Part shown: piece after piece, positions 1-64,000 of the stretch
Layout of the letters: each line of letters opens with the position of its first letter
How positions within the stretch are numbered: position 1 is the stretch's first letter
NCBI GenBank assembly: GCA_013360915.1
Contig: JABWAT010000010.1
Location: 1-64,000 of the forward strand
Length of the DNA: 64,000 nt
Source of the DNA: Bacteroidota bacterium
GTDB taxonomy: Bacteria; Bacteroidota; JABWAT01
Direction of reading: 5' to 3'
The notes under the pieces: generated by a model
What the model saw: only the letters and a program-made list of their open reading frames with translations
The model's database searches: none
What the model was told of the DNA's origin: nothing
Program-made: the position numbers and the translations under genes

Positions 1-1
1 A

Positions 2-286
2 GCAGCAGGTAGCGACACTGCCATTGAAACCGCTAACATTGCTTTGATGAATGATAAACTTTCACTCATTCCGTTTCTCATTCGCCTCTCACAAAAAACA
101 TTACGCAGAATAAAATTCAACACCATCGGAGCAATAGCAGTAAAAGTGATATTCATAACATTGGCTTTCGTTGGTTATAGCAATTTGGTTTTCGCTATTG
201 CAGCAGACGTTGGAGTAACACTTATAGTAATTTTGACAAGTTTGAATTTGATGAAGTTTGAAAATAAAATTGTAAGCGGACAGTGA
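2..286 (+). CDS. Heavy-metal P1B-type ATPase, C-terminal fragment (5' end outside window)
   Basis: The frame is open from base 2 and ends at the TGA at 284-286, giving about 94 residues of the C-terminus of a heavy-metal-translocating P-type ATPase (CadA/ZntA/CopA class). The fragment opens with the hinge region that follows the GDGxND motif (residues AGSDTAIETANIAL), then the RLSQKTLRRIKFN stretch and the last two transmembrane helices, ending in the LTSLNLMKF element usual for Zn/Cd/Pb exporters. The ATPase would export a soft metal ion across the inner membrane using ATP. The metal-binding and phosphorylation domains lie outside the window, so the substrate cannot be decided. The local sequence is A+T-rich compared with most of the window, which fits acquired DNA. 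Confidence 0.85.
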   Translation, partial: AAGSDTAIETANIALMNDKLSLIPFLIRLSQKTLRRIKFNTIGAIAVKVIFITLAFVGYSNLVFAIAADVGVTLIVILTSLNLMKFENKIVSGQ

Positions 287-327
287 AACCTGCAATCGTA
301 ACGATAGTGCATACAAAGCCCACGCAT

Positions 328-392
328 TTGCACTCACATTTGCTTTTGCCACCAAGCACAGGCAAACGCAGCAAAAGCAAAAGAGAGTGCAA
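328..392. repeat. Large imperfect inverted repeat downstream of the ATPase gene
   Basis: Two 22-base arms, 328-349 and 371-392, are reverse complements with two mismatches and enclose a 21-base spacer. No T-run follows, so it is not a standard intrinsic terminator. It lies about 40 bases after the ATPase stop. Surrounding bases (310-470) carry no credible coding frame. Confidence 0.6.
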
Positions 393-505
393 GCAACCGC
401 ACCCGTTTACCACAGACCAGACCGTAAACAACTTGGACAATTCAGTGTATATTCAACAACGACAACACTTCTGACAGACAGAAGGGCAGCTGATAACAGC
501 GGTAG

Positions 506-2279
506 CTGTTGCACAACTACCTTCAAAAATCCATGATTTTCACCCGTTTTCTGAAAATAATCAGACTAAATAGTTAATCTGCTTATTTTGATATATCGTC
601 CTGTTCTTTCCACAGGTATTTATAATCGATGAATACCTTGAAAATGAAAATAATTCCTTCATTTTAGCTCCTTTTTTAACCAGCTTTTCAACCGGTTTAC
701 TTACCACCGGATTTTTTCTCACCCATTTCAGATATTTTTTCAGATTGTAGGTAAGCGCGGCCATTAAGACATGCTTGGTGGCTCCTTCAATTCCCCGTGT
801 ATGTACCCGTCGCATCGAGGTGAAATTCAGCAAGGTACCCAACACAGGCTCCACCGTTTTACTCCGTATCCGGCTCATTTTTCTGGCTGTTTTCGGATTG
901 CCCGTCAATTTCCGGTGCATGGCATCATAGAGTTCCTTATGGATGCTGTCATCTATCTTCTTGAAACGGGTGGCTGCTCCACAACATTCCGCCCGTAACG
1001 GACATTTTCCGCAATCGCTTTCGCTGCCACGGTATGTCCGTTTGATATATCCTTTCGAGACAGGCCGTTCTCCCTTGTACTCAAGGTTGGCGGCTTTGCC
1101 ACCCGGTTTCCGGCATTCATACCGGTTCAGTTCCCGGTTATATTCAAATCCGTCCCGCTGCGGAACGTACTGCCCGAAATTCGGTATCCAGGCATCCAAC
1201 TCCTTGCGGTTCAGATACTCAAGCGCTTCTCCGCTGCTATAACCGGCATCCGCCAGAATCTGCTCTGCCTTCAGTCCGTTTTCCTCCAGATGGGAGGTGG
1301 CCAGTTCCACAATCTTTTCCAGGCATTGGCTGTCGCGCTGATCGGCAAAATCGGCCGTGGCACCGGTAATGACATGATGGGCATCATCCACAGCCAACTG
1401 CCCGAAATAGTTCATCTGACGGGCCTTGCCCGGCTTCACGCTGATCCGTGCATCCGGATCGGTGGGGCTGTAGTGCGTATGATTGCTCAGATATTTTCCC
1501 CGGATCCGGTTGCCATTGTCATCGGTTTCTTCCTTTGAGGCAGCTTCCAGGCGTTCCCGTTTGGCCGCGGCCGAATGACCGGGCATGTCACGGTAGGCCT
1601 GCTTCTTCCACTGATGATGCTTATCGACAAGGTTCTTTCGTTGTTGCGATACCGTAAATTCTGAGTTGGAATCCAGTTCATCCGCCCAGGCTTCACCATC
1701 TCCAACAATTTCCTTTTCCTTCAGACTGTCCAGACTGGCGTTCGCTTTGATAAATGCAGAATCCACAGCCTGACGTTTTCCCCGCACCATCCCTTTCTGA
1801 ACACACAGACTTAAAACCTGACGAAATAATTTCAGAAAAATTTCCTCACCAAATAAGGCACGGGTTCTGGAGATTGTGGAATGCCATGGCAGCGCTTCAT
1901 CTAATTCATACCCCAGATACCAGCGCACATCAAGACTATTGGCACAAAACTGAATGAGTTTCCGGTCACTTTGCAGATTGTTCAGATAACCGACCAGAAG
2001 AATTTTAAAAAAGACAGTTGGGTCAATGGATGGCTGTCCCTCGGTACCATAAAACGACTCAGTTTCCTTGTAGAGAAATTGTAAATTCAGGGCTGAATCC
2101 AGCTGACGATAAATGTTATCTTCCGGGACCAGAGAATCGAGCGTGACGGGAACAAATAACCGGGGTTGGTGGTGATGTTTTCCTTGCATAGGCAAAGATA
2201 CCGCTTTTCACCCATCCTTCCCTGACCGGGTATTTGATTTTCCCGGCATTTTTGGCATCTTAAGCTAGTTGTGCAACAG
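506..2279 (-). mobile_element. IS1182-family-like insertion sequence
   Basis: A single long transposase gene on the minus strand is bounded by an exact 14-base inverted repeat: left end 506-519 (CTGTTGCACAACTA) and right end 2266-2279 (TAGTTGTGCAACAG). The true tips may extend a few bases further out. No convincing target duplication is visible. The flanks look like two halves of one palindromic intergenic element: the left flank ends in ATAACAGCGG (493-502) and the right flank resumes with GGCGTTTGGCAAAAG (2285-2299). The transposase frame is intact, so the element may still be active or be recently inserted. Confidence 0.8.
561..2189 (-). CDS. IS1182-family DDE transposase
   Basis: This 542-residue protein has the architecture of IS1182-type transposases: an N-terminal DUF772-like domain (about 15-125, with the conserved SIDPTVFFKILLVGYL segment) and a C-terminal DDE nuclease domain. 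Likely catalytic residues are D143 (AVDSAFIKAN), D314 (ADAGYSSGEAL) and E447 (KTVEPVLGTL). A small cysteine cluster (CGKCPLRAECC, about 393-403) lies between the second D and the E, as is usual in the family. The ATG at 2187-2189 is chosen over a TTG two codons upstream because MQGKHHHQPRLF is the normal family start. The gene fills nearly the whole insertion sequence. No frameshift or internal stop is present. Confidence 0.93.
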   Translation of the reverse strand: MQGKHHHQPRLFVPVTLDSLVPEDNIYRQLDSALNLQFLYKETESFYGTEGQPSIDPTVFFKILLVGYLNNLQSDRKLIQFCANSLDVRWYLGYELDEALPWHSTISRTRALFGEEIFLKLFRQVLSLCVQKGMVRGKRQAVDSAFIKANASLDSLKEKEIVGDGEAWADELDSNSEFTVSQQRKNLVDKHHQWKKQAYRDMPGHSAAAKRERLEAASKEETDDNGNRIRGKYLSNHTHYSPTDPDARISVKPGKARQMNYFGQLAVDDAHHVITGATADFADQRDSQCLEKIVELATSHLEENGLKAEQILADAGYSSGEALEYLNRKELDAWIPNFGQYVPQRDGFEYNRELNRYECRKPGGKAANLEYKGERPVSKGYIKRTYRGSESDCGKCPLRAECCGAATRFKKIDDSIHKELYDAMHRKLTGNPKTARKMSRIRSKTVEPVLGTLLNFTSMRRVHTRGIEGATKHVLMAALTYNLKKYLKWVRKNPVVSKPVEKLVKKGAKMKELFSFSRYSSIINTCGKNRTIYQNKQINYLV

Positions 2280-2284
2280 GCACA

Positions 2285-2396
2285 GGCGTTTGGCAAAAGT
2301 GGCGGTTCAGTGCTTCGTATGACAGTTTTTCGTAAATTTGAAGTGTGTGCTTCGTATGAACATTTGTGGTTAAATCGCCACCTTCGCGTTATAGGC
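2285..2396. repeat. Palindromic intergenic element, right half of the IS target
   Basis: The inner arms GTGGCG (2299-2304) and CGCCAC (2376-2381) pair, and the right arm continues to GTTATAGGC (2388-2396). The interior contains a 12-base direct repeat, TGCTTCGTATGA, at 2311-2322 and 2348-2359. The matching outer left arm (ATAACAGCGG) lies on the far side of the insertion sequence at 493-502. The element ends 24 bases before the orphan ORF at 2421. Similar long hairpins ending in GTTATAGGC are, from memory, common beside small orphan genes in Bacteroidota; this has not been checked. Confidence 0.55.
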
Positions 2397-2420
2397 AACT
2401 TTAAAGACAGACAATAAACA

Positions 2421-2786
2421 ATGACATTTATAATAACAAAAGGTGGTGGACTACTAGAAACTGGAGCAAAGGAAATTCCACTTGAATTCAATAAAGAGAA
2501 TTTAAAACTACTTCTTGACAAACTAATTTCCAATGACACAACCTATACGCATCAAGACTTTTCAAATTGGGCTAGTAAGTTTCACATGTTTTGCATTGAC
2601 TCATTTGACAAAGGAAAGCCTGTTGACGACAATTTGGAGGAATTACTAAACGACATAGATGCACAATGGAGCTTATTTCTTTTTAATTCTTATAAAGTTG
2701 AACAATTATTAAAACTTGACTTATCGACCGTAAAACTTCCATCAGACCTATTGACAAAATGGCAAACAATTTTACACGGACTATAA
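2421..2786 (+). CDS. Orphan 121-residue protein in a cassette-like unit
   Basis: The family was not recognised. The 121-residue product is predicted soluble and acidic, with a short beta-like N-terminus (MTFIITKGGGLLETG) followed by mostly helical sequence rich in Leu, Asp and Lys. It has no signal peptide, membrane segment or cysteine-rich motif. Codon use is strongly A/T-biased, unlike the genes after 3 kb. The ORF is flanked immediately by two palindromic elements whose facing ends are inverse copies: GTTATAGGC at 2388-2396 and GCCTATAAC at 2792-2800. Such one-gene units resemble integron or other gene cassettes. Coding status is supported by length and context only. Confidence 0.6.
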   Translation: MTFIITKGGGLLETGAKEIPLEFNKENLKLLLDKLISNDTTYTHQDFSNWASKFHMFCIDSFDKGKPVDDNLEELLNDIDAQWSLFLFNSYKVEQLLKLDLSTVKLPSDLLTKWQTILHGL

Positions 2787-2801
2787 AAGCTGCCTATAAC
2801 A

Positions 2802-2913
2802 GCACCTACCCAAATGGCGGGATTTCGTGTTCCAAAGACAGTTTAGTGGTTAATCAAACATTAGTTTTTCAAATCAAGTTTTGTGGTAAAAGTCCCGCCC
2901 TTCGGGTAGCTGC
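2802..2913. repeat. Long hairpin element downstream of the orphan ORF
   Basis: The arms 2802-2822 and 2893-2913 are 21 bases each and match as reverse complements at 18 positions, with a 70-base interior. The left arm is preceded by GCCTATAAC (2792-2800), the inverse of GTTATAGGC at 2388-2396. On the right, the expected GTTATAGGC is replaced by AAAACGTTC, so that outer end looks decayed or recombined. The shape is like an attC site, but the strict integrase core consensus is not met. Confidence 0.6.
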
Positions 2914-3050
2914 AAAACGTTCATTTTAACATGTCAATCAGAAACCAGTTCAATTCAAGTCGTCAGCTTCATCAACCATCGGTTTTTTCAGGGTATGATT
3001 TTTCAATCCAGACCGTTGACTCATCGGTTGCCATCTGACCGGATCGACCC

Positions 3051-3671
3051 ATGACCCGCAACGCATTCTGGGTGATCTTCGTTCTTGCTGCTATATCCAT
3101 TGGCGTTTATCCGCTGTTTTATTTGTTCATCGACCAGCCGGTCGGACTGCTCACCACCAAATCCACCGGATTGCTGGCCGATCCCCTTTGGAAACTGGGC
3201 TTTTATACACACATTCTCGCCGGCGGTATGGCCCTGCTTATCGGCTGGACCCAGTTCCATGCCAGTTGGCGCGCACGCCACCTGGAGCTGCACAGACAAA
3301 CCGGAAAGGCCTATCTGATCGCTGCTTGCATGAGTTCACTGGCGGGGATTTATATCGGTTTTTTTGCAACGGGCGGACTGATCAGTTCACTGGGATTCAT
3401 CAGCCTGGGACTCATCTGGTTTCTGACCACGACCCTGGCTTACCGGGCCATCCAGCACCGGCAGGTTGTGCAGCATCAGCGCCTGATGATCGTCAGCTAT
3501 GCGGCCTGCTTTTCGGCGGTGACTCTGCGGATCGAACTGCCGCTCCTCATCTGGCTGACAGGTGATTTTGAAACGGCCTATCGACTGGTTGCCTGGCTTT
3601 GCTGGGTTCCGAATATACTGGTGGCATGGGTTATCACACGGCAAGACGTTATTTCGACTCAGGCCCACTAA
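3051..3671 (+). CDS. DUF2306 family membrane protein
   Basis: This 206-residue polytopic inner-membrane protein has about six hydrophobic segments. The segment from LGFYTHILAGGMALLIGWTQF to HRQTGKAYL (about 48-90) is typical of DUF2306 proteins, where conserved His and Arg residues lie near the second helix. A second typical block is HQRLMIVSYAACFSAVTLR (about 142-160). Biochemical function is unknown for the family. The gene stands alone just right of the A+T-rich island and its composition is that of the main chromosome. The ATG at 3051 gives an N-terminal helix starting almost immediately. Confidence 0.8.
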   Translation: MTRNAFWVIFVLAAISIGVYPLFYLFIDQPVGLLTTKSTGLLADPLWKLGFYTHILAGGMALLIGWTQFHASWRARHLELHRQTGKAYLIAACMSSLAGIYIGFFATGGLISSLGFISLGLIWFLTTTLAYRAIQHRQVVQHQRLMIVSYAACFSAVTLRIELPLLIWLTGDFETAYRLVAWLCWVPNILVAWVITRQDVISTQAH

Positions 3672-4142
3672 CAGTCATCTTTAACCAACTTGTTCCTGGT
3701 TTAGTGGCATCATTGCAAATAAAATTTTGTTTTGTACCAACAGCATCTTCAAGCTAAAACAGTATCCATCCGATTGCTGCTCCATCATGATGCATGAAAG
3801 ACAGATTCAATGAATAATGGAATGTTTCGTTGATTCGTTTGGACGACTTACAACCGGTCCCTACTTTTAACCGACCGGGGTGTTGCACGACGTTTTGAAA
3901 GTCTGAAACAATTGGTTAACCTGTCTGGCATGGAATTTTGCTTACAGGATAGGCAAGGGAAAACACGAAACGGCAGTGGTGGATTTATTTATTGGCCTGA
4001 TTGGGTGATGAGTAACCGTCAATTTCTACCCTGCCGGTCATTCAGTCTGATGGTGTTCTTCCTTCGGACAGGTGTTTCCTTCTATTGTCTCCGGTTGGAA
4101 TTCAGTTAATTAACAACTCATTACTTTGGAAGCAAAATCAAT
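3672..4142. other. Intergenic region without a credible gene
   Basis: These 471 bases hold no supported gene. An open frame at 3912-4109 (65 codons) has no recognisable domain, no good ribosome-binding site and poor amino-acid composition, and was not accepted. No tRNA-like fold or strong terminator was seen. The last 50 bases are A+T-rich and probably hold the promoter of the small gene at 4143. Confidence 0.5.
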
Positions 4143-4322
4143 ATGTCTGAGAAAAAGAAAAACCCAGGAAATGGGATTGGAATCGGAGCCGCAATTGGCG
4201 TCGCTTTTGGCGCAGCATACGGCTATCACTCGGGGAACATGTCCCTGAGTATTGCCATCGGTCTTGCGATTGGCGTCGCAATTGGTGCAATTTTTGACTT
4301 TGCAGTCAAGAAAAAGGACTAG
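4143..4322 (+). CDS. Small glycine-zipper membrane protein (59 aa)
   Basis: The ATG at 4143 opens a 59-codon frame ending at TAG 4320-4322. After a charged, Lys-rich N-terminus (MSEKKKNPGNG) come two hydrophobic segments with GxxxG/AxxxG spacing (about 11-29 and 36-55), ending in a basic VKKKD tail. This is the pattern of a short two-helix membrane hairpin with glycine-zipper packing. Positively charged ends on both sides fit an N-in/C-in topology. No specific family or role can be assigned. A purine-rich GGAAG lies upstream (about 4129-4133). The gene precedes the secreted protein at 4343 by 20 bases and may be cotranscribed with it. Confidence 0.6.
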   Translation: MSEKKKNPGNGIGIGAAIGVAFGAAYGYHSGNMSLSIAIGLAIGVAIGAIFDFAVKKKD

Positions 4323-4342
4323 TAAACCGTCGAACCGTTGAA

Positions 4343-5092
4343 ATGAAATGGACCATCGTCATCGTTGGTATATGTATGGCTTTCAGGACGGTTGTCGGAC
4401 AGCACTACCAACATCAGGATAGTCTGTTTTTCGAAGTTCCCGATTCAGCCGATCTCAACAATCCGCATTTCTTTAACAGGGACAACCGGATTTATAAACC
4501 GGGAATGGAATTTAAATTTTCTTATCGCATCATGAAGCAGCATGACACGTTGCTGGTGCGGGTGACCAGGTCTGGTGACACAAAGACATCCAATTGGACG
4601 CTCGTTAATCACCGCGAAGCAGACAGTCTGACTATTCAGTTTTTAAGCATGAAGATTCTGGAAGGATATGGCGGGTTGGATGCCCTGTTTCCCACTTACA
4701 GCCAGACCATCCTTGAACAACGCTATTATTCCGCTACCCGATTACTGTTTGAAGGGTCCACCGGCCTGATCGAAAACCCGTTGAATGTTTGGTTTCACCC
4801 CTTCCGTGGCAAGTACCTGTCGGTTCTGCAATTCAGTCCGTTTCCCTACATCAAATTACCCCCCAACCCGCAAACAACCTGGACCTGGGCATTGGGTGAT
4901 ATCAGCGAACGATGGTCAGACAGCCGGATCGTTGCGTACTCCGGCAAACAACAGGCAACTTACCGGTATGGCATTACCGGGGAAAAACGGGTATCCACCG
5001 CCTTGGGATTGCTTCCCTGCCACGAGGTCCGGGCGACCGCCATGACCAACCTTGGTTCGACTGCTCTGATTGCTTGCTTCAATACCACCTAA
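4343..5092 (+). CDS. Secreted protein of unknown function, probably cut short by a nonsense codon
   Basis: The 249-residue product begins with a plausible signal peptide (MKWTIVIVGICMAFRTVVGQ, cleavage after about residue 19-20) and then shows a beta-rich soluble domain with many Tyr and Phe residues. The family was not recognised. The frame stops at TAA 5090-5092, but the same frame then stays open to 5173 and encodes a natural-looking 26-residue tail (GFISLDYFNIDQSRIEIRLI, then EINQPL). A single-base change of a Tyr codon to TAA would explain this. A decayed copy of the DNA encoding this tail lies at 10665-10746. The natural full length is therefore probably 276 residues, and the present allele may be truncated. 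Confidence 0.6.
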   Translation: MKWTIVIVGICMAFRTVVGQHYQHQDSLFFEVPDSADLNNPHFFNRDNRIYKPGMEFKFSYRIMKQHDTLLVRVTRSGDTKTSNWTLVNHREADSLTIQFLSMKILEGYGGLDALFPTYSQTILEQRYYSATRLLFEGSTGLIENPLNVWFHPFRGKYLSVLQFSPFPYIKLPPNPQTTWTWALGDISERWSDSRIVAYSGKQQATYRYGITGEKRVSTALGLLPCHEVRATAMTNLGSTALIACFNTT

Positions 5093-5196
5093 GGTTTTAT
5101 TTCACTTGATTATTTCAACATTGATCAAAGCCGGATCGAGATCAGATTGATTGAAATCAACCAACCACTTTAAATTCAAACCACACAGGAATCCCC

Positions 5197-5625
5197 ATGG
5201 CCACCATCCATCCGCACATCAATTTTAACGGTAACGCCGAAGAGGCCTTTCGCTTTTACCAGTCGGTCTTTGGCGGAAAACTCATCCACATGGTCCGGTT
5301 CAAAGATCTGGCAAGTGAGGAGTTTCCGGTTTCGGAACGGGAGGCGGATAAACTCATGAATATTTCGCTATCGGCTGGTTCGGTGTTACTATCGGGGAAT
5401 GACGTGCCTGAAGTGATGGGACGGACCAATGAAAACGAAAACCGGAGCAAAATCTCGGTCATCGCAGAAAGCCAGGAGGAAGCCCGGCATCTGTTTAACG
5501 GTCTTTCAGCGGGTGGAACCGTTGAAGTTCCTTATGATGAAAGTGAGTCGGGTATCTGTTTTGGCATGTTCCGGGATAAATACGGCATTGAATGGATGGT
5601 GAATTTTGGTCCTTCCCGAGGCTAA
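5197..5625 (+). CDS. PhnB-like VOC superfamily protein
   Basis: This 142-residue protein belongs to the PhnB / 3-demethylubiquinone-9 methyltransferase-like branch of the vicinal-oxygen-chelate superfamily. Typical signs are the N-terminal HINFNGNAEEAFRFYQSVFG (about 7-26), the central phospho-adapted strand NISLSAGSVLLSGND, and the C-terminal FGMFRDKYGIEWMVNFG. Members are small dimeric cytoplasmic proteins of mostly unknown activity. Despite the name there is no evidence for a role in phosphonate use. The start ATG has AGGA upstream (about 5188). The next gene (AraC family, 5716) may regulate it. Confidence 0.85.
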   Translation: MATIHPHINFNGNAEEAFRFYQSVFGGKLIHMVRFKDLASEEFPVSEREADKLMNISLSAGSVLLSGNDVPEVMGRTNENENRSKISVIAESQEEARHLFNGLSAGGTVEVPYDESESGICFGMFRDKYGIEWMVNFGPSRG

Positions 5626-5715
5626 ACGGCACCAGACCACCGCAGCACCTGAACCGGAATTTTTCCTGATGCAAAGAATAAACGGATATGCGAGTTCAAT
5701 ACAGGAAGGCAGACT

Positions 5716-6531
5716 GTGAAATACCAGCAATTTGATCCACCGGAAGATCTGCAACCGGTTGTGGCCTGTTTCTGGACGCTGGAGGATGAAGCCGGTGAAC
5801 CACCGGGCATTCAGACCATTGTTCCCGATGGGTGCATGGAGCTGATTGTTCATCTGGGCGACCTGTACCGGCAGTACCTGGATGAGACCACCTGTATTAT
5901 CCAACCCAGATCCTTCGTTTTCGGTCAATTGACCAAACCACTCCGGATTGAACCGACGGGGCGGACCCACATTTTTGCGGTACGGTTTCTGCCTGACGGG
6001 TTTCTTCCCTTTTCTTCCCTTCCTCTTTTGGAGCTTGAGAACAGAGCCGTTCCGCTGGACGAATTGTTCGGGCCCGAGGGAACCCACCTGGACAATCAGA
6101 TCCGATCTGCTCAATCCAATGTGGAACGGCAATCACTGGCTGTTTCCTTTCTGAGGTCGCGGCTATCCGGAAGCCAATCCGTTGACCGTCTGGTCAAAGC
6201 CACCATTGAACTCATGATGGCAGCCAGCGGACAATTGCCCATCAGCGATCTGTCGGAACAATCCAGAATCAACCGACGGCAACTGGAGCGGCGGTTTGCG
6301 ACCACAATCGGACTGAGTCCGAAGCAACTATCGAGACTGATCCGGTTTCACGCGACACTCAAGTTGCTGCTTAACAATCAGGCGGGCCCCCTCACAGCCC
6401 TGGCCCATGAGCACAACTATTATGATCAGGCCCATTTCATCCGTGATTTTAAAGCGTTCACCGGCACCACACCGGGTGACTTTTTCAAGGATCATCTGGT
6501 TCTGTCGGCTCTCTTCTACGGTCATCAATAA
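5716..6531 (+). CDS. AraC family transcriptional regulator
   Basis: The 271-residue protein has an N-terminal cupin-like sensor domain of the DUF6597 type (about 1-130; PDGCMELIVHLGD near 38-50) and a C-terminal AraC double helix-turn-helix (about 155-262). The second helix-turn-helix shows the family signature YYDQAHFIRDFKAFTGTTPG. It probably controls neighbouring VOC or membrane genes in response to an unidentified ligand. The start is GTG at 5716, with AGGAAGG about 8 bases upstream. The next gene starts 88 bases downstream. No operator could be assigned. Confidence 0.87.
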   Translation: MKYQQFDPPEDLQPVVACFWTLEDEAGEPPGIQTIVPDGCMELIVHLGDLYRQYLDETTCIIQPRSFVFGQLTKPLRIEPTGRTHIFAVRFLPDGFLPFSSLPLLELENRAVPLDELFGPEGTHLDNQIRSAQSNVERQSLAVSFLRSRLSGSQSVDRLVKATIELMMAASGQLPISDLSEQSRINRRQLERRFATTIGLSPKQLSRLIRFHATLKLLLNNQAGPLTALAHEHNYYDQAHFIRDFKAFTGTTPGDFFKDHLVLSALFYGHQ

Positions 6532-6619
6532 CGACGCTCCGGTTCCGTTGTCGCATTTTTACAATTCCGGTTTGCCGTTTGGTTGCACCTTTGCAGTTAT
6601 CCAAACACAAAGGACACCA

Positions 6620-6988
6620 ATGGAAAATCTGATCAACTGGGTTGAGATACCGGCCGCCGATTTTAATCGCGCCGTCACATTTTACCGGGCCATTCTGAGC
6701 ATTGATATAACCGAAGCCGATATGCATGGAACCATGATGGGATTCTTCCCATCCGATGGACTTGCCGTATCCGGAGCCATTGTTCAGGGTCCGGGTTATC
6801 AGCCATCGGCAACCGGAACGGTTGTTTACCTGAACGGAGGTGCCGATTTGCAGCCCATTCTGGACCGGATTGTTGCCAATGGCGGAACGATCCGGATTCC
6901 TAAAACCCTGATTTCCCCGGAGATGGGGTATTTTAGTCAGTTTATTGACACCGAAGGCAATCTGATTGCCATTCATTCGATTGGGTGA
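6620..6988 (+). CDS. VOC family protein (glyoxalase/bleomycin-resistance fold)
   Basis: The 122-residue protein is a single-module VOC protein of the YcgJ/'glyoxalase-like' type: MENLINWVEIPAADFNRAVT at the N-terminus, FYRAILSIDI, and the C-terminal FIDTEGNLIAIHS with a conserved Glu/Asp-Gly-Asn element. The ATG at 6620 gives the normal family start; a longer in-frame ORF reaching back to 6407 overlaps the AraC gene and is not used. The activity is unknown; relatives include metal-dependent lyases and drug-binding proteins. The stop lies 5 bases before the ATG chosen for the next gene, so they are probably cotranscribed. Confidence 0.85.
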   Translation: MENLINWVEIPAADFNRAVTFYRAILSIDITEADMHGTMMGFFPSDGLAVSGAIVQGPGYQPSATGTVVYLNGGADLQPILDRIVANGGTIRIPKTLISPEMGYFSQFIDTEGNLIAIHSIG

Positions 6989-6993
6989 GGACA

Positions 6994-7479
6994 ATGAAAA
7001 CCATTTTTATTCTGTTGGCACTGGGTTTTGCTACAATCCAGTATCCGGTTGGCGGAAAAACCGGCAGTATCTCTCAGCAACCGGTGCAGGCAAACTGGCT
7101 GATCGGCACCTGGGGAATCCAAACCAAAAAGGGCCGGATGTATGAGCAGTGGATGCTGTCACCTGACTCGAGTCTTTCAGGCCGGAGTTATTATCTGAAG
7201 AACGGCGACACCCTTGTTTTCGAAACCATGCAGATCATTTCTATCCGGGACACGATTTTTTACGTACCCACCATTTTCAATCAGAATCAGGGAAAGCCGG
7301 TCCGGTTTTATTCCACCCATCTGTCTGATACCCTGATGACCTTCGAAAATCCGGCCCATGATTTTCCGCAACGAATCGCTTACCGGCGGATCGCTGCCGA
7401 TTCCATCGTTGCCACCATTTCAGGTGAGGCAGGGGGTCAGCTTCGCAAGCAATCCTATCCCATGGCACGGGAGAAGTAA
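6994..7479 (+). CDS. DUF6265 family secreted protein
   Basis: The 161-residue product has an N-terminal signal-like segment (MKTIFILLALGFATIQ) and a beta-barrel domain typical of DUF6265: WLIGTWGIQTKKGRMYEQW near the start, a central LVFETMQII strand, and the conserved FENPAHDFPQRIAYRR motif (about 109-124). Members are small periplasmic or surface proteins of unknown function with a lipocalin-like look. ATG at 6994 is preferred to the GTG at 6985 because it has GAGGA directly upstream. The gene follows the VOC gene with almost no gap. Confidence 0.8.
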   Translation: MKTIFILLALGFATIQYPVGGKTGSISQQPVQANWLIGTWGIQTKKGRMYEQWMLSPDSSLSGRSYYLKNGDTLVFETMQIISIRDTIFYVPTIFNQNQGKPVRFYSTHLSDTLMTFENPAHDFPQRIAYRRIAADSIVATISGEAGGQLRKQSYPMAREK

Positions 7480-7560
7480 TCAGGGAATTCAGCCTATCAT
7501 TGTTCGGGAACCGGTCCGGGAATATATTCGCAATTTAACCGGACCAACCCGATTCCTCTG

Positions 7561-8118
7561 ATGCGAACCATTTTCTGTATAACCGGCCTCCTGTTTGCAG
7601 GCACACTCACCGCACAGGTCGCCCAATCCGCCGACCTGTTTCAAATCCTGAAAGCCAGAGACAGTCTGTTGTTCACTGTTGGGTTTAATACCTGCGACAT
7701 CCATCAGTTTGAACAAGTGGTACATCCGGATTTTGAATTTTATCATGATCAGGCCGGGATCACCGCCACGAAATCCGCTTTTATTGATGGCATCCGTGAT
7801 GGGTTGTGCAAGCTCAATTACCGACCACGCCGGGAACTGGTGGAATCCAGTCTGGTTGTCTATCCTTTGAAAAAAAATGGCATCCTGTACGGAGCTATCC
7901 AGCAAGGGGAGCATCGGTTTTACGCCGTACGGCCCGATCAACCGGACCGCCTGACGAGTGTGGCTCAGTTTATCCATGTCTGGCTATTAACCGGCGGCGA
8001 CTGGAAACTCAGCCGTGGGTTCAGTTATGATCATCAGGAAACTGAAACGGATGCTGGTGGTCAAACCGAGCTGCCGGATCCGGGAGTCCGACAGCAACAG
8101 AAAGAGCAGCCGTTTTGA
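7561..8118 (+). CDS. NTF2-like (DUF4440/SnoaL-type) secreted protein
   Basis: The 185-residue protein carries a signal peptide (MRTIFCITGLLFAGTLTAQ) followed by an NTF2-like fold of the DUF4440 type (about 25-160), seen in LKARDSLLFTVGFNTCDIHQFEQVVHPDFEFYHDQ and the closing WLLTGGDWKLSRGFSYDHQ. Such domains bind small hydrophobic ligands, but no catalytic role can be assigned. After about residue 160 the sequence becomes a Gln/Glu/Pro-rich tail unlike the family, which normally ends at SYDHQ. The tail may be a late extension caused by loss of an earlier stop codon or by a frameshift. Confidence 0.75.
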   Translation: MRTIFCITGLLFAGTLTAQVAQSADLFQILKARDSLLFTVGFNTCDIHQFEQVVHPDFEFYHDQAGITATKSAFIDGIRDGLCKLNYRPRRELVESSLVVYPLKKNGILYGAIQQGEHRFYAVRPDQPDRLTSVAQFIHVWLLTGGDWKLSRGFSYDHQETETDAGGQTELPDPGVRQQQKEQPF

Positions 8119-8203
8119 CCGGATACATTCATCAACCATTGTTGGTCCATTCCCGATCGGTCTCACCGACCATCCACTATCATTCCACCCAAACAGGCAC
8201 CCC

Positions 8204-9088
8204 ATGACCCGATTGGTCCCCCTTTTTGCCATCATCACCCTGGTAGCCAGCGGAAGCCTGGCACAATCCGCCCGGTCGTTCGATCCCGATTCCATTCTGG
8301 TTGGAAACCGGACCTTGCCCAAAGTTCTGCTGGTCGGAACCTGGCATTTCGATTATCCCGGATTGGATGCCCACCTCACCACCGAACAGGAGCGGGTGAA
8401 TATTTTCTCGGAAAAAAGACAGGCCGAATTGCAGGAATTGGTGCAGTATATCGCCCGGTTCAGACCCACCAAAATTGCCGTTGAAGGCGGCCAGAACAGT
8501 GGTTATCTCATCCGCCGGTATGAACGCTGGAAGAAGGGCACCCATCCGCTCAGAGCATCGGAAATTGATCAGATCGCCTTCCGGCTGATGGATCAGTTTT
8601 CGCTGGACACGTTGTACGGTGTCGATGCCTATCCCCTGTTACTTGAACTGAGTGATACAAGGGATACCACGAGACCGTTCCAGTACACAGACGCCCTGCT
8701 GGAAAGACATTATTTCGGCGGGGATGATCCCGTTTCAAAACGCTATACCGAGTATTACCGGTTTCAGGATCGTTTCCGGCTGACTCACACCCTGCTGGAA
8801 AATTTTTTAATGATGAATTCGGAAAAGGCATTGGACCGCGGTTTCGGATCCTATATTGCGGGCGGACAATTTGAATCGGATCAGTTCGAAGGTCCGGATG
8901 CACTTTCGATGTTCTGGATGAACCGGAATCTCCGGATTTTCAAAAACATCAAATCCATTGATTACACCGAAAATGACCGGATTCTGGTTCTGTTTGGTTC
9001 GGGCCATATCTCCATTCTGCGGTATTTTTTTAATTGTTCGCCCGAGTTCGATCTGATCGAATTCGACCAGTTAACCGGGATGGAATGA
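8204..9088 (+). CDS. DUF5694 family protein (TraB/GumN-like)
   Basis: The 294-residue protein has a signal peptide (MTRLVPLFAIITLVASGSLAQ) and a DUF5694 domain. Recognisable blocks are KVLLVGTWHFDYPG (about 40-53), RPTKIAVEGG and the C-terminal RILVLFGSGHISILRYFF (about 265-282), whose GxGH matches the GHxHxxG-type end of TraB/GumN-related proteins. It is likely periplasmic. Catalysis is unproven, although distant Tiki/TraB relatives are metalloproteases. The ATG at 8204 is chosen over an in-frame start at 8015 because it begins a proper signal peptide and does not overlap the upstream gene. Confidence 0.8.
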   Translation: MTRLVPLFAIITLVASGSLAQSARSFDPDSILVGNRTLPKVLLVGTWHFDYPGLDAHLTTEQERVNIFSEKRQAELQELVQYIARFRPTKIAVEGGQNSGYLIRRYERWKKGTHPLRASEIDQIAFRLMDQFSLDTLYGVDAYPLLLELSDTRDTTRPFQYTDALLERHYFGGDDPVSKRYTEYYRFQDRFRLTHTLLENFLMMNSEKALDRGFGSYIAGGQFESDQFEGPDALSMFWMNRNLRIFKNIKSIDYTENDRILVLFGSGHISILRYFFNCSPEFDLIEFDQLTGME

Positions 9089-9146
9089 CGCGGAACCCGA
9101 ATTGGAAATGATCGTTTATTTTTTAACCACATCAGATTGAAAAACC

Positions 9147-9488
9147 ATGTCAGACGATTTAAAACCCTGCCCTCATTGTGAATGCCCCTACGGTTATGCC
9201 TCGGGCGATGACCGGTACACCTGTCCGGATTGTAACCATGAATGGAATCCGGCAGAAAACCAGGGAAATTCTCTGGTGGTCAAAGATGCAAACGGGACGG
9301 TTCTGCAGGATGGAGATACCGTTGTAGTGGTGAAAGATTTACCGGTAAAGGGTGCTCCAAAACCAATTAAGGCCGGGACCAAAGTGAAAAACATCCGGCT
9401 CAGCGATGGAGATCATAACATCGATTGTAAAATAGATGGATTCGGATCGATGGCGCTCAAATCGGAGTTTGTAAAGAAGGCGACATGA
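9147..9488 (+). CDS. yjdM: Zinc-ribbon protein YjdM (PhnA family)
   Basis: The 113-residue protein matches YjdM/PhnA: an N-terminal zinc ribbon with two CxxC pairs (PCPHC at 7-11 and [10 protein letters not shown] about 28-37) followed by the compact PhnA domain with [39 protein letters not shown] and a basic C-terminus. Despite its old name the family does not hydrolyse phosphonoacetate in E. coli, and its role is uncertain. It is probably a small cytoplasmic zinc protein. The gene is monocistronic in appearance, with 240 bases of non-coding sequence downstream. Confidence 0.92.
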
Positions 9489-9670
9489 GATCCTTTTTCT
9501 CCGGAACTATTTAGGATGCCGAGAGGCATGAGAAACAAGCTGGTACTGACTGACCGGTTGTTCTTGTGCGTATTCTAAAATTTCTGTACTTTGAAAAGCC
9601 TTCCTCGTCTTCGGATTTTGAAAGCAGATTTCAGCAGGGACCGTTCTGTTAAACAACCAATCTGCCTTTT

Positions 9671-9699
9671 TTGACCAACATATTTATCGTGTATATTCA
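9671..9699 (+). promoter_or_regulatory. Possible promoter of the DUF4349 gene
   Basis: TTG (9671-9673) and TATATTCA (9692-9699) are 18 bases apart and lie 29 bases before the ATG at 9729. The same TTG-N18-TATATTCA arrangement occurs before the ion-channel gene at 22077. This is a pattern match only. Confidence 0.35.
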
Positions 9700-9728
9700 T
9701 CACTTATCATTAAAGTTGTAAGAAAGCC

Positions 9729-10529
9729 ATGAACCGACATTTCCTGCTACCAACTCTGCTGTTCCTGATGCCTTTGAGCGCATGCAGCACAAAAGAAAAT
9801 CATGAACCAATTACTGCCAATGTTATTCAGAGTCAATCTTCAACCAACTCTCAGCTTCAAGATGACTTCGGCGACCTGCCTGAAGACAGGAAAATAATCA
9901 AAGAAGGTGAAATCAGCTTTGGAACTGCTGACATTCGGGAAACAAGAGAAGCGATAAGCCAGGCTGTAAATGAGACCGGCGCTTATGTTTCGAAGGAAAA
10001 TCAGTTTGACCACGACGGCAAATTATCATATAAAATGGTCATTCGCGTTCCTGCAAACCGATTTGATTTTCTCCTTTCACGACTTTCACAACATGCAGAT
10101 AAACTGGATAGAAAGAACATCAATCTTTTAGATGTAACAGAAGAATATGTTGATATCGAAGCCCGACTTCAATCAAAAAGAGAACTTGAGAACCGATTCA
10201 AAGAGATCTTAAAGAAGGCCAACACGGTTGAAGACATTTTGAAAACCGAAAAGGAAATCGGCGCCATCCGGTTGGAGATCGATTCAATCGAGGGGAGGCT
10301 CCGGTACCTTAAAGATTCTATTGCCTACAGCACCCTGACTGTCGAATTTTACCAACATTCCAATACCACCTTTGAATTTTATTCAGGAATCATTCAAGCA
10401 TTCGCTAAAGGGTGGGACATCCTGCTAATGATTATGGTCGGATTAGCACACCTTTGGTCCCTATTCCTCCTTATTCTTGTTGGAGTATTTATATATCGGC
10501 TTTATAAAAGAACACAAGACAAAAAATAG
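9729..10529 (+). CDS. DUF4349 domain lipoprotein
   Basis: The 266-residue protein has a lipoprotein signal with lipobox LSAC (Cys19) and an extracytoplasmic DUF4349 domain. The domain shows ADIRETREAISQAVNETGAYVS, the MVIRVPANRFDFLLSRLS block and DVTEEYVDIEARLQSKRELE. A coiled-coil follows (about 148-205) and then a C-terminal transmembrane helix (about 225-258) with a basic end (YRLYKRTQDKK). Function is unknown, although the layout suggests an envelope scaffold. The region is somewhat A+T-richer than its neighbours. The family is widespread in Bacteroidota and Firmicutes. Confidence 0.88.
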   Translation: MNRHFLLPTLLFLMPLSACSTKENHEPITANVIQSQSSTNSQLQDDFGDLPEDRKIIKEGEISFGTADIRETREAISQAVNETGAYVSKENQFDHDGKLSYKMVIRVPANRFDFLLSRLSQHADKLDRKNINLLDVTEEYVDIEARLQSKRELENRFKEILKKANTVEDILKTEKEIGAIRLEIDSIEGRLRYLKDSIAYSTLTVEFYQHSNTTFEFYSGIIQAFAKGWDILLMIMVGLAHLWSLFLLILVGVFIYRLYKRTQDKK

Positions 10530-10664
10530 GGTGGTTCAAATTATTCTATTCAGATACTTCCAGAATCAAACTTTTTATGGGACCAGTTCAAAATCAGTTT
10601 GGTGTTTTATCACTTTCTAAAATAAGACTTAATCTGGGTAATTGTATTTCTGAAATGAATAGAT

Positions 10665-10746
10665 CACTTCTGACAATTTCATCAGTGACCAATACCGGAT
10701 CGAGATCAGTTTGATTTGAATCAATCAAATCACTTTAAACTCAATT
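10665..10746 (+). pseudogene. Decayed copy of the 3' end of the 4343 gene
   Basis: This stretch aligns with 5103-5180, the readthrough tail after the 4343 gene. There is an identical 15-base core CCGGATCGAGATCAG (10695-10709 against 5131-5145), followed by TTGATT, GAATCAA/GAAATCAA and CACTTTAAA in the same order, with small indels. The reading frame is broken here. Both copies end 16-18 bases before an accessory gene (5197 and 10765). A conserved leader element is an alternative reading. Confidence 0.5.
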
Positions 10747-10764
10747 CAACAACAAGACACTACC

Positions 10765-11337
10765 ATGCGACCTCTCATTTCTTTCATGCATATTTCTCTG
10801 GATGGCTTCGTGGCCGGACCCAATGGCGAAATGAACTGGATCACCGTGAATCAGGACATTTTTGATCATGTGGGTCAGCGGATCCGGCAAACCGACACTT
10901 CAATGTATGGTCGGGTCACCTGGCAGATGATGGAAAGTTACTGGCCCACGGCTGGTACAAAACCCAATGCAACCCGCCACGACATTGAACATTCGGCATG
11001 GTACCGCGACGTTCACAAGGTGGTTCTCTCCACCACACTGAAAGCAGATGAACTGACGAATACGACGGTGATCAGGGACCGGCTTTCGGAGCAGATCCGG
11101 GCCATTAAAAATCAACCGGGTTCCGAAATACTCGTGTTCGGGAGTCCGTCTGCCACCCACGCACTTATTGAGGCAGACCTGATTGACGGATACTGGCTGT
11201 TTGTGAATCCGATCATTCTGGGACAGGGAATTCCGCTGTTCACCGGTAAAAGCGCAAAAGCCACTTTGTCACTGATTGCCACCAAACCGTTTGCATGCGG
11301 GGTGACAGAACTGAGTTACATGGTAAAAAGAGTCTGA
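10765..11337 (+). CDS. Dihydrofolate-reductase-like protein (RibD C-terminal domain family)
   Basis: The 190-residue protein belongs to the DHFR/RibD-C fold family of stand-alone reductases: N-terminal RPLISFMHISLDGFVAGPNG, the central YGRVTWQMMESYWP, HKVVLSTTLKADE, GSEILVFGSPSATHALIEADLIDGYWLFVNPIILGQGIPLF and a C-terminal strand. It probably binds NAD(P)H. The physiological substrate is unknown, and a role in folate or riboflavin synthesis is not implied because those enzymes have different domain contexts. A second, diverged family member lies at 13402. Confidence 0.87.
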   Translation: MRPLISFMHISLDGFVAGPNGEMNWITVNQDIFDHVGQRIRQTDTSMYGRVTWQMMESYWPTAGTKPNATRHDIEHSAWYRDVHKVVLSTTLKADELTNTTVIRDRLSEQIRAIKNQPGSEILVFGSPSATHALIEADLIDGYWLFVNPIILGQGIPLFTGKSAKATLSLIATKPFACGVTELSYMVKRV

Positions 11338-11725
11338 TGACCCATTTTCCGGGCCCGGATCCGGCTTTGGATCGTCTGACCAGATTCCCGATAATCTGAA
11401 TAAACGCGCCTTTTCCGGAAAATGACAGCGCCTCTACCCCCATACATCCACTTGCAATTGGTGAACGTAAGTTAACCTTCTGTCCTTCGGTTTCTGATCC
11501 CTATTCATCTGAAAACACCCTATTTTCAGAAACGGATTATTTTCATCAGCCGGTAATCATCCCGACGGAACGGGAAGGGTGAGCATTCTTCAGTCAGTTT
11601 CATCCGATTTTTCAGTCCCTCCTCCTTTGCAACCTGCCTGCAACGGGCAAAGAATACCCAGTGCTATCCCGCCAATCCGTCAAGGGAACTTCACCTACGG
11701 TCAGCGAAAATGGATTCATTGAATC
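11338..11725. other. Intergenic region without a credible gene
   Basis: These 388 bases contain no supported coding frame on either strand. A short 7-base-pair hairpin (CTGAAAA/TTTTCAG) sits near 11509-11529, without a T-run. The glycosyltransferase promoter probably lies in the last 150 bases, but no consensus was recognised. Confidence 0.45.
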
Positions 11726-12862
11726 ATGAAGATTGCCTATACCACCATCCATGATGCGTTGGACATCAGCCATTGGTCTGGTCTTGATTGTTCCATTGCC
11801 CGGATGCTGGAATCGCAGGAGGCAGACCTTGATTTCATTGGTAATCTCCATTTCAGTCTGAATCTGCTTATCAGACTGAAACTGAGATATTACCGCCATC
11901 TTTCATCCCTGCATTTTGATTTAGACCGCGAACCCTTTGTTGCCAGGCAATACGCCCACCACATTCTGAACCGGCTGAAGCCAGATACGGATCTTGTTTT
12001 TTCACCCGGATCCATACCGGTAGCCTTATTGGAAACGCATCTGCCAAAAGTTATCTACACAGACGCCACCTTTGCCTCACTGATCAATTTCTACAGCAGC
12101 TTTTCAGATCTGAGCAGCGAAACGATCCGGCATGGTCACCAGCTTGAAAAAATTTCCCTGGAGACCGCCTCCCTGATTATTTATTCATCCCAGTGGGCAG
12201 CAGACAGCGCCATTCACACTTATGGAATTTCTCCCGAAAAAATTCAGGTGGTTCCCTTCGGATCCAATCTGCCCGGAAACCGGACTTTGAGCGACGTGTC
12301 CGATCTGGTTCAGAGACGGAATACGGACCGGCTTGATCTTTTATTTATCGGCGTGGAGTGGGAAAGAAAGGGAGGCGATCAGGCCGTTGAAATCACCAAC
12401 CGGTTAAATGCATCGGGGATCAGAACCATTCTGCACACAGTTGGGTCCGAGCGAATTCCCTGTACTATCAACCCCGATACGATCATCAATCATGGATACA
12501 TCAGCAAATGTACCTGTGCAGGTCTCAGTGAACTGGAGCAGTTATTCAGGACCTGTCATTTTCTGCTGCTTCCCACCCTGGCTGACTGCACACCCGTTGT
12601 CTATTCTGAGGCAAACTCATTTGGTCTTCCCTGTATTTCCACCAAGGTCGGAGGAATTCCCACCATCATCCGAAACGACATTAACGGACATCTGTTCTCC
12701 CTGCCGGAAGAAATGACGTGCCTGTGTGATTATATTGCTGCTGTTTTTTCTGACAAGGCAGAATACCGCTCCTTGTGTTTATCGTCTTTTGGCGAGTATC
12801 AAAACCGGTTAAACTGGTCCGTTTCGGGAAAACGAATCATGAAGATTCTGGGTGAACTGTGA
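11726..12862 (+). CDS. Glycosyltransferase family 4-like protein
   Basis: The 378-residue protein has the GT-B fold of family 4/group 1 glycosyltransferases. The C-terminal half contains DLLFIGVEWERKGGDQAVE (nucleotide-sugar domain start, about 208-226) and the typical E-x7-E donor-site region HFLLLPTLADCTPVVYSEANSFGLPCISTKVGGIP (about 279-314). It would transfer a sugar from an activated donor in the cytoplasm, to an acceptor that cannot be predicted. No other polysaccharide genes are adjacent, so it appears to be an orphan. The N-terminal acceptor domain is diverged. Confidence 0.85.
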   Translation: MKIAYTTIHDALDISHWSGLDCSIARMLESQEADLDFIGNLHFSLNLLIRLKLRYYRHLSSLHFDLDREPFVARQYAHHILNRLKPDTDLVFSPGSIPVALLETHLPKVIYTDATFASLINFYSSFSDLSSETIRHGHQLEKISLETASLIIYSSQWAADSAIHTYGISPEKIQVVPFGSNLPGNRTLSDVSDLVQRRNTDRLDLLFIGVEWERKGGDQAVEITNRLNASGIRTILHTVGSERIPCTINPDTIINHGYISKCTCAGLSELEQLFRTCHFLLLPTLADCTPVVYSEANSFGLPCISTKVGGIPTIIRNDINGHLFSLPEEMTCLCDYIAAVFSDKAEYRSLCLSSFGEYQNRLNWSVSGKRIMKILGEL

Positions 12863-12919
12863 CAGATCAATCGCCACCGGAACCTCCATCGGACCACCAG
12901 ACACTTTACTGAAAGCTAA

Positions 12920-13405
12920 ATGAAAAATCTGTCTCTCCTCGTTTTGCAAGTGATTGTTCTGATCATTTGTGCCGGAACCCTGGTCTTCCTGTTGTGGGAA
13001 CCGCATCTGGAAGGACGACATGTTCATTCAACCGTTTTTAAGATTTACTTTACGGATCCGTTTCTGGCTTTCGTCTATATCGGATCCATTCCGTTTTTTG
13101 TGGGCGGATATCAGATTCTGAGACAGCTGAACCAGGCCCGGACCGGTTCTGTTTTCACGAAGGAAGCTTTGAGGACCATCCGGATCATTCAGGTCTGTGG
13201 CGTCCTCCTGCTCTGTTTCGTCGTAACCGGGGAAGGTATCATCCTGATGAACACAACAGATGACCGGGCAGGCGGTGTGGCAATGGGACTTTTTTCCGCG
13301 TTGTTTGCAGCAACCCTGCTGGCTGGTGCCACGGTACTGAAAGGGACTCTTGGGGAAGGAGTGCGGTTAAAATCAGACAAGGAGACAGGAGATCAGGGGC
13401 GATGA
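12920..13405 (+). CDS. DUF2975 family membrane protein
   Basis: The 161-residue inner-membrane protein has four predicted helices (about 5-25, 48-68, 92-110 and 118-140) in the spacing of DUF2975, with YQILRQLNQARTGSVFTKEALRTIRIIQVCG in the middle loop as the most typical block. DUF2975 genes are usually followed by a small Xre-type regulator gene; none is present here. Instead the stop overlaps the start of the DHFR-like gene at 13402, so the two are translationally coupled. Function is unknown. Confidence 0.82.
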   Translation: MKNLSLLVLQVIVLIICAGTLVFLLWEPHLEGRHVHSTVFKIYFTDPFLAFVYIGSIPFFVGGYQILRQLNQARTGSVFTKEALRTIRIIQVCGVLLLCFVVTGEGIILMNTTDDRAGGVAMGLFSALFAATLLAGATVLKGTLGEGVRLKSDKETGDQGR

Positions 13406-13983
13406 GAAAACTGATTGCGGCCATCAACATGACGCTGGATGGGTACTGTGACCACACAGCAGTCGATCCGGATGAAGAGATCCACCGGTATTATGCCGGA
13501 TTGCTCGATGAAGCCGGCCTTCTTCTGTACGGCCGGACCACCTATCAGCTGATGCAATACTGGCAGACTCTTTTATCGAATCCATCCGGTGAACCTTCGA
13601 TGGATGCATTTGCCAGGGCCATCGACCGGGTGCCCAAGCTGGTGTTTTCCCGCACCTTGAAAGAGACCGGCTGGGCCAGTGCGACGCTTGCCACTGCCCC
13701 GCTGACAGAAACGGTTCAATCACTCAGGCAGCAACCGGGAAAAAACCTGTATGTGGGCAGTCCGGGTCTGATCGTTCAACTGACCGGGGCAGATCTGATT
13801 GATGAGTATCAGATTTGTCTCCATCCGGTGCTGGCAGGAGGCGGATTGCCGCTTTTCAGGGACCTGGGTGGCCACCGGAACCTGACATTGGTTAGAACCC
13901 GTACGTTCGGGTCGGGCGCGGTTCTGCTTGTTTATCAGCCCGGTCAACCGTTAACTGATTCCGGTAAAAATACTGAACCATGA
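13402..13983 (+). CDS. Dihydrofolate-reductase-like protein (RibD C-terminal domain family)
   Basis: The 193-residue protein is a second RibD-C/DHFR-like reductase: RKLIAAINMTLDGYCDHTAV at the N-terminus, YGRTTYQLMQYW, VFSRTLKETGW, NLYVGSPGLIVQLTGADLIDEY and HPVLAGGGLPLFRD. It overlaps the DUF2975 stop (ATGA arrangement at 13402) and its own stop overlaps the next ATG at 13980, so 12920-14369 forms a tight three-gene unit. It is only distantly similar to the copy at 10765, which suggests independent acquisition rather than recent duplication. Confidence 0.87.
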   Translation: MRKLIAAINMTLDGYCDHTAVDPDEEIHRYYAGLLDEAGLLLYGRTTYQLMQYWQTLLSNPSGEPSMDAFARAIDRVPKLVFSRTLKETGWASATLATAPLTETVQSLRQQPGKNLYVGSPGLIVQLTGADLIDEYQICLHPVLAGGGLPLFRDLGGHRNLTLVRTRTFGSGAVLLVYQPGQPLTDSGKNTEP

Positions 13984-14369
13984 AAATTGAACACATTGCC
14001 ATCTGGACCCGGGATCTGGAGCAAATGAGAACGTTTTATGAAACATACTTCGGTGCGAAAGCAGGACGCAAGTACCGGAATCCGGTTACGGAATTTGAAT
14101 CGTACTTTCTTGAATTTGAGAGTGGGTCCAGGCTGGAGCTGATGACCCGGCCGGGCATTCAGGAATTGCCGCGGGATCCGGGCCTTCATTATCAGGGACT
14201 GGTTCATCTGGCTTTGTCGGTGGGAAGCCGGGAGCGGGTGACGGAACTGACGGAGCGCCTCAGACAGGATGGTTTTTCCATCATCGGAGAGCCGAGGACC
14301 ACGGGAGATGGTTATTTTGAAAGTGTGGTACCCGATCCCGAGGGCAACCGGATTGAAATCACGATCTGA
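13980..14369 (+). CDS. VOC family protein (glyoxalase fold)
   Basis: The 129-residue protein is a VOC module: KIEHIAIWTRDLEQMRTFYE at the N-terminus, with His5 in a metal-ligand position, HLALSVGSRERVTELTERLRQDG in the second beta-alpha-beta unit, and VVPDPEGNRIEI with a conserved Glu as the last metal-site candidate. This pattern is close to glyoxalase I-like lyases that handle small electrophiles, but the substrate is not known. It is coupled to the preceding DHFR-like gene by a 4-base overlap and is the last gene of the unit. Confidence 0.87.
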   Translation: MKIEHIAIWTRDLEQMRTFYETYFGAKAGRKYRNPVTEFESYFLEFESGSRLELMTRPGIQELPRDPGLHYQGLVHLALSVGSRERVTELTERLRQDGFSIIGEPRTTGDGYFESVVPDPEGNRIEITI

Positions 14370-14639
14370 GGGAGAGTAAAACAATCAGGAATATCACATC
14401 TTTATCGGTATACCCGGAATTTTCGACAAAGGACCCTGTTTGTGCATTTTGAAAAAATCCTTTTCCCTTCATGACGTTTAAAAACCTGACATCAGGCCTG
14501 CTCTCCGATTTTACCAGCCAGGTTGGTTACCCGCCGATGGTTAGGTCGGGTCATTCGCAAAAGCAGGATCTGCCAGTTGATGTCCACGTTTTACTCATGG
14601 GACACACCCTCATCAAACCGGAAGAAAGTGCTCGCAGCC

Positions 14640-15515
14640 ATGAAGAGTGATCTGAGCAATGAGAATAAATTATTTGAGATAATCAATAACAAGATATTTA
14701 CGTTTGAATTTATATCGGGAATTGCGGGTGATAAATCGATGACCCCTGAAGAAAAGGAACTGTACGATTCCTTACTGAAGGAAACCGGGGGTGATCTTTA
14801 TGTTAAATTACTGTTTTATATCTGCCATAAGGTATTTGACATCAGGGAGGCAAAAACCTTGTGGAACGAGATCATTGAGCATAAAGCCAATCTGTGCCGG
14901 GTACTTGGAAGGAATGTAGAAATCACCGTTGCCACGCTGGATTATCTGACCAATATCAGAAGTGAAATTCAGCATCCGAAATTAATCGGGGAAAGTTTCA
15001 TTGGAAAAATCGCTGAAATGACCTCTGTGGATCTGCTGACAAAATTATATAACCGGCAGTATCTTTTTATCAAGATCGAAGAGGAAATCAGCAGGTTCAA
15101 ACGCTACCGTACCATATTTTCGTTGCTTCTGATTGATATTGATGATTTTAAACGCATCAATGACCGGTATGGGCATCAAAAAGGAGATGAGGTACTGGTC
15201 CGTCTGTCTAATCTGATCAATCTTTCACTGAGAGATCTGGATGTTTGTGCACGATTTGGTGGAGAGGAATTTATGGTCTTACTTCCGCATACCCGGGTTC
15301 ATCTGGCAAAGGAAATTGCAGGCCGGATACGTGAAAGCATCGAGACATCCTTTTCTGATCAATTGAAAGTAACCGTCAGCATCGGAATTTCCACCTATTC
15401 GGGAACCATGACAAAAACTGAACTGATAAAAAATGCAGATGACGCCTTGTATATTTCGAAACATGAAGGCAAAAACAGGGTTACCGTTTTTTCAAGGAAG
15501 CAACCAGCACTCTGA
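14640..15515 (+). CDS. GGDEF diguanylate cyclase with unrecognised N-terminal domain
   Basis: From the ATG at 14640 the product has 291 residues. The C-terminal GGDEF domain (about 130-285) is complete: DLLTKLYNRQYLFIKIEEEI, the active-site loop GGEEF at 207-211, and an RxxD inhibitory site (RDLD) five residues before it. It should make cyclic di-GMP from GTP and be product-inhibited. The N-terminal 130 residues are helical, without membrane segments, and were not recognised. In-frame upstream starts (ATG 14580; 14523) would add 20-39 residues; the start is uncertain because no clear ribosome-binding site is seen. No other c-di-GMP gene is in the window. Confidence 0.88.
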   Translation: MKSDLSNENKLFEIINNKIFTFEFISGIAGDKSMTPEEKELYDSLLKETGGDLYVKLLFYICHKVFDIREAKTLWNEIIEHKANLCRVLGRNVEITVATLDYLTNIRSEIQHPKLIGESFIGKIAEMTSVDLLTKLYNRQYLFIKIEEEISRFKRYRTIFSLLLIDIDDFKRINDRYGHQKGDEVLVRLSNLINLSLRDLDVCARFGGEEFMVLLPHTRVHLAKEIAGRIRESIETSFSDQLKVTVSIGISTYSGTMTKTELIKNADDALYISKHEGKNRVTVFSRKQPAL

Positions 15516-15738
15516 TGACCGCCGTTTTAAAAAGGCAGACAGGGTCCTTACACCATCAGAGCGGTACAAAGAATACGCAATCAATCACCTCCGCTTTGCA
15601 ACATGGTATTTCTGGTCTCATTGATGAAACCACACGGCTGACCATGAGTGTTTATTCTCAACCATGTGGTCAGACTATAAACGGAATACAGAATGATTCC
15701 GATCCTGTCCTTTTGTAATTTTTTACCGTGAGGTTTTC

Positions 15739-17181
15739 ATGACCATTCTGCTCACCGGCGCCACCGGATACATTGGAAAACGACTGCTTTCTGCCCTGAT
15801 CAGGAACGGACATCACGTCATTTGCTGCGTCAGGGACCGGGCACGGTTTTCTCCGCCAGCTTCCCTTCAACCGTTTATCACGCTCTACGAAGCCGACCTG
15901 TCCACTGCCGGAGCTCTGGATGGTCTGCCAAAAGACATCGATGCCGCGTACTATCTGGTACATTCCATGTCGGCCAGCACTGATTACCGTCAGACCGAGC
16001 AGCAATCGGCCATTCATTTCAGGGATGCCCTGGCCCGTACCTCTGTAAAGCATGTGATGTATCTGGGTGGAATTGCAAATGAGGAGACTTTATCTGACCA
16101 CCTTGGATCCCGTTTAACCGTCGAACAGGAACTGGCCAGGGGTCCTTATCATTTCACTGCCTTCCGTGCGGGCATTATCATCGGGTCCGGCAGTGCCTCC
16201 TTCGAAATCATCCGGGATCTGGTGGAGGTATTGCCTGTGATGATTGCACCGAAATGGCTGAATACCCGCTGCCAGCCAATCGCCATTGCAGATGTGATCA
16301 GCATTCTCACCGGTTCCCTGATGAATGAAAACACGTTCGATCAGGTGTTTGATATCGGAGGAACCGACATACTCACTTACCGGGACATGTTGCTGGGATA
16401 TGCCGATTCCAGACAATTAAAACGACACATCTGGACCGTCCCGGTACTTTCACCGAGGCTCTCTTCTTACTGGTTGTATTTTGTGACGTCCACCTCGTTT
16501 AATCTGGCCAGAAATCTGGTGGACAGCATGTCGGTCGAAGTGGTTTGCCGGGACACCCGGATCAATTCCATTCTGGATATGAAGCCAATCGGTTACCGGG
16601 AAGCGCTGAAGCGGGCGTTTACCAAAATCGAGAACAATGAAATTGAGTCCAGCTGGAAAGATTCAAGCATCAGCAGCAACCTGAAGATCCGGATTTCTGA
16701 TTTCATTCAGGTTCCCACCCATGGGTGTTTTACCGACCGCCGGGTAGCATCCATTCAGGACAGATCGGTCAGCCTGGCCAGAATCTGGTCCATTGGCGGA
16801 GAAACCGGTTGGTATTACGGCGATTTTTTGTGGGAAATCCGCGGATTTCTCGATAAACTGATTGGTGGTGTCGGGTTGCGACGCGGGCGGACCAACCGGG
16901 ACAGCATCTCTCCCGGTGATACGCTCGATTTCTGGCGGGTGCTCTATGCAAACCGGGAGGAAGGGCGTTTGCTGCTGTTTGCAGAAATGAAATTACCCGG
17001 CGAGGCCTGGCTGGAGTTCAGGCTGGAAGCAAACCAGCTGATCCAAACCGCTACATTCAGACCCCTGGGACTTGCAGGACGGTTGTACTGGTATTCGGTA
17101 TTGCCCTTCCATCATTTTATTTTTCAGGGAATGATAGACGCGATCTCCAATCCGGATATCAGAGAAGTCAAAAAGACGTGA
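15739..17181 (+). CDS. NAD(P)H-binding SDR with C-terminal DUF2867 domain
   Basis: The 480-residue protein combines an atypical short-chain dehydrogenase/epimerase domain (about 1-290; nucleotide-binding TGATGYIG at 6-13, GGIANEETLSDHLGSR, DIGGTDILTYRDML) with a C-terminal DUF2867 domain (about 320-475; WSIGGETGWYYGDFLWEIRG, LDFWRVLYANREEGRLLLFAEMKLPGEAWLEF). This is the standard two-domain architecture of the family. The N-terminal part probably uses NAD(P)H; the DUF2867 part resembles a SRPBCC lipid-binding fold. Substrates are unknown. It lies 18 bases before the DxDD protein at 17200, which makes cotranscription likely. Confidence 0.88.
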   Translation: MTILLTGATGYIGKRLLSALIRNGHHVICCVRDRARFSPPASLQPFITLYEADLSTAGALDGLPKDIDAAYYLVHSMSASTDYRQTEQQSAIHFRDALARTSVKHVMYLGGIANEETLSDHLGSRLTVEQELARGPYHFTAFRAGIIIGSGSASFEIIRDLVEVLPVMIAPKWLNTRCQPIAIADVISILTGSLMNENTFDQVFDIGGTDILTYRDMLLGYADSRQLKRHIWTVPVLSPRLSSYWLYFVTSTSFNLARNLVDSMSVEVVCRDTRINSILDMKPIGYREALKRAFTKIENNEIESSWKDSSISSNLKIRISDFIQVPTHGCFTDRRVASIQDRSVSLARIWSIGGETGWYYGDFLWEIRGFLDKLIGGVGLRRGRTNRDSISPGDTLDFWRVLYANREEGRLLLFAEMKLPGEAWLEFRLEANQLIQTATFRPLGLAGRLYWYSVLPFHHFIFQGMIDAISNPDIREVKKT

Positions 17182-17199
17182 GAGCCTGACCTGCCATCC

Positions 17200-18315
17200 A
17201 TGAATTCCGTCATCGATTCACTGCTCGCCGACATTGAGAGCCGGCAGGTAACCGACTCAAACCGATACTATCCCGCCGGGTTGTTTCCAACCATCCGGTC
17301 CAATGGCTTGCTGGGTTATCAACGGCATGATTCCAATATTTATTTTTCCGCCCTGATTGCACTGACTCTTCTCGATTTATTGCCCCATCTGACCGGACCG
17401 CAACAGCAGCGGATTTTAAAACTGACCGGCCGTGTGACCACTCTTTTTCCCCGTTTCCGGAGTACCCGTCATCCTTCGCTGTATAACTTTTATCAGCGGA
17501 ATCCGCCAGCGCATTATCCCAACGGATTTTTTCTTTCAAAACTGAAGCATTTCGAACTGGCCGATGATGCCGATGATACGTGCATGCTCAGTCTGGTTTT
17601 GCAGCGGGTTGGGCAGTTAAATTCCAATGATGTTGAGCAGATCAGAGAACAGTTGATTGAATTTTCCAACCAGAAACGGAAATGTATTCAATCCAGCCTT
17701 CCCGTCTATCAGAATCTGAAGGCTTACAGCGTCTGGTTCGGATCGGGAAAAATGCCAGTTGAGTTTGATCTGTGTGTCCTGACCAATATTCTGTGTTTTG
17801 TCATCCGAAACCGGTTTGAATTCAATGAGCAGGATCTGGATTCGTTCGCATATATCCGGCTGGCCATCCAGAATGGTGACATTGAGCAGCGACCTTTTCA
17901 CATCAGTTACACCTATCCCGATCCGGTGGTGATGTATTATCACATTGCACGGTTGTACGCCGAACTACCCGATGCGGAACAATATCTGCCGGGCGACCTG
18001 ATCATCCGGCGATTGCAGGACCTCTCAGCAAGCACCGCTTCGGGTTTAAAGCGGATTTTACTAAGCACTTCGCTTCTCAGGATGGGGGCAGGAGTTCCTG
18101 ACGTTTCCTGGACGATGGACACCCTGAAAGCCGACATGAAAACCCTCGGATTTTTCATTGCGCCGATGCTGAAAGGAACCACGCATTTTCTGTTAAACCG
18201 GTTTGCCCATTGGCCGCTTTTTCAGATCCGGTTCGATTGTGAGGCGTATTATCTTGCGCTGGTGCTGGAATATGAGGTGCTGAGAAGTCGTCCAAAGATA
18301 AACAATATGGTATGA
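17200..18315 (+). CDS. Unrecognised alpha-helical protein with DxDD(T) motif, terpene-cyclase-like
   Basis: The 371-residue product was not assigned to a named family. It is predicted all-helical, soluble, and rich in aromatic residues. At 122-127 it carries DDADDT, matching the DxDD(T/S) catalytic motif of class II terpene cyclases, preceded by YPNGFFLSKLKHFELA. A second conserved-looking block is HISYTYPDPVVMYYHIARLY (about 232-251). The alternation of helices would fit an (alpha/alpha)6 toroid such as the squalene-cyclase/prenyltransferase beta-domain. QW repeats typical of true cyclases are not evident, so the enzymatic role is an inference. The gene follows the SDR/DUF2867 gene by 18 bases. 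Confidence 0.55.
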   Translation: MNSVIDSLLADIESRQVTDSNRYYPAGLFPTIRSNGLLGYQRHDSNIYFSALIALTLLDLLPHLTGPQQQRILKLTGRVTTLFPRFRSTRHPSLYNFYQRNPPAHYPNGFFLSKLKHFELADDADDTCMLSLVLQRVGQLNSNDVEQIREQLIEFSNQKRKCIQSSLPVYQNLKAYSVWFGSGKMPVEFDLCVLTNILCFVIRNRFEFNEQDLDSFAYIRLAIQNGDIEQRPFHISYTYPDPVVMYYHIARLYAELPDAEQYLPGDLIIRRLQDLSASTASGLKRILLSTSLLRMGAGVPDVSWTMDTLKADMKTLGFFIAPMLKGTTHFLLNRFAHWPLFQIRFDCEAYYLALVLEYEVLRSRPKINNMV

Positions 18316-18339
18316 GGCTAGTTCATTCAAGAAAGGAAC

Positions 18340-18843
18340 ATGTCAATGATAACATTCTCCTTCCTCATAAGATATATGTGGATCCTTTTGGTTTTAATTC
18401 CAATCGGAGGAATCGGTCAGCCGGTAAAAACGCCGACTGATTCACTGAAACATTCTTGTTTATGCAACGCCGCCTGCTGGACATTTCCTGGGGACTCACT
18501 TGCCAATCTTACCGATCAGGCCCTTGTGAGTTTTCTGTATACTTTGGATCCATCATGTAGAAAAAATGTCGAGTTTACAGAACATTCCGGAGAAATGTTT
18601 CTACAGCTGCTGGCTCTGTATCCTGAAGAATTAATCAGACTGATCGATTCACATGTTTCTGAATCCACTATCAGGATTATTCTTGGGATGGTTGAAAGCC
18701 CGATTTACGATGGATTCGATTTGCATCAAATCAAAAGGAGGATCATGAATGCAAACACCCATTCTCCGTTAAAAACAAAGTTTATGAAGGCTTTGGAGAC
18801 TGCCATTAAAAAAGGCGGGAAACAATCAGGCGCCCAAAATTGA
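18340..18843 (+). CDS. Secreted hypothetical protein
   Basis: The family was not recognised. The 167-residue product has a signal peptide (hydrophobic stretch at about 7-25, ending VLIPIGGIGQ) and a small helical domain with three Cys near the N-terminus of the mature part (CLCNAAC at about 47-53) and one more at about 80. The arrangement suggests disulfides or metal binding in the periplasm. It lies 24 bases after the DxDD protein and may belong to the same transcript. A Lys-rich C-terminus ends the protein. Confidence 0.6.
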   Translation: MSMITFSFLIRYMWILLVLIPIGGIGQPVKTPTDSLKHSCLCNAACWTFPGDSLANLTDQALVSFLYTLDPSCRKNVEFTEHSGEMFLQLLALYPEELIRLIDSHVSESTIRIILGMVESPIYDGFDLHQIKRRIMNANTHSPLKTKFMKALETAIKKGGKQSGAQN

Positions 18844-18918
18844 AATCCTTTTTGTTTTTTTACAATGAAGTGATTACCTACCTTTTCAAATTGTTTTTTC
18901 TGAGAAATTGAGACCCCA

Positions 18919-19536
18919 ATGAACAAACACCTTTTCCTCCTCGTTCTGTTTCTGGCCGGACTGATCTGGTCGGGCATTCAGCCTCACGACTATTTCACCT
19001 GGTTTCTCGAGATTGTCCCTGCCGTGATCGGTCTGGTGATTTTGCTGGCCACATACCGGCAATTCCGCTTCACCGACCTGACCTATGGGTTTATTCTGAT
19101 CCATTGCTACATTCTGTTTGTCGGCGGGCATTACACCTACGCCGAGGTGCCTTTGTTCGATTGGATCAGAGATACGTTTCACCAGAGCCGGAATAATTAC
19201 GACAAGGTGGGTCATTTTGCACAGGGATTTGTTCCGGCCATGATCGTGCGGGAATTGTTCATCCGGCATGCGGTGATACAAAGTAAAAAATGGATGCCGG
19301 TGCTCGTGGTGACGGTTTGTCTGAGTATCAGTGCGGTGTATGAATTTATCGAGTGGATGGTCGCGGAACTGTCGGGGGAATCGGCCGAGGCGTTTCTCGG
19401 AACTCAGGGCTACGTGTGGGATACCCAATCGGACATGCTGTATGCAACCATTGGTGCCATCTGCATGCTCGTTTTGTTTTCCCGGATTCAGAACCGGCAG
19501 ATTGAAAAATTGACAGAAACAAAACCAGTTGGCTGA
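18919..19536 (+). CDS. yjdF: DUF2238 inner-membrane protein (YjdF-like)
   Basis: The 205-residue polytopic protein matches DUF2238/YjdF: about six helices, the DLTYGFILIHCYILFVGGHYTYAEVPLF block (about 54-81), the NNYDKVGHFAQGFVPAMIVREL segment with a conserved Asp and His (about 95-116), the YEFIEWMVAELSGE motif (about 141-154) and the C-terminal GYVWDTQSDMLYATIGA. Function is unknown. The family shares a helical fold with VanZ-like proteins. It appears to be a single gene, with an A+T-rich leader upstream. Confidence 0.9.
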   Translation: MNKHLFLLVLFLAGLIWSGIQPHDYFTWFLEIVPAVIGLVILLATYRQFRFTDLTYGFILIHCYILFVGGHYTYAEVPLFDWIRDTFHQSRNNYDKVGHFAQGFVPAMIVRELFIRHAVIQSKKWMPVLVVTVCLSISAVYEFIEWMVAELSGESAEAFLGTQGYVWDTQSDMLYATIGAICMLVLFSRIQNRQIEKLTETKPVG

Positions 19537-19583
19537 TCCATCCAGAAATGGGTAACCTGTTAACCAAAACAAGAACTGATCAA

Positions 19584-20177
19584 ATGCGAATGATCCGGAT
19601 TCTTTTCTTATCGCTTCTGTCCTTTTCCTGCGACAACTGGACGGAGGACCCTGATCTTGCACCCATTCCTGAGGCCGGATTTGTTCTCCCCTTCCCTGTA
19701 GGCCGGGCGTATTACTGTTCACAGGGATTTAATTCCGACTTTTCTCACCATGGCAGTTTCAGGTATTCTGTCGACTTTATCATGCCTGTTGGGTCGGTGA
19801 TTACCGCTTCCAGAGCCGGACAGGTGGTACATACCAATGCTTCCTTTTCTGATAACGACCACGCCATTGGTCATGAGAATGTGATCATCATCCGTCATGC
19901 CGATTCCACCTTTGCCCGGTACGTTCATCTCACGCAAAAGGGTGTGCTGGTTTCCATTAACGAGTGGGTTCAGCCGGGTGATACCATCGGACTCAGCGGA
20001 AATTCGGGGCAGAGCCGGTATCCGCACCTTCATTTTGATGTGACACAGTCTTTTTCCGAACGGTCCGATCAGACCATTCCGTTCGATTTTCTGAACACCG
20101 AACCCAGACCCGTCGGCTTGCATCACGGGCATGTGTTTGAAGCCATGCCGTACAGGGCCGGTGCTATTTGCAACTGA
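19584..20177 (+). CDS. M23 family metallopeptidase-like lipoprotein
   Basis: The 197-residue product has a lipoprotein-type signal (MRMIRILFLSLLSFSC, Cys16) and an M23 peptidase domain (about 60-175). Zinc-ligand candidates are the His in HHGSFRYSVDFIMP together with its Asp, and the HLHFD motif (about 151-155). RAGQVVHTNASF and GDTIGLSGNSGQS are standard family blocks. It probably cleaves peptidoglycan peptide bridges in the periplasm, or is a LytM-type activator. ATG 19584 is preferred to ATG 19548 because it starts the signal sequence directly. Confidence 0.87.
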   Translation: MRMIRILFLSLLSFSCDNWTEDPDLAPIPEAGFVLPFPVGRAYYCSQGFNSDFSHHGSFRYSVDFIMPVGSVITASRAGQVVHTNASFSDNDHAIGHENVIIIRHADSTFARYVHLTQKGVLVSINEWVQPGDTIGLSGNSGQSRYPHLHFDVTQSFSERSDQTIPFDFLNTEPRPVGLHHGHVFEAMPYRAGAICN

Positions 20178-20248
20178 AGTCCTTTAACTAAACCCTCCAT
20201 GGCAGTCGGTAATTCAATATTTTTTCAAGCTTGCCAATCAGCCTTCAT

Positions 20249-21001
20249 ATGAACCCTCTGGACCTTTTGATTGATCTGCACAAAAACGGGCACCGTCAGG
20301 GTCCGGGCAGTGATTTTCACACACGGCTGGCGCTGCAGTTTACCGATGTGGCCACCAGACCCACTCCGCAAATAGCCGATATCGGTTGCGGTACCGGGGC
20401 TTCCACGTTGGTTCTTGCCGGTGAAACAACGGGAACCATTGCAGCCATTGATTTATCGGCTGTTCTGCTTCAGCACTTGTCTGGCAGGATGACACAGGCT
20501 GGTTTTTCTCATCGGGTTTCTCCCGTTGAAGCTTCCATGGACCAGCTGCCGTTTCAGCCGGGCACTTTTGATCTGATCTGGTCGGAGGGAGCCATTTATC
20601 AGATGGGTTTCCGGGAGGGGTTAGCAGCCTGGAAACCATTTCTGAAACCGGATGGCTGGCTGGCCGTCAGCGACATCTGCTGGACCACCGGTTCGCGTCC
20701 ACATGAAATCGACCGATTCTGGTCAGCATCTTACCAACAAATGAAGACGGTTTCGGACAAGGTCAGAGAAATTGAGCAGGCTGGTTATACGCCGGCAGCC
20801 CATTTCATTCTGCCTCCTTCCTGCTGGATGGAAGAGTATTACCTTCCAACGAGAGACAGAATCCCCGGATTTTTAAACCGGCATCATCATTCTGAGGCGG
20901 CACAGGCAGTCGCAGGCGAGGACCAACAGGAACGGGAATTGTTCATCAGATATCAGGCCTTTTACAGCTATGGTTTTTTTGTCATGCAGAACCGGGAGTG
21001 A
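20249..21001 (+). CDS. Class I SAM-dependent methyltransferase
   Basis: The 250-residue protein has a Rossmann methyltransferase domain: motif I IADIGCGTGASTL (about 42-54), AIDLSAVLLQHLS (motif II), FDLIWSEGAIYQMG (motif IV, about 103-116) and FLKPDGWLAVSD. The later part (helical, YQQMKTVSDKVREIEQAGY) resembles small-molecule or arsenite-type methyltransferases but lacks the AS3MT cysteines. Substrate unknown. ATG 20249 is used rather than the in-frame ATG at 20231 because the family starts near MNPLDLL. The next methyltransferase gene starts 3 bases after the stop. Confidence 0.85.
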   Translation: MNPLDLLIDLHKNGHRQGPGSDFHTRLALQFTDVATRPTPQIADIGCGTGASTLVLAGETTGTIAAIDLSAVLLQHLSGRMTQAGFSHRVSPVEASMDQLPFQPGTFDLIWSEGAIYQMGFREGLAAWKPFLKPDGWLAVSDICWTTGSRPHEIDRFWSASYQQMKTVSDKVREIEQAGYTPAAHFILPPSCWMEEYYLPTRDRIPGFLNRHHHSEAAQAVAGEDQQERELFIRYQAFYSYGFFVMQNRE

Positions 21002-21004
21002 CCG

Positions 21005-21679
21005 ATGACGGAGCCAACACCTCATTTTCACCGTCCGGAAGATAACGAAACGGCTTCTACCTGGAACCGGGTAGCGGCGGACTATGAAACCCGCATTGGG
21101 TCGCTCACCATCTACCAACCCGGGTATGACCGGTTCCTCGGGCAGATTCAGGTTCCGGGAGCCCGCATTCTTGATGTCGGATGCGGTCCGGGAACCATTG
21201 CCGGCTATTTGTTAAAAATGCGTCCCGATCTGTCGGTTCTGGGGACTGACTATGCCCCGGCGATGGTTTCCCTTGCCAGCCAACGCGTGCCCGGTGCCCG
21301 GTTCCAGGTTATGGATATCCGGCACATCGGCACGCTGCAGGAACGGTTTCATGGCGTGATGGGGGGTTTTTGTTTGCCTTATTTATCGCCGGAGGATGGA
21401 AAACGTCTGATCAGGGACAGCTTTGACCTGCTTCTGCCTGATGGACTGTTCTACCTGAGTCTGGTGGAAGGAAACCCGGAGCGTTCCGGATTTCAGAGCA
21501 ACAAACGGGGTGACCGTGTGTACTTTTATTACTATCAGGCTGAAGTTATTTCAGATTGGATGCTGGAAGCCGGATTCGAAAAACCTGATTTACAGTCCCT
21601 TCATTGGGAGCGACCGGGATCTGGCACCGAGACTCATCAGATTTTACTGACCAGAAAACCAGCCTCACAGATGCCATGA
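21005..21679 (+). CDS. Class I SAM-dependent methyltransferase
   Basis: The 224-residue protein is a compact class I methyltransferase: WNRVAADYETRIG start, ARILDVGCGPGTIAGYLL (motif I), LSVLGTDYAPAMVSLA and GVMGGFCLPYLSPEDGKRLI. It is unrelated in detail to the methyltransferase just upstream, and the two are separated by only 3 bases, so they are cotranscribed. Substrate unknown. Its stop overlaps the ATG of the NTF2-like gene at 21676, giving a three-gene coupled unit. Confidence 0.86.
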   Translation: MTEPTPHFHRPEDNETASTWNRVAADYETRIGSLTIYQPGYDRFLGQIQVPGARILDVGCGPGTIAGYLLKMRPDLSVLGTDYAPAMVSLASQRVPGARFQVMDIRHIGTLQERFHGVMGGFCLPYLSPEDGKRLIRDSFDLLLPDGLFYLSLVEGNPERSGFQSNKRGDRVYFYYYQAEVISDWMLEAGFEKPDLQSLHWERPGSGTETHQILLTRKPASQMP

Positions 21680-22038
21680 CAATTAAAGAAAAATCGGTTG
21701 CCTTTCTCACCCTTGCCTCGGCAGGAAAAGTGGATGAAGCGTTTCAATCTTTTATTCATCCGCAATTTATTCATCACAATCCCTATTTTTCCGGCGATCA
21801 GCAATCCTTCCGGCAGGCCATGGCCGATCATGCCCGGCAATTCCCGGATAAGTCGTATGACGTGTTGCGTGCTTTGGAAGATGGAGCCCTGACCACGGTT
21901 CATGGAAAAGTGGTTTTTGGTGATTCAATCTATTCGGTGATCCACATTTTTCGTTTTCAGGATGGCCTGATCGCCGAAGCCTGGGAAGCGTCGCAGGAAC
22001 TTGTAAAAGAGTCACCCAATCAGCACGGTCTGTTCTGA
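21676..22038 (+). CDS. NTF2/SnoaL-like protein
   Basis: The 120-residue cytoplasmic protein has the SnoaL-like polyketide-cyclase/NTF2 fold: EKSVAFLTLASAGKVDEAFQSF, then HPQFIHHNPYFSGDQQSFRQAM and the C-terminal IYSVIHIFRFQDGLIAEAWEASQ. The HHNP segment and the terminal Glu-Ala-Trp are typical of the family. Many members are small-ligand binding or isomerase proteins; no reaction can be named. The ATG at 21676 overlaps the TGA of the methyltransferase gene, so translation is coupled. Confidence 0.83.
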   Translation: MTIKEKSVAFLTLASAGKVDEAFQSFIHPQFIHHNPYFSGDQQSFRQAMADHARQFPDKSYDVLRALEDGALTTVHGKVVFGDSIYSVIHIFRFQDGLIAEAWEASQELVKESPNQHGLF

Positions 22039-22043
22039 TTTTG

Positions 22044-22072
22044 TTGCTCTGCCAACTGATAGCGTATATTCA
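22044..22072 (+). promoter_or_regulatory. Possible promoter of the ion-channel gene, implying a leaderless mRNA
   Basis: TTG (22044-22046) and TATATTCA (22065-22072) are 18 bases apart. A start point 5-8 bases downstream would fall at about 22077-22080, on the ATG itself. No ribosome-binding site is seen before that ATG. The same spacing occurs at 9671-9699. Confidence 0.4.
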
Positions 22073-22076
22073 GTCC

Positions 22077-23120
22077 ATGATGTTTCGTTTTCTGTCCGGA
22101 ATCAGACTCTTTTTACCTCTGCTCAGCATGCTGATGGTTGCTCCGATCGGTCATGCTTCTGAACCGGAACCCGTCATTGAAACCGTTTACGGGCTTCACC
22201 TGAAAAAAATCGTTCCCGATTTCGCCGATGGTAAATTCTACGCCGAGTTTTACTGGTGGATGAAATTCACCAATGACAGTCTGGTCACCGGCTGGTCCAA
22301 TGAAGACATTGTAAACCTCGAATACATCAATGCCCATCAGGCGAAAGTGGGTGGCATTCTCACCGAGATTCAGGAAATCAAGGAATTGTCCCCCAACCAC
22401 TTTTACTATTCAGGCTACCATCAGGGTAGTTTCTATTTTGATCCTGACTATACCCGGTATCCCTTCGACAATCAGGAATTTAATATCATGATGGAAAATG
22501 TCCTGATACCGGTTCCCGGATTTCGTTTTATCACCGATACCGTTTCTTTTCTCAAATCGGGTCAGATGCCCGGCTTTTTTGGACTTTCATCCGATATGCT
22601 TAGAAATGAGTCGGTGAATTTTAAGATTAAGGGAACCCGTTTTTCCACCAACAACGGCATTTACAATACCGATTTCGGTGATCCTGAATTTCCTCCTGCT
22701 TCTGAATACAGCCGGATGAAAATCACCATTCTGATCGAACGATCCTTTGTTCCGTATATCGCCAAACTGATTATTCCGCTGGCTATTATTCTGTTTCTTG
22801 TCTATCTGCTTTTCTTCATCCCGGCCGAGAAAATTGACATTGCTGCCGGATTGACGGTTACCTCGCTTCTGAGCGCCATTGCCTTTCAGCTGGCCGTGAA
22901 CAGCGACCTTCCTCAGATCGGATATATCATCTATGTGGACAAGGTCTTCTATACGTGTTATTTCCTAATTGCTGTTTCCATGACCGTATCCCTCTGGAGC
23001 TATTATCTTGACCGCAAAAGAGATGCATCCTCCCTCGTGCTGGTCGAACGGATCAACCGGTATGCCCGGATTGTTTTTCCGCTGGTCTTCCTTTTCAGTC
23101 TGTTTTACTTTGCAGCCTGA
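22077..23120 (+). CDS. Prokaryotic pentameric ligand-gated ion channel (Cys-loop receptor family)
   Basis: The 347-residue protein has a signal peptide (about 1-27), an extracellular beta-sandwich ligand-binding domain (about 30-222), and four transmembrane helices: M1 about 224-248 (IPLAIILFLVYLLFF, central Pro234), pore-lining M2 about 253-275 (AGLTVTSLLSAIAFQLAV), M3 about 281-308 and M4 about 329-345. The signature loop contains YPFDNQ (128-133) without flanking cysteines, as in bacterial homologues GLIC and ELIC. NSDLPQIGYIIYVDKVFYTCY after M2 matches the bacterial M2-M3 linker. It would form a homopentameric channel in the inner membrane; ligand (protons or a small amine) and ion selectivity are unknown. 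M2 starts after PAEKID, which suggests cation preference. Confidence 0.9.
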   Translation: MMFRFLSGIRLFLPLLSMLMVAPIGHASEPEPVIETVYGLHLKKIVPDFADGKFYAEFYWWMKFTNDSLVTGWSNEDIVNLEYINAHQAKVGGILTEIQEIKELSPNHFYYSGYHQGSFYFDPDYTRYPFDNQEFNIMMENVLIPVPGFRFITDTVSFLKSGQMPGFFGLSSDMLRNESVNFKIKGTRFSTNNGIYNTDFGDPEFPPASEYSRMKITILIERSFVPYIAKLIIPLAIILFLVYLLFFIPAEKIDIAAGLTVTSLLSAIAFQLAVNSDLPQIGYIIYVDKVFYTCYFLIAVSMTVSLWSYYLDRKRDASSLVLVERINRYARIVFPLVFLFSLFYFAA

Positions 23121-23298
23121 ATTATTCAGGGTTTCCTTCCCCTTCCATGCTCACCGGGTCCGTTGATCTGTCACAAATTCCTGAACAGGTTTCCCAGACA
23201 CCCGGTCTTATTTTTCCTTCAACCCGACTTCAGATTTCATTCCTTTTTCCGATATTCAGTTCCTTTATTTCCACAATCTTCATTTTAAGGAACACCTT

Positions 23299-23769
23299 AT
23301 GACAGACTCACTTGAACCCATCTCCGCACAGGAATCCGTTACGCCGCCCGAACCGGTTCTTTTTGCAGACTCCGCCATCAGGGGCTTCCTGGTGGAGACT
23401 TCAAAATGGGGAAAATTTCTGGCGATCCTTGGCTATATCGGACTTGGTATTATGATTTGTGCCGCACTCGTGATGATGTTTCTCGGATCCCTGATCCCCG
23501 GAACCGGATCGGCTCTTCCGACCTCGTTGTTTGGTCTGATCTATCTGGTTTTCGCGGCGCTGTATTTTGTGCCTGTTCATCAGTTATATCTGTTTTCTGC
23601 ATCCATTCGTGAGGCTGTGGAAATGAACCTGCAGGACCGGTTCACCGAAGGATTCAGCCATCTGAAAACACTGTTCCGCTTTTTGGGAATCCTTTCCATC
23701 GTGGTCATCGGTTTTTACATACTCCTTCTGCTTTTTGTTCTTCCCATGGCCATGATGGTTGCTCCCTGA
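23299..23769 (+). CDS. DUF5362 family membrane protein
   Basis: The 156-residue protein has an acidic, Pro-rich cytoplasmic N-terminus (about 1-28) and three to four helices with the DUF5362 pattern: LVETSKWGKFLAILGYIGLG, LIYLVFAALYFVPVHQLYLFSASI and a final hydrophobic helix after HLKTLFRFLGILSIV. Such proteins are frequent in Bacteroidota and have no known role. AAGGAACACC precedes the ATG. It lies 42 bases before rsgA and may be cotranscribed with it. Confidence 0.85.
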   Translation: MTDSLEPISAQESVTPPEPVLFADSAIRGFLVETSKWGKFLAILGYIGLGIMICAALVMMFLGSLIPGTGSALPTSLFGLIYLVFAALYFVPVHQLYLFSASIREAVEMNLQDRFTEGFSHLKTLFRFLGILSIVVIGFYILLLLFVLPMAMMVAP

Positions 23770-23811
23770 GCAGGTCATCGGATTTTCTGTCACCAATTCA
23801 GTCAAAATCAC

Positions 23812-24891
23812 ATGCAATCCCTTTCCCCTGATCTGTCCGGATATGGATTTGGTCCGGAACAAGAAGCCTGGTTCAGTCAGCACCCTCAGGATGGTCTCTT
23901 CCCCGGACGCGTGGTGGCCGTTCACCGCGACCGGTTTATCATCGTATGCGGAGAGGGCGAAAAAGAAGCCGAATTGACCGGAAATCTGCGCTTCTCGGCC
24001 AACAGCAGGGAAGATTTCCCCGTGGTTGGTGACTGGGTGGCCATCCGGATTCCCGATCCGGATCTGGCGCTGATTCATTCGGTTTTACCCAGACGGTCGC
24101 TTCTGAAGCGCAGGGATCCAGGACGGGAGTCTGAAGCGCAGCCATTGGTTGCCAATCTGGATCTGGCACTTCTGGTTCAGGCGGCTGACCGGGATTTTAA
24201 TCTGAACCGGCTGGAACGATATCTGACCATCTGCAACGACGCACCGGTTCCCGCCGTCATGATTCTAACAAAAACCGACCTGGTCTCTCCCGCTGATCTT
24301 CAGTCCATGCTTACCTCGGTAACACGGCGGTTTCCGGGGTTGAACGTGGTGGCCATCAGCAATGAAACAGGGGAAGGACTACCCGATCTGCTTCATCTGC
24401 TGGAACCCCACAAAACGTATGCGTGTCTGGGTTCCTCGGGTGTGGGAAAATCCACGCTGATCAATACTCTTACCGGAGAGAAGCGGCTTGAAACCCAAAC
24501 GATCAGTGAGATCACCGGAAAGGGCAGACACACCACCAGTCACCGTGAACTGATCCGCCTTCCTTCCGGGGCGTTACTGATCGACACGCCCGGCATGAGG
24601 GAACTCGGATTGGCCGATGGAGGCGGACTGGCAATCACCTTCGACCAGATCAGCCGTCTGGCCTCCGGTTGCCGGTTCTCAGATTGTACTCATACCCACG
24701 AATCGGGATGTGCAGTTATCGGTGCAGTCGGCACGGGTGAACTGGAACGGGACATTTACGATCATTATCTGAAGCTGGACCGGGAGCGTCGGTATTATGA
24801 AACCTCTGCCGCCGACCGTAAACGCAAGGAAAAGATCATTGGCAAACTGGTTAAGAATTTTTATAAGGAATCTCCCAAACGCCGGTCATGA
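23812..24891 (+). CDS. rsgA: Ribosome small subunit-dependent GTPase A (RsgA)
   Basis: The 359-residue protein is a full-length RsgA: N-terminal OB-fold (about 30-95; GRVVAVHRDRFIIVCGEG, VVGDWVAI), circularly permuted GTPase domain with G4 TKTD (about 153-156), G1 GSSGVGKST (about 205-213) and G3 DTPGMREL (about 263-270), and a C-terminal zinc knuckle CRFSDCTHTHESGC (about 289-302). It acts late in 30S subunit maturation, releasing assembly factors on GTP hydrolysis. The zinc-ligand set C-C-H-C is intact. Its stop overlaps the start of the next gene by 4 bases. Confidence 0.96.
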   Translation: MQSLSPDLSGYGFGPEQEAWFSQHPQDGLFPGRVVAVHRDRFIIVCGEGEKEAELTGNLRFSANSREDFPVVGDWVAIRIPDPDLALIHSVLPRRSLLKRRDPGRESEAQPLVANLDLALLVQAADRDFNLNRLERYLTICNDAPVPAVMILTKTDLVSPADLQSMLTSVTRRFPGLNVVAISNETGEGLPDLLHLLEPHKTYACLGSSGVGKSTLINTLTGEKRLETQTISEITGKGRHTTSHRELIRLPSGALLIDTPGMRELGLADGGGLAITFDQISRLASGCRFSDCTHTHESGCAVIGAVGTGELERDIYDHYLKLDRERRYYETSAADRKRKEKIIGKLVKNFYKESPKRRS

Positions 24892-25424
24892 AAACGATCG
24901 AGGAAAAACTCTCAGAAATCCTGACCACACGAAGGAAACCAGAAATGGTCCGGTGGGTCCGCCGGACGCCGGATTCCATGCCGGTTCTGATCCGATTGGC
25001 CTCTGGTGACCAGGGACATCTCTCCTGGCGCGCGGCCTGGGTGCTGTGGGATGCCATGGAACCCGATGACCCACGCGTGATTCCCCACCTTTCCTCCATG
25101 ATCAAACGCCTGCCCTCCCTGCCTGATAACCTGATCAGGGAATGGCTGATGGTTATGCAGCGGTTGACCATTCCGGACAAGCTGGAAGGCCGTGTTTTTG
25201 ATTTCTGCCTGACTGTCTGGGAGGAAATCGATAAACAGCCTTCGGTGCGGCTGAATGCCCTGAAACTGATCCTGAAGATGGCAAAACACTATCCGGAACT
25301 GATTTCCGAACTGGGTCCTGTCTTTGAAGACAGGTACACCGACACCCTGACACCGGGCGCCCGGCGGTCCTTTGAAATCATGACCGCCCCTTTACTGAAA
25401 AAAAAGCTCTCTGGTCCAGGCTGA
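24888..25424 (+). CDS. HEAT-repeat-like hypothetical protein
   Basis: The 178-residue product is predicted all-helical, with helix pairs that resemble HEAT/ARM repeats (for example SWRAAWVLWDAMEPDDPRVIPHLSSMIKRL at about 46-75, and PSVRLNALKLILKMAKHYPELISELGPVFE at about 118-147). This suggests a small protein-interaction solenoid in the cytoplasm. It starts inside the rsgA stop (ATGA at 24888), so it is translationally coupled to rsgA and may act with it, although such pairing is also common by chance. No family name was recognised. Confidence 0.7.
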   Translation: MKTIEEKLSEILTTRRKPEMVRWVRRTPDSMPVLIRLASGDQGHLSWRAAWVLWDAMEPDDPRVIPHLSSMIKRLPSLPDNLIREWLMVMQRLTIPDKLEGRVFDFCLTVWEEIDKQPSVRLNALKLILKMAKHYPELISELGPVFEDRYTDTLTPGARRSFEIMTAPLLKKKLSGPG

Positions 25425-25538
25425 CCGGCTACCTTGTGGGTGAGATCACGAAGTCAGACCTGTGTGACCTCTCCTGCTTTCATCGGACGGAAGGTCTGTA
25501 CATATTAATGTTTAATAAATATTGAAAGATGCTTACCG

Positions 25539-26468
25539 ATGCAGGCCATCGTTTATCAGAAATCAGATAAAACCTTCTCCCTCAAAACCCTGCCCGATCC
25601 CGTCCCTGCAGACAACCAACTCCTGATACGGGTTGAAGCTGTCTCCCTGAATGCAGCCGACTACCGAACCATGCAACTGGGTTCCATCCCAAAACATGGG
25701 ATTTTCGGTGCTGATGTCACGGGCCTGGTCATTGGCGTGGGTCCCGGCTGTACACGGTTTAAAGAGGGGGATGCGGTGATGGCAGACCTTTCGGGAGCAG
25801 GATTTGGCGGCCTGGGCAATCTGGTGGCTGTTTCTGAATCTCTGGTATCCTTCCGTCCATCCACTCTACCACCCGAACAGGCCGCCTGCCTGCCGCTTGC
25901 GGGCGTCACCGCCCTGCAGGCCCTTCGCGACAAGGCACACCTTGAGCCCGGAAGCTCGGTACTGATCGTCGGTGCCTCGGGTGGCGTCGGGACGCTGGCC
26001 ATTCAGATTGCGCGGCATTCCGGAGCCATCGTTTCAGCGGTCTGCAGCACCCGTCACGTTCAGACCGTTTCAGATCTGGGTGCAAGCAAGGTGTTTGATT
26101 ACTCCACCACCGACTGGACGACCACCAAAACCCGTTATGATGTGATTCTGGCTGTGAATGGCAATCACCCCCTCCGGACCTATTACCGTCACCTGAAACC
26201 AGGCGGTACCTGCGTGGTGATCGGTGGTTCCTATTCACAGATTTTCCGATCCCTTCTGTTCGGATGGCTCTGGTCCTTCGGTTCCCGGGCTATCAGGCCT
26301 CATATGGCCAAACCCAATGCAGAAGATCTGGATTTTCTCTCCAATCTTGCTGGATCCGGTCACCTGAAACCAGTCATCGATACCATCCTTCCCCTTGAAA
26401 AAACAGCAGAAGGTTTTGAACGGATCCGTCACGGACATGCTGCCGGCAAAGTGGTGATCCGGATGTAA
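25539..26468 (+). CDS. NAD(P)H-dependent medium-chain dehydrogenase / quinone-oxidoreductase-like
   Basis: The 309-residue protein has the zinc-independent medium-chain dehydrogenase architecture: an N-terminal GroES-like domain (about 1-120; VSLNAADYRTM, GADVTGLVIGVG) and a Rossmann domain with the nucleotide motif VLIVGASGGVGTLAIQIA (about 142-159). The structural zinc cysteines and catalytic zinc ligands of alcohol dehydrogenases are absent, which fits quinone oxidoreductase/enone reductase members. GTCVVIGGS and the C-terminal GHAAGKVVIRM are also typical. It probably reduces activated alkenes or quinones with NADPH. The next gene begins 10 bases downstream. Confidence 0.9.
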   Translation: MQAIVYQKSDKTFSLKTLPDPVPADNQLLIRVEAVSLNAADYRTMQLGSIPKHGIFGADVTGLVIGVGPGCTRFKEGDAVMADLSGAGFGGLGNLVAVSESLVSFRPSTLPPEQAACLPLAGVTALQALRDKAHLEPGSSVLIVGASGGVGTLAIQIARHSGAIVSAVCSTRHVQTVSDLGASKVFDYSTTDWTTTKTRYDVILAVNGNHPLRTYYRHLKPGGTCVVIGGSYSQIFRSLLFGWLWSFGSRAIRPHMAKPNAEDLDFLSNLAGSGHLKPVIDTILPLEKTAEGFERIRHGHAAGKVVIRM

Positions 26469-26478
26469 GCCGGTCTGC

Positions 26479-27135
26479 ATGCAAACGGCCAGAGAACTAC
26501 TCAGCATTCTCATTTCTGAAACCAACCCGGTGAACCGGGAGGGAATGGCCCGTTTTGGCATCAATCCGGCAGGGACACTCGGTATTTCCATTCCGCGCCT
26601 GAGGGAACTGGCCCGTTCCAATAAGCGGAATCACGAGGCAGCACTGGAGTTGTATCAGTCTGGTTACCATGAGGCCAGAATTCTGGCATCCATGATGGCC
26701 GAGCCGAAACGCATGACCCAGGAACTGATGCAGGATTGGGTCACCTGCTTCGACAGCTGGGATGTTTGTGATCAGGTCTGCCTGAATGCCTTTGCCACCT
26801 CTCCTGACCGCTGGCTGGTGCCATTTTCCTGGATGGAAGACGACCGGGAGTTTATCCGCCGTGCCGGTTTTGTCATGATTGCCGTTCTGGCCGTCAAGGA
26901 TCTTAAAGCACCGGATGACGGATTTATCCGCTCGCTTCCCTACTGCCGGACTTATGCAACCGATCCCCGGAATTTCGTGAAAAAGGCCATTTCCTGGGCA
27001 TTGCGACAAACCGGCCGTAAACGATCTGCTCTGGTTCCCTCCATCATCCAACTGGCCGGTGATCTGCTCGCCAGCAACGACCCCACCTCCCGGTGGATCG
27101 GACGGGACGTCAGAAACTACCTTCTCCCGGACTGA
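26479..27135 (+). CDS. AlkD-like DNA alkylation repair protein
   Basis: The 218-residue all-helical protein matches the AlkD/AlkC HEAT-like DNA glycosylase family. It shows GISIPRLRELARSNKRNHEAALELYQSGYHEARILASMM, the key FDSWDVCDQV segment (about 91-100), where the Asp corresponds to the base-excision residue of AlkD, and RRAGFVMIAVLAVKD. AlkD proteins remove cationic alkylpurines such as 3-methyladenine and 7-methylguanine without base flipping. Length is close to the family norm (about 220-240). It lies just upstream of the ArsR operon but has its own stop, and the ArsR promoter lies between them. Confidence 0.88.
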   Translation: MQTARELLSILISETNPVNREGMARFGINPAGTLGISIPRLRELARSNKRNHEAALELYQSGYHEARILASMMAEPKRMTQELMQDWVTCFDSWDVCDQVCLNAFATSPDRWLVPFSWMEDDREFIRRAGFVMIAVLAVKDLKAPDDGFIRSLPYCRTYATDPRNFVKKAISWALRQTGRKRSALVPSIIQLAGDLLASNDPTSRWIGRDVRNYLLPD

Positions 27136-27173
27136 CCCCAATTTCACAGCAACCGGTTCAATCTACTGATTAG

Positions 27174-27204
27174 TTGCGCAACCGAATGGTTGCATATATC
27201 TTTG
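27174..27204 (+). promoter_or_regulatory. Bacteroidota-type promoter with overlapping ArsR-family operator
   Basis: A TTG (27174-27176) and TATCTTTG (27197-27204) are 20 bases apart, fitting the TTG-N19/20-TAnnTTTG promoter form of Bacteroidota sigma-A. Between them lies a perfect inverted repeat GCAACC-gaat-GGTTGC (27178-27193). The repressor encoded immediately downstream at 27233 would block RNA polymerase when bound there, giving autoregulation of the four-gene operon. AAGGAG precedes the arsR-like ATG. Confidence 0.65.
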
Positions 27205-27232
27205 TCTTTGGTTGAGCTGAACAAGGAGTTCC

Positions 27233-27553
27233 ATGCGCCGAGATCCGTTTCAGGCCATTGCCGATCCGACCCGCCGTGCGATCCTGATGCTGCTGGCTGT
27301 CAATACCATGACGGCCGGGGGCATTGCTGATCACTTTGCGGTCAGCCGGCAGGCTGTTTCGAAGCACCTTCAGATTATGACGGAGTGCCAGGTGGTGTCT
27401 CCCGTTCAGCAGGGTCGCGAGATTCACTATCAACTGAATCCGGACCGGCTTGCGGAACTGGATCAGTGGCTGAGTCAGTTCCGGCACCTGCTTGGTCAGC
27501 GATTTAATCAACTCGACGATGTATTAATCCAACTGAAAGAGAAACCAGTATGA
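27233..27553 (+). CDS. ArsR-family repressor (AHSA1-associated type)
   Basis: The 106-residue protein is a winged helix-turn-helix repressor: RRDPFQAIADPTRRAILMLL start, recognition region IADHFAVSRQAVSKHLQIM (about 31-49) and wing VVSPVQQGREIHYQLNP. It lacks the CxC metal-binding pair of arsenic or cadmium sensors, so it belongs to the non-metal branch that often controls a SRPBCC/AHSA1 gene. That gene follows immediately (4-base overlap at 27550). The GCAACC/GGTTGC palindrome upstream is its likely operator. Inducer unknown. Confidence 0.92.
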   Translation: MRRDPFQAIADPTRRAILMLLAVNTMTAGGIADHFAVSRQAVSKHLQIMTECQVVSPVQQGREIHYQLNPDRLAELDQWLSQFRHLLGQRFNQLDDVLIQLKEKPV

Positions 27554-28521
27554 GTCAGGCTGTATTTAACTTCATCACCGACAAACCTTCAAACCGGATC
27601 CGGGTGGAACGATCATTTAATGCTCCGCTTGATCTGGTATGGTCAGCATGGACCGAAGCCGACCTGCTGGACCGCTGGTGGGCCCCCAAACCATACCGGG
27701 CTGAAACCCGATCAATGAACTTTTCTGTGGGCGGGCAGTGGCTGTATTGCATGATCGGACCTGAAGGGGACCGTCATTGGTGTTTATTTAACTATGAATC
27801 CATCGAGCAGCAAAAACGCTACAGCGGTTACGATGCCTTCTGTGATGAAACCGGAGCCATTAACCAGACCAAGCCGAGGGTCGACTGGAACAATGAGTTT
27901 GCTTCAACCGGCCCCGATTCGACCATGGTCACCATGCATTTGCAATTTCAGTCGCTGGCCGACCTGGAAACCATCATTCAGATGGGCTTTAAAGAAGGTT
28001 TTACCATGGGGATGGAAAACCTGGACGAGTACATTGCTGCCCAGTTTTATCTACGCCGGCAAAAGAAGACAACTGTCTCACCCAGAGTCTCTACCTACGT
28101 CAACTTCCCCGGAAACACCGAGGAAGCATTCCGGTTCTATCAATCGGTATTCGGTACCGCATTTATCCACGGTATTCAACGGTTTGGGGATATTCCCGCC
28201 GATCCCGGACAGCCTCCCATGTCTGATAAGGTCAAAAACCTGGTTCTTCATGTGGAACTGCCGCTGCTGGGCGGGCATGTACTGATGGGAACCGATGCAC
28301 CGAAGGAAATGGGATTTACCGTTACCCCGGGAAACAACATGCACATCAATCTGGAACCCGATTCACGTGAAGAAGCCAACCGGATTTTCCACGCACTTGC
28401 CGAAGGTGGGTCCATTTCCATGCCGATTCAGGACATGTTCTGGGGTGCCTATTTCGGAAGTCTGACCGACCGGTTCGGAATCAACTGGATGGTGAACCAT
28501 CAGACAAAGGAGAACCAATGA
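27550..28521 (+). CDS. SRPBCC (AHSA1) - VOC/PhnB fusion protein
   Basis: The 323-residue protein joins two modules usually encoded separately. Residues about 1-165 are an AHSA1/SRPBCC domain (VERSFNAPLDLVWSAWTEAD, LLDRWWAPKPYRAETRSMNF, the closing FKEGFTMGMENLDEYI). Residues about 178-318 are a PhnB-like VOC domain (VSTYVNFPGNTEEAFRFYQS, the final SLTDRFGINWMVNH) very like the stand-alone protein at 5197. The linker is short and Lys-rich (LRRQKKTT). SRPBCC domains bind hydrophobic ligands, and a joint role in sensing or modifying one small molecule is plausible but unproven. It overlaps the ArsR gene and the DoxX gene by 4 bases on each side. Confidence 0.9.
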   Translation: MSQAVFNFITDKPSNRIRVERSFNAPLDLVWSAWTEADLLDRWWAPKPYRAETRSMNFSVGGQWLYCMIGPEGDRHWCLFNYESIEQQKRYSGYDAFCDETGAINQTKPRVDWNNEFASTGPDSTMVTMHLQFQSLADLETIIQMGFKEGFTMGMENLDEYIAAQFYLRRQKKTTVSPRVSTYVNFPGNTEEAFRFYQSVFGTAFIHGIQRFGDIPADPGQPPMSDKVKNLVLHVELPLLGGHVLMGTDAPKEMGFTVTPGNNMHINLEPDSREEANRIFHALAEGGSISMPIQDMFWGAYFGSLTDRFGINWMVNHQTKENQ

Positions 28522-28892
28522 CCTACCGACCGACACTTTACTGGGTTTCCACCGGGCTTTTTGCCGGATTCATGGCCTTTTCAGCCATTCCTGATGTGAT
28601 GATGGTTCCCGAGGCCGTCGACTTTATCACGAAACTGGGATACCCTGTCTATTTCATACCGTTCATTGGCGTTGCCAAATTGCTGGGCTGTCTGGCCATC
28701 CTGATGCCATTTCTGAATCGGGTCAAAGAATGGGCCTATGCCGGACTGGCGTTTGATCTCATCGGTGCCGTTTATTCCAACCTGATGGTGTTCGGATGGG
28801 ATACTGGAATGTTGATGATGATTCCGGTTTTTGGCCTTTTCACTTTGTCTTACTGGCAGAGCCAGCTCAGAGCCAGCAAGCCGGTGGGTTGA
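28518..28892 (+). CDS. DoxX family membrane protein
   Basis: The 124-residue protein has four predicted helices in the DoxX-like layout (YWVSTGLFAGFMAFSAIPDVM, the KLGYPVYFIPFIGVAKLLGCLAI segment with the conserved Gly-Tyr-Pro, EWAYAGLAFDLIGAVYSNL and a final hydrophobic helix). DoxX-like proteins are small quinone- or redox-linked inner-membrane proteins, often induced under chemical stress. It overlaps the fusion gene by 4 bases and is part of the ArsR-regulated operon. Confidence 0.88.
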   Translation: MTYRPTLYWVSTGLFAGFMAFSAIPDVMMVPEAVDFITKLGYPVYFIPFIGVAKLLGCLAILMPFLNRVKEWAYAGLAFDLIGAVYSNLMVFGWDTGMLMMIPVFGLFTLSYWQSQLRASKPVG

Positions 28893-28952
28893 TTTCCCAC
28901 GGGTTCCTGCCGACTTTCCGAACAAACAAATCAGACAGAACGGGAGGTTGGC

Positions 28953-29384
28953 ATGGGACAATCATCAGATACACCAAAAGTCACCGGAATCGGGGGAGTC
29001 TTCTTTTTCTCTGAAAAACCGGCTGAATTGCGGGAATGGTATGGAAAGCAGCTGGGACTGGCGGTTAACGATTACGGATCCAGTTTTGAATTCAGAAACG
29101 CCAACAGTCCCGATGAAATCAACTATCTGCAGTGGAGTCCGTTCCCCTCGGATACCACTTACTTTTCCCCCTCAGTCAAGCCTTTCATGATCAATTACCG
29201 CGTACAGAATCTGACCGGTTTGCTGGAGAAACTGAAGTCTGCCGGGGTGACCATTCTCGACGAAGTGGCTGTTTACGATTATGGTAAGTTTGTCCACATT
29301 TTGGATCCCGAGGGAAACAAGATCGAATTATGGGAGCCCGTCGATCACGTCTTTACCCAAATGGGTGGTGAGACCACCAAATAA
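28953..29384 (+). CDS. VOC family protein (glyoxalase fold)
   Basis: The 143-residue protein is a VOC module: TGIGGVFFFSEKPAELREWYGKQLGL at the N-terminus, FMINYRVQNLTGLLEKLKSAGV, and the C-terminal FVHILDPEGNKIELWEP, in which the Glu is the usual metal ligand. It is the fourth and last gene of the ArsR operon, 60 bases after the DoxX gene. Together with the SRPBCC-VOC fusion it suggests a response to a small reactive compound. The substrate cannot be read from sequence. Confidence 0.88.
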   Translation: MGQSSDTPKVTGIGGVFFFSEKPAELREWYGKQLGLAVNDYGSSFEFRNANSPDEINYLQWSPFPSDTTYFSPSVKPFMINYRVQNLTGLLEKLKSAGVTILDEVAVYDYGKFVHILDPEGNKIELWEPVDHVFTQMGGETTK

Positions 29385-29417
29385 CAACCGGGATTTCTTA
29401 TTCCATGTGACAAGGGT

Positions 29418-30143
29418 TCACCACGGGTGGTCGGTCCCGTCATAATTGATGAACCGACCCGAATCGGCAAGGGTTAGCCGGTCAACGACCTGCGTGATCA
29501 GGTTTGAAACCGACTGGCTGGTGGTGAATCGGGCCCGTGAACCGCCCATGTCGGTCTGAACCCATCCAGGATTAACCGTCACACAAATGATGCCCTCTTC
29601 CCGGAGCTCAAAAGCCATGGACCGGTTCAGTACATTCAGCAGGTTTTTACTTCCCACATACCCATAATGGCCACCGAAGGACAGGCTTGAAACCGATCCC
29701 AGCCAGCTGGATATGCTCAGAACGACCGGCCGGTCACTTTTATTCAGCAAAGGCCGCAGATGTTTGGTCATCAGCAGCGGAGCCAGACTGTTTACCCTGA
29801 AGACCTCCATCATTTCTTCCGGATCCAGATCCTTCAGATAAAAGGCCTTGGCCATTCTCGATTGATCAGGATAATCCTTCGGATTGATTCCGGCATTGTT
29901 CACCAGCAGATCCACCTGTCCGAACTGCTGACCGATCCAACCCGCCATTCCGGCAATCTGATCTTCCCGTGTCACCTCAAGCGGATAGGGATGGACCTCT
30001 CGTGCTTCGATTTTTGCTGCTGCCTGACTGGCTTTTTCAGCATCACGCGCAGTGAGAATCACCCGGTAATTCATGGCAGCCAATTGACGGCACCATTCCA
30101 GACCGAGTCCTTTGGAGGCGCCCGTTACAACCGCCGTTTTCAT
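29418..30143 (-). CDS. Short-chain dehydrogenase/reductase
   Basis: The 241-residue protein is a classical SDR: nucleotide-binding TGASKGLG (7-14), NNAG (about 86-89), catalytic Ser in SISSWLGS and the Tyr-x3-Lys pair in YVGSK (about 164-168). It should oxidise or reduce a carbonyl/hydroxyl substrate with NAD(P)(H). It overlaps the stop of the upstream reductase by 4 bases (30140-30143), so both come from one mRNA that starts opposite the HxlR gene. It converges with the VOC gene at 29384. Confidence 0.92.
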   Translation of the reverse strand: MKTAVVTGASKGLGLEWCRQLAAMNYRVILTARDAEKASQAAAKIEAREVHPYPLEVTREDQIAGMAGWIGQQFGQVDLLVNNAGINPKDYPDQSRMAKAFYLKDLDPEEMMEVFRVNSLAPLLMTKHLRPLLNKSDRPVVLSISSWLGSVSSLSFGGHYGYVGSKNLLNVLNRSMAFELREEGIICVTVNPGWVQTDMGGSRARFTTSQSVSNLITQVVDRLTLADSGRFINYDGTDHPW

Positions 30144-30757
30144 CGCTTCAGCAGCTTAAAGGCAATTTCACGACCCTGTCCCTGAAACATGGCCAGGTTG
30201 ATCCAGAACCACGCAAACTGTTCCATCAAAGTGAATTTGTCATTGCCACCAATGGAGTAGCAGTCGGCAAACCCGGCGTCTTTTGCCAGCTGAATGGCCG
30301 TGTCTCGTCCCCGCGCACTGTCACCGGCCACAAACAGATCAATGGCAACGCACTGATACACCGGATTGACCATGTTGTTGAATCCGGTCGTATTGAAACA
30401 CTTCACCACATCGCGGGTTTGGGTGTTCGCAAGAATGGCCTCGGTTGTATTGGCAAACCCTTCGGCCCCTTTTCCCATTACCGTGTTCATGGCATCAATG
30501 ATGACTTTTCCGGTGGTATCACCAAGGCTTCTGACCACCGGGAGGGTCTGCGTGGCTGGTGTGGAAATCAGGATCACCTCCGATTGCCGGACAGCCTCAG
30601 CAACCGGCGCAGCCGTGATTCCGGGAACTGCAAGCAGATGCTTGCCCTTGAATGTGTTCATATCGCGCACACCAAGAATCACCTGATGACCTTTTCCGGC
30701 CCATTTAGTGGCAAGTGCACCTCCCACATTTCCCGATCCGATCACTGCAATCATCAT
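30140..30757 (-). CDS. NADPH-dependent F420-reductase-like (NAD(P)-binding) protein
   Basis: The 205-residue protein is a small 6-phosphogluconate-type Rossmann protein: MIAVIGSGNVGGALATKWAGKGHQV, VILISTPATQTLPVV, KVIIDAMNTV and a C-terminal helical region with FNTTGFNNM. It resembles the coenzyme-F420-dependent NADP oxidoreductase family (Pfam F420_oxidored), but most bacterial members do not use F420. The gene is divergent from the HxlR regulator at 30889, which probably controls it together with the SDR gene. Confidence 0.85.
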   Translation of the reverse strand: MMIAVIGSGNVGGALATKWAGKGHQVILGVRDMNTFKGKHLLAVPGITAAPVAEAVRQSEVILISTPATQTLPVVRSLGDTTGKVIIDAMNTVMGKGAEGFANTTEAILANTQTRDVVKCFNTTGFNNMVNPVYQCVAIDLFVAGDSARGRDTAIQLAKDAGFADCYSIGGNDKFTLMEQFAWFWINLAMFQGQGREIAFKLLKR

Positions 30758-30826
30758 AATCTGATACTCCTTTTACCTGTAAACTGTATGGTGACAAAGA
30801 TCCCCGTTTGTGGTATTTTGCTCAAT

Positions 30827-30867
30827 ATACTTCCCATGAAATACGATACACACTTATAGGAAAGTAT
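30827..30867. promoter_or_regulatory. Candidate HxlR operator in the divergent intergenic region
   Basis: ATACTTCCC (30827-30835) and GGAAAGTAT (30859-30867) form an inverted repeat with one mismatch, centred at 30847 in the 131-base gap between the divergent reductase and HxlR genes. HxlR-family proteins often bind such ATAC/GTAT-type palindromes next to their own promoter. The spacer (23 bases) is longer than usual, so confidence is limited. Confidence 0.35.
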
Positions 30868-30888
30868 CACCCGCGACAGGAGTCACCC

Positions 30889-31254
30889 ATGCCCGAATTC
30901 ATGTATAACAACAAGCTGTATTACAATCCGGTCGAGTTTGCCATGGACCGGATCGGAGGTACATGGAAAATGCCGATTCTTTGGCGTTTGAAGGACCGGA
31001 TCCGGCGATACAGTGAGTTAAAGAAGGTCATTCCGCACATCACCCATAAAATGCTCACCAGTCAGTTGCGTGCATTGGAACAGGAAGGATTTATCCGGCG
31101 CGAGGTGTTTCCTGTGGTGCCGCCCAAAGTCGAATATTCACTGACCGATCGGGGTAAACGGGCCATTCTGATGATTCAGCAGATCAGGGAGTATGGAATG
31201 GAACTGATGGAGGAATTTGGTGTCGGACATCCCGAAAGCAACCAGCCACGTTAA
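30889..31254 (+). CDS. HxlR-family transcriptional regulator
   Basis: The 121-residue protein is a MarR-like winged helix regulator of the HxlR type: the typical VEFAMDRIGGTWKMPILWRL, ELKKVIPHITHKMLTSQLRALEQEGFIRREV and VPPKVEYSLTDRGK. It contains no cysteine, so it cannot use the thiol switch of YodB/HypR-type members. AGGAG lies seven bases before the ATG. It is transcribed away from the F420-like reductase and SDR genes, the most likely targets. A longer in-frame ORF from 30808 is not supported. Confidence 0.92.
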   Translation: MPEFMYNNKLYYNPVEFAMDRIGGTWKMPILWRLKDRIRRYSELKKVIPHITHKMLTSQLRALEQEGFIRREVFPVVPPKVEYSLTDRGKRAILMIQQIREYGMELMEEFGVGHPESNQPR

Positions 31255-31266
31255 CCGGTGGCTGGT
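31241..31266. terminator. Possible bidirectional hairpin between convergent genes
   Basis: ACCAGCCAC (31241-31249) and GTGGCTGGT (31258-31266) form a perfect 9-base-pair stem with an 8-base loop containing the HxlR stop codon. It lies between the convergent HxlR and lipoprotein genes. There is no T-run on either side, so termination is uncertain. Confidence 0.4.
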
Positions 31267-31296
31267 CATTCAGGAGAGAAATACCTTCAGGCCGGA

Positions 31297-32022
31297 CTAT
31301 TTGAGCGCCGCGTTCCCGGTTGTCAGATTGAGCTCATACGTACTTCCATTCAGGGTCAGTGTGGCCTTCTGGTTGCCATGAAAAAGAACCGACCCCACAT
31401 AACTGAAAGACTTTCCGTCAGATGAACTGCCTGACACCGTGCAATCGGCGGTTCCGCCTGTGATTCTTTTCGATACTTTGCCAACGGTCATGTCTTTAAG
31501 GCCAATGACGACTTTCGAGGTAAAAGATCGTTTCTGTCCGATTTTCGAAGCCTGGGAACCGTTTCTCTCATAGGTTCCATTGATTACCAGACTGGTGTCG
31601 GCCGGCAGCAGCCCGGTCACCGTCCAGGAGGCATCCGAGCTGTCAGAGGAAGACAGCCGCGGGGTGTCATAGGTCCCCTTCATGTCATAGGTAAAGTTTA
31701 CTGTAAACCGGGCGCCGTACTCCCAGGAAAAGTGGAAGGTATAATCCCACACATATCCGCCTGTCAGATTGCCCTGACGGTAAACGGTTGTGTCAAATCC
31801 GGCCGATTTCGAAAAACCAGCCGCGGCACCACGGGTCAATTCCACGACATCCTGGCTTTGCCCCGAAATCCCCTGCGTGGATTTTTCACCACCCAACGCT
31901 CCTGCCACTGCTTCGGCCGCCTCTTCTTCCAAACCCGTCAGTTCATCGTCTTCCTTGTTGCAACCGGTTCCTGTCACGCCCGTCAGGAAAGCAATCAGTA
32001 AGGTTAATGGCCACCATTTCAT
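31297..32022 (-). CDS. Lipoprotein of unknown function
   Basis: The 241-residue product has a lipoprotein-type signal (MKWWPLTLLIAFLTGVTGTGC, Cys21) followed by an acidic, low-complexity linker (about 22-60) and a beta-rich domain with many Ser, Thr and Gly (for example SSDSSDASWTVTGLLPADTS, NGTYERNGSQASK, GSTYELNLTTG). It is probably anchored in the outer membrane and exposed. The family was not recognised. A perfect 14-base palindrome CGGCATTAATGCCG lies upstream at 32061-32074 and could be an operator for this gene. Confidence 0.7.
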   Translation of the reverse strand: MKWWPLTLLIAFLTGVTGTGCNKEDDELTGLEEEAAEAVAGALGGEKSTQGISGQSQDVVELTRGAAAGFSKSAGFDTTVYRQGNLTGGYVWDYTFHFSWEYGARFTVNFTYDMKGTYDTPRLSSSDSSDASWTVTGLLPADTSLVINGTYERNGSQASKIGQKRSFTSKVVIGLKDMTVGKVSKRITGGTADCTVSGSSSDGKSFSYVGSVLFHGNQKATLTLNGSTYELNLTTGNAALK

Positions 32023-32060
32023 CCGTTATCTCCTTTTCTGCATCTTTTTTTAATTGTTTC

Positions 32061-32074
32061 CGGCATTAATGCCG
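32061..32074. promoter_or_regulatory. Perfect 14-base palindrome upstream of the lipoprotein gene
   Basis: CGGCATTAATGCCG is fully self-complementary and lies 39 bases before the lipoprotein start. It has no T-run, so it is more likely a dimeric regulator site than a terminator. The cognate regulator is unknown. Confidence 0.35.
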
Positions 32075-32223
32075 TTCCCTTTCTGCAATCCAAACGGCAT
32101 GCCAATCTTCTATCTTATTGATGGTGTTTACGATAGGTTTAATCTGTTCTGATGATTAGTGTAAGGATAGCGGGAAAAAGTGAAAGGATGAAGCGATACC
32201 CTCCGGTTTGGTGCCGGTCCGAT

Positions 32224-32259
32224 AAAAAAAAGGGTCACCCGGTTAACCGGATGACCCTT
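32224..32259 (-). terminator. Intrinsic terminator of glgP
   Basis: The 30-base segment 32230-32259 is a near-perfect palindrome (AAGGGTCA at one end, TGACCCTT at the other, centre GGTTAACC). On the minus strand it is followed by a run of T residues (complement of the A-run at 32224-32231). It lies 24 bases after the glgP stop. Confidence 0.85.
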
Positions 32260-32282
32260 ACGGATGATCAGTGTCAGGAATG

Positions 32283-34793
32283 TTACTTCAGGTCGATATT
32301 CACCGGTTTCACATCCCAGATTTCCTCTGCGTATTCACGAATGGTCCGGTCACTCGAGAACTTGGCCATGTTGGCCACATTGAGGATGGACATTTCGGCC
32401 CATTTTGCCGGATTGGAATAGGCTTTATCCACCTGATCCTGGCAACGGATGTAATCTTCGAAATCGGCCATGAGGAAGAAACGGTCTCCTTCATACAGCA
32501 GATAAGAAACCACCGGCATGAACAGGTCAGCCTGCTCGGGTGAGAAGACACCGTGGGCAATGGAATCGACCACTCCACGCAGTTCGGCATTGGCCTGATA
32601 GTAGGTCATGGGGTTATAGCCTGCCTTCTTAATCTCTGCAATTTCGGCATCGGTATGTCCGAAAATGAAGATGTTTTTCTTGCCGACTTCTTCCATGATC
32701 TCAATATTGGCCCCGTCAAGGGTTCCGATGGTCAGGGCCCCATTGAGGGCAAACTTCATGTTACCGGTACCGGACGCTTCCATTCCGGCGGTGGAAATCT
32801 GCTCGGACAGTTCGGAAGCAGGCAGAATTTTTTCCATCAGGGAAACCGAATAGTTCGGCAGGAAGAAGACTTTCAGGCGACCCTTTACATCGGGATCGTT
32901 GTTGACCACATCGGCCACTGAATTGATCAGTTTGATGATCAGTTTGGCCATGAAATAACCGGGAGCGGCTTTGCCACCAAAGAAAACAGTCCGGGGAACC
33001 ATTTTCTGAGATGGGTTTTTCTTGATCCGGTTATAGAGGGCGATCACGTGCATGATGTTCATGAGCTGGCGTTTGTACTCATGAATCCGTTTCACCTGAA
33101 AATCAAACATCGATTCCGGATTGGCATCGAAACCGAACCGGCTCTTAATGTAGGCAGCAAACCTGACTTTGGCTTCGAGTTTGTTTTTCAGCCAGGCTTT
33201 CTGGAACGCTTCATCCTTGGCAAAGGCAGACAGGGCTTTCAGCTTGTCGAGGGTGAAATGCCAATCCGTCCCGATTTTCTTATCGACCAGCGCGGTCAGT
33301 TCGGGGTTGCAGCGCAGCAGGAACCGGCGATAGGTGATCCCGTTGGTTTTGTTGTTAAACTTTTCGGGCCAGAGTTCATAGAAATCACGGAAGACTTCAT
33401 TCTTGAGAATTTTGGTATGAAGGGCAGCCACTCCATTCACCTTTTTACTTCCGACAATGGCCAGGTGGCTCATCCGGACCATTTTCTCCTGAGCTTCCTC
33501 AATGATGGACATGCGCCGTAAGCGGTAAACATCATTCGGATAGTTTGCCTTCACAAACTCGACAAACCGACGGTTGATCTCATAAATGATCTGCATATGG
33601 CGCGGCAACACATGTTCAATCAGGTGAACCGACCATTTCTCGAGGGCTTCGGGCAGAACGGTGTGGTTGGTGTAGCCAAAGCTGTTGATGGTGATTTCCC
33701 AGGCATCTTCCCATGAAATACCATTTTCATCCATCAGCACACGCATCAGTTCGGGAATGGCAATGGAAGGATGGGTATCATTCAGCTGGAAGAAGACCTT
33801 TTTGGTGAAGGCCTTAAAATGATCATTCGGATGGTCGTTTTTATACCGGCGAACGGCATCCTGAATGGTGGCACAGACAAAGAAGTATTGCTGTTTTAAC
33901 CGCAATTCCTTACCGGTGTAGCGCTGATCGTTCGGGTACAGAACCTTCGAAATCACTTCGGAATTGTTTTTGTGTGCAACAGCCTTTTCATAGTCTCCGG
34001 CGTTGAATTCATCGAACAGGAATTCACGGGAAGATTTGGCTGACCAGAGACGCAGGTTGTTCACGGTGTCATTCTTATAACCGGGAATCAGAATATCATA
34101 GGCCACGGCCACCACTTCCTCAGTGTCGGCCCAGGTGTAATGAATGTGTCCGTTGGGTTCGTGAATGGTGTCAACACGACCATAGAAGTGGACCGGATAT
34201 AAATCTTCGGGATGTTCAAACTCCCAGGGATTCCCATAACGCAGCCAGTTGTCAGGTTGTTCGGCCTGAAAGCCGTCCTTTATTTTCTGATAGAAAATGC
34301 CGTATTCATACCGGATTCCATATCCGTAGGCGGGAAGCTGAAGGGTCGCCATGGAATCGAGAAAACAGGCAGCCAGACGGCCGAGACCCCCGTTACCCAG
34401 TCCGGCATCCACTTCGGCTTCTTCCAGATCGGCCAGAGAATAACCCAGTTCCTTACAGGCTTTATTCACCTCGTCATACAGACCCAGATTCAGCAGGGCA
34501 TTGCCGAGAGTCCGGCCGATGAGGAATTCCAGGGACAGATAATAAACCCGTTTGGCATCTTTTTTATGATAGGTCCGCTGTGTGACCAGCCAGCGTTCAA
34601 TCAGCCGGTCACGGGTGGCCATGGCCAGCGCTTTCAGCTTATCCAGCTGAGTCGCCCGGAATTCATCTTTTCCCAGACTGAACTCCAGATGATCGATAAT
34701 GGACTTTTTAAGACTATCCGTCGAATTATCGAGTAATTCGTTATTCATGGTAGTCAGTTTGGTTTTCTTTGGCGTTGCAGTCTTTGCTGCCAT
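32283..34793 (-). CDS. glgP: Glycogen/alpha-glucan phosphorylase
   Basis: The 836-residue protein is a full-length GT35 phosphorylase: VYYLSLEFLIGRTLGNALLN near the N-terminus, GLGNGGLGRLAACFLDS, the FNAGDYEKAV and FVCATIQDAVRRYK blocks, and the pyridoxal-phosphate lysine in EASGTGNMKFALNGALTIGT. It releases glucose-1-phosphate from glycogen or maltodextrins with phosphate. ATG 34791-34793 has AGGAGA upstream and begins a Lys/Thr-rich, probably disordered N-terminal extension of about 24 residues. No other glycogen genes are adjacent. A strong terminator follows at 32224-32259. CapA lies upstream in the same direction. Confidence 0.96.
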   Translation of the reverse strand: MAAKTATPKKTKLTTMNNELLDNSTDSLKKSIIDHLEFSLGKDEFRATQLDKLKALAMATRDRLIERWLVTQRTYHKKDAKRVYYLSLEFLIGRTLGNALLNLGLYDEVNKACKELGYSLADLEEAEVDAGLGNGGLGRLAACFLDSMATLQLPAYGYGIRYEYGIFYQKIKDGFQAEQPDNWLRYGNPWEFEHPEDLYPVHFYGRVDTIHEPNGHIHYTWADTEEVVAVAYDILIPGYKNDTVNNLRLWSAKSSREFLFDEFNAGDYEKAVAHKNNSEVISKVLYPNDQRYTGKELRLKQQYFFVCATIQDAVRRYKNDHPNDHFKAFTKKVFFQLNDTHPSIAIPELMRVLMDENGISWEDAWEITINSFGYTNHTVLPEALEKWSVHLIEHVLPRHMQIIYEINRRFVEFVKANYPNDVYRLRRMSIIEEAQEKMVRMSHLAIVGSKKVNGVAALHTKILKNEVFRDFYELWPEKFNNKTNGITYRRFLLRCNPELTALVDKKIGTDWHFTLDKLKALSAFAKDEAFQKAWLKNKLEAKVRFAAYIKSRFGFDANPESMFDFQVKRIHEYKRQLMNIMHVIALYNRIKKNPSQKMVPRTVFFGGKAAPGYFMAKLIIKLINSVADVVNNDPDVKGRLKVFFLPNYSVSLMEKILPASELSEQISTAGMEASGTGNMKFALNGALTIGTLDGANIEIMEEVGKKNIFIFGHTDAEIAEIKKAGYNPMTYYQANAELRGVVDSIAHGVFSPEQADLFMPVVSYLLYEGDRFFLMADFEDYIRCQDQVDKAYSNPAKWAEMSILNVANMAKFSSDRTIREYAEEIWDVKPVNIDLK

Positions 34794-34895
34794 GACTATC
34801 TCCTGAACAGGTGAAGGCAAACCGTAAAAATAGGAGGAAAGGCAAAAAGAAAAAAGAAAAAAAGCGCTTCCAATTCTTTTATTGCCTAATGCTGA

Positions 34896-35999
34896 TCAAC
34901 GGACATTGGCATCCCCGAGAATGCCAGCCACGTGTTTTCGTGCCAGAATGAGTGATTTCCGGCGGTTTGGAGAGGGTTCAGCCGAAATTGCAGACAGATC
35001 GGCCCGCCGGATAAGCCAGGGTACCGGACCACGGGAGTCGACCCAGGTTGGCCAAAACCGGAATCCGGCCATTGTAAACCGGCCGTGGTGGTTCAGGATC
35101 TGAATATCCGCCAATCCGCCGATCGCTCTCGGGAACGTTCGCTGTGCAGAAATCAGGTTTCCCAGACTGAATAAGACCAATCCGGAATCCCCGGATTCCC
35201 TCTTCACCCACCTGGCGGGCTGAATGACATGCGGATGGTGACCAGCCACCACATCGACTCCTGACCGGATCAGATGTTCTGCAATCCTGATCTGGGATTG
35301 AGAGGGTAAACTGTCGTATTCCGTTCCCCAATGCAGGGCCACGACGGTAAACACGGGCACATCCGGGGGACGTTCTGTCTGTAAAACGGCGAGATCCTTC
35401 CGGATGGAGACGGTGTCAATAACCGGAATCATCCAGGCCACTGAGTCGGGAATGGTTCCGTTGATGCCATAGGTATAGGCAGCAGTGGCCAGCAGGCCCT
35501 GACCGAACTGAAACAGGCGAAAGCCCTGCGCCTCGGACGTATCGGCCCGGACACCCTGCTGGGTAAGGCTGGTCTGGGCCAGGAGGCGTCGGGTTTCTCT
35601 GATTCCCTTTACTCCCCAGTCGAGGCTGTGGTTGTTGGAGGTCCACACACCAGAGAAACCGGCGCGGTGAACCGCTTCGGCAAACGCAACCGGTGTACGG
35701 AATCTGGGATAGCCATGGAAAACCGCAGGGGTTTCCCACAACACCGTTTCAAGATTGGCCCAGGCGGTTTTTCCGGCAAGCAAGGGAGCAATTTCTGTAA
35801 AAACCGGATCAAAACGCCAGGTTCCATCAGTCTGTCTGGCAGACTTTAACTGTTCGTCATGAACCATCAGGTCGCCGGCAAGCACCAGGTGCAGGGTATC
35901 GGGAACCGCGGGTACCGATTCGGCGGGTACCGGTGGTGATGCAGCATCTGTGAACCAGAAAAAAAGGAACCCAGGAAGGACTAAGGAAGCCGCTTTCAT
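34896..35999 (-). CDS. CapA family protein (PGA_cap metallophosphatase-like)
   Basis: The 367-residue product has a signal-type N-terminus and the CapA fold: LHLVLAGDLMVHDEQL, WANLETVLW, WTSNNHSLDWGVKGI, VALHWGTEYDSLPSQSQI, GVDVVAGHHPHVIQP and GLVLFSLGNLI. These motifs correspond to the metal-dependent phosphoesterase-like core of PgsA/CapA proteins. The founding members take part in poly-gamma-glutamate capsule synthesis, but most Bacteroidota members stand alone and have no proven role. No pgsBC genes are nearby. Starts at 36011 or 36035 would add 4-12 residues before the signal peptide. Confidence 0.88.
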   Translation of the reverse strand: MKAASLVLPGFLFFWFTDAASPPVPAESVPAVPDTLHLVLAGDLMVHDEQLKSARQTDGTWRFDPVFTEIAPLLAGKTAWANLETVLWETPAVFHGYPRFRTPVAFAEAVHRAGFSGVWTSNNHSLDWGVKGIRETRRLLAQTSLTQQGVRADTSEAQGFRLFQFGQGLLATAAYTYGINGTIPDSVAWMIPVIDTVSIRKDLAVLQTERPPDVPVFTVVALHWGTEYDSLPSQSQIRIAEHLIRSGVDVVAGHHPHVIQPARWVKRESGDSGLVLFSLGNLISAQRTFPRAIGGLADIQILNHHGRFTMAGFRFWPTWVDSRGPVPWLIRRADLSAISAEPSPNRRKSLILARKHVAGILGDANVR

Positions 36000-36290
36000 T
36001 CTATATAACATCAGCCTGAAGTTGTATATCTGCACAAATAAAATCTCATTCTTCCCGTTAAATGGTCAAAGATCGCAGGCCTTTCTGCCCCGGACAAAAT
36101 ACAAACGAAACACGGGCAGGGTCAGATTTTTGCCTGACTGAACCACTGACTGCGGTTTTCTGATGGGCCTGCTCAATCAGCCGATGGGTATTTTGAGCCA
36201 ATTGTCCGTCATCTTTTTCCTTTTTAAGCGGAAATTATTGACACCAAGTATTACATTTGACATCCAAAAAACTCAGTAACAGGAAAAACC

Positions 36291-36758
36291 ATGAGACCAC
36301 GCCCTTTACTTACCCTGCTTTTTGCATTTCTGTTGATTCCGGCCACCGCCTTTTCCCAATCGGGAAAGACCTACGGATCGAAACTGACCCTGAAGGAGCC
36401 CACCCTGGTTTCTGCGATTCTGGCCAATCCCAAAGCCTATGTCGGGAAAGTGGTTCAGGTCAAAGGAATCATCGTGGATGTCTGCAGCAAACGTGGCTGC
36501 TGGATGGAAATATCCGGAGACAAACCCTACACCAAGCTTCGGGTCAAAGTTGAGGATGGGGAAATTGTGTTCCCGGTCAGTGCCAAGGGTCAGGAAGCCG
36601 TCGTCGAAGGTGAGCTTACCGAGATTAAACTGACGAAAGAACAGGCACTCGAAAGAGCCAAACATCAGGCCGAAGAATATGGAAAACCCTTTGACCCGGC
36701 CGCAGTTCAGGATACGGTGATTTATCAGCTGAAGGGATTGGGTGCCGTTGTCCGCTGA
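36291..36758 (+). CDS. DUF4920 family protein
   Basis: The 155-residue product has a signal peptide (MRPRPLLTLLFAFLLIPATAFSQ) and a DUF4920 domain, an OB-fold-like unit with the hallmark VVQVKGIIVDVCSKRGCWMEIS (about 54-75), whose two Cys may bind metal or form a disulfide, and the KVEDGEIVFPVSAKG strand. The C-terminal helix (ALERAKHQAEEYGKPFDP) is also typical. It is a periplasmic protein of unknown role. Its 3' end overlaps the GTG of the PepSY-TM gene by 17 bases, so the two are coupled. Confidence 0.87.
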   Translation: MRPRPLLTLLFAFLLIPATAFSQSGKTYGSKLTLKEPTLVSAILANPKAYVGKVVQVKGIIVDVCSKRGCWMEISGDKPYTKLRVKVEDGEIVFPVSAKGQEAVVEGELTEIKLTKEQALERAKHQAEEYGKPFDPAAVQDTVIYQLKGLGAVVR

Positions 36759-37323
36759 GGGAGGATTTGCCTGGCGGAAGTGGAACCGGATTCTTCACCG
36801 CGATCTGGGTTATCTGGCTGTCGGGCTTACAATCATTTATTCGGTTTCCGGGATTGCGGTGAACCACGTTTCCGACTGGAATCCGAACTACTATCAGGAT
36901 GTTCAGCAGGGCCGACTGGATCCGTCCCTGCTGACCGTCACGCAGGATGATTCACTGGCATCCATTATTCTTAAGGAAACCGGGTTCGACAGTCCACTTA
37001 AAAACACCTACCGCCCTTCACCCCAGGAATTCAGACTGTTTTTGCGGCATTATACCATCGACATCAATCTGACCACCGGCAACTGGCAGGCCGAACTGGA
37101 GCAGCCGCGTTTCTTACTTCACTTCTTCAATTTTCTTCACCTGAATCACGCCAAGGAAATCTGGACGTGGATTGCAGACCTGTTTGCGCTGGTTCTGATT
37201 TTTCTGGCCATATCGGGTCTTTTCATGATCAAGGGACCTAAGGGAATCAGGGGTCGGGGTGCCTGGCTGACCCTGTTGGGTATTCTGGTTCCGCTGGTGA
37301 TTGCATGGATTTATTATAATTAA
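36742..37323 (+). CDS. PepSY-associated transmembrane protein
   Basis: The 193-residue protein belongs to the PepSY-associated TM helix family: KWNRILHRDLGYLAVGLTIIYSVSGIAVNHVSDWNP at the N-terminus (first helix with conserved His and Asn), a periplasmic PepSY-like domain (about 45-125), LNHAKEIWTWIADLFALVLIFLAISGLFM (second helix) and a third helix. Relatives take part in iron or electron transfer, but the exact reaction is unknown. The GTG at 36742 lies within the end of the DUF4920 gene. Small Bacteroidota members of this type commonly accompany DUF4920. Confidence 0.82.
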   Translation: MPLSAEGGFAWRKWNRILHRDLGYLAVGLTIIYSVSGIAVNHVSDWNPNYYQDVQQGRLDPSLLTVTQDDSLASIILKETGFDSPLKNTYRPSPQEFRLFLRHYTIDINLTTGNWQAELEQPRFLLHFFNFLHLNHAKEIWTWIADLFALVLIFLAISGLFMIKGPKGIRGRGAWLTLLGILVPLVIAWIYYN

Positions 37324-37440
37324 TAAGTCATTCTTTTCATTTTCTGTCAGCGGGATGTCCTGAAACTATTGACATTACCCCGGCAACCACCTAAAATCGC
37401 AGATCGCAATCGACAACTACTCACAAACCGGAGGTTACTT

Positions 37441-38646
37441 GTGAAAAAGACAGCCGCACTCCTGCTGGCCATGACTCTGCCATTCGGCGCCATGGCCGGA
37501 GGATTCATGATTCCCGAACAGGGAGCCAAACCATCTGCCCTTGCCGGCGCATTTACCGGTCTGGCAAACGACCCTTCAGCCATTTATTTCAATCCGGCAG
37601 GTATTTCCTTTCAGAAGGGAATCAATATTCTGATCGGATCCACTTTCGTATCCCCTGCCAGTCAGTTTCAGGCAGTTGATGTGTCCAATACACTTCACAA
37701 GCAGAAGGAATTGTTCTTTGTTGTTCCTCAAGTCTTTTTCACCATGGAATGGGAATATGGCCTGACGTTCGGAGCGGGTGTCTATGCACCATACGGTCTT
37801 GGTACCGAATGGGAAGCCGGCTGGCCCGGAGATAATCTCAGCCGGGAAATCCACCTGGAAAACATTCATTTTGCCGGCGTGGTCTCGTATCAGGTGATGG
37901 AAAACCTGTCGGTGGCCGGCAGTTTTGCATGGTCAACGGCCAAGGCCACTCTGGAGCGCAAAGCAGAATCTGCCGGTCTGGCAGGTGATGTCGGTCTGGA
38001 AGGAACCGGATCGGGCCTTCACTGGGGTGTTTCTGCCCTTTACAAACCACTTGACCTGTTATCGATCGGTGTCAGTTACCGGGCCGGAACTGAGCTGGAA
38101 ATGACCGGGGACATTGAAATCTCCGGAGAAAAAACCCCTGCTGCCAGCGCCAACGAAGGAAAAGGTAAAGTGGTCCTTCCTTTGCCTCAGACCCTGAACA
38201 TCGGGGTGGCTGTCCAGGCCTTGCCCGAATTGATTCTGACCGCCGATTACAACTACAACGGCTGGTCGGCTTATGAAAAACTGGAAATTGAAAACACCGA
38301 CCAGAACCGGGTTCTCAGCTCTTCTCCGCGTAACTGGAAAAACACCTCCACCTACCGCTTTGGTGCCCAATACACCCTATGGGAAACCCTGGACCTTCGT
38401 GGTGGCTTTTTACGTGACGAAGATCCGGTTGAAACCAAGTATTCTGAACCATCGCTTCCCGATGCCGGGCGGACTGGTTATACGCTGGGTGCCGGATACC
38501 GGTTGTTCGAAAATGTATCGGTTGACGCCTACACTCTGTTCCTTTTCTGGGATAAGAAGGAAGTCAATGATAACGAGTTCAATTTCAACGGAACTTATCA
38601 GACCTACGCCACCCTTTTTGGTGCCAGCGTCAGTATTAATTTTTAA
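37441..38646 (+). CDS. OmpP1/FadL/TodX family outer-membrane transporter
   Basis: The 401-residue product has a signal peptide (MKKTAALLLAMTLPFGAMAG) and a FadL-type barrel: GGFMIPEQGAKPSALAGAFTGLANDPSAIYFNPAGI at the mature N-terminus (hatch domain), many alternating beta strands, and a C-terminal Phe (SVSINF) for BAM insertion. FadL proteins import long-chain fatty acids or other hydrophobic compounds through a lateral opening. Translation starts at GTG 37441 with CGGAGG seven bases upstream. The GDSL lipoprotein gene follows 18 bases later. Confidence 0.93.
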   Translation: MKKTAALLLAMTLPFGAMAGGFMIPEQGAKPSALAGAFTGLANDPSAIYFNPAGISFQKGINILIGSTFVSPASQFQAVDVSNTLHKQKELFFVVPQVFFTMEWEYGLTFGAGVYAPYGLGTEWEAGWPGDNLSREIHLENIHFAGVVSYQVMENLSVAGSFAWSTAKATLERKAESAGLAGDVGLEGTGSGLHWGVSALYKPLDLLSIGVSYRAGTELEMTGDIEISGEKTPAASANEGKGKVVLPLPQTLNIGVAVQALPELILTADYNYNGWSAYEKLEIENTDQNRVLSSSPRNWKNTSTYRFGAQYTLWETLDLRGGFLRDEDPVETKYSEPSLPDAGRTGYTLGAGYRLFENVSVDAYTLFLFWDKKEVNDNEFNFNGTYQTYATLFGASVSINF

Positions 38647-38664
38647 TCGGGAGCCCAATCAGTT

Positions 38665-40212
38665 ATGAAAACAATTAAACTACTTTCTGTTCTGGTGCTC
38701 GGTGCCTTTGCGGCCGGATGCGCCGACTTTGATGATGATTCAAAGACACAAACCACGGGTTCTGCCAATTTCACAAAATACGTTTCCATCGGGAACAGCA
38801 TCACAGCCGGTTATCAGTCCAGCTCACTGTTCGAAGCAGCCCAGCTGAGAGCCTATCCGAAACTGATCGCTTCCCAGGTCGGAACCAATTTTGCCATCCC
38901 GACCGTGGCCGGTGATGGAATTGGCGGACGGATCAAATGGAATGGCTCCTTTGTCGGGTCCTCTCCTGCATTTACCTACGCGCCTCTTGCTGGCGGCGCC
39001 CCCAACAATGCCGGATATTATGCCACTGCCAATTACAACAATCTTGGTATTCCCGGAATGATTACGGTAATTCCCGGCACATCCGCGCTCGGTAATGCCA
39101 CCGATTACTTTGATGTGAATGTCAATAACACAGGATCGGATGCACTGGTCGGACCAGGCGGCGTGGGCGGATCGCGTGGAAATCCCTATTTCAATGTGGT
39201 TCTGCGTAACGGTACAAAGGGAACCAGTGTGTCTGCTGCCGTTGACAGCCTGAAGCCCACCTTTGTGACTCTGTGGCTCGGAAATAACGATGTGCTTGGT
39301 TATGCCACCAATGGCGGAACCAGCCCGTCTGCCCCCACCGATGAGACGGTTTTTGAAGCCAAGTATGCTGCCATTCTGGATCATGTCCTCAATCTGTCCT
39401 CCGCACCCAAAGTTGCAGTTGCCACCATTCCGAACGTGGTCACAATTCCGTTCTTCACCACAGTTAATCCCGGTCTGGCTTCCAGCCTTCCTTCCGGAGT
39501 ATCGCTTCGTTTCCAGAAGAGTACCGAATCGACTGCGGTTGGATCTGGAACCGCCACAGCGGCTGAACTGCGTGCCTATAAACACATGGTTACCTTGCTG
39601 GCCAGCAGTCAGCTCGGCAAACTGGGTCAGCCTTACGGTGGCTGGATCAAACGGCTGGCTGATTCACAGAACCTGACCGTGGCTCAGTTTTATGCCGCTG
39701 TACTGGCACCTGCAGGTGTGGATACCACTCAGGCTTTCGGTCTTCATCCCCAGAATCCGCTTCCCAATTATCTGATTCTGGATGAGGATGAAATTGTGAA
39801 GGCTGCAACTGCGGTGGCCATGCTGAATGGAAAAATCAAATCCATTGCAGCTGCTTCAGCCCGCTCATCGCGCGTGGCAGTGGTGGATGTCAATGCAGAA
39901 TTCACCCGGGTGGCCAACGCCACGGCAGCCGGTTCTTCGGTTGCCTTTCAGGGCATTCCGGTTACCACTGCTTTCATCACCGGCGGATTGTTCTCCTATG
40001 ATGGTGTGCATCCATCCGATCTCGGACATGGGTTGATCGCCAACATGTTTATTCAATCCATCAACGCCAAGTTCGGTGCCTCCATTAAGGAAATTCAGTT
40101 GCAGGGTTTGGCAGGCGTCCGTTTTGGAAAGGCTGCACCCAACACCCACCTGAATGTGGTGATGCCTGAAGGCAGTCTCGATAACATGCTTCGTGCGGTT
40201 GGTGCGTTCTGA
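38665..40212 (+). CDS. SGNH/GDSL hydrolase lipoprotein
   Basis: The 515-residue product has a lipoprotein signal (AAGC, Cys19) and an SGNH hydrolase domain. Block I is GNSITAG with nucleophile Ser45; block III is LWLGNNDVLG (oxyanion Asn); block V is YDGVHPSDLGHG with the Asp-x-x-His pair. It should cleave esters such as lipids or acetylated glycans at the cell surface or in the periplasm. A large insertion (about 75-180) separates blocks I and III. It sits 18 bases behind the FadL gene, which suggests that it frees fatty acids for uptake. A bidirectional terminator follows. Confidence 0.9.
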   Translation: MKTIKLLSVLVLGAFAAGCADFDDDSKTQTTGSANFTKYVSIGNSITAGYQSSSLFEAAQLRAYPKLIASQVGTNFAIPTVAGDGIGGRIKWNGSFVGSSPAFTYAPLAGGAPNNAGYYATANYNNLGIPGMITVIPGTSALGNATDYFDVNVNNTGSDALVGPGGVGGSRGNPYFNVVLRNGTKGTSVSAAVDSLKPTFVTLWLGNNDVLGYATNGGTSPSAPTDETVFEAKYAAILDHVLNLSSAPKVAVATIPNVVTIPFFTTVNPGLASSLPSGVSLRFQKSTESTAVGSGTATAAELRAYKHMVTLLASSQLGKLGQPYGGWIKRLADSQNLTVAQFYAAVLAPAGVDTTQAFGLHPQNPLPNYLILDEDEIVKAATAVAMLNGKIKSIAAASARSSRVAVVDVNAEFTRVANATAAGSSVAFQGIPVTTAFITGGLFSYDGVHPSDLGHGLIANMFIQSINAKFGASIKEIQLQGLAGVRFGKAAPNTHLNVVMPEGSLDNMLRAVGAF

Positions 40213-40234
40213 GGTTTGTACCAATCCGTTTCAC

Positions 40235-40264
40235 AAAAAACCCCGGTTATGCCGGGGTTTTTTG
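40235..40264. terminator. Bidirectional intrinsic terminator
   Basis: CCCCGG (40241-40246) and CCGGGG (40252-40257) form a 6-base-pair GC stem with a 5-base loop, flanked by an A-run on the left and a T-run on the right. It can end transcription of the GDSL gene (plus) and of the ABC-F gene (minus), which converge here. Confidence 0.92.
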
Positions 40265-40284
40265 TTTACAGAATTCCTGATAAA

Positions 40285-42243
40285 TCAGTCTGGCATGCTG
40301 GCCGACAGTTTTTCCCAGTCGACGTACAGTCTGGCGATGGTTTTCTGCAGGTCGTCATACTGCTTCGAGTGATCCATCATTTCCCTGGTGGTTTTTTTGG
40401 TGAACCCGGGTGAGGCCATCTCAGCTTCCAGTTCCTTCATCTGTTTTTCCGCCTTTTCGATCTGCACTTCCACCTTCCGGATGGCTTCGCGGTGTCCCCG
40501 TTCACCTGCTGAACGCTTTGCGCGTTCTTCGGCTTCGAGCCGTTTTTGCTCTTTCGTCTTGTATCCGGCCGTTGTGGAAGGCGAAACGACTTTTTCCTCT
40601 CTCGCTGTTTTTTCCACTGGCTGACTGATGGCTGGTTTCCAGACCCGTTCGTAGAAATCGAGATAGCCATCCATGTAGGTCTTCATCACTTTGTTGTGAA
40701 TAAAGACCACCTTGTTGCAAACCTGATCGAGAAAGTACCGGTCGTGGGAAATGATGATGAGGGTGCCATCGAAATCCTGAAGGGCTTCCATGAGAAGTTC
40801 CTTTGATTCCATATCCAGGTGGTTGGTTGGCTCATCCATGATAATCAGGTTATGCTGATTCACCAGCAGTTTGGCCAGCGCCACCCGGGCTTTTTCTCCA
40901 CCAGAGAGAACGCCAATGTTTTTAAAAACATCATCGCCTTCGAACAAAAAACATCCCAGCAGATTCCGGACTTTCGGGCGGAACGCCGCCGGTGATTCGG
41001 CCAGCACTTCATCGATGATGGTGTTGCGAAGATTCAATTCCTCGACCTGATGCTGTGCATAAAAGCCAACCTTAACCTGGCTGCCGATTTTCAGTTCTCC
41101 TTCTGTCACGGTTTCCCTGCCGAGAATCATTTTCACCAATGTGGATTTTCCCGATCCATTCAGTCCGGCCAGCGCCACCCGATCCCCTCTTTCGACCATC
41201 AGGTCGGCGTTTTCGAACAGGCAATTGGATCCGAACCGTTTCCCGAGATGCTTGCCTTCCACCACGGTCCGGCCGCTGCGGGGAGCTTCCGGAAATTCGA
41301 AGTGAATGCGTTTCTCACCCGACGCCAGCTGGATTTTATCAATTTTTTCGACCTGTTTAATCCGGGACTGGACCTGACGGGCTTTTGATGCCTTGAAACG
41401 GAACCGTTCAATAAACCGGTTCAGCTGGGCCAGTTGTCGCTGCTGATTGGCATACTGGGCCATGAGTTGTTCTTCGCGGGCGACCTTTTGTGCCTCATAA
41501 GCGGTGTAATTTCCTGCATACTCGGTCAGTTTGCCATTGTCGAGTTCAAGAACCCGGCCCACGATGGCATCCAGAAAGGTTCGGTCGTGTGAAACCAGGA
41601 TCAGCGCGCCCGAGTACGATTTCAGGTGGTTTTCGAGCCAGTCGAGCGTTTCCAGATCGAGGTGGTTGGTCGGCTCATCCAGCAGCAGGTAGTCAGGTTC
41701 GGCACAAAGCAACCGGGCCATGGCCATCCGCATCCGCCATCCACCCGAAAACTCCCGGACCGGCCGCGAGAAATCGGCCACTGAAAAACCGAGCCCCATC
41801 AGAATCGATTCTGCACGTGATTTAAGTGTGAAACCATCCGACTGCTCGAAACGCTGCTGAAGGGTTCCGTAATGGTGAAGCACATCGTCGAGATCGGGAT
41901 CTCCGGCGGCGCTTAACCTTGCAATTTCATGTTCAAGTTCCCTCAGCTGTCCCTCGATAGAAAGCACCGATTGAAAGGCATCAAGAACAGAATCGAGCAG
42001 AGACCGGTCCCCGGCCTCGACTGAGAAATCCTGTGCCAGATATCCCAGTTCAATGTTTTTTGCCCGGTGTACCTCACCCGAATCGGGCTGGACTTCACCG
42101 AGGATAATTTTCATCAGGGTCGATTTTCCGCGACCGTTGGCGCCGACAATGGCAATTCGGTCTTTGACGTTGATCTGAGTGGATACACCGTCGAAGACAA
42201 CCTGATGGTGGAACTGGAGTTTTATACCGGAAAGAGTAATCAT
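40285..42243 (-). CDS. ABC-F family ATP-binding protein
   Basis: The 652-residue cytoplasmic protein contains two ABC ATPase domains with Walker A GANGRGKST (about 35-43) and GLNGSGKST (about 350), signatures EFSGGWRMRMAMARLL and VLSGGEKARVALAKLL, the inter-domain linker rich in Arg/Gln (YANQQRQLAQLNRFIERFRFKASKA) and a C-terminal coiled coil (about 560-645). It has no membrane domain. ABC-F proteins act on the ribosome as translation factors; the C-terminal coil is like that of Uup/YdiF types. ATG 42241-42243 is the family-like start (MITLSGIKLQF). Confidence 0.94.
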   Translation of the reverse strand: MITLSGIKLQFHHQVVFDGVSTQINVKDRIAIVGANGRGKSTLMKIILGEVQPDSGEVHRAKNIELGYLAQDFSVEAGDRSLLDSVLDAFQSVLSIEGQLRELEHEIARLSAAGDPDLDDVLHHYGTLQQRFEQSDGFTLKSRAESILMGLGFSVADFSRPVREFSGGWRMRMAMARLLCAEPDYLLLDEPTNHLDLETLDWLENHLKSYSGALILVSHDRTFLDAIVGRVLELDNGKLTEYAGNYTAYEAQKVAREEQLMAQYANQQRQLAQLNRFIERFRFKASKARQVQSRIKQVEKIDKIQLASGEKRIHFEFPEAPRSGRTVVEGKHLGKRFGSNCLFENADLMVERGDRVALAGLNGSGKSTLVKMILGRETVTEGELKIGSQVKVGFYAQHQVEELNLRNTIIDEVLAESPAAFRPKVRNLLGCFLFEGDDVFKNIGVLSGGEKARVALAKLLVNQHNLIIMDEPTNHLDMESKELLMEALQDFDGTLIIISHDRYFLDQVCNKVVFIHNKVMKTYMDGYLDFYERVWKPAISQPVEKTAREEKVVSPSTTAGYKTKEQKRLEAEERAKRSAGERGHREAIRKVEVQIEKAEKQMKELEAEMASPGFTKKTTREMMDHSKQYDDLQKTIARLYVDWEKLSASMPD

Positions 42244-42408
42244 GGGGTGCAAAAATAGACGGACAGCGTGTGAAAACAGAATGCGGAACCAGTCACCAGC
42301 CGGGAACTCAACAGCCAACCGATCCGGTTTAACAGCAGCAGAACCGACTCACCGGCTGACAAACCGGACTTTGATGGTTATTTTTGTGAGTGGAAAGCAG
42401 GGACCGAT

Positions 42409-42711
42409 ATGAGCACATTCACCCAGATTGATCTTGAGATTGAGACCCTGACAGGTCAGGAAGAGCCCGAGGCGCGTGTTGTACTGTTCAACGACGACTA
42501 CCACACGTTTGATGAAGTGATCATTCAGATTATGAAGGCTTGCAATTATTCCCCCGAACGCGCCGAGCAGATTTCACTCATCGTCCATTTCAAGGGAAAA
42601 GCCACGGTGATCACCAGTTCTTTCCAAACCTGCCAGGAAGTGGCAGCCGTACTTCAGGAAATTGACCTTCTGGTGGAAATTGAACCCATCAGCCAGGAAA
42701 AGAATTCCTGA
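42409..42711 (+). CDS. clpS: ATP-dependent Clp protease adaptor ClpS
   Basis: The 100-residue protein matches ClpS: ARVVLFNDDYHTFDEVIIQIMKACNYSPERAEQISLIVHFKGKATV, including the N-degron-binding Asn-Asp-Asp loop and the conserved His66-type residue (VHFKG). ClpS delivers proteins with bulky N-terminal residues to ClpAP. The N-terminal extension (about 1-20) is acidic. The gene lies alone between divergent/convergent reverse-strand genes, without clpA next to it. A TATTTTTG (42379-42386) upstream may be its -7 element. Confidence 0.94.
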   Translation: MSTFTQIDLEIETLTGQEEPEARVVLFNDDYHTFDEVIIQIMKACNYSPERAEQISLIVHFKGKATVITSSFQTCQEVAAVLQEIDLLVEIEPISQEKNS

Positions 42712-42714
42712 TTT

Positions 42715-43485
42715 TTACCCCTTCAGAACCGTTAACACTTCACCAATCAGGTCGGGATTGGCCGATACGGCATTGGGACCGTAAATCGTGTCCTTTCCAT
42801 CCCAATCTCCAAACCATCCACCGGCTTCTTTCAGAATAATCCCGAAGGGAGCACAATCCCACGGATTCATGAGCGGATCGAGCGCCACATCGGCACGGCC
42901 AGCCGCGACGAGGTAATGACCATAGGCATCGCCCCAGGTGCGGTAAAACTTGCATTCCTGCAAAAGCCTGGAGGCCCCGGCAGCCTGCGGCACAGCAGAC
43001 GCATGACGCAGGTCGGTGATCATGACCCGGGCATCCTTCAGCCGGTTAACCGATGACACCCGAACCCGGCATCCGTTGATCCAGGTCCCCATTCCTTTGG
43101 CGGCCACCATCATTTCGCCCAGTGCAGGGAAATTGGAGATTCCCAGAACCACTTCCCCTTCGATTTCCAGACCGATCAGATTCGCGTAAAACGGAACCCC
43201 GGTGATAAAGCTTTTGGTGCCATCGATGGGATCAATGATCCATTTATACGGACTGTCACGGCCATCATCACCGAATTCTTCTCCGATGATGCGATGGCCG
43301 GGAAAACGTGCCTGAATGGCTTGCCGGATCATCATTTCGGCTTCACGGTCGGCGATGGTGACGGGGGACTCATCGGCCTTGGAATCGACCTGCAGATCGG
43401 TCTGATAATAGGCGAGGGTCCGTTTACCTGCGGTATCGGCTAACCGGACCGCAAAATCGACCAGATCGGGGAGTGTGGGTGTCAT
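42715..43485 (-). CDS. Inositol monophosphatase family protein (histidinol-phosphatase-like)
   Basis: The 256-residue protein has the Li+-sensitive phosphatase fold: ADESPVTIADREAEMMIRQAI, EEFGDDGRDSPYKWIIDPIDGTKSFITGVPFYA (metal-binding DPIDGT) and MNPWDCAPFGIILKEAGG (third metal Asp). The DGTKSFITG and DLRHAS-type segments are closest to HisN histidinol-phosphate phosphatases, although general inositol-phosphatase activity is possible. ATG 43483-43485 has AGGAAACC upstream and is preferred over an in-frame start at 43506. The gene converges with clpS, with 3 bases between stops. Confidence 0.88.
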   Translation of the reverse strand: MTPTLPDLVDFAVRLADTAGKRTLAYYQTDLQVDSKADESPVTIADREAEMMIRQAIQARFPGHRIIGEEFGDDGRDSPYKWIIDPIDGTKSFITGVPFYANLIGLEIEGEVVLGISNFPALGEMMVAAKGMGTWINGCRVRVSSVNRLKDARVMITDLRHASAVPQAAGASRLLQECKFYRTWGDAYGHYLVAAGRADVALDPLMNPWDCAPFGIILKEAGGWFGDWDGKDTIYGPNAVSANPDLIGEVLTVLKG

Positions 43486-43562
43486 GAGGTTTCCTGCAAA
43501 AAACACAAAGGTCGGTGACCGGGCAGGAAATTCCGACCCGGCCCGTCGCTTCTAACACCAAT

Positions 43563-44297
43563 TTAACGACGGGTCAGCGCCATCAGGTCGGCAAGGGGAA
43601 TGGGCTGATCTGAGAAAAAGGGCTCGGCAAAGGCAGTCCCGATCTGGTACCCGTAAAACCGCAACCGGGCCTGAAGCTGCTCGGAAAATTCGGGACGGGA
43701 AATCCAGGTTTCCTTCTCGTTGCTGTCATGACCCGGAACAAAAAACTGACTTTTATACGCCCGGAAGGCTTGCAGACGGGCTTCTTCATGTCCGGTAATA
43801 TCGACAATCACATTGGGTTCGAACGGTTCGGCCAGCATGTAGTAGAGGTAAAATTTTGGTCGCCAGGCCGGCAGATCGGCCACCGGAATGCCTACCGGCC
43901 ATTTTTCTGTACCTGCGTAGTAAATACATTCCTTCACCAGTTTCGAGGCATTCACATGATCGGGGTGCCGGTCGCTGAAGTAAGGTAATATGACCAGGTC
44001 TGGCTGATACTGTCTGATTTTCTGAATCACCCGGGCTTTATTTTCCCGGCTGATGTCGATATGTCCATCGCTGATGTCGCAATTGTCGCGTACCGTCAGT
44101 CCGAGAATACGGGCAGCCTCTTCAGCTTCGGCTTTACGGATGGCGGGCGTTCCCCGGGTTCCCAGCTCGCCACGAGTCAGGTCGACAATACCCACTTTTA
44201 ATCCGGATGAGGACAGCTTATGAACCGTTCCCCCGCAACCCAGTTCCACATCATCGGGGTGTGCCCCGAAAAATAAAACGTCTGTTTTTTGTATCAT
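43563..44297 (-). CDS. bshB1: Bacillithiol biosynthesis deacetylase BshB1
   Basis: The 244-residue protein is a zinc-dependent PIG-L/LmbE deacetylase: VLFFGAHPDDVELGCGGT (zinc ligands His and Asp, catalytic Asp), VDLTRGELGTRG, ISDGHIDISRENK and PYFSDRHPDHVNASKLVKECIYYAG (third zinc His). The TRGELGTRG and SDRHPDHV blocks are specific for BshB1, which deacetylates N-acetylglucosaminyl-malate in bacillithiol synthesis. Presence of this enzyme implies that the organism uses bacillithiol rather than glutathione. ATG 44295-44297 is used; an upstream in-frame start at 44333 is unsupported. Confidence 0.93.
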   Translation of the reverse strand: MIQKTDVLFFGAHPDDVELGCGGTVHKLSSSGLKVGIVDLTRGELGTRGTPAIRKAEAEEAARILGLTVRDNCDISDGHIDISRENKARVIQKIRQYQPDLVILPYFSDRHPDHVNASKLVKECIYYAGTEKWPVGIPVADLPAWRPKFYLYYMLAEPFEPNVIVDITGHEEARLQAFRAYKSQFFVPGHDSNEKETWISRPEFSEQLQARLRFYGYQIGTAFAEPFFSDQPIPLADLMALTRR

Positions 44298-44401
44298 GCC
44301 TGCAAAACAACCACATGGCCGTTTGAATTCCAAAGCGACACACGGCTGGTCTTTTAACAGACTTTACGGTATTTTTTCGGTTTATCACAAAAGGAGTCGT
44401 T

Positions 44402-45265
44402 ATGACACTGACATGGATTATCACCGGGATTGTTGTCTTTATTTTCCTGATCGGGATTCGTCTGGTTCGCCCGACTCACCGGGCCCTGGTCGAGCGGCTT
44501 GGAAAATATCACCGGTTTGCGCATCCGGGTTTTAACTGGATTATACCGATGATTGATACCATGTACCGGGTCAACATTACCGAGCAGATGGTTGATGCAC
44601 AGCCACAGGAAATCATTACCAATGACAATCTGAATGCCATGGTGGATGCACAGATTTATTACAAGATCAAAATTGACGAAGTGAGTGTGAAAAACTCACA
44701 GTACAATGTAAGTAATGTGAATGTCCAGATTGTATCGCTGGCGCGCACCACTCTGCGGAATATCATCGGAACCATGACCCTGAAATCGGCCAACAGCGAA
44801 CGTGGACGCATCAACAACGAACTGGTGTCGGTGCTGATGAAAGAAACCCACAACTGGGGAATCGATATCGTTCGTGCAGAACTGAAACAGATCGATCCGC
44901 CAAAGGACGTTCAGGAAACCATGAATAAAATCGTGAAGGCTGAGAACGAGAAAATTTCAGCCATTGATTATGCAACAGCCATGGAAACCGAAGCCGATGG
45001 TGAAAAGCGGGCAGCAATCAAGAAAGCAGAAGGGATTCGTCAAGCCCGGATATTAGCAGCTGAAGGGGAAGCAGAGGCCATCCGACTGGTCAATGAAGCT
45101 GCAGACCGGTACTTTATTGGCAACGCTCAGTTACTCAAGCGTCTCGAAACAGTCGAAAATTCGCTGAAGACCAATTCGAAGGTAGTGGTTCCTTCGAACA
45201 CCGAACTGGTCAATGTCATTGGTGACATGGCCGGAGTTTTACCGCTCGACAAGGTGGGTCGGTAA
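44402..45265 (+). CDS. SPFH/Band 7 family protein (paraslipin/stomatin-like)
   Basis: The 287-residue protein has an N-terminal membrane anchor (about 3-22), the SPFH domain (VRPTHRALVERLGKYHRFAHPGFNWIIPMID, NDNLNAMVDAQIYYKI, VSLARTTLRNIIGTMTL) and a C-terminal coiled coil rich in Ala/Glu (AMETEADGEKRAAIKKAEGIRQARILAAEGEAEAIRLV). Such proteins form membrane microdomain cages. They are often paired with NfeD, but no NfeD gene is adjacent. AAAAGGAG lies before the ATG. The region after the stop contains two strong hairpins. Confidence 0.92.
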   Translation: MTLTWIITGIVVFIFLIGIRLVRPTHRALVERLGKYHRFAHPGFNWIIPMIDTMYRVNITEQMVDAQPQEIITNDNLNAMVDAQIYYKIKIDEVSVKNSQYNVSNVNVQIVSLARTTLRNIIGTMTLKSANSERGRINNELVSVLMKETHNWGIDIVRAELKQIDPPKDVQETMNKIVKAENEKISAIDYATAMETEADGEKRAAIKKAEGIRQARILAAEGEAEAIRLVNEAADRYFIGNAQLLKRLETVENSLKTNSKVVVPSNTELVNVIGDMAGVLPLDKVGR

Positions 45266-45266
45266 C

Positions 45267-45343
45267 ACCGGAAGGGAATTCCGGTAACCACCTGCTTGTT
45301 TTCCTCTATCAAAGGCGATAGCCGGAATGACTTCCGGTTATCG
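45267..45343 (+). promoter_or_regulatory. Two mutually exclusive hairpins before the K+/H+ antiporter gene
   Basis: Hairpin 1 is ACCGGAA (45267-45273) with TTCCGGT (45279-45285). Hairpin 2 is a 12-base-pair stem, 45316-45327 with 45332-45343, containing one G-U pair and a 4-base loop. The two share the CCGGAA/TTCCGG core, so segment 2 can also pair with segment 3. This gives an attenuator-like choice. A short T-run lies 10 bases downstream. Hairpin 2 might simply end the SPFH transcript. Confidence 0.4.
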
Positions 45344-45381
45344 TTCTTAGTGGTTTTTCAACCTGCTTTACCGACAACCCA

Positions 45382-46857
45382 ATGACGCTGACAACCGAAA
45401 ACATTCTCCTGATTGGTTCTATCCTGCTGTTCCTTTCGCTACTGGCAGGAAAAACCACATCCCGGTTCGGCGTTCCTGTGCTGATTCTCTTTATCGGAAT
45501 CGGCATGCTGGCCGGATCAGATGGGATCGGAGGAATTCATTTTGATAATCCAAAAACCGCCCAGTTTATCGGTATTGTAGCCCTGACATTTATTCTTTTC
45601 TCGGGTGGATTGGACACCGACTGGCAAACAGTCAAACCCATCTTGTGGCAAGGACTGTCGCTTTCCACCGTTGGTGTTGTCCTCACAGCCACTTTTGTGG
45701 GAATTTTCGTCTGGGCCATCACCGATTTCACCATTTATGAAGGCCTTCTGCTCGGATCGATTGTTTCTTCGACCGACTCGGCCGCCGTCTTCTCCATTCT
45801 TCGATCAAAAAACCTGGCACTAAAGGGAAACCTGCGTCCCACCCTGGAACTGGAAAGCGGAAGCAACGACCCGATGGCCTATATTCTGACCATCGTTTTT
45901 ACCGGATTGGTGATCAATCAGGACTCGTCATTTATTTCCATCCTTCCCATGTTTATCCGGCAGTTGCTGATCGGGGCGTTACTTGGATTTCTTTTTGGAA
46001 AAGTAAGCACACTTGTTATCAACAAAATCACACTGGATTATGAAGGATTGTACATCGTTCTGGTTATTGCACTGATGTTCTTCAGTTTTTCAGCAACTGA
46101 TTTCATTGGCGGCAACGGATTTCTGGCTGTGTACATCGCTGCAGTGTATCTGGGAAACCAGGAATTAATCCACAAGAAAAAAATCCTGAAATCCTTCGAT
46201 AGTTTTGCCTGGCTGATGCAGATTATTCTATTTCTGACACTGGGTCTGCTGGTATTTCCCAAGCAGATCATTCCCGTTATCGGAATCGGGTTGCTTCTAT
46301 CAGTATTTCTGATTCTGGTGGCCAGGCCACTCAGCGTTTTTCTGTCACTCGCGCCGTTCAACCTTCAGCTCCGCAGCCGGTTGCTGGTCTCCTGGGTGGG
46401 ATTGCGTGGCGCTGTGCCCATCGTATTTGCCACGTACCCGATGATTGCGGGTGCCGATAAAGCATCGATGATTTTTAATATCGTCTTTTTTATTTCCATC
46501 ACATCGGTACTGATTCAGGGAACCACCCTGCCCATGGTTGCCCGATGGCTGCGTCTTACATTACCGGTCAAGCTTAAACAACGTACACAGACCGATCTGG
46601 TGATGAATGAGGGGGTGATGAATACCCTTACTGAAATCAGTCTGCCGGAAGGATGTCTGGCCGTGGGAAAGCAGGTTGTCCAGCTGGGGCTCCCGAAGAC
46701 CACCACCATTTCCATCATCCAGCGGAATAACCACTATCTGACACCTGGCGGGAACACCGTGCTTCAGCCACATGACAAACTTTTTATTCTGGCCGAAAAT
46801 GAAGAATCACTCTTAAATGTATTCGATTGTCTTGGGTATAATCCTCCCGCTTCCTGA
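45382..46857 (+). CDS. nhaP2: K+/H+ antiporter, NhaP2 type (CPA1) with TrkA_C domain
   Basis: The 491-residue protein has about 12-13 helices with CPA1 features: LTFILFSGGLDTDW, LLGSIVSSTDSAAVFSILR (core Asp/Ser region) and LELESGSNDPMAYIL, which carries the ion-binding Asn-Asp pair. A C-terminal cytosolic TrkA_C-like domain (about 405-485; EISLPEGCLAVGKQVVQLGLP, HDKLFILAENEESL) follows. It exchanges K+ (or Na+) for H+ and matches the NhaP2/CvrA arrangement. It may control cell volume together with the KefFB-type system at 54.8-57.3 kb. A strong terminator of the opposite gene follows. Confidence 0.9.
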   Translation: MTLTTENILLIGSILLFLSLLAGKTTSRFGVPVLILFIGIGMLAGSDGIGGIHFDNPKTAQFIGIVALTFILFSGGLDTDWQTVKPILWQGLSLSTVGVVLTATFVGIFVWAITDFTIYEGLLLGSIVSSTDSAAVFSILRSKNLALKGNLRPTLELESGSNDPMAYILTIVFTGLVINQDSSFISILPMFIRQLLIGALLGFLFGKVSTLVINKITLDYEGLYIVLVIALMFFSFSATDFIGGNGFLAVYIAAVYLGNQELIHKKKILKSFDSFAWLMQIILFLTLGLLVFPKQIIPVIGIGLLLSVFLILVARPLSVFLSLAPFNLQLRSRLLVSWVGLRGAVPIVFATYPMIAGADKASMIFNIVFFISITSVLIQGTTLPMVARWLRLTLPVKLKQRTQTDLVMNEGVMNTLTEISLPEGCLAVGKQVVQLGLPKTTTISIIQRNNHYLTPGGNTVLQPHDKLFILAENEESLLNVFDCLGYNPPAS

Positions 46858-46866
46858 ACCCATTTC

Positions 46867-46897
46867 AAAAAAAAGGGACTGCCAATCAGACAGTCCC
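46867..46897 (-). terminator. Intrinsic terminator of the 46965 gene
   Basis: GGGACTG (46875-46881) and CAGTCCC (46891-46897) form a stem with a 9-base loop. On the minus strand it is followed by eight T residues (complement of 46867-46874). It separates the convergent antiporter and secreted-protein genes. Confidence 0.85.
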
Positions 46898-46964
46898 CAC
46901 ATATTTTCGGAATCGGTTCTTCTTCAAGTTCAGGCCGGCCAGATTCCTTTTTGAAAACTGGTAC

Positions 46965-48050
46965 TTATTTCGCAGACTTTACCACATCCTGAGCTTCATC
47001 GACGAAATCATTTCCCCAATCCTTGATGATGTCTTCATAAACCAGGTCGTACACATCTTCCCCATCCATTCCACCGATGGGAATTTTCACCTCAACCCAG
47101 GGAGTGTTTCCAAACAATTTTACTGCGGCCGATTCCGATTTGGATGGTTTCTTTTTCGCCACCCATTTATTCAGTTCATCCACCACTTTCTGCCGGTTGG
47201 CATCGCTGGTGTTTTTCACCTGAATGGATACCACGCACGTGGTTCCGAAATTGTCGAGCTGGACCGATTTGGTGCCTTCGTTCTGGCTCCAGTTCCAACG
47301 CCCGCCAGCCGATTTATCGTCCTTCGCCTCATACCCTTCCAGTTGCATCACATACGCAAATTGCGGTTTATTCCAGGTGCTTTGCTTGTTCTTCATCAGT
47401 TTCTTTTTGGTTTCCAGTTCTTCCCACTTGAGGTAGTAGTTGTAATTCCAACCAAGCGTAACAAAGAAATAGGCAATCCGCTCACCCAGATCAGAAGCCG
47501 TCATTTCATTACCGGCAAATAAAACGTTACCAGTCACTTTCAGATAGAGTTTTCCCTCTTCATAGTATTTTTCAGCCTTTACATCCAGGTCTTCGAATTT
47601 ATCGAACTCATCGCGGATCGTTTTGGTCAGTTTTTCAGGATCTGCCGGTTTGATGAGCGTATCGGCTTCGAGCGTGAAAAATTCCATGGTAATCATCGGA
47701 CCCAGATTCATAATGGAACCCGGTCGTTTGTAGTACCGGATTTGCCCGTCTTTCGCCCCTTCCCACCCGTAAGTGGCCGCAATCACCACATTCCACGCAC
47801 CTCCGGGAAGCGGCGAATCGGCTGGTTCTGCCAGATAGGCCGGTAACTGGGTTCCGTCATCGAGAACCAGCGCAGAATTATAATCAAGAGACATGGACCG
47901 GTTAATCGCATACTGCATACACCGCGGACCAAACTCTTCCCGATCGGATTGAAACATCACATTGTGCGAAATGGAGGGATCACAATCATCCTCCTGCGCC
48001 CACCCGGTTACGGAAACCAACATCACCAATAAACCAACCACGAGCTTCAT
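46965..48050 (-). CDS. Secreted protein of unknown function
   Basis: The 361-residue product has a signal peptide (MKLVVGLLVMLVSVTGWAQ) and a mixed alpha/beta soluble region with several Lys/Glu-rich helices (for example FVTLGWNYNYYLKWEELETKKKLMK) and acidic C-terminal segments. The family was not recognised. The start is well supported: GGAGGT lies 5 bases before ATG 48048-48050. The protein probably works in the periplasm or is secreted. It is divergent from the TonB receptor at 48202, with a shared 151-base promoter region, which may mean coordinated expression. Confidence 0.75.
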   Translation of the reverse strand: MKLVVGLLVMLVSVTGWAQEDDCDPSISHNVMFQSDREEFGPRCMQYAINRSMSLDYNSALVLDDGTQLPAYLAEPADSPLPGGAWNVVIAATYGWEGAKDGQIRYYKRPGSIMNLGPMITMEFFTLEADTLIKPADPEKLTKTIRDEFDKFEDLDVKAEKYYEEGKLYLKVTGNVLFAGNEMTASDLGERIAYFFVTLGWNYNYYLKWEELETKKKLMKNKQSTWNKPQFAYVMQLEGYEAKDDKSAGGRWNWSQNEGTKSVQLDNFGTTCVVSIQVKNTSDANRQKVVDELNKWVAKKKPSKSESAAVKLFGNTPWVEVKIPIGGMDGEDVYDLVYEDIIKDWGNDFVDEAQDVVKSAK

Positions 48051-48201
48051 GTGTACCTCCTGTGAATAATTCCGAACAAGATAAGACGGATTTAATCTGA
48101 CACACAAGAGTAGCGCCGTACAAAAACCGGTTCCAATCATTAGAAATCCGAACCCGGAGACCCGACTTGTTTGTTATAGCATCAAACTTTACAGGAAAAC
48201 C

Positions 48202-50487
48202 ATGTTAAAAAGACTTTTGCCATTGCTGCTTCTGACTGCTGTTCCGCTGACCACCCTTGCCTTAAATGCAGGAGGGATCATTACCGGGCAGGTAACCGAT
48301 AAAATCACCCGGCAGCCGATTCTGGGTGCCAACATTCTGGTGGTTGAAACCGGCACCGGAGATGCCACCGATGCCAGCGGGACATTTACCATCTCGGGTC
48401 TGGAACCAGGCATCTATTCCATCCGGGTGTCCTATCTGGGGTATCAGTCGGTCACCCGAACCGACATTGTGGTCAGCAATGTTTCCTTTACGAAATTGAC
48501 GATTGATCTGGAACCGCAGGATCTGGAACTGGAAGCCGTCGAAATCACCTCATCCTATTACCGGACCAGCACCGATGCTGTTACCAGCCTTCAGAATTTT
48601 TCCTATGAAGAAATCCGTCGTGCACCAGGTGGAAATGAGGATGTGATCCGCGCTATCTCGGTGGTACCGGGAGTCGCCGCACAGGCTAACGGCCGCAATG
48701 ACCTGGTCGTCCGCGGCGGAGGTCCGACCGAAAACCTGTTTCTGATCGATGGACTCGAAGTCCCGAACATCAACCACTTTGGGACGCAGGGTGCCACCGG
48801 CGGACCCTTGTCGCTGATCAATCTGGATTTTGTAGATGGAACCGACTTCTCCACCGGCGGATTTGGTGTCCGGTACGGTGACCGGCTGTCTTCGGTGACT
48901 TCCATTTCTCTTCGGGAAGCACGGACCGACCGGTGGGGTGGCAAGGCAACTATTTCGGGCTCTCAGTTTGGGGCAAATGCAGAAGGTCCGCTTGGGACAG
49001 CCGGCAGCAACATGCACCTGAGTGTCCGCCGTTCCTACCTTGACTGGATATTCAAAGCGGCCGGGTTCGGATTCATTCCCCAATACTGGGACTTTCAGAC
49101 CAAAGTGGTTTACCCGATTTCAAATACCGACCGGCTCGATTTCTTTGCAATCGGCGCACTGGATGATGTGATTTTTAACAGTGATACGCGGGAGAAGCGT
49201 CTATCCAACAGTCAGATTCTGGGAAGTGATCAGAATCAGTACGTCACGGGTCTTACCTGGCGCCGTGTGTCGTCCTCGGGACTATTCACACTGACCGGCG
49301 GTCGCACGTACGTTGATTTTTCCTCACAGCAGGCCGATACCACCGGTGCCATCTTCTTTGACAACCAGTCCTTTGAAGCTGAGACTTCCCTCCGCGGAGA
49401 GTACATCACCCGGCTGACACCCGTGGTGGAACTTACGGTGGGAAGCCAGATCAAACGGGTCGAAACCAATTCGAAACTGTTTCTGAACAATTTCTCCGAC
49501 CGGTTCGGAACGGCCTTTAACGGTATTAATTCGGACAACACCCTTACCGGATGGAAATGGGCCGGTTACTTTCAAACAGCGCATGAATGGAGCAACCAGT
49601 TTGATTACACCGTCGGACTCAGAACCGATTACTTTTCGGAATTGCGCAATGAGTGGTCCCTTTCTCCCAGGTTGGCAGCCGGTTTCAACATGAACGAACT
49701 GACCCGCTTTACCGGATCGGTCGGATTGTACCATCAGACCCCGCAGCTGACCTGGCTGGCCAATAATCCAACCAATCGTCAGTTGGATCAGATCCGTGTG
49801 GTTCAGACTGTTTTTGGTTTTGAACGGATGCTTCGGTTCGATACCCGTTTGCGGGTGGAAGTTTTCCAGAAAAATTACCGGAACTATCCTGCCAGCACCG
49901 TCCGTCCATACCTGGTGTTGTCGAATGCAGGTGCCGGATTTGGTGGCGGTGAGGATGGATTCAGCAATTTTGGTTTTGAGCCATTGGTGAGTGAAGGGAA
50001 AGGCTACTCACAGGGAATTGAATTTTCCGTCCAGAAAAAACTGAGCGAGGTCCGGTGTTACGGAATTGCTTCTCTTACCATCAGCGAGGCTTACTTTACA
50101 GCGGTCAACGGGAAGGAGTATAAGAGTTCATATATGCAACCGATTCTGTTCAATCTTTCCGGCGGATACCAGATCGACAATCACTGGGAGGTGGCGCTGA
50201 AATTCAGGGCGGCCAGCGGACTTCCTTACACACCGTTTAATCCGGATGGAACCCGTGATGTGGCCCGGTACAATCAGGATCAGCTGGCTGTCACCCATCA
50301 GCTCGATGTGCGGGTGGACCGCCGGTGGAATTTCACGGGATGGAATCTGATCACCTATCTGGATGTGCAGAATCTGTACAACCGGAATAATGAATTTTCT
50401 GCAAGCTGGGATATTGAGAAAAATGAAGTGTCCCGTTCCGCCGGTATTGGAATCCTGCCTGTAATCGGCATTTCAGCAGAATTCTGA
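48202..50487 (+). CDS. TonB-dependent receptor with carboxypeptidase-regulatory-like domain
   Basis: The 761-residue outer-membrane protein has a signal peptide (about 1-20), a CarboxypepD_reg-like beta-sandwich (about 27-110; ITGQVTDKITRQPILGANILV, GIYSIRVSYLGYQSV), a plug domain (about 125-235; RNDLVVRGGGPTENLFLIDGLEVPN) and a beta-barrel ending with the Phe terminus (IGISAEF). This is the standard Bacteroidota receptor layout for import of large substrates, but no SusD-like partner follows, so it is not a Sus pair. Substrate unknown. The gene converges with a histidine kinase, with 9 bases between stops. Confidence 0.95.
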   Translation: MLKRLLPLLLLTAVPLTTLALNAGGIITGQVTDKITRQPILGANILVVETGTGDATDASGTFTISGLEPGIYSIRVSYLGYQSVTRTDIVVSNVSFTKLTIDLEPQDLELEAVEITSSYYRTSTDAVTSLQNFSYEEIRRAPGGNEDVIRAISVVPGVAAQANGRNDLVVRGGGPTENLFLIDGLEVPNINHFGTQGATGGPLSLINLDFVDGTDFSTGGFGVRYGDRLSSVTSISLREARTDRWGGKATISGSQFGANAEGPLGTAGSNMHLSVRRSYLDWIFKAAGFGFIPQYWDFQTKVVYPISNTDRLDFFAIGALDDVIFNSDTREKRLSNSQILGSDQNQYVTGLTWRRVSSSGLFTLTGGRTYVDFSSQQADTTGAIFFDNQSFEAETSLRGEYITRLTPVVELTVGSQIKRVETNSKLFLNNFSDRFGTAFNGINSDNTLTGWKWAGYFQTAHEWSNQFDYTVGLRTDYFSELRNEWSLSPRLAAGFNMNELTRFTGSVGLYHQTPQLTWLANNPTNRQLDQIRVVQTVFGFERMLRFDTRLRVEVFQKNYRNYPASTVRPYLVLSNAGAGFGGGEDGFSNFGFEPLVSEGKGYSQGIEFSVQKKLSEVRCYGIASLTISEAYFTAVNGKEYKSSYMQPILFNLSGGYQIDNHWEVALKFRAASGLPYTPFNPDGTRDVARYNQDQLAVTHQLDVRVDRRWNFTGWNLITYLDVQNLYNRNNEFSASWDIEKNEVSRSAGIGILPVIGISAEF

Positions 50488-50496
50488 GAAACGGGA

Positions 50497-52128
50497 TCAG
50501 TTTAATTCATTTATGGCGGCCGGCAAAGTGACAAAAAACCGGCTGCCCTTTCCGGGTTCACTTTCAGCGCGGATAGTACCACGGTTTTTCATCACCAGTT
50601 CGCGGCACAGAATGAGTCCGATTCCGGTGCCCGGTTCGTTACCGGTCCCGGGTTTTTGAAGAGACCCTTCTTCGCTCCACAGGCTCTGCAACGTATCGGG
50701 TGACATGCCGGTACCGTTATCCTCAAACACCACCTGTATTGCATCAGTCTTTTTGACTGCTGCCACACGGATGGTTCCTCCGAGCCAGGAATACTTGATG
50801 GCGTTGCTGAGCAGGTTCCGGAAAACAATCCTCAGCGTATTCTGATCGGCCACTACCAACAGGTCAGGATCTATCTGCACATCCATGTCGATGGATTTGG
50901 TGATCAGGCTTCCGTTCACATCCTTCAGAGCAGCATCAACAATTCCCCTCAGATCAACCGTGCCGGGTTTGAAAGTCAGACCGCCCGATTGGGATTGTGT
51001 CCATAAAAGCAGATCAGTCAGTAATTGATGTCCTGCCTGTGCGGCCGCATAAACCTTACTCATTTGTTTTTTCAGATGAGCCGTGTCATACTCTCCCAAA
51101 TGAGTCATGATCAGATCCAGATGAGCCATGAGGCTTCCTGCCGGACCTTTGAGGTCATGCGACAACATTTTCATGATCCGGTCCTTATCCTGATTGAGCC
51201 GGATGAGTTCTTCGTTTTTTTGTTGAATGGAAAGAAACTGACGTTTTTTCTGGAAATAATTACCCAGCAATTCGGCTGCGGTGCTAAGCAGAACCACATC
51301 GGTTTCGGGCAGGAGAGTTTCAGAGAAAAGATAGTCAAATCCGATATACCCAAACCACTCATTCTGAAGAAAAATGGGGAAAATCAAAATGGTTTTAATA
51401 CCCTGTGGTTCCAGAATTTCCCGTTCCATTTGCGGGAAATCGCGTACATGTCCGCTCATAACCTGATGAGAGGAAAGCTGGTCCCTTAACCGGCCAAGTC
51501 CGGACTTTTCATAGGATAGTTTCTGAAGAATCTCGTTGTCAATCTGAGGTTCAACCCCGGGCACGCACTGTTCAAACGTCTGTCTGCACAACAGGTCCCC
51601 ATCCTCGTCGGAAAAATTTTCGAAAATATAAGCCCGATGAGCTTTGGAAATCATGAGCATACTCATGAGGGTTTTATTCACAGCATCGGGTGTATCGTGG
51701 GATAATTGAAACGCTGCCTGACTGATGGCTGTTTCATACCGGATCCGGTCCTGAAGGGACTCTTCCTCAGGCTTTTCAAAATGAATTTTCCGGGCAATGA
51801 GACATGCTCTTTTTACAGACAGGTGTTGGTGGCCTGAAGAAACCACGGTCACCATGACCGTTACCGGCGAACCGGAACGGGCTTTGATTTTTAATGTACC
51901 AAACCAAGGTACATTTTCGAGAGAAACAAGATCGGGAAGAGCCAGATTCATCGGTGAACCTGCCACCAGAAACTGACCGATGGAGTGACCGGGGAGACCA
52001 CCGGGAGGAGTATCGAACAGCCGGTCCGCTTCGTGATTAGCTGCCAGAATCTGATTGCCTGGTCCAATCAGGAGCATGGCCTCGCTCAGATGATTGGCAA
52101 CAGAGAAATCAAGAAAGAAGGATTCCAA
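50497..52128 (-). CDS. Cytoplasmic sensor histidine kinase (PAS-GAF-HisKA-HATPase)
   Basis: The 543-residue protein has an N-terminal PAS-like segment (about 10-120), a GAF-like domain (about 135-290; MSMLMISKAHRAYIFENF, TILIFPIFLQNEWFGYIGFDYL), a HisKA dimer with phospho-acceptor His in MLSHDLKGPAGSLMAHLD (about 320-337) and an ATPase domain with the N box LRIVFRNLLSNAIKYS, DNGTGM and GTGIGLILCRELV. No transmembrane helix is present, so it senses an intracellular signal. No response-regulator gene is adjacent, making it an orphan. The start is TTG (52126-52128) with AAAGG upstream; an in-frame ATG 17 codons later is possible. Confidence 0.9.
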   Translation of the reverse strand: MESFFLDFSVANHLSEAMLLIGPGNQILAANHEADRLFDTPPGGLPGHSIGQFLVAGSPMNLALPDLVSLENVPWFGTLKIKARSGSPVTVMVTVVSSGHQHLSVKRACLIARKIHFEKPEEESLQDRIRYETAISQAAFQLSHDTPDAVNKTLMSMLMISKAHRAYIFENFSDEDGDLLCRQTFEQCVPGVEPQIDNEILQKLSYEKSGLGRLRDQLSSHQVMSGHVRDFPQMEREILEPQGIKTILIFPIFLQNEWFGYIGFDYLFSETLLPETDVVLLSTAAELLGNYFQKKRQFLSIQQKNEELIRLNQDKDRIMKMLSHDLKGPAGSLMAHLDLIMTHLGEYDTAHLKKQMSKVYAAAQAGHQLLTDLLLWTQSQSGGLTFKPGTVDLRGIVDAALKDVNGSLITKSIDMDVQIDPDLLVVADQNTLRIVFRNLLSNAIKYSWLGGTIRVAAVKKTDAIQVVFEDNGTGMSPDTLQSLWSEEGSLQKPGTGNEPGTGIGLILCRELVMKNRGTIRAESEPGKGSRFFVTLPAAINELN

Positions 52129-52240
52129 ATTGATGACCTTTCCCTGCCTGTCCGGGATGGATCATGAACCGATCCATTCCGGCAGGTAAGGTAGTAAGCC
52201 CAATCTAGTTTTCCAATAGATTCCGTGATTGAACCCCTGG

Positions 52241-52738
52241 TTATTTCGGTGGTCTTAATGTTGAGGGTAGCGGCTTTCTTTCAATCGACGAATGTCCATG
52301 GAGAATCCGCCAGCCGGCGGGGTACTGTTTCATGGTGAGTGACAGCGTTCCGTGATCATACAGGCTGTCACCGGTATTAAGCCGGTACAGATGATCATAC
52401 TCGACGGTGACTGCTGCGGTTTTGGGGTCGAGCAACTGAACATCAAGTGTATCGATGGTCAGCCGCTGATACTGATAGCGGGTTTTATATTGCGAGTATG
52501 CCCTTTTCATCCCCTCAGGGGCCACGTAACGGATCCGGCCATCCTCGATCCAATGAAAACGTTTATCATCGGCCAGGTAGGTAAAGGCGGAATCGTAGTT
52601 TGCATCATTCAGATACCTGAAGTATTGAGTAAAAGTGGCGGTGACTCCTGCTTTCAGTTCTTCATCGGATTGAACGGGGGTTTCGGGAGCCGTGCATGCC
52701 GTTAATACCAGTAAACCGGAAAGAATATACAGTTTCAT
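52241..52738 (-). CDS. NTF2/DUF4440-like lipoprotein
   Basis: The 165-residue product has a lipoprotein signal (LTAC, Cys15) and an NTF2-like domain: ELKAGVTATFTQYFRYLNDANYDSAFTYLADDKRFHWIEDG, then TIDTLDVQLLDPKTAAVTVEYDHLY and GWRILHGHSS. It is exported and anchored, probably to the outer membrane. GGAGGT lies 5 bases before ATG 52736-52738. It follows the mannosyl-3-phosphoglycerate phosphatase gene by 26 bases and may be the last gene of that operon, although no link to mannosylglycerate is known. Confidence 0.82.
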   Translation of the reverse strand: MKLYILSGLLVLTACTAPETPVQSDEELKAGVTATFTQYFRYLNDANYDSAFTYLADDKRFHWIEDGRIRYVAPEGMKRAYSQYKTRYQYQRLTIDTLDVQLLDPKTAAVTVEYDHLYRLNTGDSLYDHGTLSLTMKQYPAGWRILHGHSSIERKPLPSTLRPPK

Positions 52739-52764
52739 TTTACACCTCCTGCTGAAGAAAACAG

Positions 52765-53580
52765 TCAGGAGGCCGGGTTTGTTCCCCGCCAATTCAGCAG
52801 ACGACCGGTCACCTCAGAAAAACCAGCCGGCCCCTCCTCCGTGGTGGAAGCGAGCCCTGGAGGAACCGGTTCCCCACCCAGCCACCAGCCTTCATCAGCG
52901 GATGCCAGCATACCCAGATCATTTTCTCCATCACCTGCCGCAACCAGAAAAAACGATTTTACCCTGTTTTGCTCCAGCCAGACCCGCAGAAACTCAAGGG
53001 CCTTTTCTTTTCCGGCCGATTCATGCCGGAGGGTGATGTATCGGGTTCCCGGATCTGCAATCATTTTCATTGATCTGAGCCATTCTTCAGGCAAAGACCT
53101 GTTAACATCACCGGAAGGGAACAACAACGTTTCGGAATATTTTTTCTGGCGGGCTCTTTCTGCCATTCCCAAGGTTAATCCTGTTGCTGAAGCCAGCTCC
53201 TCTGCAGAACATCTGGTCATCAGTCTGATATCGGCAGGTAACCGGCTGATCAATGCTTCTCTGACGGGCTGGATGGAAAATCCAGCCGGAACCAGCGGGA
53301 TTTCCTTCCACTCAAATTCACCCGCATCGGGCGACAGAATCGTCCATCTATCCGGAACGTGAAAGGCGCTGCCATTTTCGGAAAAGAAGGGAACGGGAAG
53401 AGCAAGGCCCTCACACAATGCCTGCTGTTCTGCTGCGGTTTTTGAAGAAGAAAAAACAACTGGAATTCCGGCCCGGATTAAAGACCGGAGGCATGCATCA
53501 TTACCATCCCACTGGTACGTAAACCGGTTTAACACGGTACCATCCAGATCGGTCAGCAGGATGGGGACCTCAGAAGTCAT
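52765..53580 (-). CDS. mpgP: Mannosyl-3-phosphoglycerate phosphatase
   Basis: The 271-residue protein is a HAD-superfamily (Cof/MPGP subfamily) phosphatase: motif I LLTDLDGT (nucleophile Asp11, Asp13), motif II SSSK (about 44-47), motif III Lys in AGKEKAL (Lys191) and motif IV AAGDGENDLGML (Asp217, Asp221). It removes phosphate from mannosyl-3-phosphoglycerate to give mannosylglycerate. Identity is reinforced by its 11-base overlap with the synthase gene mpgS. Mannosylglycerate is a compatible solute accumulated against salt or heat. Confidence 0.92.
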   Translation of the reverse strand: MTSEVPILLTDLDGTVLNRFTYQWDGNDACLRSLIRAGIPVVFSSSKTAAEQQALCEGLALPVPFFSENGSAFHVPDRWTILSPDAGEFEWKEIPLVPAGFSIQPVREALISRLPADIRLMTRCSAEELASATGLTLGMAERARQKKYSETLLFPSGDVNRSLPEEWLRSMKMIADPGTRYITLRHESAGKEKALEFLRVWLEQNRVKSFFLVAAGDGENDLGMLASADEGWWLGGEPVPPGLASTTEEGPAGFSEVTGRLLNWRGTNPAS

Positions 53581-54760
53581 GAAGGTACCGATCCTGCTGA
53601 AAAATAACCTTTGCTTTTTCCATTGGATACTGTATCAGGGCCGGATAAATACGAGGCCGGTCGGGTTCCTGATCTTTCTTTAGAATCCGTTCCTTTCTCA
53701 AAAGTCCCGTGATTTCAGTTTTCAGGGTAGACGAGGTAACCGGACTGTGATAAATGACGCTCATGGACTGATGAATCATATCACGGACATGTTCAGACCC
53801 CTTTGATTCGTGGAGGTGTGGATTTCTGGATTCAACCTGAAAGATTTCGATGGGATCCTGTAACGATTCTGCCGGAAGATTTAAACCCTGAATTCCCCCG
53901 AATTTTTCGAAAATTCCGATAAAATTATACGTTTCCACTGCAAAGCCCGATGCAATCCCGATCCGGGTTGCCAGATTCATGCTCATCGCATGTTCCCCTG
54001 CATTTCCCGTTTTGATAATATCGGTTTCGAAACCGGTGATCAGGCTGATTAACCGGTTCAGCACCTGATTGGTATGCCGGCTGGCCCTTCCCCATTTGGA
54101 AAAAACCAGTGAGGAGTCAATGGCTTTTGGTTTCGAATGCCATAATATCCGTGACATGTGAAAGGGCGACTTGCTCATGTTAAAGGAAGCCGAGTAGATT
54201 CTGACATACTCCATGACGGCACCCGGGAAATAATTGTCTGCATCAATAAATCCGATGTGTGATTTACCGAGTAACTGTGCCAGCAGAATTCCTGCAAGCA
54301 TTCCTTCTGCCTTGCCCATCCGCAGAGACCCCTGACCGCTAACCACCTCGTGATATCCCATCAGGGTGAATAATTCAGCCAGGTGCGGATCGGTCTGGTG
54401 AATCATCAGATAGGGTCGTTTTGAAAACTGGCAGAAATTATCCACCGTGTTACACTCCATCTGAAACCGGTTGATGGGTTCGTGTGCACTGGCAGAAATT
54501 ATGATGGGAAGGCAGTGCTGGGGGAGGCCGCAAAGAACACCCTCGAGCAAACGAAGTCGTTCGTTTTTTACCGGTATCACAATGGCCATGGTCTCTTCCA
54601 CAGACCTCAGGCGTTCATAGTCAACCGATTTAACAACAAAATACCGGTCGATGGCCCGGCGGGAAGGAATGGGGGAAGAGTCGAATCCGTAAATTTTCTG
54701 GGTATCGTAGATCAGGGCGTTTCCCACCCGCTCAAATGATCGGGGAAGTTCGATCAGCAT
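53570..54760 (-). CDS. mpgS: Mannosyl-3-phosphoglycerate synthase
   Basis: The 396-residue protein is a GT55 retaining glycosyltransferase: N-terminal MAIVIPVKNERLRLLEGVL (nucleotide-sugar part, 58-76), GSLRMGKAEGM (about 144-154) and the metal-binding DADNYFPGAV (Asp173, Asp175). Length is normal for the family. It joins GDP-mannose to 3-phosphoglycerate; MpgP then dephosphorylates the product. The two-step pathway is known from thermophiles such as Rhodothermus marinus and Thermus, and from some mesophiles. Its GGAGG ribosome-binding site (complement of 54766-54770) overlaps a leader hairpin, which suggests translational control. ATG 54758-54760 is the start. Confidence 0.95.
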   Translation of the reverse strand: MLIELPRSFERVGNALIYDTQKIYGFDSSPIPSRRAIDRYFVVKSVDYERLRSVEETMAIVIPVKNERLRLLEGVLCGLPQHCLPIIISASAHEPINRFQMECNTVDNFCQFSKRPYLMIHQTDPHLAELFTLMGYHEVVSGQGSLRMGKAEGMLAGILLAQLLGKSHIGFIDADNYFPGAVMEYVRIYSASFNMSKSPFHMSRILWHSKPKAIDSSLVFSKWGRASRHTNQVLNRLISLITGFETDIIKTGNAGEHAMSMNLATRIGIASGFAVETYNFIGIFEKFGGIQGLNLPAESLQDPIEIFQVESRNPHLHESKGSEHVRDMIHQSMSVIYHSPVTSSTLKTEITGLLRKERILKKDQEPDRPRIYPALIQYPMEKAKVIFQQDRYLHDF

Positions 54761-54768
54761 GAAAGCCT

Positions 54769-54805
54769 CCTCTGGTCATTGATTCTTAAAGAATGTAACC
54801 AGAGG
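54769..54805 (-). promoter_or_regulatory. Leader hairpin overlapping the mpgS ribosome-binding site
   Basis: CCTCTGGT (54769-54776) pairs with ACCAGAGG (54798-54805), with an inner ATTCT/AGAAT pairing (54782-54786 with 54790-54794). On the mRNA (minus strand) the last bases of the outer stem form the first two G residues of the GGAGG Shine-Dalgarno sequence. Melting of the stem would expose the site, as in an RNA thermometer or a salt-responsive leader. Confidence 0.45.
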
Positions 54806-54810
54806 GACTT

Positions 54811-54825
54811 TCCAATTCAATTGGA
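54811..54825. promoter_or_regulatory. Palindrome in the mpgS leader region
   Basis: TCCAATT-C-AATTGGA is a perfect inverted repeat with one central base, 50-65 bases before the mpgS start codon. It may be an operator for an osmotic regulator. No cognate regulator is encoded nearby. Confidence 0.4.
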
Positions 54826-54862
54826 GGAAGAAAAACAGGAAATGGGATTTGTGAAAATTAAT

Positions 54863-56737
54863 TTACCGGTGAATCCTGAAATCTCCCCGGGTAACCTCAT
54901 CGCGCAGACTATCGGGATCCCAACCCGCGTCGGTGGTTTCTATCTGGCCATCGGCCTGAATGATCCGTTCCAGCGCTGCAATTTTCTCACGGGCGGCCCG
55001 AATATATCCGACCTGATCTTTCGATCCGGCAGCCAGTTCCCGAAGGTAAATCTCATCATGCCGAAGAAACGTTTGTGCCGCCCGGTGAGCCTTATGGGCT
55101 CTGAATCCGAGCAGACGCAATGCATCTACACCCATCCGAAGGGACGTATCGAGGGTATCGCGGTAAACACCGTCTATACCGGCGTTGATAAAGTGGTATG
55201 CATCGGGCCTGTCAATGGCTCTGACCAGAATTTTCAGGTGAGGAAAATGCTGCTGAACCGTATGTACCAACGATTGGTTTTTATCGGCATCGTCAAATGC
55301 AATAATGATCACCGATGCATGATGGGCACCGGCCGCATGGAGCAGTTCCAGACGGGTCGCATCGCCATAAAACACCTGCAACCCCAGTCGTCTGATCAGA
55401 TCAACCCGGTCCGCATCATCATCAAGAACGGTCAGATCGATTCCATTGGCCTTCAGCAGGCGCCCGACGGTATTTCCAAACTGATCGTAGCCGGCAATGA
55501 TCACCGGGGTTTCCCCATGAACCATATCGGCTTCCCGTGAGGGTGTTTCGGTGGTTCCGAACCTGGGCAGAATCACCTTCTCGTTCAGAAGGATGGCGAG
55601 CGGAGTCAGTGCCATGCTGATGGCCACAATGGCAATCAGCGTCCCTGCCAGGTCTGAAGTGAAAATGGAACTCTGCATGGCAAAGGAAATCAGAACAAAG
55701 GCAAACTCGCCCACCTGTGACAGACCAACAGCAAAGACCAGATTCTGACTGGTTGTCATTCCGAACAACCGGCCAAGTGCAAACAAAATCAATCCTTTGA
55801 CCACCATGAGCAGGATCACCAGTCCAAAAATGAGGCCCGGCGAGCTGGCAATCAGTTCAAAGTCGATGGAGGCACCCACCGAAATGAAAAACAGACCCAG
55901 CAACAACCCTTTGAAGGGTTCCAGATCGCTGATGAGTTCATGGCGGTATTCGCTGGTTGCCAGCACCACTCCCGCCAGAAAGGTCCCGAGTGCCGGACTG
56001 AGGCCCACCAGACTCATGAGCATGGCGATGGCAATCACCAGAAAAAGAGCTGATGCTGTGAAGAGCTCCTGCAACCGGGTCTTTGCAATAAACCTGAAGG
56101 CGGGCTGAACCAGAAACCGGCCTCCGAGTACGATCACAGACACGGCTCCGATTACAGTAAGCGTTTGCAACCAGGCCGGCCAATGGGCAATGAGGCTGGA
56201 ATGACCCGCTCCGGCCGGTTCACCCGTTGCCAGAAGCGGAAAAACGGCGAGAATGGGAATGACGGCAATATCCTGAAACAGCAGGACGGAAAAACTGCTC
56301 TGACCCGCGGCCGTTTTCATCAGCCCCTTTTCATTCATGGTCTGCAGAACAATCGCTGTTGAGGACATGGCCAGCGTCATCCCGATGGCAAGTGCCGGTT
56401 TCCAGTCCAGACCGAGCAGTATGCATCCGGCTGCCACAACCAGCATGGTGACCAGAACCTGCAAACCACCCAGACCGGCAATGGAAGCGCGCATTCTCCA
56501 CAAAAGCCGCGGTTCGAGTTCCAGACCAATGATAAACAGCATCATGACCACACCGAACTCGGCCACATGCATCACATCATGCCCATCTCCGCCCACCAGT
56601 GACAGGACCGAGGGTCCAATGATCATTCCGGCAATGAGATAACCCAGAACCGAGCCCAGACCCAGACGGTGGGCAATGGGTACCGACAGAACAGCCGCTG
56701 CCAGATAGATAAACGCCTGAAAGAAAAACGAATCCAT
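54863..56737 (-). CDS. kefB: Glutathione-type K+ efflux antiporter, KefB/KefC-like (CPA2)
   Basis: The 624-residue protein has a CPA2 membrane domain of about 13 helices (FFFQAFIYLAAAVLSVPIAHRLGLGSVLGYLIAG, AIGMTLAMSSTAIVLQTM, VGLSPALGTFLAGVVLA) and a cytosolic KTN/RCK domain (about 390-540; VIIAGYDQFGNTVGRLLKAN, LQVFYGDATRLELLHAAGA, ADKNQSLVHTVQQHFPHLKI). YGDATR and HFPHL closely follow E. coli KefB/KefC. The nucleotide-binding loop reads GYDQFG rather than GFGRFG. GGAGGT precedes ATG 56735-56737. Its start overlaps the stop of the KefF-like gene, so the pair forms the known activator-antiporter unit. Confidence 0.92.
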   Translation of the reverse strand: MDSFFFQAFIYLAAAVLSVPIAHRLGLGSVLGYLIAGMIIGPSVLSLVGGDGHDVMHVAEFGVVMMLFIIGLELEPRLLWRMRASIAGLGGLQVLVTMLVVAAGCILLGLDWKPALAIGMTLAMSSTAIVLQTMNEKGLMKTAAGQSSFSVLLFQDIAVIPILAVFPLLATGEPAGAGHSSLIAHWPAWLQTLTVIGAVSVIVLGGRFLVQPAFRFIAKTRLQELFTASALFLVIAIAMLMSLVGLSPALGTFLAGVVLATSEYRHELISDLEPFKGLLLGLFFISVGASIDFELIASSPGLIFGLVILLMVVKGLILFALGRLFGMTTSQNLVFAVGLSQVGEFAFVLISFAMQSSIFTSDLAGTLIAIVAISMALTPLAILLNEKVILPRFGTTETPSREADMVHGETPVIIAGYDQFGNTVGRLLKANGIDLTVLDDDADRVDLIRRLGLQVFYGDATRLELLHAAGAHHASVIIIAFDDADKNQSLVHTVQQHFPHLKILVRAIDRPDAYHFINAGIDGVYRDTLDTSLRMGVDALRLLGFRAHKAHRAAQTFLRHDEIYLRELAAGSKDQVGYIRAAREKIAALERIIQADGQIETTDAGWDPDSLRDEVTRGDFRIHR

Positions 56738-57339
56738 CAGCGCACCTCCTTCAGAACCGGCCACTCTGAGGCCAGTTCGATTCCTTCTGCAGTCTGGTTG
56801 GAATAGTCTCCATCCCGGAAGGCTTCCAGCAACCGGATGTAACGTTTAATTTCCGAATCCAGCTCCTCCGGTTGGATACGATGTGCGCCCTGAATGGCCA
56901 GCGGGGGCAGATAATGCATGCCGCAGAGATAAAATGTCTGATCGAAGGGAGACAGAAAATCACGAAGGGAGAACCGGTTAAATCCGCTTCTTTGGTAAGC
57001 CATGGCCGGGCCGCCGGTGGTGACAATCTGCAGGATCGATTTTCCTGCCAGTGCAGTTCCCTTCGATCCGTATGCCCAGCCATGTTCGAGCACCAGATCG
57101 ATCCATTGCTTGACCAGCGGCGGACAGTTGTACCAATAAAACGGATGCTGAAGAATGATGCGGTTGTACCCGGTCAGACGTGCTTGTTCGGCCTGAACGT
57201 CAATGTTATAATCGGGATAGCACTCGTACAGGTCATGCAGGTGAATTCCATCAATCTGACTGGCCGCACGGATCAGTTTCTGGTTGATTCGTGATTTTTC
57301 ATAGGCCGGATGGCCAAAGAGTAATAAGACTGGTTCCAT
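56737..57339 (-). CDS. kefF: KefF-like NAD(P)H oxidoreductase (antiporter activator)
   Basis: The 200-residue flavodoxin-fold protein matches KefF/MdaB/NQO-type oxidoreductases: VLLLFGHPAYEKSRINQKLI at the N-terminus (FMN loop), NRIILQHPFYWYNCPPLVKQWIDLVLEHGWAYGSKGTALAGK and IVTTGGPAMAYQRSG. In E. coli KefF binds KefC and activates K+ efflux when electrophiles are present. The position directly before the kefB-like gene (one-base overlap, ATG within ATGA) supports that role. It has a 24-residue C-terminal extension relative to the typical KefF length of about 176. Confidence 0.92.
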   Translation of the reverse strand: MEPVLLLFGHPAYEKSRINQKLIRAASQIDGIHLHDLYECYPDYNIDVQAEQARLTGYNRIILQHPFYWYNCPPLVKQWIDLVLEHGWAYGSKGTALAGKSILQIVTTGGPAMAYQRSGFNRFSLRDFLSPFDQTFYLCGMHYLPPLAIQGAHRIQPEELDSEIKRYIRLLEAFRDGDYSNQTAEGIELASEWPVLKEVR

Positions 57340-57413
57340 GGGGCAAAAATAATCGGAAGGACTGATAATCCGATCTCAGCAACTCCGGATGACCCCACTC
57401 ACAAAAAAGTGAG

Positions 57414-58757
57414 TTACCGGGTCAGCCGGTGGAAACGCCAGGAAAGCAGAATTGCCGACATGGCAAGTCCGAGTGACAATCCGGCCCAGAGACCATAGAC
57501 TCCCCAGTCCAGCCAGAAGGCGGTAATGGCTCCCACGGGGATTCCGATTACCCAATACGCCAGAATGGTAATGGCAGTGGGAACCGCCGAGTCCTGAACG
57601 GCACGCAAAATCCCAAGTCCGACCGCCTGCACTCCATCGGATATCTGAAACACGGCAGCAATCAGCAGCAGCATGGAGGCCGTATGAATCACCGCCTGAT
57701 CGGGGGTGTACATCATGGGAAGCCAGGGATGCAGCAAGATGAAAAGGAGTCCAAATCCCGCCATCATCAATCCGGTGAAAACCAGAACCTGGAATCCGGC
57801 AATCCGCTGCATGGCACGGTCATTCCGTCCCAGGTAATAACCCACCCGAATCGAACCGGCGGCTGAAAATCCGGTGGCAACCATGTAGGTCATGGAGGCC
57901 AGGTTAATCGCCACCTGGTGTGAGGCCATGGCCGCAGTCCCGATCCATCCGCACATGATGGATGCAAACGTAAAGGCAGCCACTTCGAAAAAGTACTGAG
58001 CACCACTTGGCAAACCGACGGACAGAATTTTCCGCATAACCTCCCGGGAAGGCACCCAGTGTCTGATCAGCGGAAGATAGGCGCGAAGCGAGGGCAGCAG
58101 CGGGAGTGTGGCAACCATGAGAAGCGCCATCACCACCCGGGAGAGGAATGTGGCCCAGCCGGCCCCATCCAGTTTCAGGGCCGGAAATCCCCACGCACCG
58201 TAAATCAGGGCATAATTGGCCACGATATTTAACACCAAGCCGATCCAGGTCACAATCATGGAAGGACGGGTAAAGCCAAGCCCGTCGACATACTGCCGGA
58301 CGATCTGAAACAGGTAAAGCGGAATCACCGACCAGGCGAGAATTTTCAGATAGCTGGCGGCCAGCGGCACCACTTCAGCCGGAAGGTTCATCCACGCAAA
58401 CAGATCAGCCAATCCCCAGATAACCGCAAACGACAGCATCGATGCCGGAATGGCCACATAAAAACCAGCCGTGAGAACAACGGGTGCCCGTCCGGGTTGT
58501 CTCGCCCCCAATTTTTCACTCGTCAGCGGGGACAGAACGAAGGTGAGTCCAAGACCGAAGACCATGATCAGGAAAAACACCCCGTTGGCCACGCTGGCAG
58601 CAGCGAGATACTCCTGCCCCAGCGGACCGATCATAATGGTATCGAAAAAGGCAAAAAGAATATGTCCGACCTGACTGACCACCACCGGCCAGGCCAGATG
58701 CATGATTTCTTTGATTTCCAGCCGGTTCGCTCCGGCAAAGAGGTTTCTGATTGACAT
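57414..58757 (-). CDS. MATE family efflux transporter
   Basis: The 447-residue protein has 12 helices in two similar halves, with MATE blocks EIMHLAWPVVVSQVGHILFAFFDTIMIGPLGQEYLAAASVANGVFF and, in the second half, MASHQVAINLASMTYMVATGFSAAGSIRVGYYLGRND. It exports drugs or metabolites using an H+ or Na+ gradient (NorM type). ATG 58755-58757 is family-like (MSIRNLF); an upstream in-frame start at 58835 overlaps the divergent promoter region and is not used. It is divergent from the protease-barrel gene at 58865. A short hairpin (57397-57414) overlaps its stop. Confidence 0.93.
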   Translation of the reverse strand: MSIRNLFAGANRLEIKEIMHLAWPVVVSQVGHILFAFFDTIMIGPLGQEYLAAASVANGVFFLIMVFGLGLTFVLSPLTSEKLGARQPGRAPVVLTAGFYVAIPASMLSFAVIWGLADLFAWMNLPAEVVPLAASYLKILAWSVIPLYLFQIVRQYVDGLGFTRPSMIVTWIGLVLNIVANYALIYGAWGFPALKLDGAGWATFLSRVVMALLMVATLPLLPSLRAYLPLIRHWVPSREVMRKILSVGLPSGAQYFFEVAAFTFASIMCGWIGTAAMASHQVAINLASMTYMVATGFSAAGSIRVGYYLGRNDRAMQRIAGFQVLVFTGLMMAGFGLLFILLHPWLPMMYTPDQAVIHTASMLLLIAAVFQISDGVQAVGLGILRAVQDSAVPTAITILAYWVIGIPVGAITAFWLDWGVYGLWAGLSLGLAMSAILLSWRFHRLTR

Positions 58758-58864
58758 GGCCCGAAGATAAAACCCATTCTCAATAATCCCGATCCGCCAT
58801 GCTATCCAAACACACCCACCCGCCTGATTTGCCATCGGCCGGAAATTTACCCATTTTCCGCTTC

Positions 58865-61645
58865 ATGCTAAAACCGCTTTTTTCACTCATTTTTTGTGGT
58901 CTGATGTTGATTCCGGCCACTTCCGGCGCTCAACGGTCCTGGATGGTTATTTCAGGGAAATATGCAACCGTCGAATACCCTTCCGGATTTGAAACCATTG
59001 CCGATTCCCTGCTCAAAATCGCCGAGCTTTCCATCCCTGAAATTGCCGCTATGACAGGGGTGACTTCAGACCGGTTTACCGGTAAACCCACCCGTATCAT
59101 TCTCACCGATGCACCCGATGTATCGAATGGGTATGCCATCTCGAATACGGTGGTTATCTATGCAACTGCCTCGGCCTATGTACCTTTCTGGACCGGGACA
59201 GTCAACTGGTACCATCAGGTGCTCACCCATGAATTGGTCCATCATGTCACGTTCAGGGCTTTTGAGCGCAAATTGTCCCCATGGCTCGGGGCCGGACTGG
59301 TTCTCGATGTTCCCCGATGGTTTCTTGAAGGAACCGCGCAGTATTACTCAGAGTACTGGAATACCTACCGGGGAGATCTTTACCTGAAAAATGCGGTTCT
59401 GGAAGGACGTTTTTCCCTCGCGTCAATCAATTCCCTCGAAGATGGACGGCTGCTGTATGCCGGCGGACATGCCCTTGTCCGCTATCTGGCCGATCAGTAT
59501 GGTGATTCTTCCCTGATCAGACTCATGAATCATGAGGCCGACGGTTGGGTGTATGATTTTAATGCCGCTTTTAAATCGGTGTACGGAAAGTCGGTGGCAG
59601 ACTTGTTTCCCGACTTTCACAAACATCTGGTTTTGTACTACGGTGGGCGTTTTTCAGAATGGCCGGTAAGAAAACCCGGCGTGAAGGTCCCGATTGCCGG
59701 CTTTCAGGTGAATCAGGTTGTGCCGCTGTCACCCGCCGACTCACTGTATCTGCAGGTAGCCCGTCTGGACCGGAATCACCTCTACGGCACCCTTCGCGAA
59801 ATCGGATGGAAACAGAAGAAATCTGAAATCATCCGGACACATTCCAACACCATTTCGACCGATGTTCTGCTTTCACCCGACCAGAAATGGCTGGCCTGGG
59901 GCGAGCCTTACCGTTTCACCGATCTGGATCAGGATGGTCTTTCCATGACCTGGAAAATCAGCAACCGTGATGGATCGGTGCTTTCCACACCGGTCAGCGG
60001 AATCAGGGCCACCAATGGCCTGATGACCGATTCCACCCTGATTCTGGTGGAACAAACCGGTCAGGTGAGCCGATTGATCGCCTTCCCTGTTTCCGGCGGA
60101 CTTTCCGATACACTTCTGACCACCCCGATGCCAGTCGGACGGTTATTCCCCGATTTCAGACCTGGGTTTCTTCTCGCCGAGGTACAGCAATCCAACGGCG
60201 ACCGTGATGTGTTTTCCTGGTCAGCCAGAACCGGTCTGACCCCGGTTACCAATGATCGGGTGGATGACCGGCTTCCCATCTCCCTGAATGACAGTCTGCT
60301 TGTGCTCACCCGGTATGGAAGTGAAGTTCCGCAAGCCACCTTGCTGAACCGTAAAACCGGCACCTTTGTTCACTCACCGGATCTTGCTGAAACCTTCACC
60401 ATCGGGTATCATCCAGACAATGGCGTTTTACTCCGGTCTCTTCAGACTGGCGGAAAACCGCTGTTTCACTGGATGAAGCCAGACAGCCTGTTCTCTCCGG
60501 CCGTCACATCATTTGCGCCGGCCGTTCCACCAGCCCGTTACCGCACCTGGACCGAACGGAATCCGGAATTCGGTGAAGTCAAAATCCTTCCCGACACCAC
60601 CTTTCCTTCTCCCAACCGGGAACGACTGGCGTTTCCGCATCTCAGATCTGAAAACCTGATGTCCTTCGCTCTTCCGCTGAAAGATCAGCGCGGATGGCTG
60701 ATTTCCGGTTTCACACTCTGGATCGAGCCCCTTCAGCGGCAGGTTCTGATGTTCGCAGGTGATGTGGCCGTTGAAGACCCTTCCCAATCGGTTTTGGCGG
60801 CTTTCTGGATGGTCCGGGCATGGGATCTGATGTTTACCACATCTGTTTATAACGGACCTTCGGTTTTTGCCTATCAGGGATCGTCTTACCTGGAATCGGA
60901 TCAGACCATTGGGCAGTTCGCCATTTCAAAATCCTTTTATCCCGGCGGAAGCAGCCGCTGGTCGGTGACACCCTCGCTTTCCTATTACTACCATCAGCGA
61001 ACCTGGCCACGCGGAACCGGACTTCCCTCCTCCACCACTCTTCAGGGTCCCGAAGCTGGTCTGTTGGTGGCATGGTCACGCCCAACCCTCTGGTCTGGTG
61101 CGCTTTCAAACTGGACTTTCTATACCGGGGCCAATGTATTTCAATCGGTTGGGTCCGGGGATCTCACGGCTTCCGCCCTCAACCTGGGTGGCGGAATTCC
61201 GCTGGGATGGGAACGGCTTGGACTTAAAACCGACTGGAGTTATGTCTCCCTTTCCGGCAAAGCGCTGGCGGGGTTCCAGGTGGGAACCGACCGGTTTTAC
61301 CAATGGGATGTTCCGCGCGACTACGGTCTGACACGGGTGATCCGGGGTCTGTCAAGGGATATCACCGGACGGCAGATGATCTGGGGAAGCACGGCTCTCA
61401 ATCTGCTGCTGGCCGAGCGGACTCCTCTGCGTCTGCTGGTGCTGCCGGTAAATCTGTTAACCATTGGCGGTTTCACGGATCTGGCCCGGATTGACAGTGA
61501 TCTGGTTTATTCGGTGGGTGGCGAACTTGGTTTTGGCGAAGGGGGTATTCGGTTTAACACCGGATACGCCTATGCGGTCTCGCCGGGAGTTCCCGATAAC
61601 GAGACCTGGTACCTGCAACTGCGGCTGTCACCGGTGCTTCAATGA
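58865..61645 (+). CDS. Secreted gluzincin-like protease with propeller and outer-membrane barrel domains
   Basis: The 926-residue product starts with a signal peptide (MLKPLFSLIFCGLMLIPATSGAQ). An N-terminal peptidase-MA-like domain (about 25-265) contains HELVHH at 122-127 and WFLEGTAQYYSEYW, whose Glu155 is the third zinc-ligand candidate (HExxH...E gluzincin). A TolB-like beta-propeller follows (about 275-560; DVLLSPDQKWLAWGEPYRF), then a C-terminal outer-membrane beta-barrel (about 610-926; SWRFTWPR-type strands, alternating aromatic residues, ending LQLRLSPVLQ). Such fusions occur in Bacteroidota but their targets are unknown. The stop overlaps lpxH by 4 bases. Confidence 0.85.
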   Translation: MLKPLFSLIFCGLMLIPATSGAQRSWMVISGKYATVEYPSGFETIADSLLKIAELSIPEIAAMTGVTSDRFTGKPTRIILTDAPDVSNGYAISNTVVIYATASAYVPFWTGTVNWYHQVLTHELVHHVTFRAFERKLSPWLGAGLVLDVPRWFLEGTAQYYSEYWNTYRGDLYLKNAVLEGRFSLASINSLEDGRLLYAGGHALVRYLADQYGDSSLIRLMNHEADGWVYDFNAAFKSVYGKSVADLFPDFHKHLVLYYGGRFSEWPVRKPGVKVPIAGFQVNQVVPLSPADSLYLQVARLDRNHLYGTLREIGWKQKKSEIIRTHSNTISTDVLLSPDQKWLAWGEPYRFTDLDQDGLSMTWKISNRDGSVLSTPVSGIRATNGLMTDSTLILVEQTGQVSRLIAFPVSGGLSDTLLTTPMPVGRLFPDFRPGFLLAEVQQSNGDRDVFSWSARTGLTPVTNDRVDDRLPISLNDSLLVLTRYGSEVPQATLLNRKTGTFVHSPDLAETFTIGYHPDNGVLLRSLQTGGKPLFHWMKPDSLFSPAVTSFAPAVPPARYRTWTERNPEFGEVKILPDTTFPSPNRERLAFPHLRSENLMSFALPLKDQRGWLISGFTLWIEPLQRQVLMFAGDVAVEDPSQSVLAAFWMVRAWDLMFTTSVYNGPSVFAYQGSSYLESDQTIGQFAISKSFYPGGSSRWSVTPSLSYYYHQRTWPRGTGLPSSTTLQGPEAGLLVAWSRPTLWSGALSNWTFYTGANVFQSVGSGDLTASALNLGGGIPLGWERLGLKTDWSYVSLSGKALAGFQVGTDRFYQWDVPRDYGLTRVIRGLSRDITGRQMIWGSTALNLLLAERTPLRLLVLPVNLLTIGGFTDLARIDSDLVYSVGGELGFGEGGIRFNTGYAYAVSPGVPDNETWYLQLRLSPVLQ

Positions 61646-62442
61646 TGGGTCAACCTGTGATTCCGGTCAGCACCCGCCCGCTGAAGTCGGCCACGTTTAT
61701 TTCGGACGTTCATCTGGGCATTCAATCGCCCGGGGTGGAAAAATCGAAGCAGCAGGAACTGATACAGACATTGGAGTGGGCCTTTCACCACACCGATGCC
61801 GTTTTTCTGGTTGGTGACATTTTCGATTACTGGTTCGAGTATAAGGAAGTGGTTCCCCGCGGATACACCCGCTTTTTCGGACAACTGGCCCGGATGACCG
61901 ATGCCGGTTATCCGGTGGTGTATTTTTCAGGAAATCACGATTTCTGGCTGGGAACCTACTTCACCAATGAACTGGGAATTGAAACCCGGTACGATCCTTT
62001 ACGTCTGACCATCGGCGGGAAACTGGTTGAAATTGCACATGGAGACGGGTTAGGTCCGGGAGACCATGGATACAAAGCCCTGAAATGGCTGCTGACCCGG
62101 GGTTGGGCGCAATGGATGTATCTGAAACTCCACCCGAACTGGGGAATCGGTCTTGCCCGGTGGGCCAGCGGAACGTCACGGCATCTGACCGAGGATACGA
62201 CCGATTACGGCGATCAGGAACGGCTGATTATTCATGCCAGAGAGCGACTGAAAGCCGATCCGTATGACCTGTTTATCTGCGGGCACCGGCATGTCCCCAA
62301 AATTCTGAAACTTGGGGAACCGCGTGGCCATTACATCAACCTCGGTGAATGGCTCTGGCACCGGAGTTACGGGGTGCTTTCAGACGGACAGTTCACCCTG
62401 CGCCAGACCAACGGAACCATACTGGCATCAACACAGCTTTAA
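61642..62442 (+). CDS. lpxH: UDP-2,3-diacylglucosamine diphosphatase (LpxH-like)
   Basis: The 266-residue calcineurin-like phosphoesterase carries the metal motifs SDVHLG (21-26), GDIFDYW (about 59-65), GNHDFW (about 97-102), HGDG and GHRHVP. The DYW after GDIF and WLWHRSYGV near the C-terminus are typical of LpxH, which cleaves UDP-2,3-diacylglucosamine to lipid X in lipid A synthesis. LpxH acts at the inner membrane surface. The gene starts inside the stop of the protease-barrel gene (ATGA) and is followed by the penicillin-binding protein gene after 18 bases, so all three envelope genes are likely cotranscribed. Confidence 0.87.
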   Translation: MMGQPVIPVSTRPLKSATFISDVHLGIQSPGVEKSKQQELIQTLEWAFHHTDAVFLVGDIFDYWFEYKEVVPRGYTRFFGQLARMTDAGYPVVYFSGNHDFWLGTYFTNELGIETRYDPLRLTIGGKLVEIAHGDGLGPGDHGYKALKWLLTRGWAQWMYLKLHPNWGIGLARWASGTSRHLTEDTTDYGDQERLIIHARERLKADPYDLFICGHRHVPKILKLGEPRGHYINLGEWLWHRSYGVLSDGQFTLRQTNGTILASTQL

Positions 62443-62460
62443 CCCATTTATAAAAGTATC

Positions 62461-64000
62461 ATGGCAGAACAAGAACACGATCAGCACGGCCTCGATAAAG
62501 ACCGGTACTTTAATGACCCCGATTACCGTCGGAAGGTTCAGAAATTCAGGGAATGGGAACTGTGGTTCCGGCGGGTTCTGATCATTGTATCCCTGCTGAT
62601 TGTGGTTCCTATTGTTCTGTTGCTCAGTTTTTCTCTGACCGATCTGCCCAGTCTCGAAGAACTGGAAAATCCCCGACAGGAACTGGCTACGAATGTGTAC
62701 TCGTATGATGGCGAGGTGATTCACCGGTTTTTCAACACCAACCGGCGGCGGATCACCCTGGCCGAAATGTCGCCGCATGTCGTTAATGCCCTGCTTGCCT
62801 CTGAAGATCGCCGGTTCTATGATCACTGGGGATTCGATGTGGTCCGGTTTTTCAAAGCCATGTACGTGAACCTGTCAACCCTTTCGTTCAGCGAAGGGGC
62901 CAGCACCATCACCCAACAGCTTTCCCGCACCCTTTTCCTGAAAAGTCAGGAACAAACCATCACCCGGAAAATCAGGGAATTGTACACAGCCATCCACATC
63001 GAAGTCACTTACACAAAAAATGAAATTCTCGAAATGTACCTGAATCAGGTGTATTTCGGTTCGGGGGCTTATGGCATTCAGGCCGCCGCACAGACCTATT
63101 TTAACAAAAACGCCCGCGATCTGACTGTCCTTGAAGCCGCAGCCCTCATCGGAGCCCTGCCGGCACCGAATACCTTCAATCCGGTGAACCGCCCGGAAAA
63201 ATCACAGGAACGCCGCAACCTGATTCTTCTCAACATGGTCGATGCAGGTTACCTGACAGCAGACGACTACCGGAAGCTGAAAACAGAACCCACGTTGACC
63301 GATTTCAGACCCATCACCGATCTCGGGCAGGCGCCCTATTTTACCGAACAGGTGCGACAGTACCTGCAGAATGAAGGGGAAGGACGCGGATTCAATCTGT
63401 ATAATGACGGACTGTCTGTCTTCACCACCATTGATACCCGCATGCAAACCATTGCCGATCAGGTGGTGAAAGGTCATCTCGATAGTATTCAGGTGCACTT
63501 TAATCAGACCATGGTTTGGGAAGATGATCTCATGAGGGTTCTGATCAAGGAAACCACCCCCTACATGAATGCCACCCAGATACGGGGCGAAGACACCACG
63601 CGGGTCATGAACCGGCTGAAGAAAAACAAAGCATTTATCGATAGTCTGAAGGCAGCCAAGTCGGTTCTTCAGGCTGGATTTGTGGTGATGGATCCGCGAA
63701 CCGGCATGGTAAAAGCTTACGTGGGTGGTCGGGATTTTAACACGGTGAAATTTGACCATGTGGCCCTTGCCCGGCGACAACCCGGCTCCTCCTTTAAACC
63801 CATTATTTACTCGGTTGTGATCGACAAAGGATATCCGCCTACTTATGAAGTGCTGAATCAGCCGATCACCATCGAAGATGAAACCGTCAAGGGGGGGTGG
63901 TGGACACCTAAAAACTCAGAAGGTGAGTTCGGCGGAATGACCACACTCCGGGAAGCACTGCGGAAATCACTGAACCTGATCACCATCCGGCTGGTGCTCG
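62461..64000 (+). CDS. Class A penicillin-binding protein (PBP1A-like), 3' end outside window
   Basis: The frame from ATG 62461 stays open to the window end (513 codons). It shows an acidic cytoplasmic tail, a membrane anchor (about 38-60), a GT51 transglycosylase domain (catalytic Glu115 in ASEDRRFYDHWGFD, then EGASTITQQLSRTLF, EMYLNQVYFGSGAYGIQAAA) and a transpeptidase domain whose SxxK is SSFK at 443-446 (catalytic Ser443). The enzyme polymerises and cross-links peptidoglycan in the periplasm. The KTG motif and C-terminus lie beyond 64000. It is probably cotranscribed with lpxH. Confidence 0.95.
   Translation, partial: MAEQEHDQHGLDKDRYFNDPDYRRKVQKFREWELWFRRVLIIVSLLIVVPIVLLLSFSLTDLPSLEELENPRQELATNVYSYDGEVIHRFFNTNRRRITLAEMSPHVVNALLASEDRRFYDHWGFDVVRFFKAMYVNLSTLSFSEGASTITQQLSRTLFLKSQEQTITRKIRELYTAIHIEVTYTKNEILEMYLNQVYFGSGAYGIQAAAQTYFNKNARDLTVLEAAALIGALPAPNTFNPVNRPEKSQERRNLILLNMVDAGYLTADDYRKLKTEPTLTDFRPITDLGQAPYFTEQVRQYLQNEGEGRGFNLYNDGLSVFTTIDTRMQTIADQVVKGHLDSIQVHFNQTMVWEDDLMRVLIKETTPYMNATQIRGEDTTRVMNRLKKNKAFIDSLKAAKSVLQAGFVVMDPRTGMVKAYVGGRDFNTVKFDHVALARRQPGSSFKPIIYSVVIDKGYPPTYEVLNQPITIEDETVKGGWWTPKNSEGEFGGMTTLREALRKSLNLITIRLVL

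Follow-up and report, generated by a model that had tools for sequence, protein, structure and literature searches.

What kind of protein is encoded at positions 22041–23120 of the analyzed 64,000-nt stretch of Bacteroidota DNA (hereafter, the window), what does it respond to, and how is its gene transcribed? A preliminary description of the sequence had placed a bacterial pentameric ligand-gated ion channel (pLGIC) at 22040–23120, apparently made from a leaderless mRNA. For bacterial pLGICs in general, little is known about natural ligands or physiological roles. The features described below lie on the forward strand unless stated otherwise.

Identity, pore and ligand pocket of the channel

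The longest reading of the ORF (22041–23120) begins with a TTG codon. The ATG at 22077 (ATGATG) is preferred as the start codon since it fits the signal peptides of the homologues, and the resulting gene (22077–23120) encodes a protein of 347 aa. This protein is a genuine pLGIC, a bacterial relative of the animal neurotransmitter-gated ion channels, and there is no serious alternative to this assignment, with which the preliminary description was right. The best PDB match identified by phmmer was 4yeu (3.7e-14), an entry whose listed sequence consists of an ELIC-like extracellular part fused to the transmembrane (TM) domain of GLIC. This was followed by 6fl9 (2.7e-11) and 6v4a (3.3e-11), which we take to be sTeLIC and DeCLIC, respectively; the TM domain is the part significantly matched in both. 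NCBIfam model LGIC_1 also matched (E 1.8e-11, under its curated cut-off), and the protein could be aligned with nine MAG homologues. The AlphaFold model of the subunit (single chain; mean pLDDT 86.1, pTM 0.76, with low pLDDT at residues 1–3 and 25–27) consists of an extracellular beta-sandwich at the N-terminus and four TM helices after it. Its best Foldseek matches were GABA-A receptors and GLIC (E ~1e-19, TM-score 0.70–0.79), and these values, like those of the PDB search, are far beyond chance. In the Pfam search, PF02932 (Neur_chan_memb) remained below its cut-off (E 0.016; 15.9 bits versus 28.1) and the ligand-binding domain model PF02931 gave no match in the protein. This near-miss reflects the limited sensitivity of the models and not a structural trait of the channel family.

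The subunit is complete, and all of the channel hallmarks named at the outset were found. A predicted Sec signal peptide, read from the sequence, occupies approximately residues 1–28 (...IGHAS; 22077–22160), and the N-termini of the homologues are of a similar kind. Alignments locate the YPFDNQ Pro-loop (residues 128–133; 22458–22475) between beta-6 and beta-7, with P129 and D131 invariant in 30 of the 30 aligned rows. The sole Cys of the protein is C294, in M3; the extracellular domain is therefore Cys-less and the Cys pair of animal Cys-loop receptors is absent from it. Helix M1 (residues 225–247; 22749–22817), which carries P234, was defined from the AlphaFold secondary structure and an alignment of ten close members, and the M2 pore helix (residues 253–275; 22833–22901) from alignments and the model. 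The M2-M3 linker, LPQIGYIIYVDK, is followed by M3 (residues 286–313; 22932–23015) and M4 (residues 317–346; 23025–23114), both taken from the model.

In GLIC numbering, M2 contains D254 at position −2′, G258 at 2′, T262 at 6′, L265 at 9′, A269 at 13′ and L272 at 16′. The loss of pore residues in homologues had been named as a ground for questioning channel function, and none was found: position −2′ is acidic throughout the clade (D in nine of the ten close members, E in one), and 2′, 6′, 9′ and 13′ are conserved apart from a conservative change in a single member (L035). An acidic −2′ residue is typical of cation-selective channels, as in the intermediate ring of ELIC (PMC3119659). The −2′ ring predicts that the window channel is cation-selective, although it falls short of proof.

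Position 0′ is occupied by Ala, while a basic residue is found there in 79% of pLGICs (PMC4795631). Together with the existence of two broken family members, one truncated at the N-terminus (L039, from a Chlorobiota OPB56 genome) and one frameshifted (L037), this might be taken to indicate a degenerate, non-conducting protein of the pLGIC fold, retained as a periplasmic binding receptor. We consider this very unlikely, since a basic residue is likewise missing from 0′ of GLIC, which is a working channel, the pore residues are kept at ~50% identity across divergent genomes, and the window copy is intact and of native coding composition. In coding score it ranks at the 84th percentile of the genes in this genome, and its GC content is 45% (versus 50%), so that by composition the gene is not a recent arrival.

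The putative ligand pocket resembles that of ELIC, an amine-gated cation channel of Dickeya/Erwinia. W60-W61 (22254–22259) lie on beta-2, on the loop D side of the pocket, and W61 is kept in at least 90% of the wider alignment (A3). When the protein was aligned by HMMER to the ELIC-like extracellular part of 4yeu (ELIC numbers being chain index plus 10), E140 (22494–22496) fell on the loop-B acid E131 in a gap-free stretch. Within loop C, YNTDFGDPEFPPASEY (Y196 to Y211; 22662–22709), Y211 aligns with F188. Both E131 and F188 (numbered 187 in that report) belong to the ELIC pocket (PMC3119659). All ten close members in the alignment share W60, W61, E140, Y196 and Y211. By alignment, the loop-B Glu and loop-C aromatic residue of the ELIC type are preserved in the window channel. 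The two channels also share the fold, the Pro-loop and an acidic ring at the inner end of M2, but their overall identity is low and loop C differs in both length and sequence.

The acid at the E131 position and the aromatic residues on loops C and D make an amine the best guess for the ligand, a prediction that depends on a single acid and a few aromatic residues in a protein less than 20% identical overall to solved channels. Gating by protons, as in GLIC of Gloeobacter, is a rival reading. The TM domain of GLIC is among the closest solved relatives, and the window channel shares with this proton-gated cation channel the fold (TM-score ~0.78 by target length), the acidic −2′ residue and the lack of a basic 0′ residue. 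However, the two proteins are only 18–19% identical in the structural alignment and belong to separate clades, and the 11′ His of GLIC (LIAHIAF) is replaced by Ala in every clade member. Given also the retained acid at the E131 position, proton gating seems unlikely, and an amine-type ligand remains the preferred prediction. DeCLIC differs in another respect: its 642-residue chain contains a large N-terminal extra domain, absent from the window channel.

Phylogeny and distribution of the clade

Scanning the GTDB species genomes identified eleven loci: ten encode relatives with 47–59% identity to the window protein, and the eleventh is the truncated L039. The clade comprises nine intact relatives, the window protein and the more distant L220 protein (genome G551). 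Its support values were 98/98 for full-length sequences and 95/89 in a tree of the TM domain to which GLIC, sTeLIC, GluCl and one GABA-A subunit were added. Its ten MAG proteins come from Bacteroidota/Chlorobiota-type genomes, and nine of them are 47–57% identical to the window protein. The names “Chryseobacterium gleum” and “Sphingomonadales” attached to some relatives are MAG labels and are unreliable as taxonomy.

Phylogeny had been proposed as a check in the preliminary description, and it separates the clade from GLIC, from sTeLIC and from other Bacteroidota pLGICs. The latter (IHDINF-type and Prevotella-like type; 17–26% identity to the window protein) share with it the loop C pattern Y-x-x-x-FG, the residues corresponding to E140 and D154 and, in most cases, an acid near −2′, but they carry R at 0′, and one group of them lacks the M1 Pro. 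The window channel is an intact member of a small pLGIC clade, which is distinct and apparently undescribed, and which offers structural work a new target remote from GLIC, ELIC, sTeLIC and DeCLIC.

Bacterial receptors of this kind had been called rare and patchy. The patchiness was borne out: a pLGIC was detectable in 26 of the 395 sampled genomes of the phylum, and in none of three genomes of the same family as that of the window. With ~7% of the sampled genomes positive, “rare” is only half right. Within those 26 genomes, members of the subfamily were found only in the window's genome and in G203. Searches of viral and plasmid collections yielded no relative of the channel. Since a synteny comparison with the three same-family genomes revealed no homologue of the channel gene or of its SnoaL-like and DUF5362-like neighbors, no empty-site comparison could be made with them.

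Several relatives' loci show local peculiarities. In genome G203 (L004/L039 and L222:8301-9266), a pLGIC remnant lacking its N-terminal part lies close to the end of a contig, and two HGSNAT-like copies that resemble each other are also situated at contig ends, which suggests a locus that was duplicated and has partly decayed, or was misassembled. The frameshifted copy (L037:2416-3452) has a transposase-like gene upstream, and the same genome carries a divergent intact member (L220:3994-4998). At L038 (3091-4881), a gene encoding an ankyrin-repeat protein lies directly 5′ of the pLGIC gene.

An HGSNAT-like gene adjoining the channel gene in relatives

In seven of the ten relatives' genomes, the channel gene is directly adjoined by a gene encoding an HGSNAT-like transmembrane acyltransferase. 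At six loci (L031, L032, L033, L034, L036 and L038) the partner gene starts inside or at the channel stop codon, mostly with a 4-nt overlap, and at L029 it is located upstream, overlapping the channel gene. Since L031–L033 are near-copies, approximately five independent lineages keep the pair. A strong partner match occurs once per genome in seven of the ten genomes, every time beside the channel gene; two of these seven also contain a weak second match (~22 bits). In G551, the HGSNAT-like gene and the channel gene are on different contigs, and searches detected no HGSNAT-like gene in G544 or G549 and no match to the partner in the window's genome. Within 1.5 kb of other Bacteroidota pLGIC genes, no HGSNAT-like gene was found.

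The partner is a multi-helix protein of ~345 residues that matches HGSNAT_cat (PF07786, 4e-18) and Acyl_transf_3 (PF01757, 1e-12). Residues D10, R13 and N24 are invariant among the partners and correspond to the DxxR motif of the TmAT superfamily and to the family-specific Asn of HGSNAT (PMC12423673). The partner shares with the HGSNAT/YeiB branch both Pfam domains and a DxxR followed after 10 residues by Asn, but only some partner members have a His after TM1, so that acyltransferase catalysis is predicted, not proven.

Reported neighbors of pLGIC genes include PBP-II, Cache and Na+/H+ symporter genes (PMC549065) and, for ELIC, a decarboxylase gene (PMC3119659), which has no counterpart beside the window channel. 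The pairing of a channel with an HGSNAT-like protein was not found in these two accounts of pLGIC neighbors, although it may be described elsewhere. In two lineages another ion channel gene lies immediately upstream of the pLGIC gene, ending 5–10 nt before its start: an Ion_trans (voltage-gated-type) channel at L030 (2791-3714; 1e-27) and a CASTOR/POLLUX-like channel (5e-28) at L032 (970-2886) and L033 (2989-4932).

The channel–acyltransferase pair is the main point to follow, as a testable lead on bacterial pLGIC function. The presence of one enzyme-like partner at translational-coupling distance across divergent lineages leads to the hypothesis that the ligand is something a TmAT can acylate, and the pair offers a two-gene cassette in which to test it. 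A more far-reaching reading, which we regard as speculative and rather doubtful, is that the subfamily forms a two-gene signaling module, in which a dedicated HGSNAT-like acyltransferase would draw on acetyl-CoA of the cytosol to make or inactivate, on the periplasmic side of the membrane, the ligand of a ligand-gated cation channel; in some cases a voltage-gated or CASTOR/POLLUX-type channel would belong to the module as well. Such a module would act as a bacterial chemical-to-electrical unit, of which the window copy would be a partnerless example.

The explanation that best accounts for the locus as a whole, and that we hold to be likely, is a Cys-less bacterial ligand-gated channel operating as follows. 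Since one channel copy was found in the window's genome, the gene product would assemble as a homopentamer, whose exported domain would bind a small ligand in the periplasm; binding would open an inner-membrane pore lined by M2. In most relatives, the co-translated acyltransferase may act on the ligand, by modifying, supplying or inactivating it, or may assist in making the channel. The window's genome would have lost this partner, or never had it, and would probably express the channel from the candidate promoter considered below.

Transcription of the channel gene

The channel gene is preceded by a run of same-strand genes: two methyltransferase genes (20231–21001 and 21005–21679), separated by 3 nt, and a SnoaL-like gene (21676–22038), which overlaps the second of them by 4 nt (ATGA) and ends 38 nt before the channel ATG. 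Downstream, a 178-nt gap is followed by a DUF5362-like gene (weak match) and RsgA. None of these neighbors suggests a ligand. A weak hairpin, CCTGAATTATTCAGG, at the channel stop codon (23116–23130) was detected by a consensus scan, whose sites are no commoner than in shuffled sequences; Rfam and tRNA searches of the window yielded nothing.

The proposed leaderless promoter was evaluated against 2.06 Mb of the genome, taken in stretches, in which 1659 genes were called by a simple hexamer model. A promoter model, trained by EM on genes preceded by 80 nt or more of free sequence, converged on TTG, 20 nt and TAnnTTTG, i.e. the Bacteroidota promoter (PMC6847099). The positions of the box are bimodal, with one class at −45 to −26 (leadered), another at −15 to −10 (leaderless) and few between. 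Among intergenic genes, 33 boxes were found in the leaderless position, compared to 6.5 in shuffles. Genes with a 20–80 nt same-strand gap, kept out of the training, served as a hold-out set: 18 of 234 reach the score of the channel gene in the leaderless position, compared to 2.8 expected from dinucleotide shuffles. For genes with gaps under 20 nt, the figure was 1 of 591.

The promoter-like pair described at the outset exists as stated: TTG (22044–22046), 18 nt and the box TATATTCA (22065–22072), which starts 12 nt before the ATG at 22077 and scores 4.61 nats in the genome's model. That TTG is not the best fit to the model, however; the TTG at 22041–22043, 24 nt before the box (genome optimum 23), fits better as the candidate −33 element. 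With a box off consensus at two positions and a spacing off by one, the score is marginal, at the lower edge of the leaderless class.

These results bear on two readings. In the first, transcription of the channel gene would start at or next to its ATG, from a Bacteroidota-type promoter. In the second, the channel gene would be the fourth gene of a methyltransferase–methyltransferase–SnoaL operon, translated without an SD sequence from a leadered polycistronic mRNA, with TATATTCA a chance match. The gene order is what such an operon would show, as there is no convincing terminator between the four genes; a longer polycistronic RNA is quite possible, given the position of the channel gene 38 nt after the overlapping run. 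The site itself is weak: when the 38-nt gap was shuffled, 1.5% of trials produced one at least as good in the leaderless position. The claim that no ribosome-binding site is visible held (no SD 4-mer at −18 to −4), but this is weak evidence for leaderlessness, since ~58% of the genes here lack one (SD 4-mers were found in 42% of genes, compared to 10% in a control window). On the other side, no functional connection between the upstream genes and a channel is apparent, and hold-out scores within 1 unit of that of the channel gene outnumber those in shuffles about fivefold (14 versus 2.9). The operon is therefore a serious contender, although we lean away from it.

The genome does contain a statistically supported leaderless class of the required geometry, but for the channel gene itself leaderlessness is only plausible. 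The class counts taken by themselves would make it fairly likely; since both the gene starts and the control are approximations, we rate it as moderately probable. Read-through from the upstream genes is possibly an alternative to the gene's own promoter or an addition to it, in which case initiation at or next to the ATG would be superimposed on the longer transcript.

Three other lines were discarded. The absence of SD sequences from leaderless-type genes (0 of 57) is uninformative, as the box occupies the SD window. The ATG preference of the leaderless class (56/810 versus 2/137, p 0.011) vanishes in comparison with leadered promoters (p 0.38). A sigma-70 consensus scan gave no excess over shuffles, and this consensus is not applicable to Bacteroidota promoters.

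No common promoter was recognized by eye in the upstream regions of the relatives, so that leaderlessness, if real, belongs to the window's genome and not to the channel family. The sister genome G001 shows similar SD use and leadered promoters, with near-start boxes in only 2 of 140 genes. In a 2011 survey, leaderless genes were reported in one of 37 Bacteroidetes/Chlorobi genomes (PMC3160421). The leaderless class described here provides a further case of a Bacteroidota genome in which Shine-Dalgarno and non-SD initiation occur alongside predicted leaderless initiation. Within the window, other predicted leaderless genes start near 42243, 57339 and 58757 (reverse strand), each with a box 10–15 nt before the ATG.

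Follow-up and report, generated by a model that had tools for sequence, protein, structure and literature searches.

A predicted hairpin over the Shine-Dalgarno sequence of mpgS as a candidate translational lock on a mannosylglycerate operon in a Bacteroidota bacterium

The window analysed in this study comprises the first 64,000 nucleotides of contig JABWAT010000010.1 from a Bacteroidota bacterium (assembly GCA_013360915.1; genome of 3.65 Mb in 51 contigs). On its minus strand lies a run of five genes, which in the order of transcription are a kefF-like gene, a kefC-like gene, mpgS, mpgP and a small SnoaL-like gene. The third of these, mpgS (53570–54760, minus strand), encodes a mannosyl-3-phosphoglycerate synthase of 396 residues. 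Its product scores above the cut-offs of both PF09488 (459 bits, cut-off 27) and the GT55 equivalog model TIGR02460 (457, cut-off 351.2; residues 3–383 covered), and aligns over its full length to the Thermus MpgS chain 2wvk_A (E 9e-102). The DADN and RNPHLHE stretches are identical in the Thermus protein, as is GFIDADNYFPGA in the same alignment; we take this DxD-type stretch and the C-terminal histidine stretch RNPHLHE to be catalytic.

The next gene, mpgP (52765–53580, minus strand), starts 11 bases inside mpgS, with the overlap sequence ATGACTTCTGA, and encodes a HAD-IIB protein of the MPGP type with 271 residues. Its top model is TIGR01486, with an E-value of 2e-37 and yet a score below the cut-off (128.7 versus 164.75). 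It likewise falls below the cut-off of TIGR02461 (100.9 versus 244.35), while exceeding that of the wider HAD-IIB model TIGR01484 (55 versus 41.8). In an alignment with Thermus MpgP (3ztw_A, E 7e-17), the DLDGT and GDxxND stretches, the latter being GDGEND in mpgP, are matched. Given its position behind mpgS, it is likely a mannosyl-3-phosphoglycerate phosphatase. MpgS converts GDP-mannose and 3-phosphoglycerate to mannosyl-3-phosphoglycerate, from which MpgP then produces mannosylglycerate (MG), and a GDP-mannose pyrophosphorylase-type domain is found elsewhere in the genome. Judged by the encoded proteins, the two-step pathway is thus complete on paper; a sequence-only reading of this DNA had claimed as much, together with the 11-base overlap, and coordinates and family matches bear out both points.

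The three remaining genes frame this pair. Behind mpgP lies the SnoaL_3-like gene (52241–52738, minus strand; PF13474, 36.5 bits versus 22, scored on a longer reading from 52792), whose likely start, ATG 52738, follows an AGGAGG at a distance of 6 nt. The LTAC at the N-terminus of its product is presumably a lipoprotein-signal-like motif, and we refer to it as the lipoprotein gene in the following. In front of mpgS lies the gene for a kefC-like cation/proton antiporter (54863–56737, minus strand), which scores above the cut-offs of PF00999, PF02254 and TIGR00932, but below that of the KefC equivalog (684 versus 752, with the longer reading from 56764 scanned). Its likely start, ATG 56737, was set by an AGGAGG at -13 and by a TGATG overlap, in which one base is common to the kefF stop and the kefC start. 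The kefF-like oxidoreductase gene itself (56737–57339, minus strand; PF02525) remains just below the cut-off of the KefF model (209.2 versus 210).

The kefC stop precedes mpgS by 102 nt, and for this 102-nt mpgS leader a hairpin is predicted (54761–54812, minus strand) that has 17 pairs, a single bulged A and an inner stem capped by an apical loop of 3 bases. Its last base directly precedes the AUG. It pairs the Shine-Dalgarno (SD) sequence of mpgS, an AGGAGG located 5 bases ahead of the ATG (54766–54771, minus strand), with the exception of the bulged A, and also the whole 5-nt spacer. Its energy is -27.9 kcal/mol (z -4.5), none of 200 dinucleotide shuffles being as stable, and further shuffle sets gave z-values of -3.6 and -3.7. 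The stem had already been noticed in the sequence-only reading as one that includes the ribosome-binding site, and it proves stronger than was described there. Two G·U pairs and the bulged A leave the RNA helix intact but interrupt the dyad in the DNA, where perfect pairing is limited to 8 bases in each arm of the middle part.

For a genomic background, we used a 424-kb sample with 354 called genes, whose starts were picked partly by SD strength. Counting mpgS itself, five of these genes have a z-value as low, four have a helix of at least 17 pairs, and four leaders combine an equally low energy with at least as much SD pairing. The mpgS stem therefore ranks in the top 1–2% of the sampled genes of this genome; it is unusual, not singular. 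Several conventional identities were rejected: a terminator, since no T run follows the stem; a repeat element, since the leader and the CTCTGGT...ACCAGAG pair each occur once in the genome; and a known riboswitch, since Rfam 15 gave no match at the gathering score within the window, apart from chance hits to eukaryotic entries, on the wrong strand, below that score and with E-values of up to 5.

A second hairpin is predicted to seal the SD of the lipoprotein gene (52744–52773, minus strand; -17.5 kcal/mol, z -3.2, matched by 1 of 200 shuffles). The gap between mpgP and the lipoprotein gene is 26 nt, and the 5' arm of this hairpin, CCTCCTGACTG, spans the mpgP stop codon (52765–52767), so that a CCTCC in the last part of mpgP is the pairing partner of the lipoprotein gene's AGGAGG. 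In its predicted form, this combination of short spacing and an SD-hiding hairpin over the upstream stop is the usual layout for translational coupling. When the 76 sampled genes with a good SD are ranked by pairing of the SD with an upstream arm, the lipoprotein gene comes third and mpgS, because of its bulged A, only ninth. As this pairing exceeds 0.8 in 14 of the 76, single SD-hiding hairpins are not rare in this genome.

SD sequences themselves are rare in this genome. With starts set without regard to the SD, 41 of 345 genes (~12%) carry a properly spaced SD motif, and the motifs summed across positions amount to 57 versus 7.8 expected, indicating that SDs are real in this genome but used by a minority of genes. 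The full AGGAGG occurs in 8 of the 354 sampled genes. Five of these are among the 62 genes of the window, and three among the five genes of the run, namely kefC, mpgS and the lipoprotein gene; the corresponding hypergeometric probabilities (0.005 for the window, 7e-5 for the run) are post hoc and derive from SD-biased starts. The rpsU leader of this genome has no strong SD, so an SD control of the bS21 type, as in the Flavobacteriales scheme, is not supported here. No 16S rRNA gene, from which the anti-SD would be read, was found in the assembly.

To place the mpgS locus among its relatives, we compared it with mpgS loci from other genomes, 43 of which came from a scan of genome contigs. Two loci whose start lay outside the locus and five exact duplicates were dropped, and the start of one leader (L045) was fixed by hand at the nearest ATGAGAA, leaving 48 other distinct leaders. 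None of the 48 has an equivalent stem or a helix of at least 16 pairs. Two have 15-pair helices, with an upstream-arm SD pairing of only 0.48 and 0.20, and in an earlier run with 46 other leaders the lowest z-value was -2.3. The sequence-only reading had named conservation of the stem in front of mpgS orthologs as a point of decision, and on this point the outcome is negative. The orthologs are, however, at most 52% identical to the protein studied here, which makes the test a weak one: over such distances a regulatory stem is not expected to persist, and its absence decides little.

Of the 394 genomes in a sample of the phylum, 8 have an mpgS match, the present one included, and among the four genomes of its own class in the collection it is found in this one and absent from the other three. 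In our tree, the Saprospiraceae mpgS genes, as nearest relatives, group with the gene studied here at full support, but across an end branch of 0.91 changes per site, and genomes assigned to the same phylum have an mpgS that hardly differs from the one in named Rhodothermus MAGs. Two genomes of a sister genus retain the kefF-kefC pair (KefC ~65% identity) without mpgSP and have a different frame directly after kefC, so the idea that mpgSP travels with kefFC was rejected. Likewise, tblastn detected no kefC or SnoaL relatives around the other mpgS loci of our set. Together, these observations imply that mpgSP was gained or lost beside kefFC in this lineage, and its link to potassium efflux is, as far as gene neighborhoods indicate, a local one.

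The best-supported mechanism for these features, which we put forward tentatively, is that mpgS is under a translational lock, on which mpgP and the lipoprotein gene depend through coupling. On an mRNA carrying the 102-nt leader, the 17-pair hairpin would hide the strong SD and the spacer of mpgS, the first gene of the MG operon, and would keep it shut at the translation step. The mpgP gene, which starts within mpgS, would follow its translation by coupling, and ribosomes finishing at the mpgP stop would cover the 5' arm of the second hairpin and thereby free the SD of the lipoprotein gene. Because of the mpgP start inside mpgS and the sealed lipoprotein SD, all three genes would depend on mpgS for their translation, and a single lock would govern them. 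Candidates for its opener are a trans-acting factor, ribosomes that translate the leader, and the timing of co-transcriptional folding. Ribosomes that translate kefC should not open the hairpin, since the kefC stop lies ~50 nt ahead of its 5' arm. The genes, their overlap, the sequences and the predicted folds are what the analysis shows; from these we infer that both hairpins form in the cell and reduce translation, that coupling takes place and that the lock has an opener.

In favor of this lock, we counted the family matches, the standing of the hairpin against shuffles and against the 354 genes, the second SD-sealing hairpin, the rarity of AGGAGG, the features specific to an RNA helix and the GDP-mannose pyrophosphorylase-type domain. 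Against it, we counted the lack of an equivalent stem in all 48 other leaders, all of them distant, and the commonness of SD sequestration in this genome. Furthermore, most genes of this genome do without an SD, so that hiding one may matter less.

A first rival explanation is that the stem is a neutral inverted repeat, generated by a local copying slip and of little or no effect, with mpgS under ordinary transcriptional control. The lack of conservation in the 48 leaders agrees with such an origin, as do the single occurrence of the motif in the genome and the equally structured leaders of about 1% of the sampled genes. A chance repeat, on the other hand, would have to span exactly the SD and the spacer, up to the base before the AUG, and to share the run with another gene whose SD is sealed by a hairpin; moreover, a strong stem over an SD is expected to come at a cost for translation. 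On balance, we consider a neutral repeat unlikely, though it deserves to be taken seriously.

Alternatively, the same sequence could act on the level of DNA. In this scenario, a promoter lies within the dyad and gives rise to an mRNA that starts at ~54785, lacks the 5' arm and has a free SD, with the palindromes serving as operators for a repressor or activator. Indeed, a sigma-70-like site, TTGAAT-17-TACATT, is found inside the dyad (54820 to 54792), matching 8 of 12 positions at the best spacing, and transcripts from the corresponding start would be unable to form the stem. Its first hexamer is overlapped by a perfect 7-1-7 palindrome, TCCAATT-G-AATTGGA in the minus-strand reading (54811–54825). 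An inner palindrome within the loop end of the hairpin, ATTCTT-T-AAGAAT in the same reading (54782–54794), coincides with the second hexamer and the start. Sites scoring 8 of 12, however, occur in the equivalent stretch of 59 of the 354 sampled genes, and the prevalent promoter type of this genome is a different one. Bacteroidota promoters follow the consensus TAnnTTTG, and motif fitting on 181 upstream regions recovered such an element, TATtTTTG, which was seen neither in eight shuffled sets nor in the reverse complement, whereas a TTGACA/TATAAT starting motif collapsed. The mpgS leader contains no good match to the TATtTTTG element, and this absence of a main-type promoter fits a transcript that arrives from upstream and carries the leader. 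Given the commonness of the 8/12 score and the different promoter type, we rate control at the DNA level below the RNA reading and regard it as improbable.

The 7-1-7 palindrome is exact, as stated in the sequence-only reading, and palindromes of this form occur in the 424-kb sample at 0.012 per 100 nt, from which follows a chance of ~1% to find one in a leader of 102 nt. The layered control that had been read into it gained no support. Elsewhere in the genome it has no exact counterpart, the only copy with one mismatch lies within an open reading frame, and with up to two mismatches the pattern occurs at 16 places, compared to 6 for a control pattern. With no regulon visible, the palindrome was dropped as a regulon operator.

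A bolder variant of the translational lock would embrace the entire run as one potassium-and-solute operon, in which strong SDs are kept as control points and a ribosome translating a leader frame clears the 5' arm and so opens the lock. Such a frame, while speculative, can be drawn. It spans 14 codons from TTG to TGA (54776–54820, minus strand) in the frame of kefC, holds the entire 5' arm, stops 18 nt ahead of the mpgS ATG and lacks an SD. It could be entered by a start at TTG 54820 or by read-through of the kefC stop, as the kefC-mpgS interval is open for 28 codons in the kefC frame, which is also that of mpgS; the chance of an open stretch of this length is about one in four. We consider this variant very improbable. 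If true, it would tie solute synthesis to the translation of the potassium-efflux genes or to stop-codon read-through under stress.

Temperature or salt sensing, as proposed in the sequence-only reading, fared no better. By the IVYWREL rule, a formula that turns proteome composition into growth temperature, the growth optimum is roughly estimated at ~34 °C, which suggests a mesophilic organism. Small locus samples served as controls and gave 33 °C for the sister genus, 69 °C for Thermus, 79 °C for Rhodothermus and 51 °C for Dehalococcoidia loci. Saprospiraceae loci read 66 °C, which marks the small-sample index as rough and the control as weak. For the hairpin itself, the predicted SD pairing holds at 0.80 (four of five bases) between 10 and 55 °C and is practically unchanged, at 0.76, at 75 °C, where the predicted stem is still closed; at 80 °C it is 0.73. 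Thus, while SD hiding is typical of RNA thermometers and known producers make MG in response to both salt and heat (PMC6240254), an RNA thermometer or direct salt sensor, whose stem would respond to heat or ions and so alter mpgS translation, is the least credible of all readings: the melting prediction and the mesophile estimate, with its weak control, led us to reject a thermometer, extra K+ would strengthen the stem instead of opening it, and nothing, including any Rfam riboswitch match, speaks for salt sensing.

Both the MG pathway and control by SD hiding and coupling are of already known kinds. The mpgS-mpgP operons of Thermus and Rhodothermus encode both enzymes in this same order, with the genes either adjoining or overlapping, and in the Saprospiraceae and Thermus pairs the two are likewise no more than a few bases apart. 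The operon described here differs in its distant MpgS (52% identity at most), in the SnoaL-like third gene behind it and in kefFC in front. For another compatible-solute gene, E. coli betT, the mRNA is reportedly controlled by RNase III, which cleaves a long duplex; the control we propose for mpgS on the basis of its predicted fold would also act at the mRNA level. In the literature searched, we found no description of RNA-level regulation of MG synthesis. The view of the pathway as one mainly known from thermophiles, taken in the sequence-only reading, is dated, as an MG synthase gene of the mesophilic Dehalococcoides was shown to be functional (PMC6240254).

Other parallels concern the mechanism. 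In translational coupling by RNA unfolding, as described in a review (PMC12548453), a hairpin holds the downstream SD and takes its 5' arm from the last part of the upstream gene. The mpgP-lipoprotein pair has the same layout, whereas mpgS differs, with the kefC stop ending short of the 5' arm. The Salmonella 4U thermometer (PMC10077225) likewise places an SD-sequestering hairpin over a stress gene, but the mpgS stem is far longer, with no melting predicted below 80 °C. Finally, in F. johnsoniae, a member of the Bacteroidia, rpsU is the one gene that retains an obvious SD, through which it is controlled, and more generally the strong SD of Flavobacteriales rpsU in an SD-poor genome mediates control by bS21-free ribosomes (PMC9976891). 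The present case resembles this scheme in having strong SDs as exceptions in an SD-poor genome that is Bacteroidota-like by promoter type and kinship; it deviates in its rpsU leader and in the share of its genes with an SD motif.

The mpgS lock is a well-formed prediction that is not backed by conservation. What is new here is the occurrence of AGGAGG at kefC, mpgS and the lipoprotein gene in a genome where SDs are rare, with the SD of the lipoprotein gene predicted to be sealed as well. Should the lock prove real, mannosylglycerate synthesis would in this case be controlled at translation, and an SD-poor bacterium would be shown to be able to keep SDs at particular genes as control points, beyond rpsU.

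Among 354 called genes sampled from 424 kb of the genome, eight carry a Shine-Dalgarno (SD) sequence of the full AGGAGG form, and the window holds five of these, all on the minus strand, with starts at 48050, 52738 (the lipoprotein gene), 54760 (mpgS), 56737 (kefC) and 63780. Outside these AGGAGG genes, the genome is SD-poor. In its 99% complete assembly the search for a 16S rRNA gene came up empty, so the anti-SD cannot be read.

Strongly paired SDs are also predicted at two other gene starts in the window, both on the plus strand, where the SD pairs with an upstream arm in the predicted fold at 0.99 (37506) and 1.00 (28952).

Within the minus-strand run, kefC, the intergenic stretch at 54776-54862 and mpgS share a single reading frame, which is broken only by the kefC TAA and by one TGA, 18 nt 5' of the mpgS ATG. 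In two sister-genus genomes (loci L061 and L062), a different open frame lies close behind kefFC.

The minus-strand region 57340-57413, between a MATE-type gene and kefF, contains a short inverted repeat, ACTCAC-TTTTTT-GTGAGT. The same region includes a TATTTTTG element just 5 bases 5' of the kefF ATG, a spacing that would imply a near-leaderless kefF start.
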